From: Mermis nigrescens
Lineage: Eukaryota; Nematoda; Enoplea; Mermithida; Mermithidae
Assembly (NCBI GenBank): GCA_036768485.1
Contig: JAVLUZ010000273.1
Location: 872,963 to 936,962, forward strand
Direction of reading: 5' to 3'
Length of the DNA stretch: 64,000 bases
This document shows, in pieces, positions 1-64,000 of the stretch. The number at the start of each line of letters is the position of its first letter. Position 1 is the first letter of the stretch. A program made the translations under genes and the position numbers. The notes beneath the pieces were generated by a model. It saw only the letters and a list, made by a program, of their open reading frames with translations. It had not been told where the DNA came from and did no database searches.

Positions 1-583
1 TCTTTATATTGACAGAAATTGCATTTCAAAAGGAAATACGTCAAATATATCGGCGCATCGCGCCGTTTTAAGACGATCGTTAGTGATTTTTGTCCTTAGA
101 GACCCATAAATTAGCTAAAATACACTACCAAAAGTCGAACATTTCTGTTTTTACCACACTAAAATCGGTACTGTACCATATTATAGTACCCAAAATGAGT
201 GTAAAAAATGTACAAAAATTTTCGGGAAGACAAAAATTGTAAAAAGGTGTAAAATTACCGAAAATTTTCAGCGCTTCGCGCCGAAATGAGTAATTGTTTG
301 TCCTTCATATCTTTAAAATGGCAGAATTTGCATTTAGAATGAAAAAAGGTCAAATTTTTCGGCGCTCCGCGCCATTTTGAGACAATTTTTAGTAATTTTT
401 GGAGTCAGAAACCCATAAATTAGCTAAAATACACTATCAAAGATCGAAAGCCCTGTTTTACCACACTAAAATCGCTACTGTACCATAATATAGTACACAA
501 AAATTTGCGTGTACAAATGTACACAAAGGCTTTTTGGGACCATCCTTGTACATGTACAAAGGGACATTGTTAAAAAAACACTG
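1..583. mobile_element. hAT-like MITE, 3' part (cut by window start)
   Basis: This is closely similar to the complete element at 20156-20916 and ends with the same AACACTG terminus. It contains the same two internal sub-units, each with a hairpin of the type GGCGC-loop-GCGCC (near 51, 271 and 360) and the GTACAAAG / CTTTGTAC inverted motif. The left end lies outside the window, so the TSD cannot be checked. Confidence 0.7.
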
Positions 584-959
584 GTACACAATAGACACAC
601 TATATTCAACAAGTACAAAGATGGCGTTGGAATTTCGAGTAAACAAAGACATGCCTTCAAATGTGAGACATGTAGGAATAAAAGTGTGGCTTTTCCCTTA
701 AGTGTCTCATCATTTTCGCGATCGCTAGTGATTCATTCATAGTCGAACTTTTCTAAAATGGAATCAGATGCGGAGCGGATATAATGCTTAGATGAGTCAG
801 CTTTTGCTATTAGTACATGATTGCTTGCTGTTTATGTAGTCTAAGTTACTGTTGGAGCATATTTTAACAAAACTTACGGTGACTAGAAGATAAATTGAGC
901 TAAATGGCGTCGTCTTGGGTTATTTATATTGCACATTGTCTAAACTTTAATGCGAATAA

Positions 960-1090
960 AAAACTGCCTCGAAAAAAGCTTCGGCCTTCGGCCTTTTTTT
1001 CCTTCTTGCTTCGGCCGAAGGCCGAAGCAAGAAAACACCCCAGCTTCGGCCGAAGCTTCGGCCGAAGCCGAAGCTTCGGTCGTTCCCTGG
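960..1090. repeat. GCTTCGGCC / GGCCGAAGC palindromic repeat cluster
   Basis: Short GC-rich units CTTCGGCC and GGCCGAAG are repeated in both orientations in an otherwise AT-rich region and can fold into strong hairpins. A similar arrangement (CCTCGG arrays) forms the ends of the hAT element at 15008-18438, so this may be a solo transposon end. No coding potential is credible. Confidence 0.6.
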
Positions 1091-1340
1091 GTACACGTCA
1101 GAAACACTATTTTTTGACCTTTCTGACAATGCTCATTCTTTCTAGAACATAAAGACGTAAAAAAATATCGGAGAAAAAATATAAAATAATGAGAAAACTC
1201 AACAAGATATGGTCAAGAAATGTGTGTATGGCGCATAGCGCCGAAAATTCCAAATTTTTGAGCCAAAAATGGTCTAAAAACGCGTAAAAAAGTACACTTT
1301 TTTCAACTTTTTAACTACCCCAAAAAATCGATAATTCTGG
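1085..1340. repeat. Dispersed repeat, related to 41630-41830
   Basis: Blocks such as TTCTTTCTAGAACATAA, GACGAGAT/CAAGATATGGTCAA and TTTTGAGCCAAAAA occur in the same order near 41650-41790. Nothing shows which mobile family it belongs to. From about 1341 to 2416 I see no further recognisable feature. Confidence 0.45.
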
Positions 1341-2424
1341 GGGTCGTACTCGCAGCCACTTCGAGGGGAATCAGTTGCGACTCTGGGGGGGTCAATTCAA
1401 ACCCCCAACCCCCAAGAATTCAACCGGATAGGAAGCATACATATATTGGGAAAAGCGAATGACAGAGTCAGCATTTTTTCGGAAGACTTAAGTTTCAGGT
1501 TTTATTCGAAAACAGCAAAAATCGTGTAAAAGGGTTCTGAAAATTGAATTATTCGTATTTTTATCAATTTCTTCATAAAATAAAGAAGAGCAGCCGACTT
1601 TGGGTACCGTAAAAGAAATTACATTATTTACGATTTTAAACTTATACACTCTTTTTAATTTTCTTAAATTTTTTCTCTGTTATTTCGTTTTTATTTTTAC
1701 TTTTTTACTATTTTGACTTATAAAGTTTTCATATATATCAAGAACAAAGCATAATAATAAAGGTAAAACTCCAAGCGTGAAATTTTACTCAAAGTTTACA
1801 AAGAAAAACTATAAATAATTAAAATAAAATCAAAACAAATAAGTAATTAATTAAAACTCCTGACACGCGATTTTCCTCTCAATCTATCGATGGATATTTA
1901 AATTTGGTTGGTTAGCGTCACGCGAATATTTCTTTTAATTTCCCGTACTTGTTTGTAAATCGTATAACGCGATCAGCTTCATTTTACGGCTTGAAATTTT
2001 AAAAATTAAAAATTTTGAATTTTGAGAACGAAATATAAAGCAATCGTTATTGAGACGATTAGAATTATCGTCGACGAGAATAAAGACGATTAACGAATAG
2101 CGAAACGCGTGCGTGATACAGGCCAAATTTGAGCTGCCTAAATTTCTTACAAGTTTATTAGTTTATAAATTTTTATAAATTTTGTATTTTCGAATACATT
2201 GCTCCAAAAATTTCAAACATTGCAAAAAATTCAATTTTTTATCTCATTTCTTATAAATCGAGTAGGTACACCTTTCACGTGTATGGCATTTAAATTCAAA
2301 TGTATGTTGTAAGCTTCGGCGACCTCGGGCTGATTTTTCAGGTCATCCTTGTAACTTCTTATCGCCTCCTAATAAAGGCAAACGGACGATCTTTCTAATC
2401 AAGTAGTGTAAATGGGGGTGTAAA

Positions 2425-3211
2425 CAGGCCCGTATCCAGGGGGCGGGGAGGGGGTGCCTGCCTCCCCCCCGAAATGGGAAAAATTTTTTGTTTTTCCCAA
2501 GGGTCCCCCGAAGATAATAATTAAAAATTGGCGAAGTGCGTCTGAAACACCGCCAAAACAGGTTTTTAGCGTACTTTTGAGCAAGCAAACTCAAAATTTT
2601 CCGGCGCTTCGCGCCGGATTTGTTTATGTATAGTTTTGTCTTCTAAACCGCTAAAAATCGTTCAAATTTGAGTTGGACATAGAGAGCATGTCAATTTTTT
2701 CCAGCGCTGTGCGCCAATTTCATTGTACAGCTAGTTTTTGCCTTCTAGCTCACTCAAAAGAGCTCAAATTTGAGGTTCGACATGGGAAACATGAAATTTT
2801 TCCGGCGCTTCGCGCCGTATTTATTGTTTATTTATGTTTTTTGTCTTCTAGCCCGCTCAAAATTGAACTTGACATGCAGAATGTGTCAATTTTTCCGGCC
2901 CTCGGCGCCGAATTATTCATTATCTGCATTGTTTTTCGCTGCAAAGCACAATGATTGAGTGCAAAGGCAAGAGATAAGGAATAATTCGTCGATTAAGTGA
3001 TGAGAAATCAGCTTAAATGATAAATTTGCTGTCTATCAATATGAAATAGAGTGAAAAAATTTTGTTGTTGAAATTTTTCTTCACCATCGTATAGAGCTCG
3101 CCGAGATACGCTCAAAACTGCCTTTATTTTCGCCCATCTCCTAATGGTTTTCTAGATATCTGGCTTCAAAAATTTTCGGCCCCCTGAAATAAAATCCCGG
3201 ATACGGGCCTG
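2425..3211. mobile_element. Nonautonomous hAT element with 98-bp internal tandem repeats
   Basis: The inverted ends begin CAGGCCCGTATCC on both strands and are flanked by the exact 8-bp direct repeat GGTGTAAA (2417-2424 and 3212-3219). An 8-bp TSD with CAGG-type ends is typical of hAT transposons. The interior has no transposase. It holds four roughly 98-bp tandem units, each with a GC-rich hairpin of the type CCGGCGCTTCGCGCC (near 2600, 2703, 2802 and 2898). The flanks 3220-3558 hold nothing I recognise. Confidence 0.85.
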
Positions 3212-3560
3212 GGTGTAAAGTAATCAACTTGTATAATGTGACTCTATTTATGCATATAAACCGCATAGAAATGTATTCTGAAAGCAAAATGATTATAAAT
3301 AACGAATGTTGGCAGCCAGAACATATTTCGTTCGGTATAAATAAGCGGGTGCCCAAAAATTCACTAGGATTTTAAGTTTAGATGTGTAAAGCTATCGAAA
3401 ATCGTTGAAAATTTTTAAAAATTTGACGGTACTGATTTTAGATAAAAAAATTTGACATTGAGCACATTTTTCGCCAGGTATACTTGAGCATGTGCCTAAA
3501 ATCAACTGGCATTTTAAAATTAGAAAAAATTTAATGCATTTGAAAATCAAAAAATTATTA

Positions 3561-3964
3561 CAGTGGTCGCCATGAAAGATGACGCGCTCTCATCCTCAGA
3601 ATTATGATAGAGGATGCGTCGCGAGCGCGCGTTACGTCCATCATGCGCTATCATCTCTTTTTCTATCAAGCGCCATTAACCTCTATCATCCTGTTAATCT
3701 GGCGATGCGGACGGCGCAATTTAGCTATCAATAGCGCCAACAAGGAAGCGCCTATGTGAATGCTGGCGCGCTTCCTTCTTGTTGGCGCTATTAATAGCTA
3801 AATTGCGCCGTCCGCATCGCCAGATTAACGAGATCATAGAGTTTAACGGCGCTTGATAGAAAAAAAGAGATGATAGCGCATGATGGACGTAACGCGGCGC
3901 TCGCGACGCATCCTCTATCATAATTCTGAGGATGATAGCGCGTCATCTTTCATGGCGACCACTG
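3561..3964. mobile_element. Foldback MITE, Tc1/mariner-like (TA target site)
   Basis: Almost the whole element is one inverted repeat. The left arm (about 3561-3750) and the right arm (about 3768-3964) are complementary over roughly 190 bases with a few mismatches and a loop near 3751-3765. Both ends read CAGTGGTCGCCATG and are flanked by TA (3559-3560 and 3965-3966). Open frames inside are mirror-image shadows. A transcript would form a long double-stranded hairpin. Confidence 0.85.
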
Positions 3965-4506
3965 TAACAATTAATCATTTGAACGTAAAACTGATCCTAA
4001 ATAAAAAATTGCCATTGAGCACACATTCGTTAGGTATACGTGAGCACGTGCCTAAAATTTTATATCACTTTGAATTTATAAAAGATTTAAAGCATTTCGA
4101 AATTGTTTAAAATTCTTAAATCCCTTGTAAACAAAAAAATTGGCATTAAAACGTATTTCATTGAGTATAAATTTGTAAACAGGGGCCGAAAATTTATTAG
4201 CGTTTGAAACAGAGAAAATAAGTAAAGCTTTTGGAAACTGACAAAAATTGTTCCAAATTATTGAAAATTAAAAATTAATAATTGCCCACAAAAACGCTTA
4301 TCACTGAGCTCTATTTATCACTCAACAATGTAAAAAGCGGGACCGAACGACCGAAAATAATTCAGCGTGTGGATCCGCGCTAACAGGTCACCTATACCGA
4401 ATTTTTTCCGTCTTATACATAGTTCCAAAAATTTAAACATATTTGACCAGAAGCTTTATATATTATTTTAATCCCCTTAACATAAGTACGGATAATGCAG
4501 CAAAAT

Positions 4507-4678
4507 CAGTGGCGGATCTAGGATTTTTCTAAGGGGGCGGTTCCCCTAAGGGGGGACGGTTCCCCTAAGGGGGGGGGCGGAACCCTGACTTGGGCGGATC
4601 GCTCAAAATTGCTTAATTTTGCGCAGTATTTTGGGCCAATGGGGAGGGGGCGGCCACCCCCTCCTAAATCCGCCCCTG
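4507..4678. mobile_element. Short hAT MITE
   Basis: It is a 172-bp element. The left end is CAGTGGCGGATCTAGGA; the right end, read on the other strand, is CAGGGGCGGATTTAGGA. It is flanked by the exact 8-bp direct repeat AGCAAAAT (4499-4506 and 4679-4686). There is no coding capacity. Related ends occur near 7962 and 15906. Confidence 0.9.
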
Positions 4679-5151
4679 AGCAAAATAACAAAAAACCAAA
4701 CCCATTTCACCAGTAAATCAATCGTAACGTAATTCTGATTAATAAACCTACCGATTACGTCAAACCGATCCATTTTCTTACAAAATATATAATTACATAT
4801 TTGCTTAAACTAAAAAATCTTCGAAAACCAGTATTTCGGTCAAGAAACAATTGTGAAAATCGCCCAAAGAGTCAAACTGATATGCGTGCATGTGCACTTA
4901 TTGTCATGCATACATGCAATAGCTCGAAATTTTTGGAGGGGCGTCCCCGGCTATTTTTACGGGAGAGGGGGTAAATGAGCTCCGATTTTTAGCCTAAAAT
5001 CTAAAAACGGCCAACATGCATTTTTTTGCTAAAAACTGGGAATTTTCTGACTTTGGGAGGGGGTGGGGACGACCGACCTACTCTGACTGGTAGGATCCCC
5101 CATCCGCCTATTACCTGTATTATGTAAATTGATAGTAGCACAATTACCCAC

Positions 5152-5223
5152 CTTTTCCATTTGAGCCAATGCCTTCATAGTCTCCCGATCCTCCTTTTCC
5201 CTCTCTCGACCTTTCTTTCCCAG
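5152..5223 (-). CDS. WBP4: WBP4-like splicing factor, probable exon 2
   Basis: This is a 24-codon open exon between an AG acceptor (5224-5225, minus strand) and a GTGGGTA donor (5145-5151). It encodes a charged helical stretch containing KEDRETMKALAQMEK, resembling the segment after the zinc finger of WBP4/FBP21 (human region around FAAMEAAALKAYQ). Joined to the exon at 6585-6722 it stays in frame (phase 0 to phase 0). The assignment rests on position, strand, phase and composition. Later exons, including the WW domains expected for the family, were not found and may lie before the window. Confidence 0.6.
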
Positions 5224-5418
5224 CTAGAAAGCAAGAAAAAGTATCAAAACATGCGCAGAATATGATTTTGAGATAAAATTCGTTGGTGAAAAAGAAATAA
5301 ATTAATTTAAATCAAATTTTACAAATTAAATAAATTTTAAATTATTTCCAGAAATTCTTAAGAAATTGCTAATAACATAGCGTGAGCATAATGCAGAGCG
5401 AGATAAGCAAAGTTTCAG

Positions 5419-6225
5419 CTATACAACCATACATGATCTGGGGGGTTTGGGGTGGGAGTTTTCAATCCCCGCAGGATCATTTTTCACCCCCGCAAGAAAT
5501 TTTCCACCCCCCCCCAGAATTGGTTATTTTCCAAAAGTTTCCTAAACTTACCTGAAAATTGGTAGAAAAAGTGTCTTTTTAAGGGTTTTTAGCTATCTAT
5601 TTGCTCAAAATCGCCAACTTTTCGGCGCTTCGCGCCATATATTCATGTTTTAAGCGATATATGGGTCAATTTATTCGACTTTCTTTGAAATTTTTTCATG
5701 ATTTTATGCTCTAGAAGGATAGAGTATCGTCAGAAACGCCAAAAAACGATGTTTTTTAACGCGTGCCGGCCATTTTTATGCCCGAAAAAGACACTTTAGA
5801 TTTTCACCGCTCCCAGAATTCCCATGCTGTGCATGTATGTATACAACCATACACGATTTCTAGGGGGTTTTGGAGTTTTCAGCCGCTTCCTATAAAGTTT
5901 TCTGCCGCCCGCAAAATTTTTTTCACCCCCCTAATTGACGATTTTCCAAGAAAATCTTTAAAATTCCGTTGTTAGCTACGTACTTTTTGGCTCCAGAAGT
6001 TTTTTGCGGCCCTTCGTGCCAAATAGTTATTTTAACAGTATTTCGCCAAGTTGAGACAAAATTTCCTGAAATTTCGTTATGCTTGTATGTACTTTTACTG
6101 ACTAGATGAAAGAGCATCGTATGCTTTCGGCGCGTATATACAGTTTTTGAGCTTCAAAGAGGCATATTAGAAAAAATCTTTGAACCCACCCCTCAAAATT
6201 CCCACGCTGTGCATTCAATGTCTAC
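5419..6225. repeat. Two tandem copies of a roughly 420-bp repeat
   Basis: The segment ATACAACCATACA followed by a G-rich then C-rich stretch starts near 5423 and again near 5839. The sequence ends near 6225 with a third partial TACAACCC. The copies share the order of a G-run, CCCCC-rich block, ATTTTCCAA and GGCCCTTCG/GGCGCTTCG hairpin blocks, but are considerably diverged. Noncoding; lies in the presumed first intron of the WBP4-like gene. Confidence 0.5.
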
Positions 6226-6584
6226 AACCCAAAAAAATTTACAAGCAGCTGATTGAATTATTTGAAAATAAGAATTTAATTATTTTTAATTCCATTCAAA
6301 TTCAATTAGGTACTTTTTGATTCACTTGGATAAAAGTAAACACTAAACTGATAAGTAGCCGAACGAGTCACATCAAATTAGAACAAATGATGTAAGAATA
6401 AACGTAGATATTTTGGAATTAAAACAAATACATTGATAAATAGGAAAACCTAGTTGCAAAAAATGCATTTTTCGTTGAATAATTATTTTCTAAAATACAA
6501 AAAATACGAAATAAACAAGGAATAATAAAAAATAAAGAATAAGTTTAAAAAATAATTAAGAAATGTAAATTGTTTATCAATCAC

Positions 6585-6722
6585 TTCTCGTATTTTATTT
6601 CGGACGTTTTCTTGATGTCGAGCGCCTCGTTCGTGATGTTCAATGCTAACTCTGTTATCGTAAAACCAACATTTGCACATATTGCAGAATTTTTTAGGAA
6701 CTGAACGCCAAACGTCAGTCAT
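6585..6722 (-). CDS. WBP4: WBP4-like splicing factor, exon 1 (U1-type zinc finger)
   Basis: The exon encodes 46 residues starting MTDVWRSVPKKFCNMCKCW. This matches the N-terminal matrin/U1-type zinc finger of WW-domain-binding protein 4 (FBP21), which family knowledge places in spliceosomal complexes bound to U1 and U2 snRNP proteins. Zinc ligands are visible as CNMC, then HHERGARH (H30 and H36 region). I chose this Met rather than the upstream in-frame one at 6755 because WBP4 proteins begin directly with an M-x-D/Y-W-K-S-x-P-K-K-F-C pattern. The proposed donor is GTGATT at 6579-6584, which is weak. The exon could run a few codons further before an in-frame stop. Identity is clear from the motif; the full gene is not visible. 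Confidence 0.8.
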
Positions 6723-7264
6723 AATGCTATTCTTGCATAAATTTTTACTGATCAACGAAAACTTTAATGAGCGCCTATAAAATCTTCAATATAATAAAAC
6801 AACGTATGAGCCAAAAAGTATGACAAAAATTTCATTGCAAACTGTATAATGCAGATTAAGAAAAGGACAGCTGAAATTTTAATGCTGCTATCGCTTAGGC
6901 AGCTTCCAGAATTAAAATAATGTACATACGTACATAGGTACTGTACTTATCTACGCGAGAAAATTATGGGGGCTGAAATCGCCAAAAAAATTGACAAAAA
7001 TCGCCAAAAATGTTACTAGAAATAGAATTCTGAGGGGTTCACAGTAATCTGTGGGGTTTTCCAAGTTCTGCAGGATCGTGTAACCCCCGACCCCCACCCC
7101 CATATGTGGTGAACACCATCAAGCTTACCATTCATGTGTGGTTATCAGGTATGGCACCCTATAGGTATATATGTGATTTAGGGGATACGAGCAGGCCCGA
7201 ATCCAGGATTCCGCCAATGAGGGGGCGCACCCAACATGAATTGATATATACCTAAATACCTGAA

Positions 7265-7580
7265 TCTCGCTTAAATTTGAAAATGTATTGTTTTGCAAAT
7301 AGACTCCCTCCTCTCTGGAATAATTCGCCAGAAGAAGTTGTAAATGCCCCGAACTTTCCCTCCTTCAGCAGTCGTTTAGAGAAAATTAGTTTTACCTTAG
7401 ACTATAAGTAAGTGCAAACCACCTTTATAGTCCTTGCGCAGGTTTTTGATATTATATTTCATTGCATTGACGACATTTCAGTGTATTTACTATGATTCTT
7501 TCTTTTTTTTAATTCGACCAAATTTGTATTGTTTTAATTCCGTCTCAGTCGCAATAAGCTATTTCATTTCATTTCATATA
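7265..7580 (+). pseudogene. 5'-truncated LINE: last ~47 codons of ORF2 and 3' tail
   Basis: Codons 7268-7411 encode the C-terminus of a CR1/jockey-like LINE reverse transcriptase, with ANRLPPLWNNSPEEVV and a PSFSSRLEK pattern before a TAA stop. The motif LWN-x-LP-E...F+++L is typical for the end of such ORFs. After about 150 bases of 3' UTR the copy ends in a short ATTTC repeat (about 7561-7580), as LINE tails often do. The 5' part is missing, as in typical dead-on-arrival copies. It differs in sequence from the LINE at 22.9 kb. Confidence 0.75.
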
Positions 7581-7699
7581 TATTTCGGGAAATTCGTCGA
7601 GATAGCTCGCAAAAACCGCGTTTTTCGACATGTTCTAACCATTATGATCATAAAATTTAAACTTTTCGATAATATATTTTTGTTAATCAAAATGCTATA

Positions 7700-7962
7700 A
7701 AAAGTGACGTTTTTTGGTCACGCTCGAGCCAAAATTATGGGAAGAAACCTATTCCATGAACAGAAAATGACTTCCAGGTCGCCAAGAAAGTAAATAAATG
7801 TCATCAGTAAGTATTGTTCAGCGCACGGCGCCGGAAAAATCAGAAAAATTATGGTCATTGACGGCCGAAAACTGGTGCGAAGTACATATTCATTCTTTAT
7901 ATCGCCAAACATTTTCGGCCAATGGAGGCCGGCTACCCCCCGCCCCCTTAAATCCACCCCTG
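7700..7962 (-). mobile_element. hAT-like element end (copy related to 15906-17950)
   Basis: Read on the minus strand, it starts CAGGGGTGGATTTAAGGGGG and continues with blocks GGCCAA, TTTGGCGAxATAAAGAAT, GACCATAATTT, a GGCGCC hairpin and CTTTCTTGGCGACCTGGAAG. The same order occurs on the plus strand at 15906-16101 plus 17535-17545. Here the sequence is uninterrupted, which shows the pre-insertion state of the element at 16102-17534. No second end or TSD was identified. Confidence 0.65.
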
Positions 7963-9491
7963 GGCCAAACTGACCCCAAGCCGTAAATAAATGCTGTACA
8001 AATGCAACTGACACTGAAAGTCATAAGTCGACACCATACAACAACAATGATTGTTATTAGGTGCACTTACTGGATTGATTGATTGGACTAGTATAAATTC
8101 CATCAGTTTTATTGCCTCATAAGAATTAAGTGTACACTTTGTTCATTGTTTCTATAACGAATAAAAGCGTGACTGATGAAAATAACTCAGTTTCTAACCA
8201 TTATTTAAATGTTGAGCTTGCTTATTTCAATCAATCAATGCACAATATTAAAATTTTCAGACTCCGGTGCCAGGGCCAGCCTGGTCCCAGTCCAGGCCGG
8301 GGCCTAGGCCCCGTTGCCGGGGCAGGTCAATATTACACTTAGCCCACATACTAGGCTGACGTCGTTATAGTCACCAGCTCGGACAGAGCTGCCTTGCGGA
8401 TATCGGCATGTATAAAACCGGTGCAGCTAAGTTTGAACATCTAAGAGCGTTTATCAGTGCTGACTCCTAGCTTAGTAGTTTTACCTACTGAACAACGACC
8501 GGTTTCCTTCCAATATTATCTCTCTTCGTTATATGTGTTCAATTCCTATTGTTCTAACATGTGATGCACATCTGCTTTGAATAGAATTAGCATGCCGTAT
8601 TATACCTGAGAGGCGCCCGTTTCTTCAAAGTCACTGGAATTTAAGCTTGGGACTATTAGGACTGGAGGGCGCTTGAGCATGCCAAACCAGACCTCCTAGC
8701 CAGACATGCACGTGGAGTTGAAATTTGGGATCTAGACCTCAGAATGGAAAAATTGGAAATATTTCAGGAAAATGAGTCAAAATGTAGGCAAAAATTGATC
8801 AGAAAGTGTAATAACATAATTTTAGCACTATTTTAGCGCTTATGCCAGTCAGGGTACTTTGGCCCTAAAACAGCTCGATTCTTGACCTCCCCAGACCAGC
8901 TGACCCCCAGATCGCTATGCTGCGCATCTATATTCCTAGCCCTGAACGAAAGAGTCCACACCTAGACAAACGATATCACCAGGTTGAGCCCCCGGTACCT
9001 ACCAGAGTATGAGCCGGCTCAGTACCAATGAGAAGACCTGGCGGTGCCAATGGAAAATTTATCGTAAAATGCATGTAAATAAAAAAATCAAGAGAAAGTC
9101 AGCGAAATACGTGGAAATGATTTAAAAATCAACTAATCAACCAATAGTCATCCATCAATCAACGAGCTAACCAAGCAATTAGCCAATGGAAATCAAAACC
9201 CGACAACAGCAAGTGATTTTCTCTTTCGGGAAAAGCTCTGTAGGAAGCAATCAATTACGGGAGATTCAATTACGAGAATTACGGTATTTACTCTGATATT
9301 GAAAAGAGAGAAAAAGTTGGATAAGGGAAAGTACGAGTAAGTACCATATTTTTGAATTTGTTATCGAAAGTGTGCGAAAAAACCTTCCAAAACCTCAACG
9401 AAAAGAAAAATCCGTCAGATACGTCAAAAGATGCAAATATTCGTCACAAAAAACGTTAATTACCCTCACATCTGGCAACGCTGAGCTTAAT

Positions 9492-9840
9492 CAGGGTTGC
9501 CAAGTCTCTTGTCAAAAAACCCCCAATTTATATCAAATTGCCTAAAAAAACCCCAACCAATTTTTCGGCATAGGAGCAAAAAAACTAAATCACTAAAAAT
9601 GCCTCAAACAGCATCTAAAAAACCCCAAAATGGGTAAAGCCCATAACTTGAAACCGGATTGCCGTTACCAGGGTTGCCAAGTGCTCTTGTAAAAAAAACC
9701 AACTTTAACCTCAAACTGCCTAAACCCCCACTAATGGTTAAGCATAGGCGCAAAAAAACCTCAATCGCTAAAAAATACCTCGAACGGCCTCAAAAACAAT
9801 CAAAATATGGTTAAAAATCCAAACTTGGTAAACCAGTGGT
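9492..9840. mobile_element. Two tandem hAT-like MITE copies (CAGGGTTGCCAAGT ends)
   Basis: CAGGGTTGCCAAGT occurs at about 9492 and again near 9668. Each is followed by similar A/C-rich sequence with CCTAAA, CATAGG-GCAAAAAAAC and CCTC-AA-C blocks. The period is about 176 bp. The second copy ends with an imperfect inverse (AAACTTGGTAAACCAG). No TSD could be defined. From 7990 to 9490 I recognise only a GC-rich patch of GGCC runs near 8270-8330. Confidence 0.5.
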
Positions 9841-10358
9841 AGAGATAAAAATCGGCTGGCATTTTTGACCCACACCCAACCCGCAAGAATCAGGGTAACA
9901 GCCAAATCGCAGCCCGTACCTACATGTCAGGAGTCTGTCCGACCCGACCCACCTGACCCAAAAAAACCCGAGGATTTTGAGCACTTTTCACTGAGTCACT
10001 CGTAATGACAAGACGAAGTTCATAGATAGCCAGAAAATTTAATTTTACGTATTTTCAAGCGTCAAAATGGAAATTTTCCTTCATTACACACTGAAAAAAT
10101 CGGACCAAATTTTCTTAAAGAAATAAAGCGTGGTATGGGCGGGTACTACTGTGCCTGGTGCACACCTACCTTTTGTGTGTGCGGTTACTTAGCTTGCAGC
10201 AAACTCGAATAGTAGCGCATGTTTGCTGATTTTATAGGTTTTTGCATGCGCTGGTTCCATTCCATTTATGACATTTTTAAAGCACAATCTTCAACACATA
10301 AGTGAGTAAATTACCTTAAATGTGACAAAAGCGAGTCGGGGGACTTTGACTGAGCGGG

Positions 10359-10600
10359 GTTACCAATGTCTTAGGCTAAGGCTTAGTACTGTGCATTCAC
10401 ATTGATGCCAGCGCATGGGCTAAGCCTGAGATAAATGGAGCGAAAATTGCGGAGCGAGCGAAGCGAGCGGAGAAATTTTTGCTCCATATATGCCTTAGGC
10501 TTAGCCCATGTATGGCATCAATTGAATCCGCAAGCATTAGCGAAGCGAGCGGAGCAATATGAATGCACATTACTAAGCCTAAGCCTAACGCATTAGTAAC
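10359..10600. mobile_element. Palindromic element with TTAGGC-containing arms
   Basis: The left end GTTACCAATGTCTTAGGC and the right end (reverse strand GTTACTAATGCGTTAGGC) are inverted. Internal arms with GCTTAGCCCATG and GAATGCAC are also inverted. The centre carries GCGAGCGAAGCGAGCG. Two or more tandem TTAGGC-like units lie in each arm. The same centre and TTAGGC units recur at 14470-14645. There is no coding capacity. Confidence 0.6.
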
Positions 10601-10680
10601 AGGAGTCAGAATAATTCTATTTTCCTTGTTAATTCGCTAAAAAACATAACAAATCGCTGCATACAATGTCGAAATGATCT

Positions 10681-10751
10681 GGTGTCGTCGAGTGGTTAAG
10701 ACGTCGGATTTCAAATCCAGAGGTTCACAGTTTGAGTCCAACATAGTGCGA
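10681..10751 (+). tRNA. tRNA-like sequence, probably pseudogene or SINE head
   Basis: An A-box-like TGGTTAAGACG and a weaker B-box-like AGTTTGAGTCC have tRNA-like spacing. The anticodon-loop position reads TTTCAAA, which would give anticodon TCA. The acceptor and T stems do not pair well, so it is unlikely to be a working tRNA. It lies inside the transposon at 10141-10867. Confidence 0.3.
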
Positions 10752-11070
10752 CTTTCTGTTCTTTCATCTTGAGCAGCTTGACGTACTCCCGTAGTAGAAA
10801 AACTTCGATTCACGTCGAATCAATATTAAGACACAAAGGGTAGGTGTGCACCAGGCACAGTAATACCGTATGGGCGCTAAACTCAGATTTTTGCCATTTT
10901 TGACCATTTTGGACTTCAGCCACAGCTTTATAAGAGCAAACAATAGGTACCCTAAGAATGTTGGGCTTTGGTGTAGCTGGTTCACATATATATTATAAGA
11001 CAGCCTCATTCATTCATTACACAGGCACTGGCTATTCGTGCGGCGGCCATGCGAATAGCTCTCGGTCTAT

Positions 11071-11200
11071 TCGCCAGTGTTGCCAGGTCCCAAAATTCAG
11101 ATTCTCCTGCACAGAGGTAAAATTGGGGAAAAATTCTCCTGCAATTCTCCTAAAATATTTTGATTCTCCTGAAAATTCTCCTGGCTCATATTTTGCAGGA
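11071..11200. repeat. ATTCTCCTG tandem cluster, left copy
   Basis: It begins GTGTTGCCAGGT, followed by repeated ATTCTCCTG units. A second, longer cluster at 13733-13934 ends with the inverse (ACCTGGCAACCAC). The two may be the ends of one transposon interrupted by other insertions, or two independent copies. Between 11200 and 12065 I see only AT-rich sequence with weak similarity to 13370-13470 and 28380-28510. Confidence 0.45.
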
Positions 11201-12073
11201 AAGGTTGTACAGCAGATCTATAATTGTATGTACACATGCATATCAAGCATGCTCAGGCCAATTTACCTTGGTTCACCCAACTATTTTATTCTGATCTCTT
11301 GCCTGTTAATCCTAAGGACACTCAAGGCTAAATAATGAACATTGATTCTCTCACAAAAGCTCATTAAGCATATCTGCATTATACAGGCAGATGCAAAAAT
11401 AATGTAAGACTAATGCTGCACCACAAAGTATAACATTTTATTCAACATCAACAGCTGACAAACAATAAATAACAGATTCCTGATCTTCATCAGGATATAC
11501 TGCTCAAGGGCCTAAGCTAAAGAGGTCGCATTGTTTACAATACACATTATTCGAAAAAACAGTTTCTGTGCTTAAAACAGTGACCGCCAATTTTCAGTTG
11601 CACTTACATCATCAAAAATTTCTGAAAAGAGCCCTGTTTGCAATGTCTTTTGAAAAAATAAATAATACTTTATTACTAATTGTATGTACTTCAGTAGCAA
11701 GCAAATCCTTACGTTTTGAAATATATCAAAAAAATGTTTATAGGCGCTTTGCAAACACCACTTTTTTCCCAGCGATTTGGTTGACATTATAGACCGAACC
11801 CAAAATTTTTTTCCACTTTTTCCGACTTTTTCCCACATTTTTTGGGAGGTCTAAAAACGTTCAAAATAGAGCGCCTGTGTTGAAGAATCAGTGTTTTTAA
11901 GTGGAAAATTTTATGTACACATGCAATAGCGGTGTTTGATGCACTTTTTGTATAAAAATTTTGTGCTCTACAAGAATATCACGATCAGTAACGTTATTTA
12001 TGTAGAAACTTGAATTTCCTTCCTTCAGTAAAGCATTTTAGCCAATTCTGAAATCGTTTTTGACAATTAAAAC

Positions 12074-12888
12074 TAGAGCTGTGCCGGGCTCCGCCCCGGC
12101 CAGTTTAGGCTCCTGGCCCGGCAGTGCTGGCCCCGCACCGGGCTGGAGCCAATGTTAGAGTTGATTATAATGTAGAAAATTGATAATGTTTTGGGCAGAT
12201 TTACCTTCAAACTCAATTTCAAGCAAACCACAGATCTTGCTAATTCAAATCTTTATTTCACTATGTCAGATTGGTGCAAATTTCTAATTAATAATCAAAA
12301 TTGACATATTTTAAATTGTAATTCATATAGACGAGCATTTCCAGATTGCTTGGTAGCAGACAGCTACGTCTATCAGAACAAATAGAATAGTAAACCTAAA
12401 AAAGTGCAAAGTAAAGCACATTGAAAAACGCATCCAAGTCAGAGGAGTTAAATCCATACATGGGCAGCTCAAAAATTCTAGGGAGTCCAAAATTCAAAAA
12501 GTTCCTGATAATATATGGTAGAGCGAAAAAAACACCCTTTTCTCGCGTTTCTCAATGAGAGCTATCCATTAGCATAAAAAACCGCAGAAAAACAGAAAAA
12601 AGTCTGAAAATCAATTTCTGGGGGTCTAGCAGATTTTTTTCTGGGGGGAAATGTGAATTCTGGGGAATCTAGATCCCCCAATGCCCATGTTCTGTTATAT
12701 CTTGTAATCCCAACAAATATTAACGCTTGACGTGCATATCTACAAGCAAGAATATATGCATAGGTACATATAAGGGGTAGGGCAGGGTCGTACTATGAGC
12801 ATGGTAAAGCACGCTATTATTGGCCCCGGCCAGGCCCTCGCACTGGGGCCCCGGCCCCGGCAAAAAAGGCGGCCCCGGCACAGCTCTA
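12074..12888. mobile_element. hAT MITE with GC-rich ends
   Basis: The ends are TAGAGCTGTGCCGGG in inverted orientation, flanked by the exact 8-bp direct repeat ATTAAAAC (12066-12073 and 12889-12896). Both subterminal regions are unusually rich in GGCC / CCGG relative to the surroundings. The middle (about 12170-12780) is AT-rich, without an ORF, and includes a fragment of the CATAGGTGGGCAGC family near 12470. hAT is inferred from TSD length and the TAGNG end. Confidence 0.85.
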
Positions 12889-13732
12889 ATTAAAACTATA
12901 ATTTATCAGATGGCGCGAAGCGCTAGAAAATTTTGAAATTTTAGCTTTCTAAATCATTTTTGCATTTCAAAAACTGTGCAGAAGGTAAGGATTTTCAATC
13001 GTAGTGGAGTTCTAAGACCAGATTATTGATAAAAATGCTGCAATTGGCGTCGCGCGACTTAAACATCAATAACAAGTAAGAATTAAATCAATTCGGAGCG
13101 AAGCGCCGAAAATTTTTTGTAGTTTCACCTCTCTGAAACGCATTTTCGCATTACAAAAACTAACTGAATCCGTGCAGAAGATAAGGATTTTCAATCGTAG
13201 TAAAGTTCTAGATCAAATTTTCGATAAAAATGCTGCAATTGACGCGTGCGCGGCTTAAGGATTACTAATAAGTAAGAATTTAATCAAATCGGCGCAAAGC
13301 GCCGAAAAATTTTTGAAGTTTTAACTCTCTAAAACGCATTTTTAACATTACAAAAAGTTTCCACAAATGCCAACCAAGCCCAAAAATTTTTTCCATTTCC
13401 CAAAATTTTGGTTGACAAATAGACCAAAAAGTGGAAAAAACGGTGTTTGCAAACGTCTATGAAACTGATAAAAACAATTAGACGGTATGTAAAGCTATGT
13501 ATTTCTGCACTTCGTGATATTAAGTGAATAAATAAATGAATGAATGAATGATTTACTACGGAAGCACGAAAGTTATTTGGATATAGTTATAACTTAACAC
13601 TTAGGTCTTAACTATAAACGAAATAAATTCTCAATGTGAAAGATCTCTAAGTATAAAATTATATACAACTAACTAACTACAGTAAGTACAGTAAGAAGCC
13701 TAATGTATGATAGTCATTTTAACTTGCTGTTT

Positions 13733-13934
13733 AAGTTTTGAAAATTCTCCTGAATTCTCCTAGATTTTCAGGATTCCACTGAATTCTCCTGACATTTTAA
13801 AATTCTCCTGCATTCTCCTGCATGTTTACAACTTCTCCTGAAATTTCTCCTGAAAAGCCCATTCTCCTGCTCCTGCTCCTGAAAATTTTAGATTCTCCTG
13901 AATTCAGGAGAATTCTCCTGCACCTGGCAACCAC
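13733..13934. repeat. ATTCTCCTG tandem cluster, right copy
   Basis: At least ten ATTCTCCTG-like units occur in about 200 bp, ending CACCTGGCAACCAC, the inverse of the start of the cluster at 11071. The short direct units probably expanded by replication slippage. A short TGAA run (about 13525-13549), upstream of this cluster, looks like the 3' tail of a degraded LINE. Confidence 0.5.
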
Positions 13935-14484
13935 CGTATTTTTCCACATTTAGGGGTTTTTGTGAACCAAAATTTCGAGAAGTGGAAAAAAAATTTGGGC
14001 TTGGTTCACATTGTGGAAAATTTTTGTAATGCTAAAAATGCGTTCTGGAGAGGTAAAATTCCAAAATTTTCCGGCGCTTCGCGCCAGATTGATTCATTTT
14101 CATTAGCATTTTATTGATGCTCACGCCGCGTCGCACCAATTGCTGCTATTTTATTAGCTTGCTCTAGAAAACTTGTCTCAGTTGAAAAATACGCATTTCC
14201 AGCACAGATTTTAGGGTAAATAGGCCAACTTGAAACCACCGATTTTTTGGCATTTGTGTAGCTGGTTGACATATGTATTAACATAGTCATATTATAAGGG
14301 CGTATGTGTGCGGTCGATAGCATCTGAGGAAACGAGAGAAAGTTGCTGGCAGTCAGATTCGAAACGTGGACCCCTTGCTCTAAAGTCCAGAACCATAACC
14401 AATTGACTAACGCTCATTAATTTCGATAAAGATTGCAAGCTATTCGTGATGTTTTGCTGGTTTACCAGCTGATTAGGCTTAGGC

Positions 14485-14645
14485 TTAGTATCATGGACTG
14501 ACCAAAATGTTGGTACCAGCGTTTAAAATAAGCCTGAGTAATGGGATGCGATGAGTGGAGCGAGCGAAGCGAGCGACGCGAGTTGCATCCCATTGCTTAG
14601 GCTCATTTTAAACGCTGGCACCAACATTTTGGTCAGTCACATGAA
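14485..14645. repeat. Perfect-centre inverted repeat with GCGAGCGAAGCGAGCG core
   Basis: The left arm contains GACTGACCAAAATGTTGG and CAGCGTTTAAAATAAGCCT; the right arm carries the complement in reverse order. The centre, GCGAGCGAAGCGAGCG, is shared with 10359-10600, and TTAGGCTTAGGCTTAG lies just before the left arm. It is presumably a MITE of the same family. The TSD is not resolved. Confidence 0.55.
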
Positions 14646-15424
14646 TCTACTGGAAAAATCTGATGACTGCCTTATTTGTTTTCGACTTGACTCAAATCAA
14701 ACCAGTTAGGTGGCAGCTTTCACCGGATAATACTTGCTGTATACGTACTTATAACGTGGCTATCTTAATACATATGTGAACCAGCTACACCAATGCCGAT
14801 TTTTTTCCACATTTGGGATAAAGGACCAATGCGTTTTCTTGACTATAGGTTACTTAAGTATACCTACGTAAACAACTAATTGAAGAAAGTGTCTATATCT
14901 CTAATAGACTTTTAATAATTTTTTTAATCCCCTTTCTATGAAGCTGACATTTTGCGCATTTTCTGATTTTCTAGATTTGAAAACGGTGATTTGATTTAGG
15001 TAGGCACCAGTGATCGGACCGAGGCCTCGGCCTCGGCCTCGGCCTCGGCAAGCCTCGGCGTTTTTTGGAGCCTCGGCCTCGGCGCCGAGGGCGAAGCTGA
15101 AAAGTGCCGAGGCGCCGAGGGTTAAAATCAAATTTGAATAAGTTTAATATATCCGTTAAATATTAACTATTTAGAATGCATCTGTAGTACACAGGCTGTT
15201 TCTTACCTATTGGCTTTTCTTATGGTTTTAGGCGCGTACCCAGTTACACTAAGTTACATGCAGCAAAGTACCAATTGATATTCATATGATGACTAAGTTT
15301 TATTTCTCATGCTCGCTACATGGATCGGAAAGTACAGTGCAGAGGAAATAATCGTAATATTAAACACTTTATCTGACTAAAATAAATGTTTATATGTTTA
15401 TTGTCGTTAGCCAGAATTCTGATT

Positions 15425-15580
15425 TTAATCTGATGAAGCAGATAATTCATCATCAAAATCTAGATCATCTGAATCAGAGTTAGCCTCATCCATTTCGCCT
15501 TGTTGTGCTATCGCGTCATCGTTTATCAGATTCTTTAAAGTCACACTATTATAACCAACTGCTTTGAGATTATGCTTTAC
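15425..15580 (-). pseudogene. Acidic C-terminal coding end of a hAT element, left arm
   Basis: 52 codons including the stop encode KHNLKAVGYNSVTLKNLI, then a short acidic tail with DSDDLDFDDEL. This is the same tail as at 18021-18194 in the opposite arm, with a few substitutions and one small in-frame deletion. The start is not an initiation codon, only the limit of similarity. I infer that it is the end of the transposase or an accessory ORF; the sequence alone does not prove it. Confidence 0.5.
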
Positions 15581-16101
15581 AAGAAGGAGTTTTTGAACAT
15601 TTGTCTGTCATTCATTCACCACAGCTTTTCTATTCTTCCACCGCATTGTCATGAATTATTTTTATGTTAGAGGTTTTGTGTGTCAGTATCACTGATTAAG
15701 TATCCTACCGACCTTCCTGCATAGCATATAGTTCCTATTTTAACCCTAACGTAGAGCTCAGGCTTGTATACAGGGGGATTGGGGAAAAGTGCCCCTTTCG
15801 AAATAAAATGTGAGAATAATCGCGAAAGACTTTTCACGCTTCGCGCTGAATTTCACAATGATAATTTGTACAACCAAAAGCGTCTTTTCGCTACATGGAT
15901 CGGAAAGTACAGTCGCTACATGCAGAGGCGGATTTAAGGGGGCCGCCACTCCCCATTGGCCAAAATATTTGGCGAGATAAAGAATGGATATGCAATTTGC
16001 AATGATTTTTGGTCGTCAGTGACCATAATTTCTCAAATTTTTCGGCGCTACGCGCCGGATGATACCTATTAATGACATTTATTTACTTTCTTGGCGACCT
16101 G

Positions 16102-16567
16102 GGCCCGGTTTCACCATAAGTTTACGACTCCTAAGAGTCCTACGAGTCCCGTTTTACAAGAAAATCGGGTTTCACCATCTTTTTACGAGTTACGAATTAC
16201 GACTATGAGTTACGAGTAACGAGCAACGGGTTAAGAGTTCGTATTACGAGGGTTTCACCAGTTTCCGTAGGACTCATAAAAACTCATTTTTTACGAGTAC
16301 TTTTTGGACCTTTTTACGAGTACTCGTAATAAAATGTATATATTTTCTGTTGCGTATGACATTCTTCGTTAGTCATTGTCTCTGTTTTAAAGAGCATTAT
16401 TATGTAATTAATTGCAGATTTTATGCCGCTCGATAGAAAAACATAGAAAGTGTTAAGAAATGTTTGGGATTTGGTCAACAAGAATTAATAAGCTTCTCAG
16501 AAAATTTATAACTTTAGATAAAAACGAAAATAATAATATTAGTAATAATAACAATGACGATAATAAC

Positions 16568-16600
<33 letters not shown>

Positions 16601-16673
16601 AATAATAAGAATATTACAATACTAATAATAATAATAATAATTATTATTATTATAATACTAATACTAATAATAA

Positions 16674-16734
<61 letters not shown>

Positions 16735-17534
16735 TATAATTTATAAACGAAATCAATTAAATCAGATTCAGAGACGTTATGAAGCTACAGTATATCACAG
16801 CGTATTATTTCAATTTTCAAATTTAACAAATCATTCTTAGTTGTTATAATACGTACATAAAATATGCAGTCGGCTCTTTTCCGAAGGAAGTGCGATGAAA
16901 TTCTAATTTTCAGAAATCTAATCAAACATGTCTGATTTCCGCAATTCATGAAAAAATGTCTAAGTGATTGTAATATTTTTCATAAAAAAGCTGCGAATAT
17001 TACTAACAAGGGCTAAAGAAATAAAATTTCGAATTACTACTCAAGAATGCAGCTTAAGAATCGAATTTTATGGGATTTCTCTAAAACATTTTTTGAAAAA
17101 TATATTATTTTTTAATGCTAATCTTCTTACCCTTTACATGTGCTGCCAGTATATGTATTATGTAAGGTGTGTGCACGAAAGTGAAACAAATTGAGAAAAA
17201 ACAAATCAGAAAACTATTAAACGCACTAGTCTGCCACTTCTTTACGAGTCCTATGGACCTCCTTTTGATCTGTGATAATATTACAAAATTTACGAATCTT
17301 TTCACTCGTAACATTCGATCGTAATATCTGGTGAAACCGCCCAGCCGTTATTCGTGAAAAAACACTCGTAAAAAGTACTCGTAGAACTCGTAACTCATAG
17401 AACTCGTAACTCGTAGCCCGTGGCTAGTGAATCTCAGTTTTTGGTGAAACGGAAATTTGTAGCACTCGTAGCCCGTACTCGTGAAACCGTCACCCAGTAA
17501 CTCGTAACTCGTAGCTTTGTCGTGAAACCGGGCC
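16102..17534. mobile_element. TIR transposon with 3-bp CTG target duplication
   Basis: The ends read GGCCCGGTTTCAC inverted, flanked by CTG (16099-16101 and 17535-17537). The related repeat at 7700-7962 is uninterrupted at exactly this point (GGCGACCTGGAAG), which confirms the borders. Arrays of ACGAGT / TCGTAACTCGTAG units fill both subterminal regions in opposite orientation. A 3-bp TSD suggests a PIF/Harbinger-like element; that is inference. There is no transposase. The centre holds an AAT/ATT microsatellite. Confidence 0.8.
16513..16738. repeat. AAT then ATT trinucleotide microsatellite
   Basis: A run of AAT units turns into a run of ATT units, making a self-complementary tract. Open frames here encode only Asn or Ile runs and are artefacts of composition. 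Confidence 0.95.
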
Positions 17535-18020
17535 CTGGAAGCCCTTTTCTGCTCATGTACGTTTCAAAACAATTTTAACAGCAGAAACAGCTATTTTTGC
17601 ATAGTTTTCTTCTATTTTCAATAAAAATACTTCAATGTTTCGCATCAAATGCTATAAATACAGGAAATCAAGCAGTAAATCGCGCTTCTAGACGTCTATC
17701 CGCCTTAATTTTGCAAATTTTTCGGCGCTTCGTGCCAGATTTTTGTTAAAGTCTTAGAAATTTAATGATTTTTTCGCACAAAATTGTCGAAAATTCTAAA
17801 ATTTTAAGAAAAACATAACTTCAAAAGTGATTTTATGTAAAAGTATACAATGTAAAACACCAAAAAATGCTATTTCGCGCGTTAAGGGCAAAATTTTGGA
17901 CCTATTTTTGACTTTTCTGGAAAAGTTTGTATACCGCCCCCTTCCGCTACTGGATGGATCAGAAAGTACAGTAATTCTCGCATTCGTCTGCTACCATAAA
18001 ACATTCAAAAACTCTTTTTT

Positions 18021-18194
18021 GTAAAGCACAATCTCAAAGCAGTTGGTTATAATAGTGTGACTTTAAAGAATCTGATAAAGGCTGACGACGACGATAACGC
18101 GATAGCACAACAAGGCGAAATAGATGAGGCTAACTTTGATTCAGATGATCTAGATTTTGATGATGAATTAATCTGCTTCATCAGACTGAAATAA
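18021..18194 (+). pseudogene. Acidic C-terminal coding end of a hAT element, right arm
   Basis: 58 codons to a TAA stop encode KHNLKAVGYNSVTLKNLI followed by an Asp-rich tail. It is the inverted partner of 15425-15580. Upstream of 18021 the frame runs into unrelated sequence. Confidence 0.5.
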
Positions 18195-18824
18195 AAATTC
18201 TGGCTAACACCAATAAACATTTGTTTTAGTTCGATAAAGTGTTAAATATTACGATTATTCTCTAGCTCATATACATACAAAATATTCTAAGAGTACTATT
18301 TATGGGTATAGGTATATAAGCTTGACCCTCGGCATTACCCTCGGCCTCGGCCTCGGCCTCGGCCGAGGCAAGGATTTTAAGTCGCCTCGGCCTCGGCCGA
18401 GGCCGAGGGTCCAAAAAGTACCCTCGGTCCGATCACTGGTAGGCACCTAATCAAAGTTTGATTTCTGAAAAATAAGAAAAAACTTATCAACCCCACAAAA
18501 TTTGTCTTAACAACGTCTACACATGGCACTTCTTTCTTACTCATTCTCATTTGCTGTTTGACCAAATGTGTTTAGGTATGTAAATTTATGGTCTGGCTGG
18601 TAACCTTCTGCATATTTAAGGCTGCAATTGTGATAAGCGATTATCTCTGGTGCCCTCAAAATACCATACTCGACGATTTATTCAAACGACAATTCGTCCG
18701 GTTTCCCTGCAGGGATGCTAGGTCGTTCAACTGCCAGGGTCAAGTCACTTGACCCTGTATTGACCCTGTGCCCATGTATGATAAGAACTAAGTGAATGAA
18801 GTTTCAGGAAAATTCGATTTTCAG

Positions 18825-18954
18825 TTAAACTGGAACAAATTCTACATGACTCAATTGGCTATCTGACGCTATACCATAATGTAAATCACTTGAAGCGGAT
18901 TGCAAAGGAAATTGACAGTGTATTTTGTGTTCCTCACAGAATAATTGAAATCCG
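18825..18954 (+). CDS. hAT-transposase-like gene, exon a
   Basis: The exon lies between a TTTTCAG acceptor and a GTGAGC donor. It encodes a segment containing YHNVNHLKRIAKEI and VPHRIIEIR, which resembles the part of hAT-type proteins (ZNF862/KIAA1586-like, domesticated or free) just before the conserved Arg-Trp block. The final Arg codon is split CG|C with the next exon. This is the most upstream exon I could support; earlier ones are probably before the 15008-18438 insertion or too diverged to see. The gene may be a host gene derived from a transposase or a spliced autonomous element. Confidence 0.65.
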
Positions 18955-19476
18955 GTGAGCACTTTTGCAATACAAATTTAGAATACATATATGATATATA
19001 GATCATTGCCAATACAATTTTCGCCTGCTTGAAAAGTCATTTTCACTATTGATACTGATTAACTCGATTTTCAAATACAGTTTATCAAATTGTTTTCTGT
19101 TTTAGCCATGTATTATACAGTCAAATCAATGCTTGAGACAGCTAATTGGTAATAATGGATCAAATTTATCAAAAAATGGATATTTATGTAATAAACTTGT
19201 TAGTTTAATTTAGAAATCAGTTATCCAAATAAGATTTTCCACTTTATGCCCAAAAACCTTCCCTGTAACATTTTGCATCTTTTTGAGAGTCGCCTCGCCT
19301 ATCCTGAGGACAGAATCAAATTTTTCAAAATTTTAAGAATTGGTTAAACATTGTAGACAAATAGTTCTGCTGTTGTTAATACAGTTTTTGTTTTCTTAAA
19401 TGACCCATAAATTTATATATGTATGTATACATATGTACACGTACTTGCATCATGCTCATGCATGCTTATTTTTGAG

Positions 19477-19579
19477 CTGGCTGTCACGTTTTCGCGTTGT
19501 TAATGAATTTGTAAAATCACTGCCCGTCATAGGAGGATTTCTTTGGCAAAAAGAAGAAGCTGGTGATTCGATAGCAGCA
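19477..19579 (+). CDS. hAT-transposase-like gene, exon b
   Basis: The exon lies between a TTTGAG acceptor and a GTAAGA donor. The first base completes the split Arg codon, giving RWLSRFRVVNEFVKSL. This is the conserved R-W-L/x-S-R block of hAT proteins, followed by a helix. It then continues to an in-frame exon end (phase 0). The phase fits both neighbours exactly. Confidence 0.7.
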
Positions 19580-19636
19580 GTAAGATCTTTTTGGTTCTTT
19601 TAAAAAGCTACTATAATATTTGATTTGGCCTACATA

Positions 19637-19881
19637 CAGGCAGGCACATAGGTGTACCTGGCTCTACACGTTGGCATGGGGTGTTTGGGGTATGCAACCC
19701 CAGAAGTTTGAATACCCCAAATTTTTTTTGCCTTTTTCGCGATTTTTTTATGCCAATGGATAGTGCTCGATGAGAAACGTTCAAAAATGGTGCTTTTTCG
19801 CCCTAAGACCATTTTTTGACCTTTTAAAAAATTTTGCAACCCCGTTCCAGAATTTTGGTGCTGCCCACCTATGACTGCCTG
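19637..19881. mobile_element. MITE in intron of hAT-like gene (CATAGGTGGGC family)
   Basis: The ends CAGGCAGGCACATAGGTG and, on the other strand, CAGGCAGTCATAGGTGGGC are inverted and flanked by TA. The body, with TATGCAACCCCAGAAGTT and TTTTTCGCC blocks, is shared with 56186-56455 and, reversed, with 47869-48120. It ends only 28 bp before the acceptor-bound exon c. Confidence 0.7.
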
Positions 19882-19909
19882 TATACATTTTTAATTTTCA
19901 ATTTTTTAG

Positions 19910-20038
19910 AACATTCGCAGTCGCTTATTTGCTCCTAAAATGGTGCTTTTACTTTATTATTTGCATGACTTATTGCGTCCATCTGAAACCTTGATGCTGC
20001 AGCTTCAAGCTGCTGAGCTCCATCCATTTGATGCCTTT
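19910..20038 (+). CDS. hAT-transposase-like gene, exon c
   Basis: 43 codons lie between a TTTTTTAG acceptor and a GTAAGC donor, phase 0 at both ends. It encodes a leucine-rich helical segment (PKMVLLLYYLHDLLRPSETL), matching in position the hAT region that follows the RW block, where family members have L-x-x-L-x-P-x-x-x-L-N. No metal-binding residue of the catalytic core can be assigned from this piece alone. Confidence 0.65.
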
Positions 20039-20155
20039 GTAAGCTGAATAAATGTATAATTTTTACTAATTTCTTTTTGTCTTTGTTTATCTAGTATAAT
20101 GAACAACCTCATGGTATTTGTTATAAATATTTTAAATACATACCTAGGTTACACA

Positions 20156-20916
20156 CACGGTTTTTTTTCGTATTCGGCAAAGATTTTTCCCGATGTACAA
20201 AGACTTTTTGGGACCGTCTTTGTACATGTACAAAGATTTTTGGGAAGACAAAAATTGCAAAAAAGGTCTATAATTCGAAAAAATTTCAGCGCTTCGCGCC
20301 GAAATGAGTAATTGTGTGTTCTATATATCTTTATAATGGCAGAAATTGCATTTCAAAAGTAAAAATGTCAAATTTTTTGGCGCTCTTCGCGCCGTTTTAA
20401 GACGATTCTTGGTGATTTTTGCCCTTAGAGACCCAGAAATTAGCTAAAACACACTACGAAAAGTCGAAGAATTCTGTTTATACGATTCTAAAATCGCTGC
20501 TGTACCATATTATAGTACCCAAAAATTTTGTGTGTACAAAATGTACAAAGATTTTTAGGAAGACAAAAACTGTAAAAAGGTGTAAAATTCCCAAAATTAT
20601 CGGCGCTTCGCGCCGAACTGATAAATTATTTGTCCTATATATCTTTAAAATGGCAGAATTTGCATTTAGAATGGAAAAATTTCAATATTTTTCGGCGCTT
20701 CGCGCCGTTTTCAGATAATTTTTAGTAATTTTTAGCGTCATAAACCCAGAAATTAGCTAAAATACACTACCTAAGATCGAAAACCCTGTTTTACCACACT
20801 AAAATCGCTACTGTACTATATTAAAGTACACAAAAATTTGCATGTGCAAAATGTACAAAGACTTTTGGGGACCATCTTTGTACATGTACAAACGGACCTT
20901 GTACAAAAAAACACTG
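20156..20916. mobile_element. Complete 761-bp hAT MITE inside the hAT-like gene
   Basis: It is bounded by an exact 8-bp TSD GTTACACA (20148-20155 and 20917-20924). Ends are CACGGTTTTTTTT and, on the other strand, CAGTGTTTTTTTG. The interior is two tandem units of about 313 bp, each with GTACAAAG / CTTTGTAC inverted motifs and two GC-rich hairpins (GGCGCTTCGCGCC type). A second copy lies at 1-583. The insertion is in the intron between exons c and d. Confidence 0.9.
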
Positions 20917-20966
20917 GTTACACATATCTATATTTATTTTATTCTTAGTCAAATTATAATTTGCAG

Positions 20967-21135
20967 CGCTTAGTTCAATCAACAAATGCTGTCATTCGGG
21001 CTCAGTTTCGTGATTGTGAATCAATCTGCGGTGAATCTTTTGAAAAAATGTGTGACTTGGCACACAATGGCGCACTTACATTGACTGAAGATCTTACTGC
21101 ATCCCATAGAGCCTCCTGTGAAAAGCATATTCGAA
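20967..21135 (+). CDS. hAT-transposase-like gene, exon d
   Basis: The exon lies between a TTTGCAG acceptor and a GTACAT donor. It encodes RLVQSTNAVIRAQFRDC, then CESIC-like cysteines and TEDLTASHRASCEKHIR. It ends with one base of a Lys codon that exon e completes. Reading past the donor would stop within two codons, which supports the splice. Confidence 0.65.
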
Positions 21136-21452
21136 GTACATAATTTCGTCTTACACATTTTGCTGATTAAAGATTATTTTACATCAGTTTACTTTCAATA
21201 ACGTTGTACCTATTTATATATTTTTATAACCTGTGTAATATGTATGCATGATGCTAATGTTAAGTAATTACATTAAACACCTGAAAACGTGCACATAGGA
21301 AGGACTGAAAAAGTTATTAACCCCAAGAAAAATTATAATAAAAAAAACTAAAGCTAAGTACCAACTCTTGAATGATTTTGATTGAAAATAGCTTCCTGCC
21401 CCTAATTATGTGCATCTATGGTGACATTATCTTCATTTTTACATATATTCAG

Positions 21453-21676
21453 AGCTAGCTAAGGCAATGGTGAAGAATTTAGAGAATAGGTTGTGGAGCG
21501 ACAATTCTATAGTAACGTCCTTTCGGATTTTCAATCCAGATCCTGTTCAGCTTTCTGAAATGCAAAACGACTTACCGTCTTATGGCAACTATCAGATTAT
21601 GGAATTATTTGCTTTCTACAGCAAAGGCATTGAGCGCAAGCAAGAAGAGTTATTATCTGAATGGAATCTCTTTAAG
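21453..21676 (+). CDS. hAT-transposase-like gene, exon e
   Basis: The acceptor is TATTCAG; the donor is a weak GTTATA after AAG. The encoded segment includes LAKAMVKNLENRLWSDN, FRIFNPDPVQL and a helix around ERKQEELLSEWNLFK. The pattern FRIFDP is a known landmark before the C-terminal region of hAT proteins. Phase agrees with exons d and f. Confidence 0.7.
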
Positions 21677-21901
21677 GTTATAATTTTTTATGTTTTAAAT
21701 CTAATAAATTTAAGAAAAACCACAGTAAATTTGTCAATCTAAATCTTTATAATGAAACCTTGAGTCAGTGAAAAACAATGTGTTTGCATGCATTAAAATA
21801 CATCAATATTTTTATTTGCACAGGTCTTTTTTTTACCTGTATGGAAACACTATTGTACTATTGTATATGTATATAAATGTAATAGTTTATGACCTTTTTA
21901 G

Positions 21902-22013
21902 TTCAACTACATGAACCCAATGAATGATCGCATACCAACATGGAAGCAGCTTGTGTCAATCGGCTGCCATAATTTGGATTTATTCCCAAATCTTGGAAAG
22001 CTGTGCTACGTAT
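21902..22013 (+). CDS. hAT-transposase-like gene, exon f
   Basis: The acceptor is CTTTTTAG and the donor a consensus GTAAGT. It encodes NDRIPTWKQLVSIGCHNLDLFPNL-type sequence, ending one base into the next codon. W-x-x-L followed by F-P-N-L corresponds to the linker before the hAT dimerisation domain. Confidence 0.65.
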
Positions 22014-22601
22014 GTAAGTGACTATTGACTACCATAGATGCATAAGGTTAGGTTGTCCAGGGAGGGGTAAAATTGAGATCTTTGAGGTCAGGGAGGGGTA
22101 AAATCCAGGATTTTTACTGCAGTACATTGAGTTTTTAGGTAGGTATATACTATTTTTGTGGGGGTTACCACCCTGCACCCCTCCATAAGTGTATGTATAT
22201 ATGGTGACTACAGGGTGCAAACATCTTATAAATTTTTGCTTCATTATTTTTTTATGATGAAAATGATTCAAAAAGTAGAAAATTCTTATTTTGAACTACT
22301 TATTTGCCAAGGGACACACATTTTTATTTGGTCTTGTTTTTTTGTCTTTGTAAACCTGGCATGCTTTATTTCTGCACTAAGATAAAGTAGACATTCTTTT
22401 TCAAAAGTAGGCAGCGTGAAAAAAACAAATTTCTTGTGGCAAAATTAGTAATTCTGAAAGCTCCATTTATTCTAAAAAGCTTCAAAATCCATTAGGAAGG
22501 AGAAGTCAAATAGTTTTTTCTAAGCTTTATGTATACATGTATAAAATATTTATTTTTTCCCATGTATGCTATGCTTATATTTTTTCTTATTTTCCTCATA
22601 G

Positions 22602-22829
22602 TGAACTGCTTTAATGCCCAGAACGCGACAGTGGAACGTGGATTTTTGCTGATGAATCGCATATGCACTAAAAATCGAAACAAAATATTACCACAACAGC
22701 TAGAGATGTTGATGAGGTTGCGTTTGTCGACTACTAATTTTGCCGAGTTTGACTATGGGCCTGCCATCAGGGAATATTTCAGACAAACGGTTTATTCTCT
22801 TGGTCGTGCAGTTAGTCGAAAGTCAAAAG
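22602..22829 (+). CDS. hAT-transposase-like gene, exon g (dimerisation domain)
   Basis: The acceptor is CCTCATAG. The exon encodes NATVERGFLLMNRICTK, NRNKILPQQLEMLMRLRL and a final helix. V-E-R-G-F-S/L-L-M-x-R-I-x-T-x-x-R-N-x-L with LMR is the signature of the C-terminal hAT dimerisation domain in ZNF862-like proteins. A GTATGC donor follows. If unspliced, the frame instead ends at a stop at 22877-22879. The LINE at 22.9 kb begins directly afterwards, so any last exon could be displaced beyond 26.8 kb. Confidence 0.75.
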
Positions 22830-22919
22830 GTATGCAGAACGTTCATTATGTACGCATTGCCATTGTCAAGTCACGATAATTGATCACCGGCTTGTCTTTT
22901 TATTATTACAAGATACATT

Positions 22920-23859
22920 ATGGGCGGTAAAAATCGCGGATCGAAAATTTACGTGACCAATCAACACTCTAAATCACCACCGCAACGAACGGGAAATTTT
23001 TCTCTCCTTTATACAGAAGATGACAATAATAGTCTTTGTGTCATTTGCGCGGAGACAGTTACGGATAATCATATTTCGGCTGTTCAATGTGGACTATGTC
23101 ATAAGTGGGCACATGCTGAGTGCCTTAATCTACCATCAGCACTTATTTCATACTTTAATAGTTCGTCCTATATCGATGCTTTGTACTCTTTTCCATTCGT
23201 TTGCTCCTTGTGTGAACCCCTATTCGAAAATTTCGCTTCTTTACCTGCTAAGATGGCTACTTTAAAATCTCGTCTAAACTCAATTGAATCAAAAATCAGC
23301 GCTTCTACGGCACCCAGCATCGTCGATATAGGTTTATTAATTCAAGATGGTATAGAACGTGAATCGAAAAAGTCGAATGCAGTTGTATTTGGTTTAGCCG
23401 AATCTAATGATGACCTTGTTTTGGTTAAATCTTTAATTGACGATTACAATAAAGACTCTGATTTTTCATCAGCCGATATAACGCAGGTATTTAGAGACAG
23501 TCCCACCCAAATATTCCGACAAACCTCAGTTTCTGAAAGTTTGTCTTTCTTCTTCACGTGCTCAGCGTTGTTTTATTGGCCTTATCAACAAAGTTGTGCG
23601 CCCTGCAAATCCAACAAACGCCTACTCGAAATTACGTGCACGATCGGATTTGTCGTTTCTTCAACAAAAACGTCAGCATGAACTTAACGACGAGTTGCAC
23701 CAACGACTGGACGCGGGCGAGACTAATCTATATATCGACTTCAGGGATGACTGTGTGAAGAAGAAAACAGTACGAGTCTATGATCCTCGTTCTACGGCCC
23801 CAAAACCATCTAATCCCCAATTTCGTGCTCAACATGGTCAACACGCGTCTAATATTTAG
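22920..23859 (+). CDS. LINE ORF1 with PHD finger (one frame break)
   Basis: The first 253-residue frame (22920-23681) has a PHD-type zinc finger around residues 39-100, with ligands in the order LCVIC, CGLC, H-x-x-C, and VCSLC. A coiled-coil-like segment follows (AKMATLKSRLNSIESK). Similarity to a protein-like frame resumes in another frame from about 23505 to 23859 (DLSFLQQKRQHELNDEL, ending HASNI before TAG), so a single indel near 23490-23510 is likely. ORF1 proteins of CR1-type LINEs bind RNA and package the transcript; PHD fingers are known in some of them. The role of the finger here is inferred. Confidence 0.75.
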
Positions 23860-24477
23860 GTAAACTCGCCCCGTTATTTTGTAAATATCAAATGTTTGCT
23901 ATGTAATTCTCGTAGTATTGTTAATAAGTTAGGGGAACTTCATTTTCTTTTAAATACTGCAAAATTCGATATATTATTTTTTTGTGAAACCTGGCTAAAT
24001 GAATCTATTTCCGACAGTCTATTATGTCCGTTAAAAAATTATCTTATTCTCCGATCAGATCGCAAGAATAAGCGGGGAGGTGGAGTCTTAATTTTTACTA
24101 AACCCTATCTTTATGCTCGATGCATTAAAGTTCCTGCTTCTCTGTTTGTGTCTGATACTTTAGTAGTTGAAATTTTAAAAGGTGGAGATGTTATTAGATG
24201 TTTGTTAGTTTATAGACCTCCTCAGTATGATTTTGATACTGCACTTCGGATATGTAATTTAATTGAATGGGTTACTAATAGTTGTCATCCCGTTATTATA
24301 TTAGGTGATTTAAATTTGCCTAAAATTGATTGGTTTCATGGTACTTTTACATTTAATCCATTAAACGAATTATTTTTTGATTATTTATCAGCTAGTGGTC
24401 TGCAACAGTTAGTTAAAGAAAATACCCACGATAATACTTTGATTGATGTAGTATTTGCTGCATATAACGTTTTTTAA
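23860..24477 (+). CDS. LINE ORF2, endonuclease part
   Basis: The frame is open immediately after the ORF1 TAG and contains no ATG. It encodes an AP-like endonuclease: CNSRSIVNKLGEL near the start, FCETWLNE (catalytic Glu), a GGGV block, and GDLNLPKIDW. The usual final SDH motif lies in the next frame (24480s), so one base is gained or lost in the T6 run at 24470-24475. This enzyme nicks the target DNA to prime reverse transcription. Confidence 0.8.
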   Translation, partial: VNSPRYFVNIKCLLCNSRSIVNKLGELHFLLNTAKFDILFFCETWLNESISDSLLCPLKNYLILRSDRKNKRGGGVLIFTKPYLYARCIKVPASLFVSDTLVVEILKGGDVIRCLLVYRPPQYDFDTALRICNLIEWVTNSCHPVIILGDLNLPKIDWFHGTFTFNPLNELFFDYLSASGLQQLVKENTHDNTLIDVVFAAYNVF

Positions 24478-26197
24478 TGTCCAGGTTCTTCCTCCTTTTC
24501 CAACAAGCGACCATAATTCCATTTCTTTTGAAATTCTAAATAGGACTTCTCATGATGGAGATAAACCTTGCTTAAATTTCAATAAAGCGGACTATGACAG
24601 TATAGCTACTTTTTTATCCTCTGTTTCTTGGCCTGACATTTTTTCTACATGCTCAACAATTAATGACATGTATAATGTTTTTTTAAGTATATTAAATCCT
24701 CTTATTTTCAGTTTTGTTCCTACTTTTAGGACTAAATCAAAATTTAAATACCCTAAAAGCTTACATAAATTATTCCTTAAAAAACGTTCTCTGTGGGATA
24801 AGTATAAAAGGTGTAAAACTCCAGAAACTAAAACTAAATATCGAAATCATTGTAAAGCTTTACGTAGAATTATTCATAGTTATTTCTCTTCTCAAGAAAA
24901 CGAATTGCTTAAGAATAATAATCCTAAAGCTTTCTATACTTTTGTAAATAATAGGTTAAAAAGTCGCAGTGAAATTCCTCCCCTAACATTTTCTGATGAT
25001 AATGTTATAACCGATTCAATACGCAAGGCTAACACTTTTAATGATTATTTTGCTTCTGTGTTTTCTAGCGACATTACTAACGCGAATTTTCTTTTTCAGA
25101 ATCGCTGTGATTTTTCGCTTTCTGACGTCATTTTTAGTGAGAATTGCATATTGGAAGCCATTAACCATCTGAATAATTCTACTGCAGTTGGCCCAGATGG
25201 AATCTGTAATCTTTTTATTAAAAAATTGTCGTTTCAAATGGTAAAGCCGTTAGTTTCTATTTTCACTGTATCTTTTCTGTCTGGAAATATTCCCGAGCTT
25301 TGGAGCATGGCACATGTTATTCCCATTTTGAAAAAGGGGGACCCAGCATTAGTTGAAAATTACAGGCCCATCTCTCTTTGTTGTTCTATTGCAAAAATAA
25401 TGGAGAGAATTATTAATATTCAATTGTTAAACTTTCTTAAGGTTAATAAACTAATATCTCCTTTTCAATTTGGTTTTCAAAAGAATAAATCTTGTGAAAC
25501 ACAGTTGTTAAAATGTAAGTTTTCATGGATTCAGTCCTTAGCTAAAAAAGAAACTGTTGATATAATATACTTAGATTTTTCAAAAGCATTTGATAAAGTA
25601 AATAGTGAAAAACTTCTCATTAAGTTAAACGGATATGGAATAAAGGGCAATTTGTTTACATGGTTAAAGGCCTATTTGTTCAATCGTTCTCAGTGTGTTC
25701 GCATTAATCAGTCTTTTTCAGGTTACGTGCCTGTTACTAGCGGTGTCGTCCAAGGAAGTGTCCTTGGACCTACGCTCTTTTCGATTTTTATCAATGACAT
25801 ATGTGATAATATTTATAGCACGGTTTATATGTTTGCTGATGATATCAAAATTTTCAATATTAGTCGTAACTATAGATTATTACAGTCTGATTTAGATAAG
25901 ATTTTTGAGTGGGCAATTACATGGGATTTACCTATTTCACGAACCAAAAGTCAAGTTCTATATTTGGGTAATAATAATCAAAAAGTTATTTATAGACTAA
26001 ATGGGGAAATTATTTCTAGTGATTTGTTTGTCCGTGATTTAGGAGTTTTGATTTCCCGAAATTTAAAATTTAAGGAACATTATAATTCTTTGATTAAAAA
26101 AGCTTTCTCTAGATGTATTTTAATACGCAAATCATTTTTTCGCGTGATAAATGTAACCTTGTTAAAGCTTATAGTTGTTATGTTAGACCTTTATTAG
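24455..26197 (+). CDS. LINE ORF2, reverse transcriptase part
   Basis: The 580-codon frame starts with the endonuclease SDHNS motif and then the RT domain. Visible RT motifs are AVGPDGI, IPILKKGD and ENYRPISL, FQFGFQ, YLDFSKAFDKV, GVVQGSVLGP and the catalytic FADD (about residues 459-462). The order and spacing are those of CR1/jockey-like LINEs. The frame stops early at 26195-26197 because of a break at the T6 run 26135-26140. The remaining thumb and C-terminal part continues in the next frame. Confidence 0.9.
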   Translation: MLHITFFNVQVLPPFPTSDHNSISFEILNRTSHDGDKPCLNFNKADYDSIATFLSSVSWPDIFSTCSTINDMYNVFLSILNPLIFSFVPTFRTKSKFKYPKSLHKLFLKKRSLWDKYKRCKTPETKTKYRNHCKALRRIIHSYFSSQENELLKNNNPKAFYTFVNNRLKSRSEIPPLTFSDDNVITDSIRKANTFNDYFASVFSSDITNANFLFQNRCDFSLSDVIFSENCILEAINHLNNSTAVGPDGICNLFIKKLSFQMVKPLVSIFTVSFLSGNIPELWSMAHVIPILKKGDPALVENYRPISLCCSIAKIMERIINIQLLNFLKVNKLISPFQFGFQKNKSCETQLLKCKFSWIQSLAKKETVDIIYLDFSKAFDKVNSEKLLIKLNGYGIKGNLFTWLKAYLFNRSQCVRINQSFSGYVPVTSGVVQGSVLGPTLFSIFINDICDNIYSTVYMFADDIKIFNISRNYRLLQSDLDKIFEWAITWDLPISRTKSQVLYLGNNNQKVIYRLNGEIISSDLFVRDLGVLISRNLKFKEHYNSLIKKAFSRCILIRKSFFRVINVTLLKLIVVMLDLY

Positions 26198-26643
26198 AGT
26201 ACTGTTGTAGTGTATGGAACCCTTCTTATATTAGTGATATAGATCGACTGGAAGCTGTTCAACGTAGATTTACTAAATATATTTTCGGTTATAATAATAT
26301 TCTTTCTTACGAGGATCGTTTAATACAACTTAAATTGTGCAGACTTGAATTAAGACGCTTGCAAATTTGTCTGTGTATGATGTATCAGATTATTTGTCAC
26401 AAATCATGTTTGGAAGCTGATGATTTTTTTGTATTTAATCATAATATTACCCGCAGCATTAATAGATTTAAATTAGTTATACCTGTTGTACATTCTAATT
26501 TAGAAAAGTTTGATTTCTTTTACAAATACATCGCAGTTTGGAACGATCTACCTGACTTCATTGTTTCTTCCCCTAACCTAAACATATTCAAATCTAGATT
26601 AGCAAACTTTGATTTATCTAGATATCTTGTGGGGCGCGCGTAA
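26113..26643 (+). CDS. LINE ORF2, C-terminal part in shifted frame
   Basis: It contains YVRPLLEYCCSVWNPSY, RLEAVQRRFTKYIF, YEDRLIQLKLCRLELRR and VWNDLPDFIV, the usual C-terminal motifs of CR1/jockey ORF2 proteins. It is the continuation of the reverse transcriptase frame after the break at 26135-26140. Stop at 26641-26643, then about 110 bp of 3' UTR and the TTC tail. Confidence 0.85.
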   Translation: MYFNTQIIFSRDKCNLVKAYSCYVRPLLEYCCSVWNPSYISDIDRLEAVQRRFTKYIFGYNNILSYEDRLIQLKLCRLELRRLQICLCMMYQIICHKSCLEADDFFVFNHNITRSINRFKLVIPVVHSNLEKFDFFYKYIAVWNDLPDFIVSSPNLNIFKSRLANFDLSRYLVGRA

Positions 26644-27339
26644 AACTTGTCATTCCATTGACTCGCATGTCCCGTTACTAATTCGTAAACGTGTATTATG
26701 TATTTTGTCATTTTGCATTTTATCAGTTGGTGTATTAGTAATAAAATTTCTTTCTTCTTCTTCTTCTTCTTCTATTTAATATTAGTCTTGGCTTTTGTGT
26801 CTTATTCAGTAACATAGTGTTTGATATACTTACACCTTTATGCATGAGCTGACAACATACAGTTTCTCTTCCACTGATTCATCTGTATCTTATTCTTATG
26901 ATTTGGGTTTCTTCTGCTGGTAGGTATTGTTTTGTTTTTTACCTTCTGCTTTGAATTTTACGGCTAAACTTTACTATATGGTGTGAACGGTAAAGTTTCA
27001 GATGTACATAAAAAGGAATGATATTGATTGAAATGAGGAGGACATGCATAAAGAAAGTGCGGAAAAAAATTTTATGAAAAACGGACCAATATTGGTGAAG
27101 ATAGAGTTCCTCAGGATATGGCTACATTAAAGTGAGGTATTTTACAGTTTATTAAAAATGTTCAGAATTTGGGCTGAAAACATATGTATCTGACATTTTC
27201 AAGGTCGCTGATTACGAAAAAATAACTTTTATCTTACGGAAAAAAAATTTTGTTTGAAAATTTTCAAATTTAAAAAAACAATTTTTTGCATGTTTTTTCT
27301 GTCTAGATAATGTGAAAATTCAAGTTTCTTCTTAAATAA

Positions 27340-27500
27340 CGCTTAGGCTTAGGCTTAGTTTATCCGAGAAGGTGTTTTCGGCTGCTTAGGTCGAGGTCGC
27401 TCCCGCTTAGGTCGAGGTATAGATGCTTCGGTCAACGTATAGATGCTTAGGTCGATGTATAGATGCTCAGGTCGATGTATAAATGCTTAGGTCGACCTGA
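27340..27500. repeat. 20-bp minisatellite GCTTAGGTCGATGTATAGAT, about five copies
   Basis: It begins with CTTAGGCTTAGGCTTAG and then five diverged 20-bp units, ending GCTTAGGTCGACCTGAG. From 26777 to 27340 and 27500 to 28640 I recognise no gene; 28380-28510 resembles fragments near 11800 and 13960. Confidence 0.7.
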
Positions 27501-28644
27501 GTTGGGTTCGTTATTCTGCATTCCACCGTTTGAATCTTCAAATGGTTGGAACTTTAAGATAATCCAAAAATGCTGTTTGAATCGTATTTAAGTAAAAATC
27601 TTTAACTGGATGTAAACAATGCTAAAAATAGTGAAATTAAAAAAATTCTTGAAAATTTGGGCAAACAATTACAAAAAAATTTTCTTTAATCTTGGTTTCC
27701 ACGCAGTATAACTTGATTTTTTGTAATCAGCGACCTTGAAAATGGCAGGTAAATATTATTTAGTAAAAATTGGAAACCTTTGATAAACTGCTAAAATTCC
27801 TTAAAGTGGCTCAAAATGGTGAATGTCGAAGTATGATGTTTGAAGTACCGTAACTCTGTGAGTTTTGTTTGGATTTGGTTTATTATTTTTTTCCGCGTCT
27901 TTTAGTAACACAAAGTATCGTTTTTGCGCAATTGTAGGCAGTTCTGCCGGAATGGCGAAAAATCGGTTCACACCATATTCTTCAAAAACTCCGAATTTTA
28001 CTAACAATCTGCATGCATTATTTTTTCTCTTTCCATTGTGTTCACCTTGTTTTTCGTCTCATAATGAGGGCATCTTATTATCTGTTGCTGTTACAGATCT
28101 TCCACGGCTGGACGAAACCAACGAAAATTATTATGCTTTTCTAGCCATGGATGAATTTTAGCCCTTCGTAATTTTATCAGTCATTGGTTTTTGAATTTTA
28201 TTCGTTGATAATTTTTGCTTATTTGAATAAAATCTTTGCTCTTTTTGATTTATTCTTTGTTGTGCTTAGCTACATTTACTCATTTTCTGTCGTTGATCGA
28301 AATATATCAAAGATTCGTCTTAGGTGCCACAATTATATGTAAGATGGACTTTCTAAGAAAAAATGGCTTTTTTATCATGAGCGACCCGTTTTTGAACGTT
28401 TTTAGACCCCAAAAAATGTGAACCAAAATTTGAAATGTGGAAAAAAAGTTTAGGTATGGTTCACATCGTGAACCAAATCGCTAGGAAAAAAACGGTGCTT
28501 GCAACCCTGCTATTCGCAGATTTTCTACAGTAAAGAATCAGATGCCCTCCATCACGCAAAACACATACCTTGCTTACAAAATAAAAATGATAATGTGATA
28601 ATATTCGTAAACGTAACAATGTTCTACTATTATCTGCCATAGTC

Positions 28645-28910
28645 TTAGTCTGTTCCATTCTGAGCAGCCAATTTTTCGCTAACGTCCTATAACTGTGATA
28701 GATTTTCACTGCACAAAATGCTTCTTCAATTATGCTTCCGTAGCAGCTGGCTGCTTTAAACACTTCGTATTGATGTTCAATATACTTACTTTAATATGTG
28801 GCGCAACTGACAGACTGTCGTACCAAATTAATTCCTAAAATGTTTGGCTATAGTAATAAGACGTAAAGCGAAAATGGGCCGATTAGAACGTAACAGACTA
28901 AAGTATAAAA
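28645..28910. mobile_element. MITE, TAGTCTGTTYCATT family
   Basis: The left end is TTAGTCTGTTCCATTCTGAG; the right end on the other strand is TTTAGTCTGTTACGTTCTAA. Both are followed by GCC and TTTTCGC blocks. The body is related to 41169-41422 (ATTTTCACTGC, TTCATCAATTATGCT and GCTGCTTTAAAC blocks). It ends just before the LTR element. Confidence 0.7.
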
Positions 28911-28930
28911 TTGAATACGCATGTTGCATA

Positions 28931-29444
28931 TGTTACGGTCGCGCCTCTTGTTACGGTCGTGGTTTAGGTGTGGGGGGCTGAGTTGCGGTCGGGGACTTCA
29001 GCTAGTTCGGAGGTCTTAAGGTTAAGACTTATGTGGTAAGTACCAAGAGTATTCCAACACACGTTTTATTAATCACAAAAACACGAATAGAAGACTAACT
29101 CAAAACCGACTCAAAAACCAACCGAACCAAAGACCAAAGACGAACCTAGGACCGAACCAATAAATGAACAAAACGCGCGACTTAAATACTTGATGGGCTA
29201 CGTGCCATCAGGCAACAAACGAAAGAGCTAAATTAGGCAAGAAACGAAATTCACTCAGATCGCTTTCGTCGATCCCTCACGTATTTCGCTTTTTGCCTCG
29301 CTTCTTCGACGGCTGCCTCGAGTCACATATTTCGTCCTCCGCCATCAAATGCATGTTAGCCCCTAACTGCGCAATTCATTAATGTTCGACGCTTGTGCAG
29401 CTATCGGCGTCATCACTGTCGTCAGTCCCTTGGCCGTCCTGACA
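28931..29444 (-). repeat. 3' LTR of the gag-env-pol retroelement
   Basis: 514 bp, TG...CA ends. It matches 38662-39174 with about ten differences by eye (one 1-base indel). The element is flanked by a 4-bp TSD CATA (28927-28930 and 39175-39178). On the minus strand a TATTTAA box lies at 29182-29188 and AATAAA at 29065-29070, giving a plausible U3-R-U5 layout. The pol frame ends inside this LTR. Confidence 0.95.
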
Positions 29445-31379
29445 TTCCTCTTCTTCAAATTGGACGCCCTCGTCCAAATCTTCGTCCGATGGGATTGGCG
29501 AATCCACCTCATCTGCTCTTGGCTCCCATCCACTTAAAGAACCAAAGGAGCCCGGCACAAAACCTCGCAAACGTAGATCTGGCTCCTTCCATGCACTCTG
29601 GTGACCAAATGAGCCTGGTGGGCCGAATGCCGAGTTTGTACCACCTGGCACTATGACTGGGCCCTTCTTTTTGCTATTACGAGGTGGACTGTCATCTTTT
29701 TCAGTTTCGGCATACTCGGTACTATCATGGGGCGGTTCGTCGCATTCCTCTTCTTCATTTGGGGCGTCCTCGTCCCAATTCTGAAGTTTCCAATGTGGGT
29801 ACAGGAGGACCCCTGGCACCAAATTGTAATCATGCGTCTGTTTGGGTGGCTCTTCCACTTTTCCATGGTATGGTATTGTGCGGTTAATATGGATCTTTTC
29901 TGTCACATACGGTCTAGCGACTGACTGTATGGTGACGTTTGGTAGATTGATACTTGTGATCCTATACGGGCCATCATAGACCGGCATCAGCTTCTTTGTA
30001 AGACCTTGTTTGATGGTGTGTTTGTCCTTCAGGACTAGGTCAAAGAGCTTATAGTCGTGGGTGAACAGTTTTTTGTCATACTGGTTTATGTATCTCGTTT
30101 GAGCCAGTTTAATACGTTCAGGAATTGTATGGAGAGCTTGGGCGAAATGTTGCTGCATACGTTGCTCATAGCTATCCAGATCGTATTCTAGAACAGCGTT
30201 GGGTGTGTGCAAGATTGCATCAATTGGTAGTGTCGGTAGACGTCCATACACGAGTTGAAAGGGGCTATGCCCTGTCGACTCATTCACATGTATGTTGGTA
30301 GCGAATACTGCATAGGGGAGATGTTCATCCCAATCTCGCTGGCGATCATCTACAAACATTCGAATTCGGGTGATCAGTGTCTGATTTGCCCGTTCTACTT
30401 CACCATTAGCCATTGGGTGATAGGCTGTTGTATGTGCTTGGGTAACGCCTAAAATTTTGGTCACCTCCTTCATGAGATTTGAGGTGAAGTCTGACCCTTG
30501 GTCTGACTGTAAAATGTGTGGTGTTCCATGACGACAGATAATGTTGTTGACAAACAATCGCGCAATTGTCCTTGATGTGATGTTGCATGTGGGAAACGCT
30601 TCCACATATTTTGTAAAGTAGTCTATGAAGACTACAATAAAGCGGTGTCCACATGGTGTCATGGGTAGGGGTCCCATGCAATCTACGGCAATTCTGTAGA
30701 AGGGCGCAACTATCTGAATTGGTTGGAGATTTGCCACAACTTTACGTCGAGTGGGCTTGTTCTTTTGACAGGCATCACAGGTTTTACAATAGGTTGTAAT
30801 GTCCTGGGCCATGCCTTTCCAATAATATTTTCGGGCAACCAATTCTGTGGTTTTTCTTGCTCCGAAGTGTCCTCCAAACCAAGTATTATGCATTGATTCG
30901 ATGATAAAAGTCCTAAGGGATTGCGGCACCACAATTTTGTAATCAGTGTTGCCAGTTTGGGCAAAGTGGTTTTTATTGATATACAATATTTTCCCTATGT
31001 AGGTATATTCTTGTGGTAGTTTATTTTCAGTCATATGACGCTTGATAATTTTTTGTAACTCTGGGTCATTTCTAGTGGCTATTTGAAGGTAGCCAAGTGG
31101 AGTTTTATCGACTGGATTTTCACCAATGGCACACATAGTGGGCCAGGCCTCGTCACTTTCAATATCAAACTGAGGCACATTATCAGCTGTGTTGGGTCTA
31201 GGTAGACGTGATAAAGCATCTGCATTTGCATTTTGTGTACCTTTCCTTGGCACAATGGTCAGTTTACAATCGGCAACAGCTAAACCCCATCTAGCAATAC
31301 GTGCTGAAGGATTTGGCTTTTCAAGAACTGCTTTTACAGCTGTATGGTCCGTATGTACTATGACTTCTTGGTCATACAA
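29379..31379 (-). CDS. pol: Pol, RNase H end and integrase
   Basis: 666 codons, in a different frame from the upstream pol part. It starts inside RNase H (VHTDHTAVKAVL, NANADALSRLP). Next come the integrase HHCC zinc domain (residues about 164-204, H-x-H and CKTCDAC), the D-D-E catalytic core (AVDCMG, SDQGSDF, NGEVERANQTL) and a GPY/F-type module (PVYDGPYRI). No chromodomain is seen. The C-terminal about 130 residues are acidic, with a duplicated segment (EEEEC occurs twice, DNA copies 300 bp apart), and run across the PPT about 66 bp into the LTR. This Met is not the true start; the frame was entered through the break at 31444-31449. Confidence 0.9.
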   Translation of the reverse strand: MYDQEVIVHTDHTAVKAVLEKPNPSARIARWGLAVADCKLTIVPRKGTQNANADALSRLPRPNTADNVPQFDIESDEAWPTMCAIGENPVDKTPLGYLQIATRNDPELQKIIKRHMTENKLPQEYTYIGKILYINKNHFAQTGNTDYKIVVPQSLRTFIIESMHNTWFGGHFGARKTTELVARKYYWKGMAQDITTYCKTCDACQKNKPTRRKVVANLQPIQIVAPFYRIAVDCMGPLPMTPCGHRFIVVFIDYFTKYVEAFPTCNITSRTIARLFVNNIICRHGTPHILQSDQGSDFTSNLMKEVTKILGVTQAHTTAYHPMANGEVERANQTLITRIRMFVDDRQRDWDEHLPYAVFATNIHVNESTGHSPFQLVYGRLPTLPIDAILHTPNAVLEYDLDSYEQRMQQHFAQALHTIPERIKLAQTRYINQYDKKLFTHDYKLFDLVLKDKHTIKQGLTKKLMPVYDGPYRITSINLPNVTIQSVARPYVTEKIHINRTIPYHGKVEEPPKQTHDYNLVPGVLLYPHWKLQNWDEDAPNEEEECDEPPHDSTEYAETEKDDSPPRNSKKKGPVIVPGGTNSAFGPPGSFGHQSAWKEPDLRLRGFVPGSFGSLSGWEPRADEVDSPIPSDEDLDEGVQFEEEECQDGQGTDDSDDADSCTSVEH
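29445..29456 (-). promoter_or_regulatory. Polypurine tract (plus-strand primer)
   Basis: GAAGAAGAGGAA on the minus strand directly abuts the 3' LTR, where the polypurine tract of an LTR element belongs. The identical 12-mer occurs again exactly 300 bp away (29745-29756) inside pol. Confidence 0.85.
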
Positions 31380-31414
31380 GTACGGTCGAAAGTACTTGAT
31401 ATATTCAACTACAG

Positions 31415-33931
31415 CTAGAGTTTCCAGCTCAGTGATTGGATAATTTTTTCAGCTGATCGGAGTGAGCGACTAGCATAACAAATCGGGTGCTCAACTTGAT
31501 TTCCATCAAGCTGGCTCAATACTGCACCTATGCCATTGATTGAGGCATCAGTTTGCAGGATGAATGGTTGGTCGAAGTCTGGGTGTTTTAAAATTGGTGG
31601 TTGAATGAGCTGTGTTTTTAGCATCTGAAATGCTTGTTCACAGTCTGCTGTCCACTCAAATTTTGTGTGCTTCTTCAGCAATGCTGTTAAAGGGTTTGCG
31701 ATTTTTGCGCAATTTTTAATAAAGCGTCGATAGTAGGAAATGAGGCCTAAGAATGCTTTAACCTCTTTTGTATTAGTTGGTTGTGGCATTTGCTGTATAG
31801 CTGCAAATTTGGAATCATCTGGAAGTATTCCTTTGTGGGAGATATTATATCCCAAATATTTGATTTCTGTTTGGCTGAATTTACATTTTTCTAAGCGTAG
31901 CTTAAGTCCAGCATTATCCAAACGGTATAGTATTTCTTCCAGATTTTTAAGCATTTCACGGTGCGTTTTGCCAAAAACGAGTATATCGTCAAGGTATACG
32001 AGACAGTTGTTCCATTTAAGCCCTGTTAGCACGATGTCCATAAGACGTTGAAATGTGCTTGGTGCATTTGAAAGACCAAATGGCATGTATTTGAATTCGA
32101 ATAAGCCTACGGGGCTGTTAAATGCTGTCTTCTCCTGATCGTCAGGAGCGATCGGGATTGACCAATAGGCATTTGCCTGGTCAAGGGTCGTGAAATACTG
32201 CATATTGTTTAGTGTGTCAAGGATGCAGTCGATTCGTGGGAGTGGATAAACATCTCGTTTTGTGACTTGGTTCAAAGCCCGAAAGTCAATACAGAGACGT
32301 AAGCCTCCGTCTTTTTTCTTCACTAATACTGCATTTGTTGCCCAAGGCGAAAAACTTGGTTGGATAATCCCCTGCGCTTCAAGTTTTTGCACTTCTTGGG
32401 TGATTATCTGTTTTTCGGCTGGTGAAGTACGGTATGGTGGTCGATGAATGGGTATCTGCCCATCAGTAATGATGGAATGTTGTATGACCCGTGTACGTCC
32501 GGAGTCTGCGCTGTGTTCAGCGTACAAGTGTGAGAATTGATATAATAATTGAAGGAGTTCGTTCCGATCCTCTTGTGGGAGTTCGGGTGGGATCAGGGCA
32601 GTTTTCTTTACCCATTCATTAGCATATCTCCAACTATTGCGCATTTTAGATCCATGGCGGAGCTGTGAGGTTACATCATTGGGTGTACCGTCAGTAAGTG
32701 TATACACCGTCGCTGCCATGGGTTCATCAATGTGATTGCATATGGTACCGATGCGCATGCCTTTATATAATTTAATGCCGAATTTCTGGGGGTTCAGGAG
32801 TTGCACCGTTATGCATCCATCTTTTACCAAAGAAAGACACGCTGCAAAATAGATATGATGTAGCTCGGCCAATTTTGGGCAGGGTTCGAATTGGACATTG
32901 GTTGAATTACAGTATTTGGGAGATATAGGTATTGTAAATACTGTAGCTGTTCGCGGGCCAAACTCAATTGTTGAGTCCATGAAGATTGCTCCTCGTTGTG
33001 CTGGAGAAATGTATTGTATTCCTGAGCACGGTATGATTTCATTTTTGAGGCGAATATATCTGCACTCATTATTTATTTCGTAAGCTTTGAAACGAAATAG
33101 GAAATTAGTGCCCAAAATGAAAGTTTTCACATTTGTGGTGGGGTATATATGAACCAAAATAGTCTCATTGACATCACCTACGTGTATGTCAAGATAACAT
33201 TGGCCAATTAACTCAATAGCTTGGCCATTGGCCGCTATTGGCGTAGTGTACGTTGGCTCGATTTTTAGTTCGCTGATTTGGTCAGCTATGCATGATGATA
33301 TTAAGGAGTAAGTAGCTCCAGTATCAATCATAGCTGTTGCCCATATTTGATTCTGTATAAGGACATCAATATATGGTGACCTTTTGGTCTGGGGATTTTG
33401 TGTAATTGTCATTACAGTAGTTTGTTGCTCTTGTGTAAGAGGAGTTCGCTGTGCTTGATTTTCCTGTTTTGTCATACCTACTAAATTCAGTAAGGCTGTT
33501 CCCAGAGAATGGGATTGTATACTGGGTGTACGTGCACGCATAATATGTGATCTGCGCGGCGGTCGTCTGGGTTGAATGAGTGGTGATGGTGTTTGTGGGC
33601 GATAAGTTCGCCTAGTTCGCCGATGGTTTAAATAGCACATTAAAATGAAATATGCTAGATAACCAGAACCAGCGATCAGCGCTACAATTATAATTGCATT
33701 AAGTAGTAGCTGTACTGGACCCTGCAAAATATTTGTCAGGCCAGAATTTATATTATTACCTGTGTGTGAGGTAATTCGCTCGAGAACATTTTCTGCTCCT
33801 TCGAGTGTGCTCTTAATGGCTGCTCCTGCGCCAGTTAAGCTATCATGCACAAGATTTGGTTGTAAAGATATGTCTGCTGTGTAGCGGACTAAATTAGCTA
33901 AAGTTTGCTCTATTTGCTGCGTTTTTGCCAC
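31415..33931 (-). CDS. pol: Envelope transmembrane tail fused to protease and reverse transcriptase
   Basis: The open frame starts before the GTG at 33931 and has no stop until 31415. Residues about 1-75 look like the end of a glycoprotein ectodomain. Residues about 75-105 are a membrane span (IIIVALIAGSGYLAYFILM), then a basic cytoplasmic tail (RRTRRTYR). After this come an aspartic protease (AMIDTGATYSLIS, about residue 200) and a Ty3/gypsy reverse transcriptase: FSPWATNAVLVKKKDGG, FRALNQ, TLDQANAYWSI, PFGLSNAPSTFQ and catalytic YLDD (VYLDDILVFG). It ends in the first part of RNase H (LQTDASINGIGAVL). The break into the next frame is at the six-base run 31444-31449. Env tail, protease and RT share one frame, which is unusual. 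Confidence 0.85.
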   Translation of the reverse strand: MAKTQQIEQTLANLVRYTADISLQPNLVHDSLTGAGAAIKSTLEGAENVLERITSHTGNNINSGLTNILQGPVQLLLNAIIIVALIAGSGYLAYFILMCYLNHRRTRRTYRPQTPSPLIQPRRPPRRSHIMRARTPSIQSHSLGTALLNLVGMTKQENQAQRTPLTQEQQTTVMTITQNPQTKRSPYIDVLIQNQIWATAMIDTGATYSLISSCIADQISELKIEPTYTTPIAANGQAIELIGQCYLDIHVGDVNETILVHIYPTTNVKTFILGTNFLFRFKAYEINNECRYIRLKNEIIPCSGIQYISPAQRGAIFMDSTIEFGPRTATVFTIPISPKYCNSTNVQFEPCPKLAELHHIYFAACLSLVKDGCITVQLLNPQKFGIKLYKGMRIGTICNHIDEPMAATVYTLTDGTPNDVTSQLRHGSKMRNSWRYANEWVKKTALIPPELPQEDRNELLQLLYQFSHLYAEHSADSGRTRVIQHSIITDGQIPIHRPPYRTSPAEKQIITQEVQKLEAQGIIQPSFSPWATNAVLVKKKDGGLRLCIDFRALNQVTKRDVYPLPRIDCILDTLNNMQYFTTLDQANAYWSIPIAPDDQEKTAFNSPVGLFEFKYMPFGLSNAPSTFQRLMDIVLTGLKWNNCLVYLDDILVFGKTHREMLKNLEEILYRLDNAGLKLRLEKCKFSQTEIKYLGYNISHKGILPDDSKFAAIQQMPQPTNTKEVKAFLGLISYYRRFIKNCAKIANPLTALLKKHTKFEWTADCEQAFQMLKTQLIQPPILKHPDFDQPFILQTDASINGIGAVLSQLDGNQVEHPICYASRSLRSAEKIIQSLSWKL

Positions 33932-33939
33932 ATAATGAG

Positions 33940-35973
33940 CTAACGCTGCTGGGGCATATGGCTGGTCTGATAGTCTATCGTGGTAAATCTGGGGGTTGTA
34001 AAGTCCACGAAACTATCATTTCCACTCCATAGCATGCTAACATGAAATTGGTTTACATGGGTTGGTCCCGAAAGGCTGAACCATTTACCTTGATCTTTAT
34101 AGATTGGTAATGTACGATGGTTGCAGTCTACTTTTGGTGAAAAAGTTGTGAGCTCTTGGGAACCAGGAAGTACATAATAAATCTGGTCGTTTACAATGAC
34201 CGGTAAATTTTTGTAACAAGTATTATTGACCTTTAGGTCCCAATAGATTTTATGCGGTTTGACTTTGTTACATTTCCAAACTGTTAGTGCTTCCCCTGTA
34301 AACTCAGCGGTTATATCAGTACGTTGGAGCAATGCTCTGGCGCCCATCGTGGCGTCAAAGCTTAAAAGTTGCCAGACAATGTCTAGTGTGTTTTGAGACA
34401 TATGGCACATTTTTAGCCATAATTTTTTGAATTTATGCTGTTCGAGTTCGAGCAATTTGGATTCTAAATAGTCCAATTTTGCATCGACAGGATCAGCGTT
34501 AATTATTATGGCTGCATCCTTAGAAGGTGCAGTGATTGGTGATGTAAAGTTAAAAGGGTTCGGTTTACCCGGAGCTAGTTGTATAACTAAGCCTTGCCTT
34601 GTTAGCCATCCTCGCTTTATGTGTTTACACAGTTTAAAGCTGGTTCGCAAGGTTAAAGAGGCTTGTAAGTCCTCAATTACTACGTAAGGGTGGGAATATT
34701 TGGCTTTATAGGTACCTTTCAAAATAACGGGGCAGTCCATGTCCCTCTGGTTCGTTTCCCAATTAATGGTTTGGTTATTTCGGGTGCACGTCCCCATATC
34801 GTACGTACAGTTTCCTACATCTCCGAGGTCAGAAGTTAATACTTTACCATCAAATGTGGCTACTGTACCCTCTTCGAGAATAGTGTTAGCTACTGTAGTA
34901 CATGAGTCGTGACAACAGTACGTATAATCCACTTTTAAAGTGTTGTTTGTGGACCAAAAACCATTAGGGAGTTTGAAAAGTTTACGCTCATTGTGCGTTT
35001 TTGAGTGAAAAATACCTTCGCAAACTTTATGATGTAAAGGTTCAATTTGCATGGTATCTCGCACTATACCTTTTGAGCCAAAAAATCCCATATTCGTGCA
35101 CACAGTTCGTGTTCGGGTATAGCATTTATATGCTAATTCCATGGTGGGAGTACTTTTTGGAGTGTAGACTGTTGCATCAAAAGTTTGAGCCGATTTTTGG
35201 CTTTTAACAACAAATTTACAGTCTAGGGATCTGGGGATATCCAGAGCTGTCCCACTACTGCTTTTGCCACACATTAAATATTCTGTGTCTCTTTTATTAT
35301 AAAATAAATCGTCATTTTTATTGGCAGCAATGCAAGATAAACCAAATACGCAAGAGAAAATTAATATGATGTAACTTGGTATCTGCTTGCTGCCTCGGCG
35401 AGTTCGCCTATTCATTTCTCCGCCGCTTTTGCTTGCGGGCCTGCTGTGTGTACCCTTAAATGCGCAGGTTATAGCAAGAATCAATACGCTAGTAAAAGAT
35501 AGAAAAACTAGCTTACTAATGCCCTGAATCTCTCCATTCGCATTATCAATCTGCTGTTGCAGACCGGTTTTCTCTGTAGGGCCCAAAGCGTGGAGCAACT
35601 TTTGCTTCCAGTGTAATATATCCAGGCCGATGTTGAGAACTTGGCTTTCCTTGCTGAGCCGAGTTTCTTGCTCGTACTCTGCGTCACAATGCTGGCGATA
35701 ACGTTTTCGCTGCTGGCGTTGCGCCTCGCGTTGCTGCCTGCATGCAATGCTTTCGCTCGAATCAGTGGAGCTGGCGAGTTTGAAACGGGACTCACCGGCA
35801 TCCAAAACATGGGCAGGCGATTCTGACATCTCTCGGGTCGTCATCTGCCCTTCTGATTCGAGCTCAGCTGATCGCAATGCGGCAGCAAGATCATCTTCTG
35901 GCTCCAGGTCGAAAAAACCGGGATTCTGGGAATCCGGCATGGAGCCTCTGCTGGTGCCGCGCCTGGTTGGCAT
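33940..35973 (-). CDS. env: Envelope-like glycoprotein located between gag and pol
   Basis: 677 codons overlapping the end of gag by 83 bases in another frame. Residues 1-150 are charged (Gln/Arg-rich helix near 75-110). Residues about 152-174 are hydrophobic (SKLVFLSFTSVLILAITCAF). Met187 (35415) then begins a classic signal peptide: a basic stretch, then YIILIFSCVFGLSCIAA. The remaining ectodomain is Cys-rich with at least six N-glycosylation sequons. Patterns such as CTYDMGTC...CPVILKG and NTCYKNLPVIVNDQIYYV recall glycoproteins of chuvirus/mononegavirus type that invertebrate retroelements have captured; that is recognition by eye, not a search. The frame stops after SHMPQQR, while the membrane anchor continues in the pol frame; the likely break is the five-base run 33991-33995. 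Confidence 0.75.
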   Translation of the reverse strand: MPTRRGTSRGSMPDSQNPGFFDLEPEDDLAAALRSAELESEGQMTTREMSESPAHVLDAGESRFKLASSTDSSESIACRQQREAQRQQRKRYRQHCDAEYEQETRLSKESQVLNIGLDILHWKQKLLHALGPTEKTGLQQQIDNANGEIQGISKLVFLSFTSVLILAITCAFKGTHSRPASKSGGEMNRRTRRGSKQIPSYIILIFSCVFGLSCIAANKNDDLFYNKRDTEYLMCGKSSSGTALDIPRSLDCKFVVKSQKSAQTFDATVYTPKSTPTMELAYKCYTRTRTVCTNMGFFGSKGIVRDTMQIEPLHHKVCEGIFHSKTHNERKLFKLPNGFWSTNNTLKVDYTYCCHDSCTTVANTILEEGTVATFDGKVLTSDLGDVGNCTYDMGTCTRNNQTINWETNQRDMDCPVILKGTYKAKYSHPYVVIEDLQASLTLRTSFKLCKHIKRGWLTRQGLVIQLAPGKPNPFNFTSPITAPSKDAAIIINADPVDAKLDYLESKLLELEQHKFKKLWLKMCHMSQNTLDIVWQLLSFDATMGARALLQRTDITAEFTGEALTVWKCNKVKPHKIYWDLKVNNTCYKNLPVIVNDQIYYVLPGSQELTTFSPKVDCNHRTLPIYKDQGKWFSLSGPTHVNQFHVSMLWSGNDSFVDFTTPRFTTIDYQTSHMPQQR

Positions 35974-37795
35974 CTGGCTGCTCTGACGACTGTGTGAGCT
36001 CGGGCTGCGGCTCGCTGATGGCCTCCTGCGGTGGTGGGGGTTGAGCCGCCACCATCTGAGTCAGCACATCTGCTTGCAGCTCCATGGAGAGTTCTTCAAC
36101 GGGGGTTTCCCCCATTACCTCATCCATGAGCTGAGCAAATGTGATTGGCTCAGCATCCATTTCTGTCGTCAGGCTTTCCACGGCGGGCACTGGTGGGGTT
36201 GGTGCCATGGGCTTGCACTCGCACTTGCCGCACCAGCACTCTGTAATAGAAGAGGAAAATTCAGTTTTGGTGTTCAATTGACAAAGATTTTTCGGTGCTT
36301 TTGAATTAATTTTGTCAATTTCTATCGATTCAATCTTTTCGAGATCGATCTGAGTTGTTTCTGATCGAAATTTTTCGATATCTGATTTGAAATTTTCAGA
36401 ATCGTGTTGAATAGTTATTAATCGAAATTTTCCGATTTCAGATTCGATATTTTCCGAATCGTTTTGAATAGTTTTTAATCGATATTTTCCCATGTCAGAT
36501 TCAATATTTATGTATTTTCCACTTGTATTAATATGTATCGGAAAATTTTCCGGTGGGTCATTGCCCGAAAACATTTGTGGGACCATGTTGGTCATGATGC
36601 CGTAATTACAGTCATCATTATCGATATTTTCTAGGGGGTCGTGAGAAATCAAATTATTTGTTGGTTGATGGTAAAATGGGCGATTTTGTAATCGATTTTG
36701 CGACAACAATGGGCGTCTCCCCTGGGGGGTAGATTGCTGCCTCATTTGAGTGTCAGATGGTATTTGTGACTCACTTATAAAGCGCGGCTTAGGGCGCTGC
36801 TCCACCGGCGATATTCTGTTGCCGTTGTGGCGCCGAATTGGCCGACTGACATGCTGCGGCTGCTGGCCGTGAATATGCCAGCATGTAGCCGTCGTGTGGC
36901 TTCGATTAGTGCCACACCTCTCGCACCACTGGCGTCGTTCGGCGGTTGCCGGCCGAAAAGGCGGACGATTAGACGCCTGACGCCCATTTCCTCGCTCCTG
37001 GCGAGCCAAGCGCCGCGCCATCTCCCTCATTTGGGCTTCCATCAACTCCATGCGTTCCATTTTTTCTGAATTAGTGAATATATTTTCAGATACGACATGG
37101 TTTAAATTGTCACGTAATACTTGCGACTCTACAAAATGAGCACATTTAAGAACTTCGTTTAAGGAGTTATATTCTCTATATTTAATTTTGTCCCTTATGT
37201 GAGGGAGAAGACCCCTGAGAAAAATCGGTTTTAATATATTTTCTCTCGAATCTTCATCCAAAGTAGGATAAGCAACTCGTGCAAATTTTCTGAGTTCTTC
37301 AACATATTCGTTTACAGACTCTGAATTTTTCTGTTTTTTATCATAGATTAACTGCTGATATACGTCACTATCGCGTCCATCAGGAAAAACAGTTTTTAGA
37401 TGTTGTATATATTCTGCATATGTGGTGGGCTTGGGTCGCTTATTTTGAATTTGCTTAAAAGCTGCTTTTGCTGCTCCACCTAAATTCGTTTCGAGATAAT
37501 TTATGCGAAATTCATCATCTTGAGGGTTAATACCCTGTAAAAGCATAAATTTCGAAAATTCTTCTTCCCATTCTGTAAAATTATCGCCAAAATTTCCAGA
37601 ATATATGGATGGAGGGCGTAAATTAAACAGATGGGTGGGACCTCGAGGTGTCCGAGTCGGTGGGTTGGTGGGTGTGATCGTATTTTGCAACCCCTGCTCT
37701 ATCGTGTCTAGTTTATCATGTAGAGGTGAAAGAAGCGATTTTAATGCGTTCTTTACAGTGGAATCGATTACTGAAGCTGCAGTTTGCGATGTCAT
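35891..37795 (-). CDS. gag: Gag
   Basis: The frame is open from 37876 (GTG) but the first ATG is at 37795, chosen as start because a stop precedes the GTG. It has the Ty3/gypsy gag domain (FTEWEEEFSKFMLLQGI, YAEYIQHLKTVFPD, DVYQQLIYDKKQKNSESVNEYVEEL, FLRGLLPHIRDKI). A zinc knuckle follows with pattern CX2CX5HX4C (WCERCGTNRSHTTATC). A charged segment of three 19-residue tandem repeats (36335-36510) and a Pro/Gln-rich end come next. It ends at GARR stop inside env. A run of six identical bases (35912-35917) lies in the overlap. Confidence 0.9.
   Translation of the reverse strand: MTSQTAASVIDSTVKNALKSLLSPLHDKLDTIEQGLQNTITPTNPPTRTPRGPTHLFNLRPPSIYSGNFGDNFTEWEEEFSKFMLLQGINPQDDEFRINYLETNLGGAAKAAFKQIQNKRPKPTTYAEYIQHLKTVFPDGRDSDVYQQLIYDKKQKNSESVNEYVEELRKFARVAYPTLDEDSRENILKPIFLRGLLPHIRDKIKYREYNSLNEVLKCAHFVESQVLRDNLNHVVSENIFTNSEKMERMELMEAQMREMARRLARQERGNGRQASNRPPFRPATAERRQWCERCGTNRSHTTATCWHIHGQQPQHVSRPIRRHNGNRISPVEQRPKPRFISESQIPSDTQMRQQSTPQGRRPLLSQNRLQNRPFYHQPTNNLISHDPLENIDNDDCNYGIMTNMVPQMFSGNDPPENFPIHINTSGKYINIESDMGKYRLKTIQNDSENIESEIGKFRLITIQHDSENFKSDIEKFRSETTQIDLEKIESIEIDKINSKAPKNLCQLNTKTEFSSSITECWCGKCECKPMAPTPPVPAVESLTTEMDAEPITFAQLMDEVMGETPVEELSMELQADVLTQMVAAQPPPPQEAISEPQPELTQSSEQPDANQARHQQRLHAGFPESRFFRPGARR
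36335..36510 (-). repeat. 57-bp tandem repeat within gag
   Basis: Three units of 19 codons with pattern IES-x-x-GK-x-R-x-x-TIQ-x-DSEN. The DNA has TTCGATA / AATCGAAA blocks every 57 bp. It lies after the zinc knuckle. Function unknown; probably a flexible or coiled segment. Confidence 0.85.
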
Positions 37796-37876
37796 TTTAT
37801 CGATTACTGCTTGACGAGTGTTTTTCGCTGGGGTATCCGAATTATGATCAGGATCCAGAGTGATATTATGAAACAC

Positions 37877-38641
37877 TTAGTTTATTCGATTAAAATAATT
37901 CGATATTTACCGTATTTTATTCACGGATTTTACCAATAAAAGGTATTTGCTTAGTTTAGCAATGAAATTGAAATTAAATCAGCTCTTAATATGAATATTA
38001 ACCTTTGTTAATTTTTTTGGGGATAATTTTCCCTTTATATAATAAGCCTTTGCTTAATTTTAAGAATGAGGGGAGATTTTCCCTCGATAAGCCTTTGCTT
38101 AATTGGGAACCTTTGTTCCTTTTATTACTGAGTCTACGCTCTAGTAAAATTAGCAGACCTTTGTCTGAGAATTAATTGGGAACCTTTGTTCCTTCGATTA
38201 CTGAGTCTATGCTCTAGTAAAATTAGCAGACCTTTGTCTGTGAAATATTACCCTCTGTAGACCTTTGTCTGGGGGGTTTTGTGGCCTTTGCCTAAAATAT
38301 GGGTCGTCACCCAGAAAAAAAAATGAATTTTTTTTCGAAAATTAGTCGATTTTTTCGACTTTTCAGACCTTTGTCTGTTTTTCGTTTCCTTTGAAACGTT
38401 TTATGTCGATTTTTCGACTTTTTAGACCTTTGTCTAATTTGGTTTTTGGGTCTGTGCCCGAAAAGAGCTGAAAATTTCAAAATTGTCGATTTTTCGACGT
38501 TCCAGACCTTTGTCTGTTTTATCGTTTCCTTTGAAACGTTTTAGAGCGGATGTATGGGGAATTTCCCTCACACCCTGTCAGTAAATGAACACACAAATAA
38601 ACTAAGTCAAAACACTCGGTTTTCCTTACCTTGGCTTAACC
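37877..38641 (-). promoter_or_regulatory. 5' leader with an array of AAAG-loop hairpins
   Basis: Between the primer binding site and gag, at least fourteen short hairpins share the loop CTTT on the plus strand (AAAG in the RNA) while their stems differ and stay complementary. Loop positions: 38003, 38048, 38093, 38111, 38159, 38184-38187, 38232, 38263, 38286, 38369, 38389, 38428, 38508, 38529. Stems include ATTAAC/GTTAAT, TAAGC/GCTTA, GGAAC/GTTCC, CAGAC/GTCTG and CGTTTC/GAAACG. Further hairpins: GTCGA-T5-TCGAC, and GGGT-CGTC-ACCC at 38301-38312, whose RNA loop is GACG. A role in RNA packaging or dimerisation is inferred. Confidence 0.8.
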
Positions 38642-38659
38642 ACTGTCGATGTCTCGCCA
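38642..38659 (-). promoter_or_regulatory. Primer binding site
   Basis: Two bases after the 5' LTR the minus strand reads TGGCGAGACATCGACAGT, beginning with TGG, complementary to a tRNA 3' CCA end. I could not decide which tRNA. Confidence 0.7.
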
Positions 38660-38661
38660 CT

Positions 38662-39174
38662 TGTTACGGTCGCGCCTCTTGTTACGGTCGTGGTTTAGGT
38701 GTGGGGGCTGAGTTGCGGTCGGGGACTTCAGCTAGTTCGGAGGTCTTAAGGTTAAGACTTATGTGGTAAGTACCGAGAGTATTCCAACACACGTTTTATT
38801 AATCACAAAAACACGAATAGAAGACTAACTCAAAACCGACTCAAAAACCAATCGAACCAAAGACCAAAGACGAACCTAGGACCGAACCAATAAATGAACA
38901 AAACGCGCGACTTAAATACTTGATGGGCTACGTGCCATCAGGCAACAAACGAAAGAGCTAAATTAGGCAAGAAACGAAATTCACTCAGATCGCTTTCGTC
39001 GATCCCTCACGTATTTCGCTTTTTGCCTCGCTTCTTCGACGGCTGCCTCGAGTCACGTATTTCGTCTTCCGCCATCAAATGCATGTCAGCCCCTAACTGC
39101 GCAATTCATTAATGTTTGACGCTTGCGCAGCTATTGGCGTCATCACTGTCGTCAGTCCCTTGCCCGTCCTGACA
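38662..39174 (-). repeat. 5' LTR of the gag-env-pol retroelement
   Basis: 513 bp, partner of 28931-29444. The TATTTAA box is at 38912-38918 and AATAAA at 38795-38800 on the minus strand. TGTTACGGTCG is repeated twice near one end. Flanked by CATA at 39175-39178. Confidence 0.95.
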
Positions 39175-39765
39175 CATACGAGCGTCTAAAGAATGCATTG
39201 ACAGATTGTTTCACGCTTCAATCATAATTAGCTTGTCAAAGATAATTCTTAAAATTAATGCTCAGACTCATGTGAAACAACAGACTATAGGTAGGTACAT
39301 ACCTATCGAAACAATACCTACTGAAAGCAGATACCCTGATTAATAGGATAAATTCTATTATACTAACTTGAGGTATCAATTTTCGGTCTATTAATATTGC
39401 TACTTACTGTATGCGAGACACATTGTAAAAAATTAGTTTGTTGTTACATAAAAAACAGCGAACGACACTACAGTAGAATCACAATGTCATTCGTTCGTCT
39501 ACGCCACCCGCTTTACAAAGCCATTATACGAGATTGACTGCTTTCCACCGAAGCAATCATCGACCTAAAAAACAAAACGGATACAGATACTTACCGCAAT
39601 TTATTAAATATATGTATGCATACTGAGCATAGGATACGATATTTTTAGGGTCCATCCCCTAACCTACTTAAAACGTAGTCTTAGTCTAGTCTTAGTTTAG
39701 TCTGAGGTAGGCTTATATGGTGGTCTCTCCTGACTTTACAGTACTTATGTAGCTTAAGCTATAGT

Positions 39766-40500
39766 CTGTTTCATTTATCCGGAGAGTTTTTCAAGCAAAT
39801 CTTTCCCGAGGCTACGGTAACTCTGTCTTCCCTCCTTACTCTAGGTCATTTAGAAATCACTGTAGCTTTGTATGTACATAGGACTGAAGCGTTTCTCGAT
39901 TAAAGTTCTTACGGCATAATTTATTCTTGTATTCCAGCAGATCATGCAACATGCAGATGGAATTCGCGCTTCGGCATGTCATAAATCGACCGTTAAATGC
40001 AATGGACTACATATAGTCTGTTTCATTTTACTTTGCGGTTTTCTCTTAAATTTAATCCATATGATTCAAGCTACAAAAATGCTTTGAACTTTTAAAGCCC
40101 TGATGCGGTTTGGCAATAGCAAGCGTGTCACCGTTACTCAATATACTGTAGAATATCACAACTATACTGTTAGATCAAACCACTTTTGTAGGCACTTTAA
40201 ATTTTTTCAAAGAACTCAAGGTTAAATTAAACATACTATAGCATTTGAAACATTGCCAAAAACTTCCGCCCATTGAAGTGGTAGAAGGTCTGATTGTCGT
40301 AGAAACAACAAGGGTTCGATTCCTGCTGCAGGATTTTTATTTAGCGCACTTGCTGTAATATGTCCACATCAAGTCTCTATGGACGGTTTAGTGCATTAAA
40401 ATTTGAAAGAATGGCTGCTGCTCACCCCACTCAACTTTTCTGTCAAGTTACAGTAAATCACATAATTAGGCATACTGTAGCCTACAAAAATTCGGTTTCC
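39766..40500. mobile_element. Fragmented TAGTCTGTTTCATT-family MITE(s)
   Basis: 39766-39870 matches the left third of the element at 44702-45049 (TCATTTATCCG, GGCTAC-GTAAC and ATTGTAGCTT blocks). 40280-40490 matches its middle and right part (TTTATTTAGCGCACTT, GTGCATTAAAA, ACTGTAGCCT). An unrelated piece starting with another TAGTCTGTTTCATTTTAC end (40015) lies between. The middle contains a tRNA-like stretch with A-box-like TGGTAGAAGG and a perfect B box GGTTCGATTCC (40311-40321). Confidence 0.55.
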
Positions 40501-40660
40501 ATTTTTGGCGCGGCCGTTTTGACGCGCTTCTTTTGGCGCGGCCGTTTTGGCGCAGCCATTCTGGCGCAAGGACATTTTGGCGCAGGACTGCTTTGGTGCG
40601 GCCATTTTAGCGCAGCGATTTTTGTCGCGGCCGTTTGGGCATATCCGTTTTGGTGTAAGT
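40501..40660. repeat. GGCGCGGCCGTTTT minisatellite
   Basis: Diverged units of 18-21 bp of the form TTTTGGCGC-GCCG/CAGCCATT repeat about eight times. The open frames through it are compositional. It interrupts the right end of the preceding MITE. Confidence 0.7.
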
Positions 40661-41168
40661 CTTTTTTGTATAATTTGATGAGAAATTTAAGTGTCTGATT
40701 AAGAGAAACATGATATAGACCTGCTCATTTTTGCATCGTGGGCATGGTGAAAATTTTGGGGTCTTTATACTATAATTTTTATAAAGATAAAAAATAATAA
40801 ATAAAAAATTTTTATAGACGGGTCAAAAACAATACTTTCCGATGGTTGTAATTAGACGCTAGCTAGCGTTAAAAATTAAAAATTGAATAGAAATTGGAAT
40901 TTCGATTATTTCAATCTTGATGTGACAAAAATGGGATTCAGGAGTCTGCAAAATGATCTTCAGATAATTGTTGTGCGAAAAGCTTCCAGCTCATAGTGAT
41001 TCGCATGCTTACTCAAAAACTTGAGTTTAGCAAAAAGCTCTTTTCAACATTTTGTTCGTATTGGAGAGAAGCGTAAAACTTGCTACAAATTCTCTGATAT
41101 AATGAAATTTTCCCTCCCTTATCGCTGATTTATTTTCTACATACATACACTCATATGTATGTACATCT

Positions 41169-41422
41169 ATAGTCTGTTCCATTACAAACGGTCCATTTTC
41201 GCTAATGTCTTACTACTGTATCATTTTTCACTGCGCAAATGGCTTCATCAATTATGCTCTCGTAGCGGCTGATTGCTTTAAACTCTTCTTGCTGATGTTT
41301 ATTGTGCTTTGCTTAACACATGGCAAATCTAAAGCTGCCGCAACAACCTACAGTGTGAAATATTCTGTTACAGTAATAAGCTGTAAAACGAAAATAAGCC
41401 GTTTGGAATGAAACAGAATATA
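41169..41422. mobile_element. MITE, TAGTCTGTTYCATT family (TA target)
   Basis: The left end is TAGTCTGTTCCATT with TA before it; the right end on the other strand is TATTCTGTTTCATTCCAAAC. GTCCATTTTCGC / GCGAAAATAAGCC-like blocks are inverted inside. The body is shared with 28645-28910. From 41430 to 42430 I recognise only the dispersed repeat 41630-41830 noted at 1085. Confidence 0.7.
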
Positions 41423-42439
41423 GTTTTGCATTTCACTATGACAAAATTACGCAGAAACTTCCCTGAATACTTTAAATGTGCTGCTTATTTTGCAATCCTT
41501 CAATATTCAATCGTTAAAATTTTCGGTGCCATGCATAAATGTACAGCTTGGGAATTTGAGGAGTCAGGCCCAAGACCCAAAAAAAAGTTTTTAAAAGTGA
41601 CTTTTTGAGCTATAAAACTATGGGTTACGTCAAAAATCACTGTTTTTTTACGTTTCGGACAATGCACTTTCTTTCTAAAACATAAGAACATTAGAAAATT
41701 CTCGAAGAAATTTGAAAAAATCGAGTAAATTGGACGAGATGTCGTCAAAAAATGAAAGTGCTTTGACACTTTTGAGCCAAAAACGAACTGAAAACGCTTA
41801 AAAATGCACTCCTCTTATACTTTTTACAAATGGACAATTCTCGCAGCCATTTTGCGAGGGTCAGTCAGTAGCTATTCTAGGTTAAAGGCCCCATGAACAC
41901 GTAGCTACCGCCAAAACATTGTCATTCCATCGGAAGAGAAACGGTCAAAAGTGTAAATAAGCCCACTATCTGCACACTTCTCGCGTTCCCTTCGAGACAA
42001 TATGCCATTTTGAGCTGCGTCAGCCATTGAAGACTTTAGATCACCAGTACAGTCGGAAATCGCCAGCATCGAATGGTTATGAATGATTTTCATTATTACT
42101 CTATTTCCGTCATATTAGGAAAGTGTACCGACCATTCTCGCGCAATCACGACATTTCTAATTATGTATTCATTTTTTAAATTTTCTTTCTTACCCGGTCT
42201 TGCAGCTTACAGTGCCTCCAGCGAATAACCCTTACATATCATATAAGTAGGTACATATATGTTATCTAAGACGAACGCTGCACATATCATAGGTAGCGCA
42301 TTAGCATGTACCTATAATATAGGTACAACATATGTCCCCCACTCACAGCTATAACGGCACACATCTGGGAGGTGCGGTTTTTATAAAAGGTAGATAATAA
42401 AAAATTTAGATACCTTTTTTGTTTACACTCAATACCGAG

Positions 42440-44110
42440 CTAGTCGTGAGAGTGTAAAGTTTACACCGAAAATTCAAATGATCGGCGGAGGGCCAATTTA
42501 AAAGAAATGTTTTCCTTGATTAGTAGGTTACGAATCTGGTCTTAAAATTTCTTTATACTCATTAGTTGTTGCACAGGAGTGTAAATTAGATGGTTTTTTA
42601 CTGTTTTCAAGTGCACAAGCACTATCTAACTCAGTTTTACATTCTATGCAATTTGATTGGTTTCAAAAAGGTAGATAGTTATAAAATCTAGGGGAACCTT
42701 TTTTATATTTTTTTTGAAAGTAATATTTTCAAATTTAGAGGCGGTTTATTGTAAACAGTCTGGCAAAAAAAGATTTTTTTCCCTGCCATATTCTCCACTT
42801 AGTAGACAGAACGTGGTAATTATCTTTAAAATGTGCCTCGTCCTAAGTGCTACACGTCAAAATTTATTTTATTTCTTTACAATCAATATTGCGTTATGAG
42901 TGCAGGTGTAAACTTTACACTAAAAAAATTTTTCCGCCCAGAGCGTCGTGGATCATGAATTTTAAAAAAAACAATGTTCTCCGTAAGGTCGATCAAGCTG
43001 AAATCTTGGCTGCGAGTTGAGTTGGTGCAATGGCTGACGTATCCGTTCTCGCATGTGGATTTAAAAAAGGATAATGGGTTCAAGTCTTCTGAATACTAAC
43101 TTTTTCACTTTTAAATTCTTTTGGCTTAACCATGCACTTCATTTGATTTATTCAACTATATAGGTTCTGCAGTTCACACCTTTTTGTTTTCTGAATTTCG
43201 CCTCATTTCTCGAATGGGAGTGTAAAGAGTGCAAAAATCTGGGAGTGAAAAGACACATCATGATCGAGTTTTCGACTTGTTTATGTCTGCATAACAACTC
43301 CGCTCATGAGTTTTGAGAAATTTTCCTGACAGAAATGTACTACGGATCAAGGGCTATCTTCTGCTTACCAGCAAACTTTTCTACAATCAATACGCATTTA
43401 GTACTTATGGTTTTAAACTTTACACTCTAGTGGATGAGTAAAAAACAGATTTTGTCCAAGATTTACTGTCAACTTTTTCGGTTATGAGTTGGGATGTATG
43501 AATAAGATGGAAATACAGTTACTTCTAGAGAGCTACACGTTGAAGCAAGCCGCCTTCAAAAAACGTAATATTCAGTTGTTTATGGGGGTGTAAAGTTCGA
43601 AATCTGAGGTGTAAAATGGGCGAAAATTTTTTTCGTATTCTGATTGGTTAAATCATATCGAATATTTTGTGGAACATAAGTTTGGCACATACAAACGTAC
43701 TATAATCAAAGGGCTACAAATTGGCTCGGACCAAATTCATTTACACTCAATGGGGCGTTAGGTTCAGATTTTCAAAGTTAACAATTTGATGAACAGTGAA
43801 AAATACGTGTTCGTCCATTTTTTTGTTCGCCACTTTCTCTGTTCAGAAGTCGGGCGAGGTCGAATTGGATAAAAATAAAGTACTTTCTTAAGGGTACGCG
43901 TCACAGCTAATTGCTTTTCTTTACATGAATATTTAATAAATCTTGATCGTAATATCAGAATTACGAATCCGACTAAAATTTTCCTCACACTCTGCGGTTG
44001 TGCAAAGTTTACACTGCATATCATCTTTAACGTAAAATCAGAATTGGGAATCTGACTGTTAGCTTTCTCTACACCTAGTAGTTGTGTAAAGTTTGCACTA
44101 TTCATTTGTT
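42440..44110. repeat. Degenerate tandem region with GTGTAAA-N-TTTACAC palindromes
   Basis: The palindrome GTGTAAAxTTTACAC or its half occurs at about 42450, 42575, 42904, 43216, 43420, 43582, 43739, 43998 and 44086. It is accompanied by diverged blocks (CAGAATTxxGAATCxGACT, CTAGTAGTTGTG). Near 43950-44110 two adjacent units of roughly 90 bp are still recognisable. The family is unknown; similar motifs recur at 53040-53130. No gene is seen. Confidence 0.5.
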
Positions 44111-44701
44111 GTTAATATGTAATTTATACAACAAATTTATTTTACTCTCGGAATCTGAGCGTTAGTGTTCCTCTACGTTTGATATTTGCTTGAAACAGAC
44201 TAAATGTGGGTACACTACCATGCCCGTAACAATTGTGTGCACCAATCAATCGGCCCCTGCTTTGCTTTCCATAATGCTCATAATAAAATAAAACAACTCT
44301 AAGTACATACAATACCACTTACTTTTCTATCCATCAGGATAACGAAGCTAGTCAGCGTCGCTACATGCCAGCAATTTTAAAAAATAAACATTATAGATTT
44401 CGTTTATTCACTCTTATCTGAAACTTTGAAAAATTATTCAAAAAAGACACTTTTTAGGGGCCGCAGAATATACTTCGATTTTTGCATTGCTTAGAGAAAG
44501 TGTGATTTTTATCAGATTTTGCGACTTTAGGTAGCTTTTTCCTAGTCCCCTCCTTTAACATCCTTAACAATCCACAATTCGAAGTAGGTATATTCATCTT
44601 TTTTGTTCCATCGGAGCCTTTTTCTTTGCTAATACGAATATATTCAGATATATGTTATTTACCATTTGATATGATACACAAAAATCATGCCTATTAAGCT
44701 A

Positions 44702-45049
44702 TAGTATGTTTCATTTATCCGAGAGCTTTTCCAGTAAATGTTTTCGGAGGCTACAGTAACCCCTTCTTTCTTATGTACTGTGGTTCGCTAGATCTCATTG
44801 TAGCTTCGACAACCGGGTTTGACTCCAGCAAATAGCTTTTTATTTAGCGCACTTACTGTAGTGTGTCCCAGGACATGCTTAAATTATATTTACATATATG
44901 GGCGGATTAGTGCATTAAAAATGGAAGAATTACAGCCACTCGCCCTCACTGAGCTGATCTGCCGAATTACGGTAATTCGTCTGGTTTTTTGCTTACTGTA
45001 GCCTTTAAAAAAATTGACTAATAAGCTCTCGAATAAATGAAATAGAGTA
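44702..45049. mobile_element. MITE with ~30-bp TIRs and a tRNA-like core
   Basis: Inverted ends share TTTCATTTATxCGAGAGCTT and are flanked by TA (44700-44701 and 45050-45051), as in Tc1/mariner-type elements. The core has GTGGTTCGCTAGATC, an anticodon-arm-like TTGT-AGCTTCG-ACAA and a B-box-like GGGTTTGACTCC, so a tRNA-like segment is embedded. It has no protein-coding capacity. Confidence 0.75.
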
Positions 45050-46185
45050 TAACTTTGAGATTTTTAAAAAACTCAAAGTGACTACAAAAGTATTTAAAAA
45101 ATAGTATATTTGATATTCTAGTGTATGTCAAGTCATATAAGGTGTATGCCACTATGCCACTGTTAAGCCGCATTACTGCCACAAAAGTTTAAAACGGTTT
45201 TGAAGCCTGATTCTCGTGGGAAAATTCAAAAAGCGCGCAAAGTTTAATGAAACAGACAATAAGCGAGAAAAGAGTAGGTTTTTATCCATTTACACTCGCC
45301 TACATTTTTATCATAAATGCGTTTGTTCTCGATGAGATTTTGGTCTAAATTGTGTTTGCGTCAATTGTCCGATTGGCGCTAAGTTACAGAGCGTTGTTGC
45401 ATTCAGTGAATGTATGCAATAATGCGCTTTATCAAGTAGTCTGTTTGAAAAAAGCTTGCAGTATTATTTCAGTTGTTGTTAGCAATCCGACCTGTACTTA
45501 CACATGATTTTTATGTATTTTAAGATGAAAAATTGATTAGTAAGTGGAAACCAAATGGGCCCATGAGGATTTTAAAGTCTTTTGACACATTACATTATCG
45601 AACATCCCACCTGGCCAACTCACTATCCATTTTTATCTGTTTTTGACGAGAAGAACTGTATTTGATGATATTATTTTGTGATGGTTATACAAAGCGCTAA
45701 ATTACTAAAATTGATTGATGGAAATAATGACTGTGGTATGGATGTCTTACAAATCGCGTTCTTCAAATTCCGCTTTCTGATTGTTCCACCATCGCTCTTT
45801 GACAGCGTTAATTTTTATTGATTTTTTTGCTCATATAGATACCTTTTGTATTTTTTAAAAGGGGTGGAGAATCGGGACTGTGGGACGAACGGAAATTTTG
45901 GGAAGCTAACAGTAATCAGTCTTGACATTAGACGGAAAATTGGGAAGATTGGAGAAACGGGACAGAGCAGATGTGACGGCTTTTCAGGCGAGGAAGAGTC
46001 AGTCTAGTACCTATTCACTAATAAATGGCAAATTTTTGAAAATTGTGATCAAAATCATAATATAGACGACTTGGTTGAAGTAGTGGCAAAAATACATATC
46101 CTTTTCAGTCAAATAAAAAAAAATTCAAGAAACAAGTTTACTGGAAAAAAGTTAGTGAAACTGCTGGTTTAGAAAGATTTTATAA

Positions 46186-46545
46186 ATTGGAGTAGGTGTG
46201 CGCGTTATGTTGTGAAGGGAGAACGATTTTGAAATGAGATTGGTAAATGGTTGCTCAGGGAACGTTGCAGAAACTCAATTCGAAAATAAATTTGTTTTGG
46301 TAATGTTTGATGTAATTCCCTAATTTCAGCAAATTGAGACTTGATGTCGATTTTTGGATAGCTAAAAAGTTAAAAATAAAAAGGCAACAATCCACTGTTT
46401 AGCATATGCTATTACGATTTACAATGCTCAAGGTTTGACATTCGATTGTCTGATGACTGATTTGGGATAATCATATTTTACGGCAGCTATGTGATGTGTC
46501 TTTATCTGGATGTAGCAAATTGAATATAATATTTCTTATTAGTTT
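46186..46545 (+). pseudogene. Relic of a Pif1-type helicase (Helitron or viral origin)
   Basis: Broken frames match the C-terminal part of SF1B Pif1-like helicases in order: IGVGVRVML (stop) RENDFEMRLVNGCSGNV, the K-V-G-x-x-V-M-L...LVNG-x-x-G-x-V block, then LAYAITIYNAQGLTFD, the LAYA-x-TI-x-x-AQG-x-T block, and finally QLCDVSLSGCSKL, a decayed QLYVALSR. At least two frame shifts and one stop interrupt it. Such helicases occur in Helitrons, large DNA viruses and host genomes; the origin cannot be decided here. The surrounding 45270-47400 has no other recognisable domain. Confidence 0.65.
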
Positions 46546-47868
46546 TTGCCTGCTTAAATGTACTGCAACAGAGATTCTGTAAGGGGAGTATGTTTGAGAG
46601 GGGAAATAGATTTGGCGAAGATGAATAAATGGAATTATTGTTTGGAGAAATTTGAAAAGAAGAATTCTTTTATTTTGCGCAAAATATTCAATTTTATTGC
46701 CGAGAAAGATGAACTGATAGAAAGAGTTATATGCCAGTCGTTAAAATTGAATGATTGAATGCGTTGTCATTAGTTGTGTAAAGCTTTCAAAATACGGTAG
46801 TTTCTTGTTATGCAAATTGTGTTCTCCAAAGCTTGTTGCATATGTCCTATTTTTTGTGAAACACTAATGAAACTTTCAATGAAAAATCAGTTGTTTAGGA
46901 GTTTTGTTAATTTGTAGAGCCTGTCGGTACCATGTTAATTGGATAATTTGCGGCTTGATGTTGGTTCTGCTTTTGATTTACCTAAACTGCAAGATCCTCA
47001 TGCTTTTTTTAGAAATTTTGAATAAGCTGGGCGATGAACACTTGCCGAGTATGTTTGCATTTGTGGAAATAGATTCTTGTAATTGTTTGGATTGTTATGA
47101 TAGGATAGGCCGCAATTCTTTATAATTCTAATTCATCTGTCGAATGCAAAAATAGTGACATACAATTTAAGAAACTTTTTGGACAAAAGGTATTCAGTTG
47201 CTTGGTTGCACGAAATGTGGCATTAACTTCCAACGGAGGTTGAAAATTAAGAATCGATAGATAGCTTGATTCATCGTAAAAATTGTTTTTATAGTGAAAA
47301 AAACAATAGTATCGCTTTAAAACATTCGTTTTTCAACATTTCTAGTATATAAATAGCCTTAATAATCTGACTTTTCCTGTCAAGAAGAAAATTTTGAGAA
47401 AACGTTAAAATCAAGATTAACACACGTCGAATCCAAAATGATCATCAATGATGGTATGAGATATTGCAGTACCTTTCAGTATAATTCTTTTTAACATTTC
47501 CTAAAAACGATCGGTAGTAATGACACAAACAATCTCGTAAACGAGATAGTCAAAAGTCGTGCACTAGTGGAAAAATGATCGAAGAGCACTAAAAGTTATA
47601 TGTTCGCGCTTGTTCAAAGAGTCAAAAGTGGAGCTCAAACAGTTTCAATAAGTTTATTGCCGGCAATCAATATCAAAATACACTGATAAACATGTACATA
47701 ATTCACCCATAACCAAACACATCTCCATCTTTTTTCATTATGTGATGTAAGAAGGTTTCAGATAGTACATATACATGTCTGTCTTTACACCTAGTGTCTG
47801 TTAATTAGGGTGTTTGTACAGTAATTATATGCAAAAACACAAAAAGTAGTTTTTCAAGGTGAGGACCA

Positions 47869-48120
47869 TATGTGGGCAGCAAGAAAATTCTGGGGGGGAG
47901 TGGAAAATTTTTTAAAGGTAAAAAATGGCCTTAAAAATGGTGGTATGGCGAAAAAACAACATTTTCCGACGTTTCTCATTGAGCACTATCCATTGGCATC
48001 AAAAAATTGCAAAAAAAACGAAAAAAATTTCAAAAATTGAATTCTGGGGGTATTTTGATCTCTGGGGGGTATTTTGATTTATCGGGGGGGGGGCGTGCAC
48101 ACTCCCCAAACCCCTCCCCA
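47869..48120. mobile_element. MITE, CATAGGTGGGCAGC family, reverse copy
   Basis: It begins CATATGTGGGCAGCA and continues with ATTCTGGGGG, TTCTCATTGAGCACTATCC and GGGGGTATTTTGAT blocks, the reverse of 56186-56455. It ends in a C/G-rich patch. No clear TSD. 47130-47860 holds nothing I recognise. Confidence 0.6.
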
Positions 48121-48890
48121 AGCCCTGGTTTGTTGAGGACTATAGTTGTGTAAACATAGAGAGTATCTACGTTACAGAGCTTACTTATGCCCGATTCTTA
48201 AGCTTATGTGCTCACACGGGGGTTCTCGCCCTTTTTAGTGGGTCAATCACCAGCCGGCGACTCAGGGGTAAGCAGCCCGGCCTGCTCAGGGTAGCCCGGC
48301 CCTCTACGCACGCACCTAGTGAAACTTACTTACTTAACCCCTTGAGATTAAGTACCTAATTAAAGTAAGTTTCCGGGAACCTAATTGAGGGCTCAAAAAA
48401 ATTATCATTTAACTTGTTTTAGACCAAATCCCAGTGCTTAAAATATTGAGGGTTCCTAAGTATAGTGTAGCACAAGGACAGAATTCAACAGCACGGAAAT
48501 TCAACCAAGCCCAACATTGTTAATTAAATAATTAATTTTTTTTAATATTTTTGGACAGAAAAGTTATGAAGCAATGAAAAAAGCGACAGCATGGAGACTA
48601 CATGCTGTCGTCTGTTGTGTTATGCTAATAAGTAAAATAAAACAATGTAATTAACAAGGGCGCAAAGCCCAGCCAAAGGCATACAACAAATGCCAATTGG
48701 CGCACATGAATGATAAAACAAAGTGTAGGGGCGGAAAGAACGCATGCCCACTACGCCGAAAACTAATGACGAATTCTGCAGCCAAGCAGATTAAAAAGGC
48801 ACATACAGAGTCTTCTCTACATATGGCAGGAAAAAGAAGAACACGCTCAGCGCGGAAGCTGGCAGAGAGGCTCTCAGGCTCAAAAACTAA

Positions 48891-49491
48891 AGCCTGATTT
48901 ATACTTCACACGGCGAGCAAAGTGGCGAGAAATTGCCGCAATGGCTGCCGCAGAAATTTTGTGCAAACCTATTTATACTTCAGGCTGCGGCAATGCCACG
49001 CCGCGGACTGATTTGCAAAAGTCTAGATTTTTTTGCCGCTTTCCAATTTATACTTCTGCCGAGCGACAAGGAGTCAAAATTGTTATTTTTAGTTTTTTCG
49101 GCCATTTTTTTGGCGTGCTGCAAAAGTCAAAAAGCCCATTGCTCTTGCAAATCCTAATGAGGTTTTGAGCCAAGTGTTGACGCTCGAATCATTTTGAATT
49201 TTAATGAGGTATCAATCTGCGCAATAGCAGAACTCAGCGTCCTGGTTCTGTGGCAGTTTGCAGGAAGTATAAACGCATTGCGCAAAGCGGCTGCGAGGTG
49301 GCGGTGAGGTGCCAGCTTATTGCTGGTTTTTTTGTCCATGCGGTGAGATCGCCGCTTGAAGTATAAATGCACGACACGGCGTATGGCGGATTTTGCCTGC
49401 AGAATATTTGCGCAGGGTAGACTAATTTTCAGGCATACTGTGGCCGCAAAACCCCTTTGCGGCGCGGTTCATGTGAAGTATAAATCAGGCT
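48891..49491. mobile_element. TIR element with six subterminal TTTATACTTC sites
   Basis: 20-bp perfect inverted ends AGCCTGATTTATACTTCACA (48891-48910 and 49472-49491). TTTATACTTC occurs three times forward in the left half (48899, 48971, 49048) and three times reversed in the right half (49261, 49340, 49475), each next to G/C-rich GCCG-type sequence. The mirrored spacing suggests transposase-binding sites. No TSD is clear; the TIR style is Harbinger-like (inference). Confidence 0.75.
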
Positions 49492-50929
49492 CAATGTAAA
49501 TTGAAAAATCTTGAAGTGTCCGTCAAAACTGCGCTCGCACACAGATTTGACTGACGCGGAAAAAGAGGCATATCAACATGAACAAAGGAAAACGAAATGG
49601 ATCTACGAATATGACAATAGGCCTATGGGCGAAAGCTTATGGTAAAGGTATGTACAATCGAGATAGGCACAAATATGGGACACACTCTTTAAGTACATGT
49701 TAGATATGATAACAAACATACCAATTTGTACTAAAGTCGCATTGAGCTCGAGTGCCCATTTTCCCATCCTGGATTTTGATTGAAAATATGTGTGGGAAAG
49801 GAATGGAAATATGATAATTTTTGGGGGAAAGTGGTCCCGGGCGAAGTGCGTAAGCATTCCGCTTAACGATTGCATACGTGCGTCTGGAAATTGAGCATGA
49901 AAACAAACATCTGGGGCAATCAATTGTAGATGTGTTAACACAAAACAGAAGGATATTTGCATTGATCCAACGACGCAAACGCGTGTAGAGTAATCTCTAC
50001 ACTAATAAAGCAAAATTTAAGTACTTACACAGTTCGCAATCTACAAATTCTGCCTAAGTATCGCCCACACCACCTGAAGAACACTTCTCGAATTTTTCGA
50101 ATAAAATTTGAAAATACTGAAAATTGAAAAAAATCGTGAGAGAATCTGTAAGAATTAGATAAATTATATGTACCTATGTACATATTGAGGCTTTAACTAA
50201 GTCTCAGAAGAGAATTTTGTGGGAAAATCTGGCAACATCAGTGATACGATTGATAAAATTCGAATGATTTTAAAATTAGTACAGACCATTTGAGCTAACT
50301 CCATGACAATGAAACAGCGCAAATTTCGGTAGGTATTTTACTACCAATCCGTCCCCATATGCGAAGTTTTCAATCTATATTAGTATACGGGCGCCTCCCT
50401 GTTGCATGGCTTCAGATTTGATGGTCGGGTAAGTTCTCCGTGCCTATAGCTTTCATTGACGAAGCATAAAAAATGACAAGTAGCTAGGTGAAGCCAATTA
50501 AAATGAAATCAGATAAGGCTGACTTTGAAAAATTTTCACCTCCACCCCAAAATTTTAATGCCGCCCACCTATGGTAGCAACTAGATTTCCCAAACTAAAT
50601 CGCCGTCCCGCCAGATTAAGCTTATTCACTCTTCTGCAAGACCTTTTTCAAGCAAAAACTTGGTTCTTAGGGCATTTTAGCCATTTTTAGCCAAAATTTG
50701 AAGCCTACTTCCCCCCTCCCAGTAATGCCAAACCCCTTCCAAAATTTTGAGCTGTGAAAAGTCTGGGCGATCTCCCTATTCTTAGGCGTGGTTTTAACTC
50801 TAAGCCGAACCAAGCACATCGCTTCATTAACTGTCTTTCCCATTCTGTGCCATGTGTTACGTTACGTCATGCGTGCTTTTCTTCTTCTCTACAGTAATTA
50901 GTCCGCTCTTATGACACACTTCCGCTTCA

Positions 50930-51690
50930 AAGACTTTTGATTTCTGACGTTGATCTCGTTTGCATTTGAAAAAAAAACGTTAATCTCAAATTGTATTTTG
51001 AAAAAGTGAGTGATATCTTTTTTGAAATTTCGCAGCGATCTCAACATGTCTTTGAAAAATTACAGTAATCTCAATGTCTTTTTGAAAAAAGTGAGTGATC
51101 TCGTTTTTTGAAAAGTTTTAATGATCTCGAAACTTTTTCAAATTTTTGCACTGATCTCAACGCGTTTTTGACAATTTACAGTGATCTCGAAGTCTTTTGA
51201 AAAAAGTGAGTGATATAGTTTTTAGAATATTTCAGTGATTTCAGTGATCTCGGTAATTTTTGAAATTTTGCAGTGATCTCAACATGTTTTGAAAAATTAC
51301 AGTGATCTCAATGTCATTTTGAAAAAAGTGAGTGAACTCGTTTTTGAAATATTCCAGTGATCTCGAAAAATTTTTTGAAATTTTGCAGTGATCTCAACGT
51401 GTTGTTGAAAATTACAGTGATCTCAATGTCACTTTGAAAAAGTGAGTGATCGCGTTTTTGAAATATTCCATTGATTTCGAACTTTTTGAAATTTCTGGCA
51501 AGTTATCTCAACATGTTTTTGAAAAATTACAGTAATCTCAATGTCTTTTTTGAGAAAAGTGAGTAATCTCGTTTTTAAAACATTACAGTGATCTCAAAGT
51601 GTTTTGAAAATTACGAGTGATCCAAATGTCTTTTTGAAAAAGTAAGTAATGTCATCTTGAAGTCTTTCAATGATTCCTATTAAGAATATC
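50930..51690. repeat. Satellite-like higher-order repeat, AGTGATCTC units
   Basis: Subunits of about 28-30 bp built on (A)GTGATCTC followed by TTTTTGAAA are arranged in sets of four (variants GTGAGTGATCTC, TTCCAGTGATCTCGAA, TTGCAGTGATCTCAACATG, ATTACAGTGATCTCAATG). Higher-order units start near 51007, 51092, 51205, 51328, 51441, 51558 and 51640, mostly 113-123 bp apart. Noncoding. Confidence 0.85.
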
Positions 51691-52958
51691 AAAAAAGAGT
51701 AATCTTTTCGGAATTTAAGGAGCTGAGAATAAAAAATTTAAACCAATGGGTTCATGAATTTGATTGTATGATTGGGCTTGAAATATTTGGCGTAATATTG
51801 AGCACTAAGAAGTGACTAAAACATGTTTTTCTCATATTAAAGGAGATATTTTTGATTTTTTGCTTCGATAGAGGTTTGAATTTTTATGCTGTTAGCGTGC
51901 GGTCATTTTAAATATTTCAGTGTTATCCAGCATAATATTTGATATCACTGAAATAATTTAAATGAGCTGCTTCGCTTTTCCGTAATTCGTAACAATGAAT
52001 AGCAACATGAAAATCGACAAAATTAGAAAGAACGACGCACAGACGTCCGCAATAAACGAAATTATTTTACTTTGCTTTAATAATTTATTTGTTGAATAAT
52101 CCGTGTCATATTGTTAATGTTTTTACACTGATTTTTATACGAACTTATAACACGGACTGGCTATCAGTTATCACTGACGACATACGCAAAAACACAGTTT
52201 TGTAATTCAAGCAGTAAGCTATAAAACTATTTGTTCTTGGAATATAGGAAAACGATTTAGAGGCGCAGCTGACGATACAGAGTCGTCGGCTGCAAGAAAT
52301 ATATCCCTTAACAAAATGCATACGAGTCACTGTACTCGTCCCTGAAATGATGTGTATGTACGTACGTTCATACATATGTACGTCCACCATCGTTCATCAA
52401 ACTGCAGTCCACGTATGCGAGCTTCTCTTACCTTTATTAACTTAGTTACTGAGCAATGCACACGGCAGGCCCCACCCCAAAAAATCAATAGACCCTCAGA
52501 ATTAATTTTTGGTGCTGTTTCTAGCAGTTTTGCCCCATCGGACTCCCAAATTTGACTGTTGACCATGTACATATGCTTATAAAATCTATCTGACTTCAGA
52601 ACAGTATAGCTCTTCATAGCTAACGCCTACTAGCCAAGGAATGGACTTATTCTCCGTTGTACAACCACTCGCTGAGTCACTATCCAGTGTCCACTTTATT
52701 TGTTCGCTCGTTCTCATCTATGTTGATTTGCCCCACATATTATCGACTGCTCTCTGGTAAGATACTGTCATCGTTGGACTTACTGTATTGGTGGACCTAC
52801 TGGATTTGGATCCAATGTCTTAGTAAACCCCCAACGGGCAGCGGGAGAGGCCCAGATCCCCAGACCTCCACGCTCATGTGTTGACTCCACCGACTCGGTG
52901 GACCTTGAATGAAACAATCTAGTTAGACTTACTGAATCAGTACACCCGCAGAAGAAAT

Positions 52959-53662
52959 CTCGTTAGGGATCTTTTGAACAATTTCCCCGCCACCGTTTTT
53001 TCTAGCCGATCCATAATAGCTGCAGTAACGAAACTTTACATACAACTAGCTTATGACCTTTTGTCTTTACACCTGCAAAATAATTGAGTTTTATTGTAAA
53101 CTGCACATCCGTCAGTGTAAAGTTCGAGACTAAATAGACATAAAAAATTGTTTAAAAGAAAATTTCGCCTACCGTTTTTCTTGGGGTATAAACATTTCAC
53201 AAAATTGAAATTTTATGTACACGCATAAGGATTTTAAGCTCTATTTAACGAGTATAAATAAATTATAGAATATTATGATCACATTTATAAATTCGCGAAT
53301 TTACGGCAGTTGAACTAATCGATCATTTCATGGCACATTACGACAAAATAGACCATTCCGCGATCTTGTAGAAATTTTACAGCCGACGACTTATCCAGTA
53401 AAATTCCATCTAATTCTAGAAATCGCATTACTGGTTTACGAAGCCAGCCGGCAATAACCAAAAATTCAGTTCAGTCAATATAAAACGTGTTGTAAATACA
53501 ATTGAAACTCAGTGCAAACAGCAGTTTACATCGTATTTTGCTAATTTTTTTGCAGAAGTCAATGAGGGTTGTTTACATCCATACCTAGAATTTGATTACT
53601 GTATCTTTATTTCGTCGATCAAAAAACGGTGGCGTTGAAATCGTTCAAGAGATCCCTCGTTA
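52959..53662. mobile_element. Inverted-repeat element (GCCACCGTTTTTT arms)
   Basis: The left arm 52959-53012 and right arm 53614-53662 are inverted copies containing TAGGGATCTTTTGAAC and CGCCACCGTTTTTT. The interior is AT-rich with GTGTAAAG / CTTTACAC motifs as at 42.4-44.1 kb. Ends and TSD are not resolved. 49500-50930 and 51690-52950 hold no gene I recognise. Confidence 0.55.
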
Positions 53663-54395
53663 GACCTACTTGATAAATTGACCTACCGAAAAAAACTTCA
53701 GATTACGGTAGACCCATCCATACACGTGGAGCAGATGCCGAAATCTCGGGGCTAAGGTGGTGTCGAATTGGCAAAAATCCCAGAACAGGTCAAAAATTCA
53801 ATTCTGGGGTATATCAACTTTTTGCCAGAAGGGACTGCTAGATTCTCGAAGGGTCTAAAACCCCGTGTTCTACACGCGGTCCCATCGAAAAAATCATGTA
53901 GTATTCTTTGTAGATTATCGATAGACCCATGCTGAAGTATTTTTGTTGCTAGACCATTATTTCATGACCGCTAGTATGATTTTTTTAATATTATTTATAT
54001 TGGATTATAAAAGCATTCGTGTACAGGTTTGACAATAGAACTAATATTTTAATTCGCAAAACACGGTAATGGAGTATTTTTAAATTCTGTCATTGTGCTA
54101 CATACAAATTTTTATCAATTCTCTGAATTTCTCATGGCTCTTCACCATACTGCCGTTCGGGAGTGTAGCTTTAGGAAAGAATTTAATGATATGCAAAAGG
54201 TTATATGGTTAGACGTATTTTTAGCGGAAATTAGTCAAAACCTGCCGGAAAATTCGTTTGTACAGCATGTATGAATCTAGATCAGATAAAATTTTCGCTG
54301 ATTCGTTGTCAATACTTTCGCGCTTTTCAGATTTTCTTTGCAAAATAAGATTCCCACTTTTTAGGTTGGATCGATTGAACGATACATATACGAAT

Positions 54396-54848
54396 ATGCG
54401 TTTCTCCAGGTGCCTTTCGTACTTGTTACGCTTTTATCGTCCAGCTATTATTGGCTGCGCGTTATTGATATATTTCGCAAGCCAATTATTGATCGCGATA
54501 AATAAGCCAAGTCGGATCGAAATTTCACCTATTTAGCAGATTCGATTCCCGAAATTCAGATGATAATCACGTTATACCTAAAATCATTGAAAATTCTTCG
54601 GAAAACGTGCCTGAATTTAGGCGGAATTTCAATAAATCAATCGATTTAGATCCTATAACGTCTTTTGGAAACGTTAGTCGTACGGGCCGCAATGATATTA
54701 AGAATAACACGGTGATTGCCAACGTGCATTCATACAATTTTACGATCAACGAAGACGAGATATGTACGAAAAAGACATCAGGACGTTTTATGGTATTTTT
54801 CGTTCATACTCATCCGGCTAATTATGAAAGGCGCATGCATATCAGGTA
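54396..54848 (+). CDS. GT31 glycosyltransferase, N-terminal exon (one frame break)
   Basis: From ATG 54396 the frame encodes a type II membrane anchor: short basic cytoplasmic tail, then RPAIIGCALLIYFASQLLIAI, as expected for a Golgi beta-1,3-galactosyltransferase. That frame stops at 54534-54536. The adjacent frame is open from 54502 and continues to 54848 with a stem region containing several N-glycosylation sequons. It ends with FMVFFVHTHPANYERRMHIR, the start of the GT31 catalytic domain (F-L-x-x-x-V-H/x-S-x-P-x-N-x-x-R-R-x-x-I-R). A 1-base difference between 54502 and 54534 therefore separates anchor and stem: mutation, sequencing error, or a start in a different exon. The donor is GTAAAG at 54849. 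Confidence 0.7.
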
Positions 54849-55312
54849 AAGAGACACTAACTCGCAGGGTGTGCATGTAAAGAGGGTTTAGATTGATTGT
54901 TTTTAACCTAGATCATATTTTTAACATTTTCTTATCTATTTGCTATTTTCATTTATTGTAAAGATTGTGATTCAATAAATTCGTATATTTTAGATTACTA
55001 TACTCAAATGATCTATTTTCGAAGTTCTAAGCGACTTTTGTGGGTCTGAATGGCATACTACCGGCAAAAATCGCGAAAACATGCCAAAATTCAATTTTGA
55101 GGTTTGCTGTGGTCTGCGAGATCCATGCTTCAGCTGATTTAGTCACATTCGCCTCGTAATAACTTTCGAGGAAGCTTACCAAAGCATAGAGATACCCCGC
55201 CTTATTTCATAAAATTATGCCAGCAAATCAGTTGATTTCTTCTCAATTTTGGCCATTTGTTTTGTACATATGTACCGTGTATAATCTGCTTGAATTTTCA
55301 GTAAAGCACGGT

Positions 55313-57115
55313 TCAGAAGTAAAAATCGGTCAATATCGCCAAGCATGCCAATACTGCATCCGGTTCAGAAGTGCCCCGAATTCCGATCTTTGTCGGTGAA
55401 ATCGCCATTTCTATGACCTTCCCAATTCTTGTTGGCGATATCGCCGACTAAAATCGTAAGAATAGAAATCCATCCTATTTTCTTACGATATCGCTGATAT
55501 TTAGTGCACTGAAGTATGCATCAATATAGAATGTAGTACACATCATGGAGGTGTTAATGTTGTATAACAGAAATAGTGACGAACACAGTATACATTCAAA
55601 CCTCCCCAGGGCCGTATTTAAGAAAGGGGCGAAAATTTCGAAAGGTAAGATAATGCACGTAAAATGGAGAAATCGAATGTCTTTGTTGTAAAATCTTTAA
55701 ATTTTCGGCCTTGAGCGCCGGATATGAAGCATTTTACATCATTTTAGCTCAATCGCGAAATTATTCGCAATAAATTATTTTCAATATATTTTCAATATTC
55801 AATAAAATATATTTTTTCGAATGCTCACCTCAACGACTTTTCCGCAGCGCTATTTGAAAAGTTGGAACTTCTTATCTGATCAAAGTAGTGCTTCTCTTAA
55901 CGTTTCTTTGTTCAAAAAGATCTCATAAAGATTTATTTTACGATTTCATTGTCAGAGCATACTATGATGTGTCACATTCATGATCTGTATGTCCTTTTGT
56001 TGAGTCGCTGTTTTATCATGTATTCGTGTTTCACCAAATTTCGTGCATTTTTCTTCACGATGGATATTTTCTGTCTTCTTGTCTTTTATTGGACAGGGCA
56101 TGTCGAAAAACGTCAAAAAATTCGGTTTTCCCGAGCTATCCTGGCGAATTTTCCGAGGCATAGACCAATTTAGGTTGGGTTAGCCCAACACGTGGGCGTG
56201 GGGGTATGCAACCCCAGAAGTTAAAATACCCCCCCAGAAATCAAGATACCCCCGGAATTCAATTTTTAAATTTTATTTGCTTTTTAGCCATTTTTGATGC
56301 CATGAGATAGTGCTCGATGGGAACCGTCGAAAAATGGTGTTTTTTCACCATTCGACCACTTTTAAGACCATTTTTTGACCTTTAAAAATTTTTTCACCCC
56401 TCCAGAAATTTTTTCATTTCCTCCTCCGCCAGAATTTCGGTGCTGCCCACCTATGGTTAGCCTCCTCCCCCTTGGCCGAATCATGGATAAGAGTCCGTAC
56501 TTATAGTTATTTTTAGCGGCGCTTGCAGAAAAACTAATGCATGTGCATGTACATATTTACAGCTTTTCATATGCCACGAGGCATATACATGTAATGTTTT
56601 CTTATAGAATCTTTTGGGTGCCATGAAGTGCGTCGCTCTAATTCCGATGAAAAATTGGTTGCAATCATCAACGAAATCATTCTATATGTGTGTGTGTGTG
56701 TGTATGTGTGTGTGTGTCATGAAATGACAATGAAAATTTATCATAAAATCGCGCTGATTAATGAATAAAATGAATAAAATTTAAATTTAACATAATAATT
56801 TTAAATTTTTTAAAATGTCTTTTTAGGAAACATAAATGAACTAAAAATTAAAAATACCTCTGTTTATGATGCAAATGCATCTGGAAACCAATGCTTATGT
56901 AGTCCTTATATGTATGTGTCAAAGTTGAAAAGAGGGCGGGTTTGTAGTCACGATCGATTGCCAATTTTCCCGATTTTAGTCGACAATCTTGTCGATTTTT
57001 CCGAAGTCCCAATTTTTATCGGCATATTAGCGACTTTCCCGACTAAATCAGGAAAATCGGCGATATCGCCGAAATAAATCGGCGATAATCACTGACTTTT
57101 ACTTCTAAACCGGGC
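55313..57115. repeat. Inverted pair with CGGCGATATCGCCG palindromes, in GT31 intron
   Basis: The left side starts CACGGTTCAGAAGTAAAAATCGG (about 55313) and carries GGCGATATCGCCGAC. The right side ends with the inverse near 57115 (GACTTTTACTTCTAAACCGGGC), with CGGCGATATCGCCGA nearby. Probably two ends, or two copies, of one element. A TG run lies at 56689-56719. Confidence 0.5.
56186..56455. mobile_element. MITE, CATAGGTGGGCAGC family, intronic
   Basis: Flanked by the direct repeat GTTAGCC (56179-56185 and 56456-56462). The ends share TGGGC inverted; the body has TATGCAACCCCAGAAGTT and TAGTGCTCGATGGGAACCGTC blocks, as at 19637-19881. hAT-like is inferred from TSD length. Confidence 0.7.
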
Positions 57116-57540
57116 TTAACCCTCAAGTGAAGGCCACTTTTGTCCCAGGCTTGAAAAATACAATAGTAATTTTTTTCTGCAATGCAAATGTTCATGAGTT
57201 TTTAAATTTTTTAGAAAATTTTCGCAAGTCAGCAATATCGATACCCTTGTCCTTTAAACCAGGCAGGCACCCAGGGTAACTGTTTATGGTGGAAATGCAT
57301 AAGGATTTCAGTTTAAAGACCCATAAAGTGTCTTGGATTGAAGGATAACGTCACTTACTGCTATATTTTGGCTATGGTAAGCCATCAAAGTTGCGTCCGG
57401 TTTTCCGGACGGCCATAATAAAGGGTTAAGTCTGCAGATAGGAATGATTTGACAAATTTTTCCAAATCAAAAATGCTCTAAGATTAGTTGAATAAAACTT
57501 AAACAACTTGAATTTAAATTATCCGAGTGTGAAACTGCAG

Positions 57541-57831
57541 AGCAACATATGGCAACAGAAGGTATTATCGAATGGTCAAGGCAGTTATCGTATTTGCAAT
57601 GGGTCTAGCTGTCGACGATTTAAGCTTACAACGTTCAGTGCTGCTAGAAAGTCAATTGTACAGGGACATCATACAACAAAATTTCGTGGACACGTATCGC
57701 AATTTGAGCCTTAAATCCATCATGATGCTGAAATGGGCGAGTGCTTATTGTCCGAACGCATTGTATTTAGTCAAAGTCGACGACGACATGTTGGTCAACA
57801 TATTTAATTTGGCTAATATGCTTTTTAAAAT
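57541..57831 (+). CDS. GT31 glycosyltransferase, catalytic exon
   Basis: The acceptor is CTGCAG and the donor GTAGGT. Joined to the exon ending at 54848, the split Arg codon AG|A gives HIRATYGN, matching the I-R-x-T-W-G-N motif of beta-1,3-galactosyltransferases (Tyr replaces Trp). Next come AVIVFAMGLA, ESQLYRDIIQQNFVDTYRNL, SLKSIMMLKWASAYC and the DxD-containing LVKVDDDMLVNIF. This is the sugar-nucleotide and metal-binding site that transfers galactose or N-acetylhexosamine in the Golgi. Family order and spacing are correct. The C-terminal exons (about 100 residues) are not identified in the following 6 kb. Confidence 0.85.
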
Positions 57832-57834
57832 GTA

Positions 57835-59727
<1,893 letters not shown>

Positions 59728-60215
59728 TGTCATGCAGAATGAGTGACCCCTAAAAAGCTGCACCCATGTTACTGATCGTAAAGCTCGACTACGAGTAATA
59801 TCAAAAGAATTTTGAGATCACTTGTATTAGATAGATATAAATAGCTTTGCTTAAACCATAAAAGAAAGTTTGGCCAGCTGCCTGCTCTGTGTGCTACTAC
59901 GATTTCTTTACACCCGTTTTATCAGATTTTCCACCCTTTTAACGATATCAGGTAGTTTTGTTTCTGTCATCTATTTAAAGAAACGTTGTTCTTAGAAATT
60001 ACGGTCTATAACAGTTCGGCGCTGCCATTTCGGCGCCAATTGTATTCAAAATTATTTCATAGTACTAGGTGTACAATGTAGGTTTAAAATTTTCATCTCA
60101 TGTGCATTGTGTTTCTAAGTACTGTATTAGTACATATTTATAATTAAGAAGCTGATTTATCTTTATAATATTCAACCTGTAAATTCAGTGCAGTTCATTC
60201 TCTTACGAGATTTTG

Positions 60216-61350
60216 CCCCATCTGTTCGAATGTCCCATCTCTTCGAACGACCCACCTCTTCGAACGATTCACGTCTCGAATGTCCCGAATATTTGAATGT
60301 CTTATGCCATCTAATGTCCCACCTCTTCAAAATTCCCACCTTTCCGAATCCCATCTCTTCGAACGTTCTACCTCTTCGAAAGTTCCACCTCTTCGCAATT
60401 CCCGCCTCTTCAAATGTCCCATCTCATTGAATGTCCCAATTCTTCGAAAATCCTAATTCATGGCATAGCGACTCATGCTACCGCTTTTGCATGTTTCCCT
60501 TTTTTGGTCTTATTTTTCAGTATAAGATAATGGTGTAGTATGTTTTTTGCGACGTAAAGGTTTAAGTCCTATGGGCATTAGCAGACCTTGATTTTGATTT
60601 GTAAATTTTCTTTTGAGAAATTAGTTATGCTTTTGAAGAAAATGGTTGCCGTGGCAAAGATACGTGCGTCATGAAGATATTAATATTTCAAATACAGCCA
60701 CAGTTTTTCTCACAGTACGATAAGGTTTGTGATCTTGCAGTCACAGGAAAAATTTAAGAAGTTATAATGCCATTCGATTTAGGAAAAGGTGTTACTGATC
60801 AACATGAAAGGCTTTGTTTGGGTGTGCATGATCCGGCTTCTTAATTGTATTACGTTTGGAAATCTAAATTATGAAAATTAAGGCGTGATAAACCAATGAA
60901 CAACAATTTAATCATTAAAAGCAAGATACGAGTATTGCGTACAACAAAGTCTGTCATGTCTATTCTATCAGATGCAAAACATATTGTAGAAATCTTTGAA
61001 TTTCAATTAACGGAATATTGAAAACGTATAGAGTTTGTACATTAAAAGAGGTGGGACGTTCGAAGAGAAGAGGCATTCGAAGAGGTTGGACGTTTGAAGA
61101 GATGGGACATGGGATAAGGTGGGATTTTTTCAGACAATTATTCCCATTTTGTGTCATAATTCAAAATGGTAGGACGTTCTAAGAGGTGGGAGTGGCACGT
61201 TCGAAGAGGCGGGACGTTCAAAGAGTTGGGATTTTCTGTCTTAATTAATTTTCATATTACATCACTTTGCGAACGCCTGGGACGTTCGAAGAGATGGGAC
61301 CTTCAAGGATGTGGGACGTTCGAGGAAATGGAACATTCAAGGAAGTAGGA
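60216..61350. mobile_element. Foldback element with arrays of TTCGAA-containing 17-20-bp units
   Basis: The left array (60216-60446) repeats TCCCACCTCTTCGAA-type units about twelve times. The right array (about 61045-61350) repeats the reverse complement (TTCGAAGAGGTGGGACG) about ten times. The 600-bp middle is AT-rich, without a supported gene. Long inverted arms made of tandem short units are the hallmark of foldback transposons. From 61360 to 63190 I see only C/G-rich patches and AT-rich sequence. Confidence 0.75.
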
Positions 61351-63193
61351 CTATGCCGCTGACGACTAGCTTAGGATTTCGGTCTACAAATGGGCATGGG
61401 AGGTCTGGACCATAGTTGCACAGCATGGCCGATCTGGGGAATGTGGGTGGGTCAGCCATCTGTAGGTCATAAGCTGAACTTTTTTGGGCTAAAATAATCT
61501 CAAAAACTGGTATAAACGCCAAAATAGCCTTAAAACTACGTTATTACACAGTTTCTGGTCAATTTAACGCACTCATGAAGATAATTTTCAATTTTCATCC
61601 ATTTTTCGCCTTCACCTTGCCTCATTTTCCCCCATAAAATATCGCTCTTTCCATTCGAGGGGGGGGGGGGGTGAGAGTCTAGACTTCGACCCCCAGTGTA
61701 TGTCTGGTCTGGACCATCCACAAAGAGAATTCGAAAGAATTCCTCAATTCGGTAGGCCCCCTATAACATAGCCAGCTGAGCTGCCAGCGTTTTGTGCTCA
61801 TTCTAATGAATATCTCAACTACTGATCCCTTTGTGCCTACATAATTCTCTTGCGTAACTCGTCAAACCATTGTTGTGCGCCGATAATGGCTTTACCTGTA
61901 TGGATCAGGGTCAGCAAGAGCGGGAGAGGGAGGGCATACACGCATATAGGGGGTAAGGGGGCATACATGTAAGAGCGAAGTTGATCGTCCCCCATCACGA
62001 ACGTGAGAAGATGGATTGAATATCAGGTAGTATACAATGATCAGGAAAGAATTGATAGATAAAATCATATACTCATGTTATCTTGGTAGTTATAAATCAA
62101 AAGTCAACTGTAAAAAAGGTTCGATAAATTTTTTGTTAGTGGAAAAAAGTTAATCGACGTTTTTCATCAATTTTGTTGAGAAATTTTGCAAAAAAAAAAA
62201 CAGAAAGGCATAAAAAAGTTAAAAGTTGTTCTTGACTTCTGGAACTTCGAAACATATGGGAAACAACCTATCATTCTGAACGGTTCTCTGATGGAACAAA
62301 ATTTAAAAAGAGCACTGAAAATTCAACTCTGACGAGTCTTTCGAATTCCCGGGGAATCCACCACCCGCACGCTCATATATGGTACGAATCCACAATCACC
62401 TCGTTAGTATATATGAACAAGAGAATTTTTAGCAGGGCGAACATGAATGGGTCAAAAAATTTCTAAATGTTTACTCGCACCTATGTATGTGTTTACAATC
62501 CACAGTATAACATGAATTGAAAGGATCAAACCTATAATGTAAGTTGTACTGCGAAAGATTTTTAAATTTATTTGGCGCCGAACCAGCGGCACCGAAATTG
62601 CTGGCGCCGTACTGTCTGTCCCTTTTCGTAGAAATGAATTTTTAGCGCTCAAGCGAATAGCTACAAAAGTTTTTTAAGCCTGCCGTAATAAAATTTTGCG
62701 TAGCAAAATTACATTTGTTTATCATTTGCTATACGCAATGTCGTAATGATTGCTTTAGTTTAAATCACTTTTGTAATCCATTTGAATTACGCCTAAAATT
62801 GTTATCAATATACAAGGTTTTGTGAAATAGAGTATAGCAGGAAGAGAACCTATCTAGGGTTAAAAGAATGAGCGAATAATTTTTCTGACAGAGCGTCTTG
62901 TCTAAACGGGGCACCTACGCTACTCGCTTATGTGATACAATGCGGAAACTGATTTAAACCGTATCAAAAGAGCGGCGTACGTGTGTCCTAAAGTTCGAGC
63001 CGATGGCAGCTGGCCAAAATGCTTTCAAAATGTTTCTACAAGGACAATTATATTTATCTAATACAACTGGTCTCAAATTTTCTGTGTTTATATTCACCCA
63101 ACTTATGGTGTAACATTTGAGTGTAGGTGTCCTTTTTGGGCCGGTCTGTATATCGTGCTGATGTTATTTTTTGCGAAAAATATTTGATCAATG

Positions 63194-63197
<4 letters not shown>

Positions 63198-63252
<55 letters not shown>

Positions 63253-63298
63253 TTATAATTATTATTATTATTGTTGTTATTGTTATAATAATAATAAT

Positions 63299-63336
<38 letters not shown>

Positions 63337-63795
63337 TAATAATAATAATAAGAATAATGATTAATAATAATGATAACAATCATTATAATTATTATTATTA
63401 TTGTTATTATTATTATTATTAAAATTATTATTATTATTAATTAATTATTATTATTATTATTATTTTTATAATTATAATTATAATAATTATTATTATTATT
63501 AATATTAATATTATTATTATTACTATAATAATAATGATAATAATAATAATTATTATTATTATTAATATTATTATTATTATTATTATATTATTATTATTCA
63601 TATTATTATTAAAATTATAATTATAATTATACAAATAATAATAACAATTACCCTTAATATTATTATTATTATTAATAATAATAATATTATTATTATTATA
63701 AGTATTAATATTATTATTATTATTACTATTAATATTATTAATAATAATATTATTAATATTAATATTATTATTATTATTTTTATTATTATTATTGT
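63198..63795. repeat. AAT/ATT trinucleotide microsatellite, about 600 bp
   Basis: Alternating blocks of AAT and ATT units with occasional C or G. Self-complementary overall. Frames give only poly-Asn or poly-Ile. Confidence 0.97.
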
Positions 63796-64000
63796 CAAGT
63801 TAGCGCTAGATTCTTAATTCTTTTCCCGCGTTTAAGGGTCTTTTTCTGACTTAAATCAATGTACGTTAGCTAATTTTTCTCCTTCAAACTTTTTGCTGTT
63901 AAGCTGTTATTTCCTATTGCAGGTCGGATTGGGTTCCCAACTGATTTACCCCGTGCACAAAATGCGTGAAGCACCGCTCGATTAATTTAAAAAAAGGACT

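Follow-up and report, generated by a model that had tools for sequence, protein, structure and literature searches.

A predicted fusion glycoprotein encoded between gag and pol in Ty3/gypsy-type LTR retroelements of Mermis nigrescens

We describe a Ty3/gypsy-type lineage of LTR retroelements that, on balance, appears to have gained a Monjiviricetes-type fusion glycoprotein between gag and protease and to produce this protein inside a Gag-Env-Pol polyprotein, as an internal domain. The design is rare, real and conserved, and one case of it, the planarian Burro elements, is already in print.

The window, that is, the whole 64,000-nucleotide stretch of DNA analysed, contains a complete LTR element of 10,244 bp (~10.2 kb) on the minus strand (39174-28931). 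In reading direction, its order is LTR, gag, glycoprotein, protease-RT-RNase H-integrase, and LTR. The preliminary description had claimed this order with a target-site duplication (TSD), and the LTR pair, the TATG repeat, and the Pfam domains bear it out. The 5' LTR (38662..39174, minus strand) comprises 513 bp, with TG...CA ends and the TSD TATG outside, and the 3' LTR (28931..29444, minus strand) comprises 514 bp; aligned, the two are identical at 504 positions and differ by 9 mismatches and 1 gap. A primer-binding site beside the 5' LTR is a general feature of LTR elements, and the likely site here (38642..38659, minus strand) adjoins the 5' LTR and begins TGGCGAGAC. These nine bases were also found 3' of the 5' LTR in copies C510_496, C59_839, C142_158, C305, and C255, and C389_242 has TGGCGAGCG at the corresponding site. 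A purine tract, AAAGAAGGAGGA, precedes the 3' LTR in C305, C510_685, and C255; no TSD was seen in C255. Across the window and the subfamily copies, the LTR features of Ty3/gypsy elements were found, namely TG...CA ends, TSD, primer-binding site, and purine tract.

The gag ORF (35891..37876, minus strand) carries a capsid domain (37519-37136) matching Ty3_capsid/Retrotrans_gag in Pfam, and a zinc-knuckle-like motif, CX2CX5HX4C, was recognized by eye. The first pol ORF, a (31415..34012, minus strand), encodes the stalk and anchor of the glycoprotein, a tail, the protease (33370-33098), RT (32323-31841), and the first part of RNase H. The second, b (29379..31448, minus strand), encodes the remainder of RNase H, Integrase_H2C2 (30929-30753), and rve (30692-30414), and stops within the 3' LTR. 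The Pfam matches on pol were aspartyl protease, RVT_1, RNase H, Integrase_H2C2, and rve, with a single RNase H region in the window element and in three relatives (C389_242, C59_839, and C305). Placed by domain matches, with protease-RT-RNase H-integrase order and a Ty3-type capsid, the element is assigned to the Ty3/gypsy type; the Ty3-type capsid together with generic RT/RNase H/integrase matches points to gypsy rather than BEL/Pao.

The glycoprotein frame runs from stop to stop at 33940..36060 (minus strand), with its first ATG at 35973. A Cys-rich, glycosylated glycoprotein had been claimed at 33940..35973; the ORF does have 21 Cys and 6 N-glycosylation sequons, but the protein does not end at 33940, and its predicted transmembrane anchor (33638..33694, minus strand) is encoded by the start of pol ORF a, in the frame that follows. 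A first hydrophobic stretch (35458..35514, minus strand; KLVFLSFTSVLILAITCAF) is followed by a second one, signal-sequence-like by its hydrophobicity, directly upstream of the ectodomain (35326..35382, minus strand). The glycoprotein matched the Pfam family Monjiviricetes_fusion, PF24664 (E 9.6e-20, 70.5 bits, cut-off 27), with the core at residues 496-635 from the ATG. A BDV_G match in Pfam stayed below the cut-off, and a PDB sequence search with the glycoprotein gave no match up to E 10. PF24664 was also above the cut-off in 12 other env-pol pieces or database proteins containing the env core, and relatives conserve the ectodomain core, the Cys pattern, and the anchor. The chuvirus/mononegavirus type proposed earlier agrees with the HMM match, and family membership of the domain marks the protein as a probable env-like glycoprotein of this type. 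A chance origin is excluded by the HMM E-value, the copy number, and the dN/dS values given below.

The reading frame of the window copy is broken at three places. The near relatives C58_141 and C638, which show 96-99% identity to it on both sides of the env/pol frame change, lack that change and have one frame throughout; a programmed -1 frameshift at env/pol of the window was rejected on this ground. The gag/glycoprotein frame change of the window is not in C58_141 either, which has stops within gag instead. Indel errors are common in nanopore reads, and single-base frame breaks may be sequencing error as well as decay because the assembly was made from such reads.

For the genome search, we used 523,963,438 bases in 860 contigs; the Mermis nigrescens assembly is described as 524,220,005 bp in 867 scaffolds with 83.98% repeats, built from nanopore long reads and 10X linked reads (PMC10989877). 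A COX1-like locus in the contigs searched is free of stops under the invertebrate mitochondrial code and has a nematode look. The glycoprotein query gave at least 68 matches at E <= 0.001 (66 scored of 1912 first-look candidates), and the PF24664 profile gave at least 68, all over the cut-off, with matches in none of 14 control genomes. An env-to-protease query from C389 resulted in at least 116 matches in the same genome.

Ten copies were read in detail (C58_141, C638, C59_839, C305, C389_242, C255, C510_496, C142_158, C510_685, and C161_257). All ten have env upstream of pol, with its C-terminal half in the pol frame, and this frame continues through integrase in eight; the two exceptions are C58_141, which carries a deletion in pol, and C161_257, whose frame breaks within integrase. 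C58_141 (with its stops inside gag), C59_839, C305, and C389_242 carry gag in the frame of env, and C638 does so in part; in C255, gag is in frame with env only in the latter's N-terminal part, as the frame shifts inside env. In C510_496, C142_158, and C510_685, gag lies in another frame than env, with an identical offset in the three, and C161_257 gave no gag match. Three further copies picked for long frames (C656, C45, and C11) also have gag in the env frame. Pfam was run on separate pieces of C389_242, C59_839, and C305, and all three show capsid-type, PF24664, protease-type, RT, RNase H, and integrase matches in a single open frame each (2822, 2540, and 2519 aa among the three), several capsid and protease matches being under the curated cut-off; the capsid match of C389_242 was weak (PNMA, E 0.0016). 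The search for other copies with the same order and intact frames, suggested in the preliminary description, was thereby successful, with single open frames of up to 2822 aa. Its picture of env as a gene of its own between gag and pol was right as to position, but the relatives share the env frame with pol, and several with gag too. The need for a different expression strategy, which it had also pointed out, is implied by the location of env between gag and pol.

Copies without env, or with env after pol, had been named beforehand as signs of a nested insertion or an assembly artefact, and the order largely withstood this comparison. The best 150 RT matches were checked against listed env positions pooled from three env searches, with repeated places and one fragment left out. 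A listed env lies within 6 kb upstream on the same strand at 99 of these 150 matches, and 51 have no env up- or downstream among the matches listed, which is no proof of env absence because the env counts are lower bounds. Three of the 150 have a listed downstream env, and all three have an upstream env as well; two belong to a tandem array on C161 with ~8.4-kb spacing, and the third, on C192, has a second env fragment beside it. At eight loci, picked by RT to give spread rather than randomly, a short stretch upstream of RT was read; seven of these loci belong to the 51 without a listed env. Env lies upstream of RT in seven of the eight (C55, C602, C101, C268, C87, C48, and C47), some with frame breaks. 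At the remaining locus, L063 on C61 (near 13.45 Mb), gag with zinc knuckles was found, and the stretch upstream of RT gave no env match. Its RT match is part of a 1943-aa open frame; another RT match on C61 agrees with it in frame length and identity. This relative may have lost env or may represent a state before the capture. One relative without env indicates, therefore, that multiplication inside a genome does not require env.

Seven database proteins from other sources fuse Env to pol (P0001, P0004, and P0007-P0011). P0001 (1130 aa, partial) reads Env-anchor-protease-RT. P0004 (1925 aa) starts with its own signal-like sequence, continues with Env, a protease-like region, RT, RNase H, and integrase, and has no gag in the ORF. 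P0007-P0011 have 2294-2847 aa. Pfam placed PF24664 ahead of RT, RNase H, and integrase in 6/6 of P0004 and P0007-P0011, the rve match being below the cut-off in P0004, P0007, and P0010. A gag part is marked by zinc knuckles, at residues 291 to 364, in P0007-P0010 (motif or Pfam), and no zinc knuckles were found in P0011 by either. The database proteins share 40-54% identity with the window in RT and 30-35% in env. Two others, P0002 and P0003, are Env proteins without pol; P0002 is named for a gammaproteobacterial MAG, presumably a contamination. No relatives were confirmed in IMG/VR and GTDB contigs.

Env is under purifying selection between subfamilies. With pairs of less than 60% identity left out, env dN/dS was 0.07-0.11 between subfamilies (L024, L025/26/28/29, and L030), the five L024 comparisons being near dS saturation. 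The values were 0.28-0.36 for the window group (L001-L003) versus the 84-87% group (L007, L008, and L010), and 0.22-0.69 among the closest copies, where changes are few. The env sequences of L025, L026, L028, and L029 are identical or one synonymous change apart, and the LTR pairs of seven other subfamily copies are 98.3-99.8% identical. These near-identical env copies and LTR pairs indicate recent activity of the family.

The env and RT trees (own matches only) show the same main clades, and the pairwise distances correlate at 0.81 without P0004 and 0.65 with P0004, which joins the two trees at unlike places with weak support. The integrase tree groups C638 with C305, unlike the env and RT trees. 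C638 shares 97-99% identity with the window copy in the C-terminal 200 residues of env and in pol, versus 58% in the N-terminal 200 residues of env. C58_141 has no RT row in the env/RT/integrase comparison, and its row in a later RT tree was disregarded as a spurious match because this copy has the pol deletion. The pattern is consistent with a single, old capture, after which env and RT mostly descended together, with recombination. The idea that a foreign env lies by chance within a gag-pol element, through nested insertion or an assembly artefact, draws on the frame breaks that flank env in the window copy. However, the same order is found in diverged copies on many contigs, with single open frames as long as 2822 aa, env evolves under purifying selection, the env and RT trees are largely congruent, and fused proteins occur in independent sources. 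We regard this idea as refuted by these results, with negligible probability left to it.

Of the 14 copies with the start anchored by the pattern, 11 have a signal-like hydrophobic stretch ahead of the ectodomain. As for the other three, C58_141 and C59_839 show the stretch in a 19-residue-threshold scan, and C305 shows none there, with a weaker upstream hydrophobic stretch readable by eye. The more upstream stretch like KLVFLSFTSVLILAITCAF also occurs in C58_141, C510_685, and C389_242, and it was rejected as a general feature since it is missing in some subfamilies. A strong anchor follows the ectodomain in 10/10 copies and in the window, and C255 has two further hydrophobic stretches after pol. 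The signal-to-anchor distance is 565-579 residues in P0004, P0007, P0009, and P0011, the last of which has one extra hydrophobic stretch downstream of the anchor. No upstream hydrophobic stretch was found in P0008 and P0010 at the 19-residue threshold.

An internal signal and a stop-transfer sequence within a polyprotein are the simplest reading of this layout, from which we infer a membrane topology, cleavages, particle formation, and fusion activity. Gag would be synthesized in the cytosol, and the internal signal sequence would send the next ~570 residues, the Cys-rich and glycosylated ectodomain, into the ER lumen. A single stop-transfer anchor would end the transfer, and translation would resume in the cytosol with protease, RT, RNase H, and integrase. 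On the lumenal side, signal peptidase might separate Gag and Env; on the cytosolic side, Pol might be released by the protease of the element itself. Because the anchor would tether the polyprotein there, the enzymes and, via Gag, the genome would be held at the membrane of the fusion protein, as for an enveloped particle.

An unlikely alternative is a retrovirus-like route in which splicing yields a subgenomic RNA for Env, the shared frame being a matter of genome packing; the full RNA would give Gag(-Env)-Pol and the spliced one Env(-Pol). A donor-like AAG|GTAAGG stands in the leader of the window copy (38632), C58_141, and C638, and a donor-like CGGTAAGT in that of C305, but the same patterns were not found in the other 7/10 copies, among which C161_257 is without a proper LTR assignment there. 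Acceptor-like motifs before env are in excess (10 in 8 copies versus ~3.4 expected from base shuffles), although their positions differ between copies, and a search for conserved splice sites in the copies found none. Removal of env by splicing is unsupported because there is no excess of donor-like motifs before env (2 versus ~4.6 expected) or of acceptor-like motifs between anchor and protease (2 versus ~2.7 expected). Some copies have a Met shortly upstream of the signal sequence, and P0004 starts at its own signal-like sequence, both of which would suit a separate Env message. Against this, there is no conserved Env start codon before the signal among the copies checked. The 91 residues preceding the signal core of C142_158 contain no Met, nor does one occur within 45 residues of the ectodomain in C510_685 or C11.

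A programmed frameshift or readthrough that splits Gag from Env-Pol, giving mostly Gag alone and a minority of Gag-Env-Pol, seems distinctly unlikely. The gag and env-pol frames overlap with the same offset in 3/10 copies, as it would predict, but the three overlaps (C510_496, C142_158, and C510_685) have no slippery X XXY YYZ heptamer. Gag and env form one frame in C59_839, C305, C389_242, C656, C45, and C11, some from the same clades as the offset three, and indel errors in the nanopore-based assembly (PMC10989877) could create offsets. Within the favored polyprotein reading, some subfamilies may regularly use a frame change from gag to env-pol, or an env-pol mRNA, given the 3/10 gag offsets and P0004 without gag.

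That the glycoprotein is kept for a role other than entry, such as blocking receptors or docking the capsid at intracellular membranes, appears very unlikely. Fusion activity is a prediction from sequence, and intracellular spread needs no env, as the env-less relative L063 indicates; nevertheless, conservation of the ectodomain core, the Cys pattern, and the anchor is what a fusion glycoprotein would be expected to show.

With slightly less than an even chance, the elements may represent a widespread, mostly unnoticed class of reverse-transcribing viruses with Gag-Env-Pol as one membrane-threaded polyprotein and the fusion protein at its center. If this is true, capsid and enzymes would be tethered one-to-one to the fusion glycoprotein, a plan unlike that of retroviruses and nearer to the layout of flavivirus structural proteins. 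In the structural polyproteins of flaviviruses and alphaviruses, a cytosolic capsid, an internal signal, a lumenal glycoprotein, and a stop transfer occur in one product; the resemblance is of layout only, and the viruses are unrelated. How one translation product yields a cytosolic capsid and enzymes plus a lumenal fusion protein is a testable question.

An env marks off a retrovirus from a retrotransposon, and its usual described place is after pol, as in errantiviruses. In the elements analysed here, env is upstream, and the pol ORF ends in the 3' LTR. Errantiviruses are likewise Ty3/gypsy elements with LTRs and env, although their env is described as likely derived from a baculovirus (PMC12440569). 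The env of lokiretroviruses is similar to Mononegavirales fusion glycoproteins, but these are described as a dual RNase H group (PMC9040795), whereas one RNase H was detected here by Pfam. TelKA, an LTR retrotransposon of bdelloid rotifers, also has an env that comes from a negative-strand RNA virus; however, that env is reported as ORF3 downstream of pol and is of the paramyxovirus F type (PMC5408684). The mosquito element Anakin is a retroelement with a captured chuvirus-type glycoprotein, but it belongs to BEL/Pao, not gypsy, and other BEL/Pao elements are reported with env-like genes downstream of the polyprotein (PMC7642597). Troyka was rejected as a match, being described in its source with no env and with CG...CG ends. 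A survey of Jingchuvirales glycoproteins reported no clear sign that Gypsy elements had captured them (PMC10084718). In the nematode Cer1, the RNA is described without a stop between gag and pol, in a single Gag-Pol frame (PMC10309623); a single ORF as such is thus ordinary, and a membrane protein within it is not. Titles and abstract starts in the open-licence literature gave, among the papers listed, no report of nematode elements with env between gag and pol, which does not prove absence.

The preliminary description had put the arrangement forward as its best candidate for an undescribed system, which does not hold, as the planarian Burro elements, giant and gypsy-like, were reported in 2019 with env in frame between gag and protease and called the first such case (PMC6431247). 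The same in-frame position is found in the relatives described here, and the window copy has frame breaks. New are the compact elements, the many nematode subfamilies, the selection, the mostly joint descent with RT, the independent sources, the glycoprotein-less relative, and the topology model. With a diverse, recently active lineage here and further cases from independent sources, Burro would seem to be more than an isolated oddity of giant planarian elements. The likeness to Burro, as reported, extends to one polyprotein with Env before the protease, matches to mononegavirus fusion glycoproteins, Gag zinc knuckles, and a gypsy-type pol (PMC6431247). Burro elements exceed 30 kb, with an ORF1 of 4873-5140 aa and MATH, BIR, ankyrin, BCL2-like, and dUTPase domains (PMC6431247), whereas the window element has ~10 kb and its relatives have frames of 2.5-2.8 kaa. 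The Burro accessory domains (MATH, BIR, ankyrin, BCL2, and dUTPase) were absent in the window element and in the pieces of relatives scanned. In the database protein P0007, a dUTPase lies between the gag part and env, whereas that of Burro is reported between protease and RT (PMC6431247).

Against the window copy of the Ty3/gypsy-type element, the copy on contig C638 of the host genome (loci L033/L034) showed 97-99% identity across the C-terminal part of env, the fusion glycoprotein, and pol, but just 58% identity over the first 200 env residues at the N-terminus; therefore, the C638 copy is likely a recombinant. In another copy (L051, contig C656), approximately 300 codons separate gag from env without a stop, and this spacer, rich in Ile, Lys, and Asn, resembles non-coding sequence despite its open frame. 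Additional domains were found in two database Gag-Env-Pol proteins. The first, P0007, harbors a dUTPase positioned after the gag part and before env, and in the second, P0010, an RNA recognition motif (RRM_1) adjoins the zinc knuckle.

A relative without the glycoprotein, L063, was located on contig C61 (13450591-13452391, minus strand), in which a gag carrying several zinc knuckles precedes the reverse transcriptase (RT). The RT match of L063 lies within a 1943-aa open frame, and an additional RT match on C61 has a frame of the same length. This 48.8-Mb contig also contains, near 36.16 Mb, a COX1 copy (L054) that reads in the mitochondrial code and reflects either mitochondrial DNA inserted into the nuclear genome or an error in scaffolding.

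On contig C161 (about 2.55-2.57 Mb), env-pol units are repeated in tandem at least three times, with a spacing of about 8.4 kb. Contigs C117 and C191 both harbor the same element at offset 9464, which is probably a leftover haplotig duplication; as a result, the copy counts would be inflated.

The window also contains a LINE-type remnant on the plus strand (22920-26643), with an endonuclease (PF14529), RVT_1, and a PHD-like finger match scoring below the cut-off, each in a different frame. Within the LTR element, the gag of the window copy has an internal 57-bp repeat (2.6 copies, 36364-36509), which translates to a Glu- and Ile-rich repeat. The element leader harbors a 73-bp tandem repeat (38099-38244) containing recurring CAGACAAAGGTCTG-like near-palindromes.
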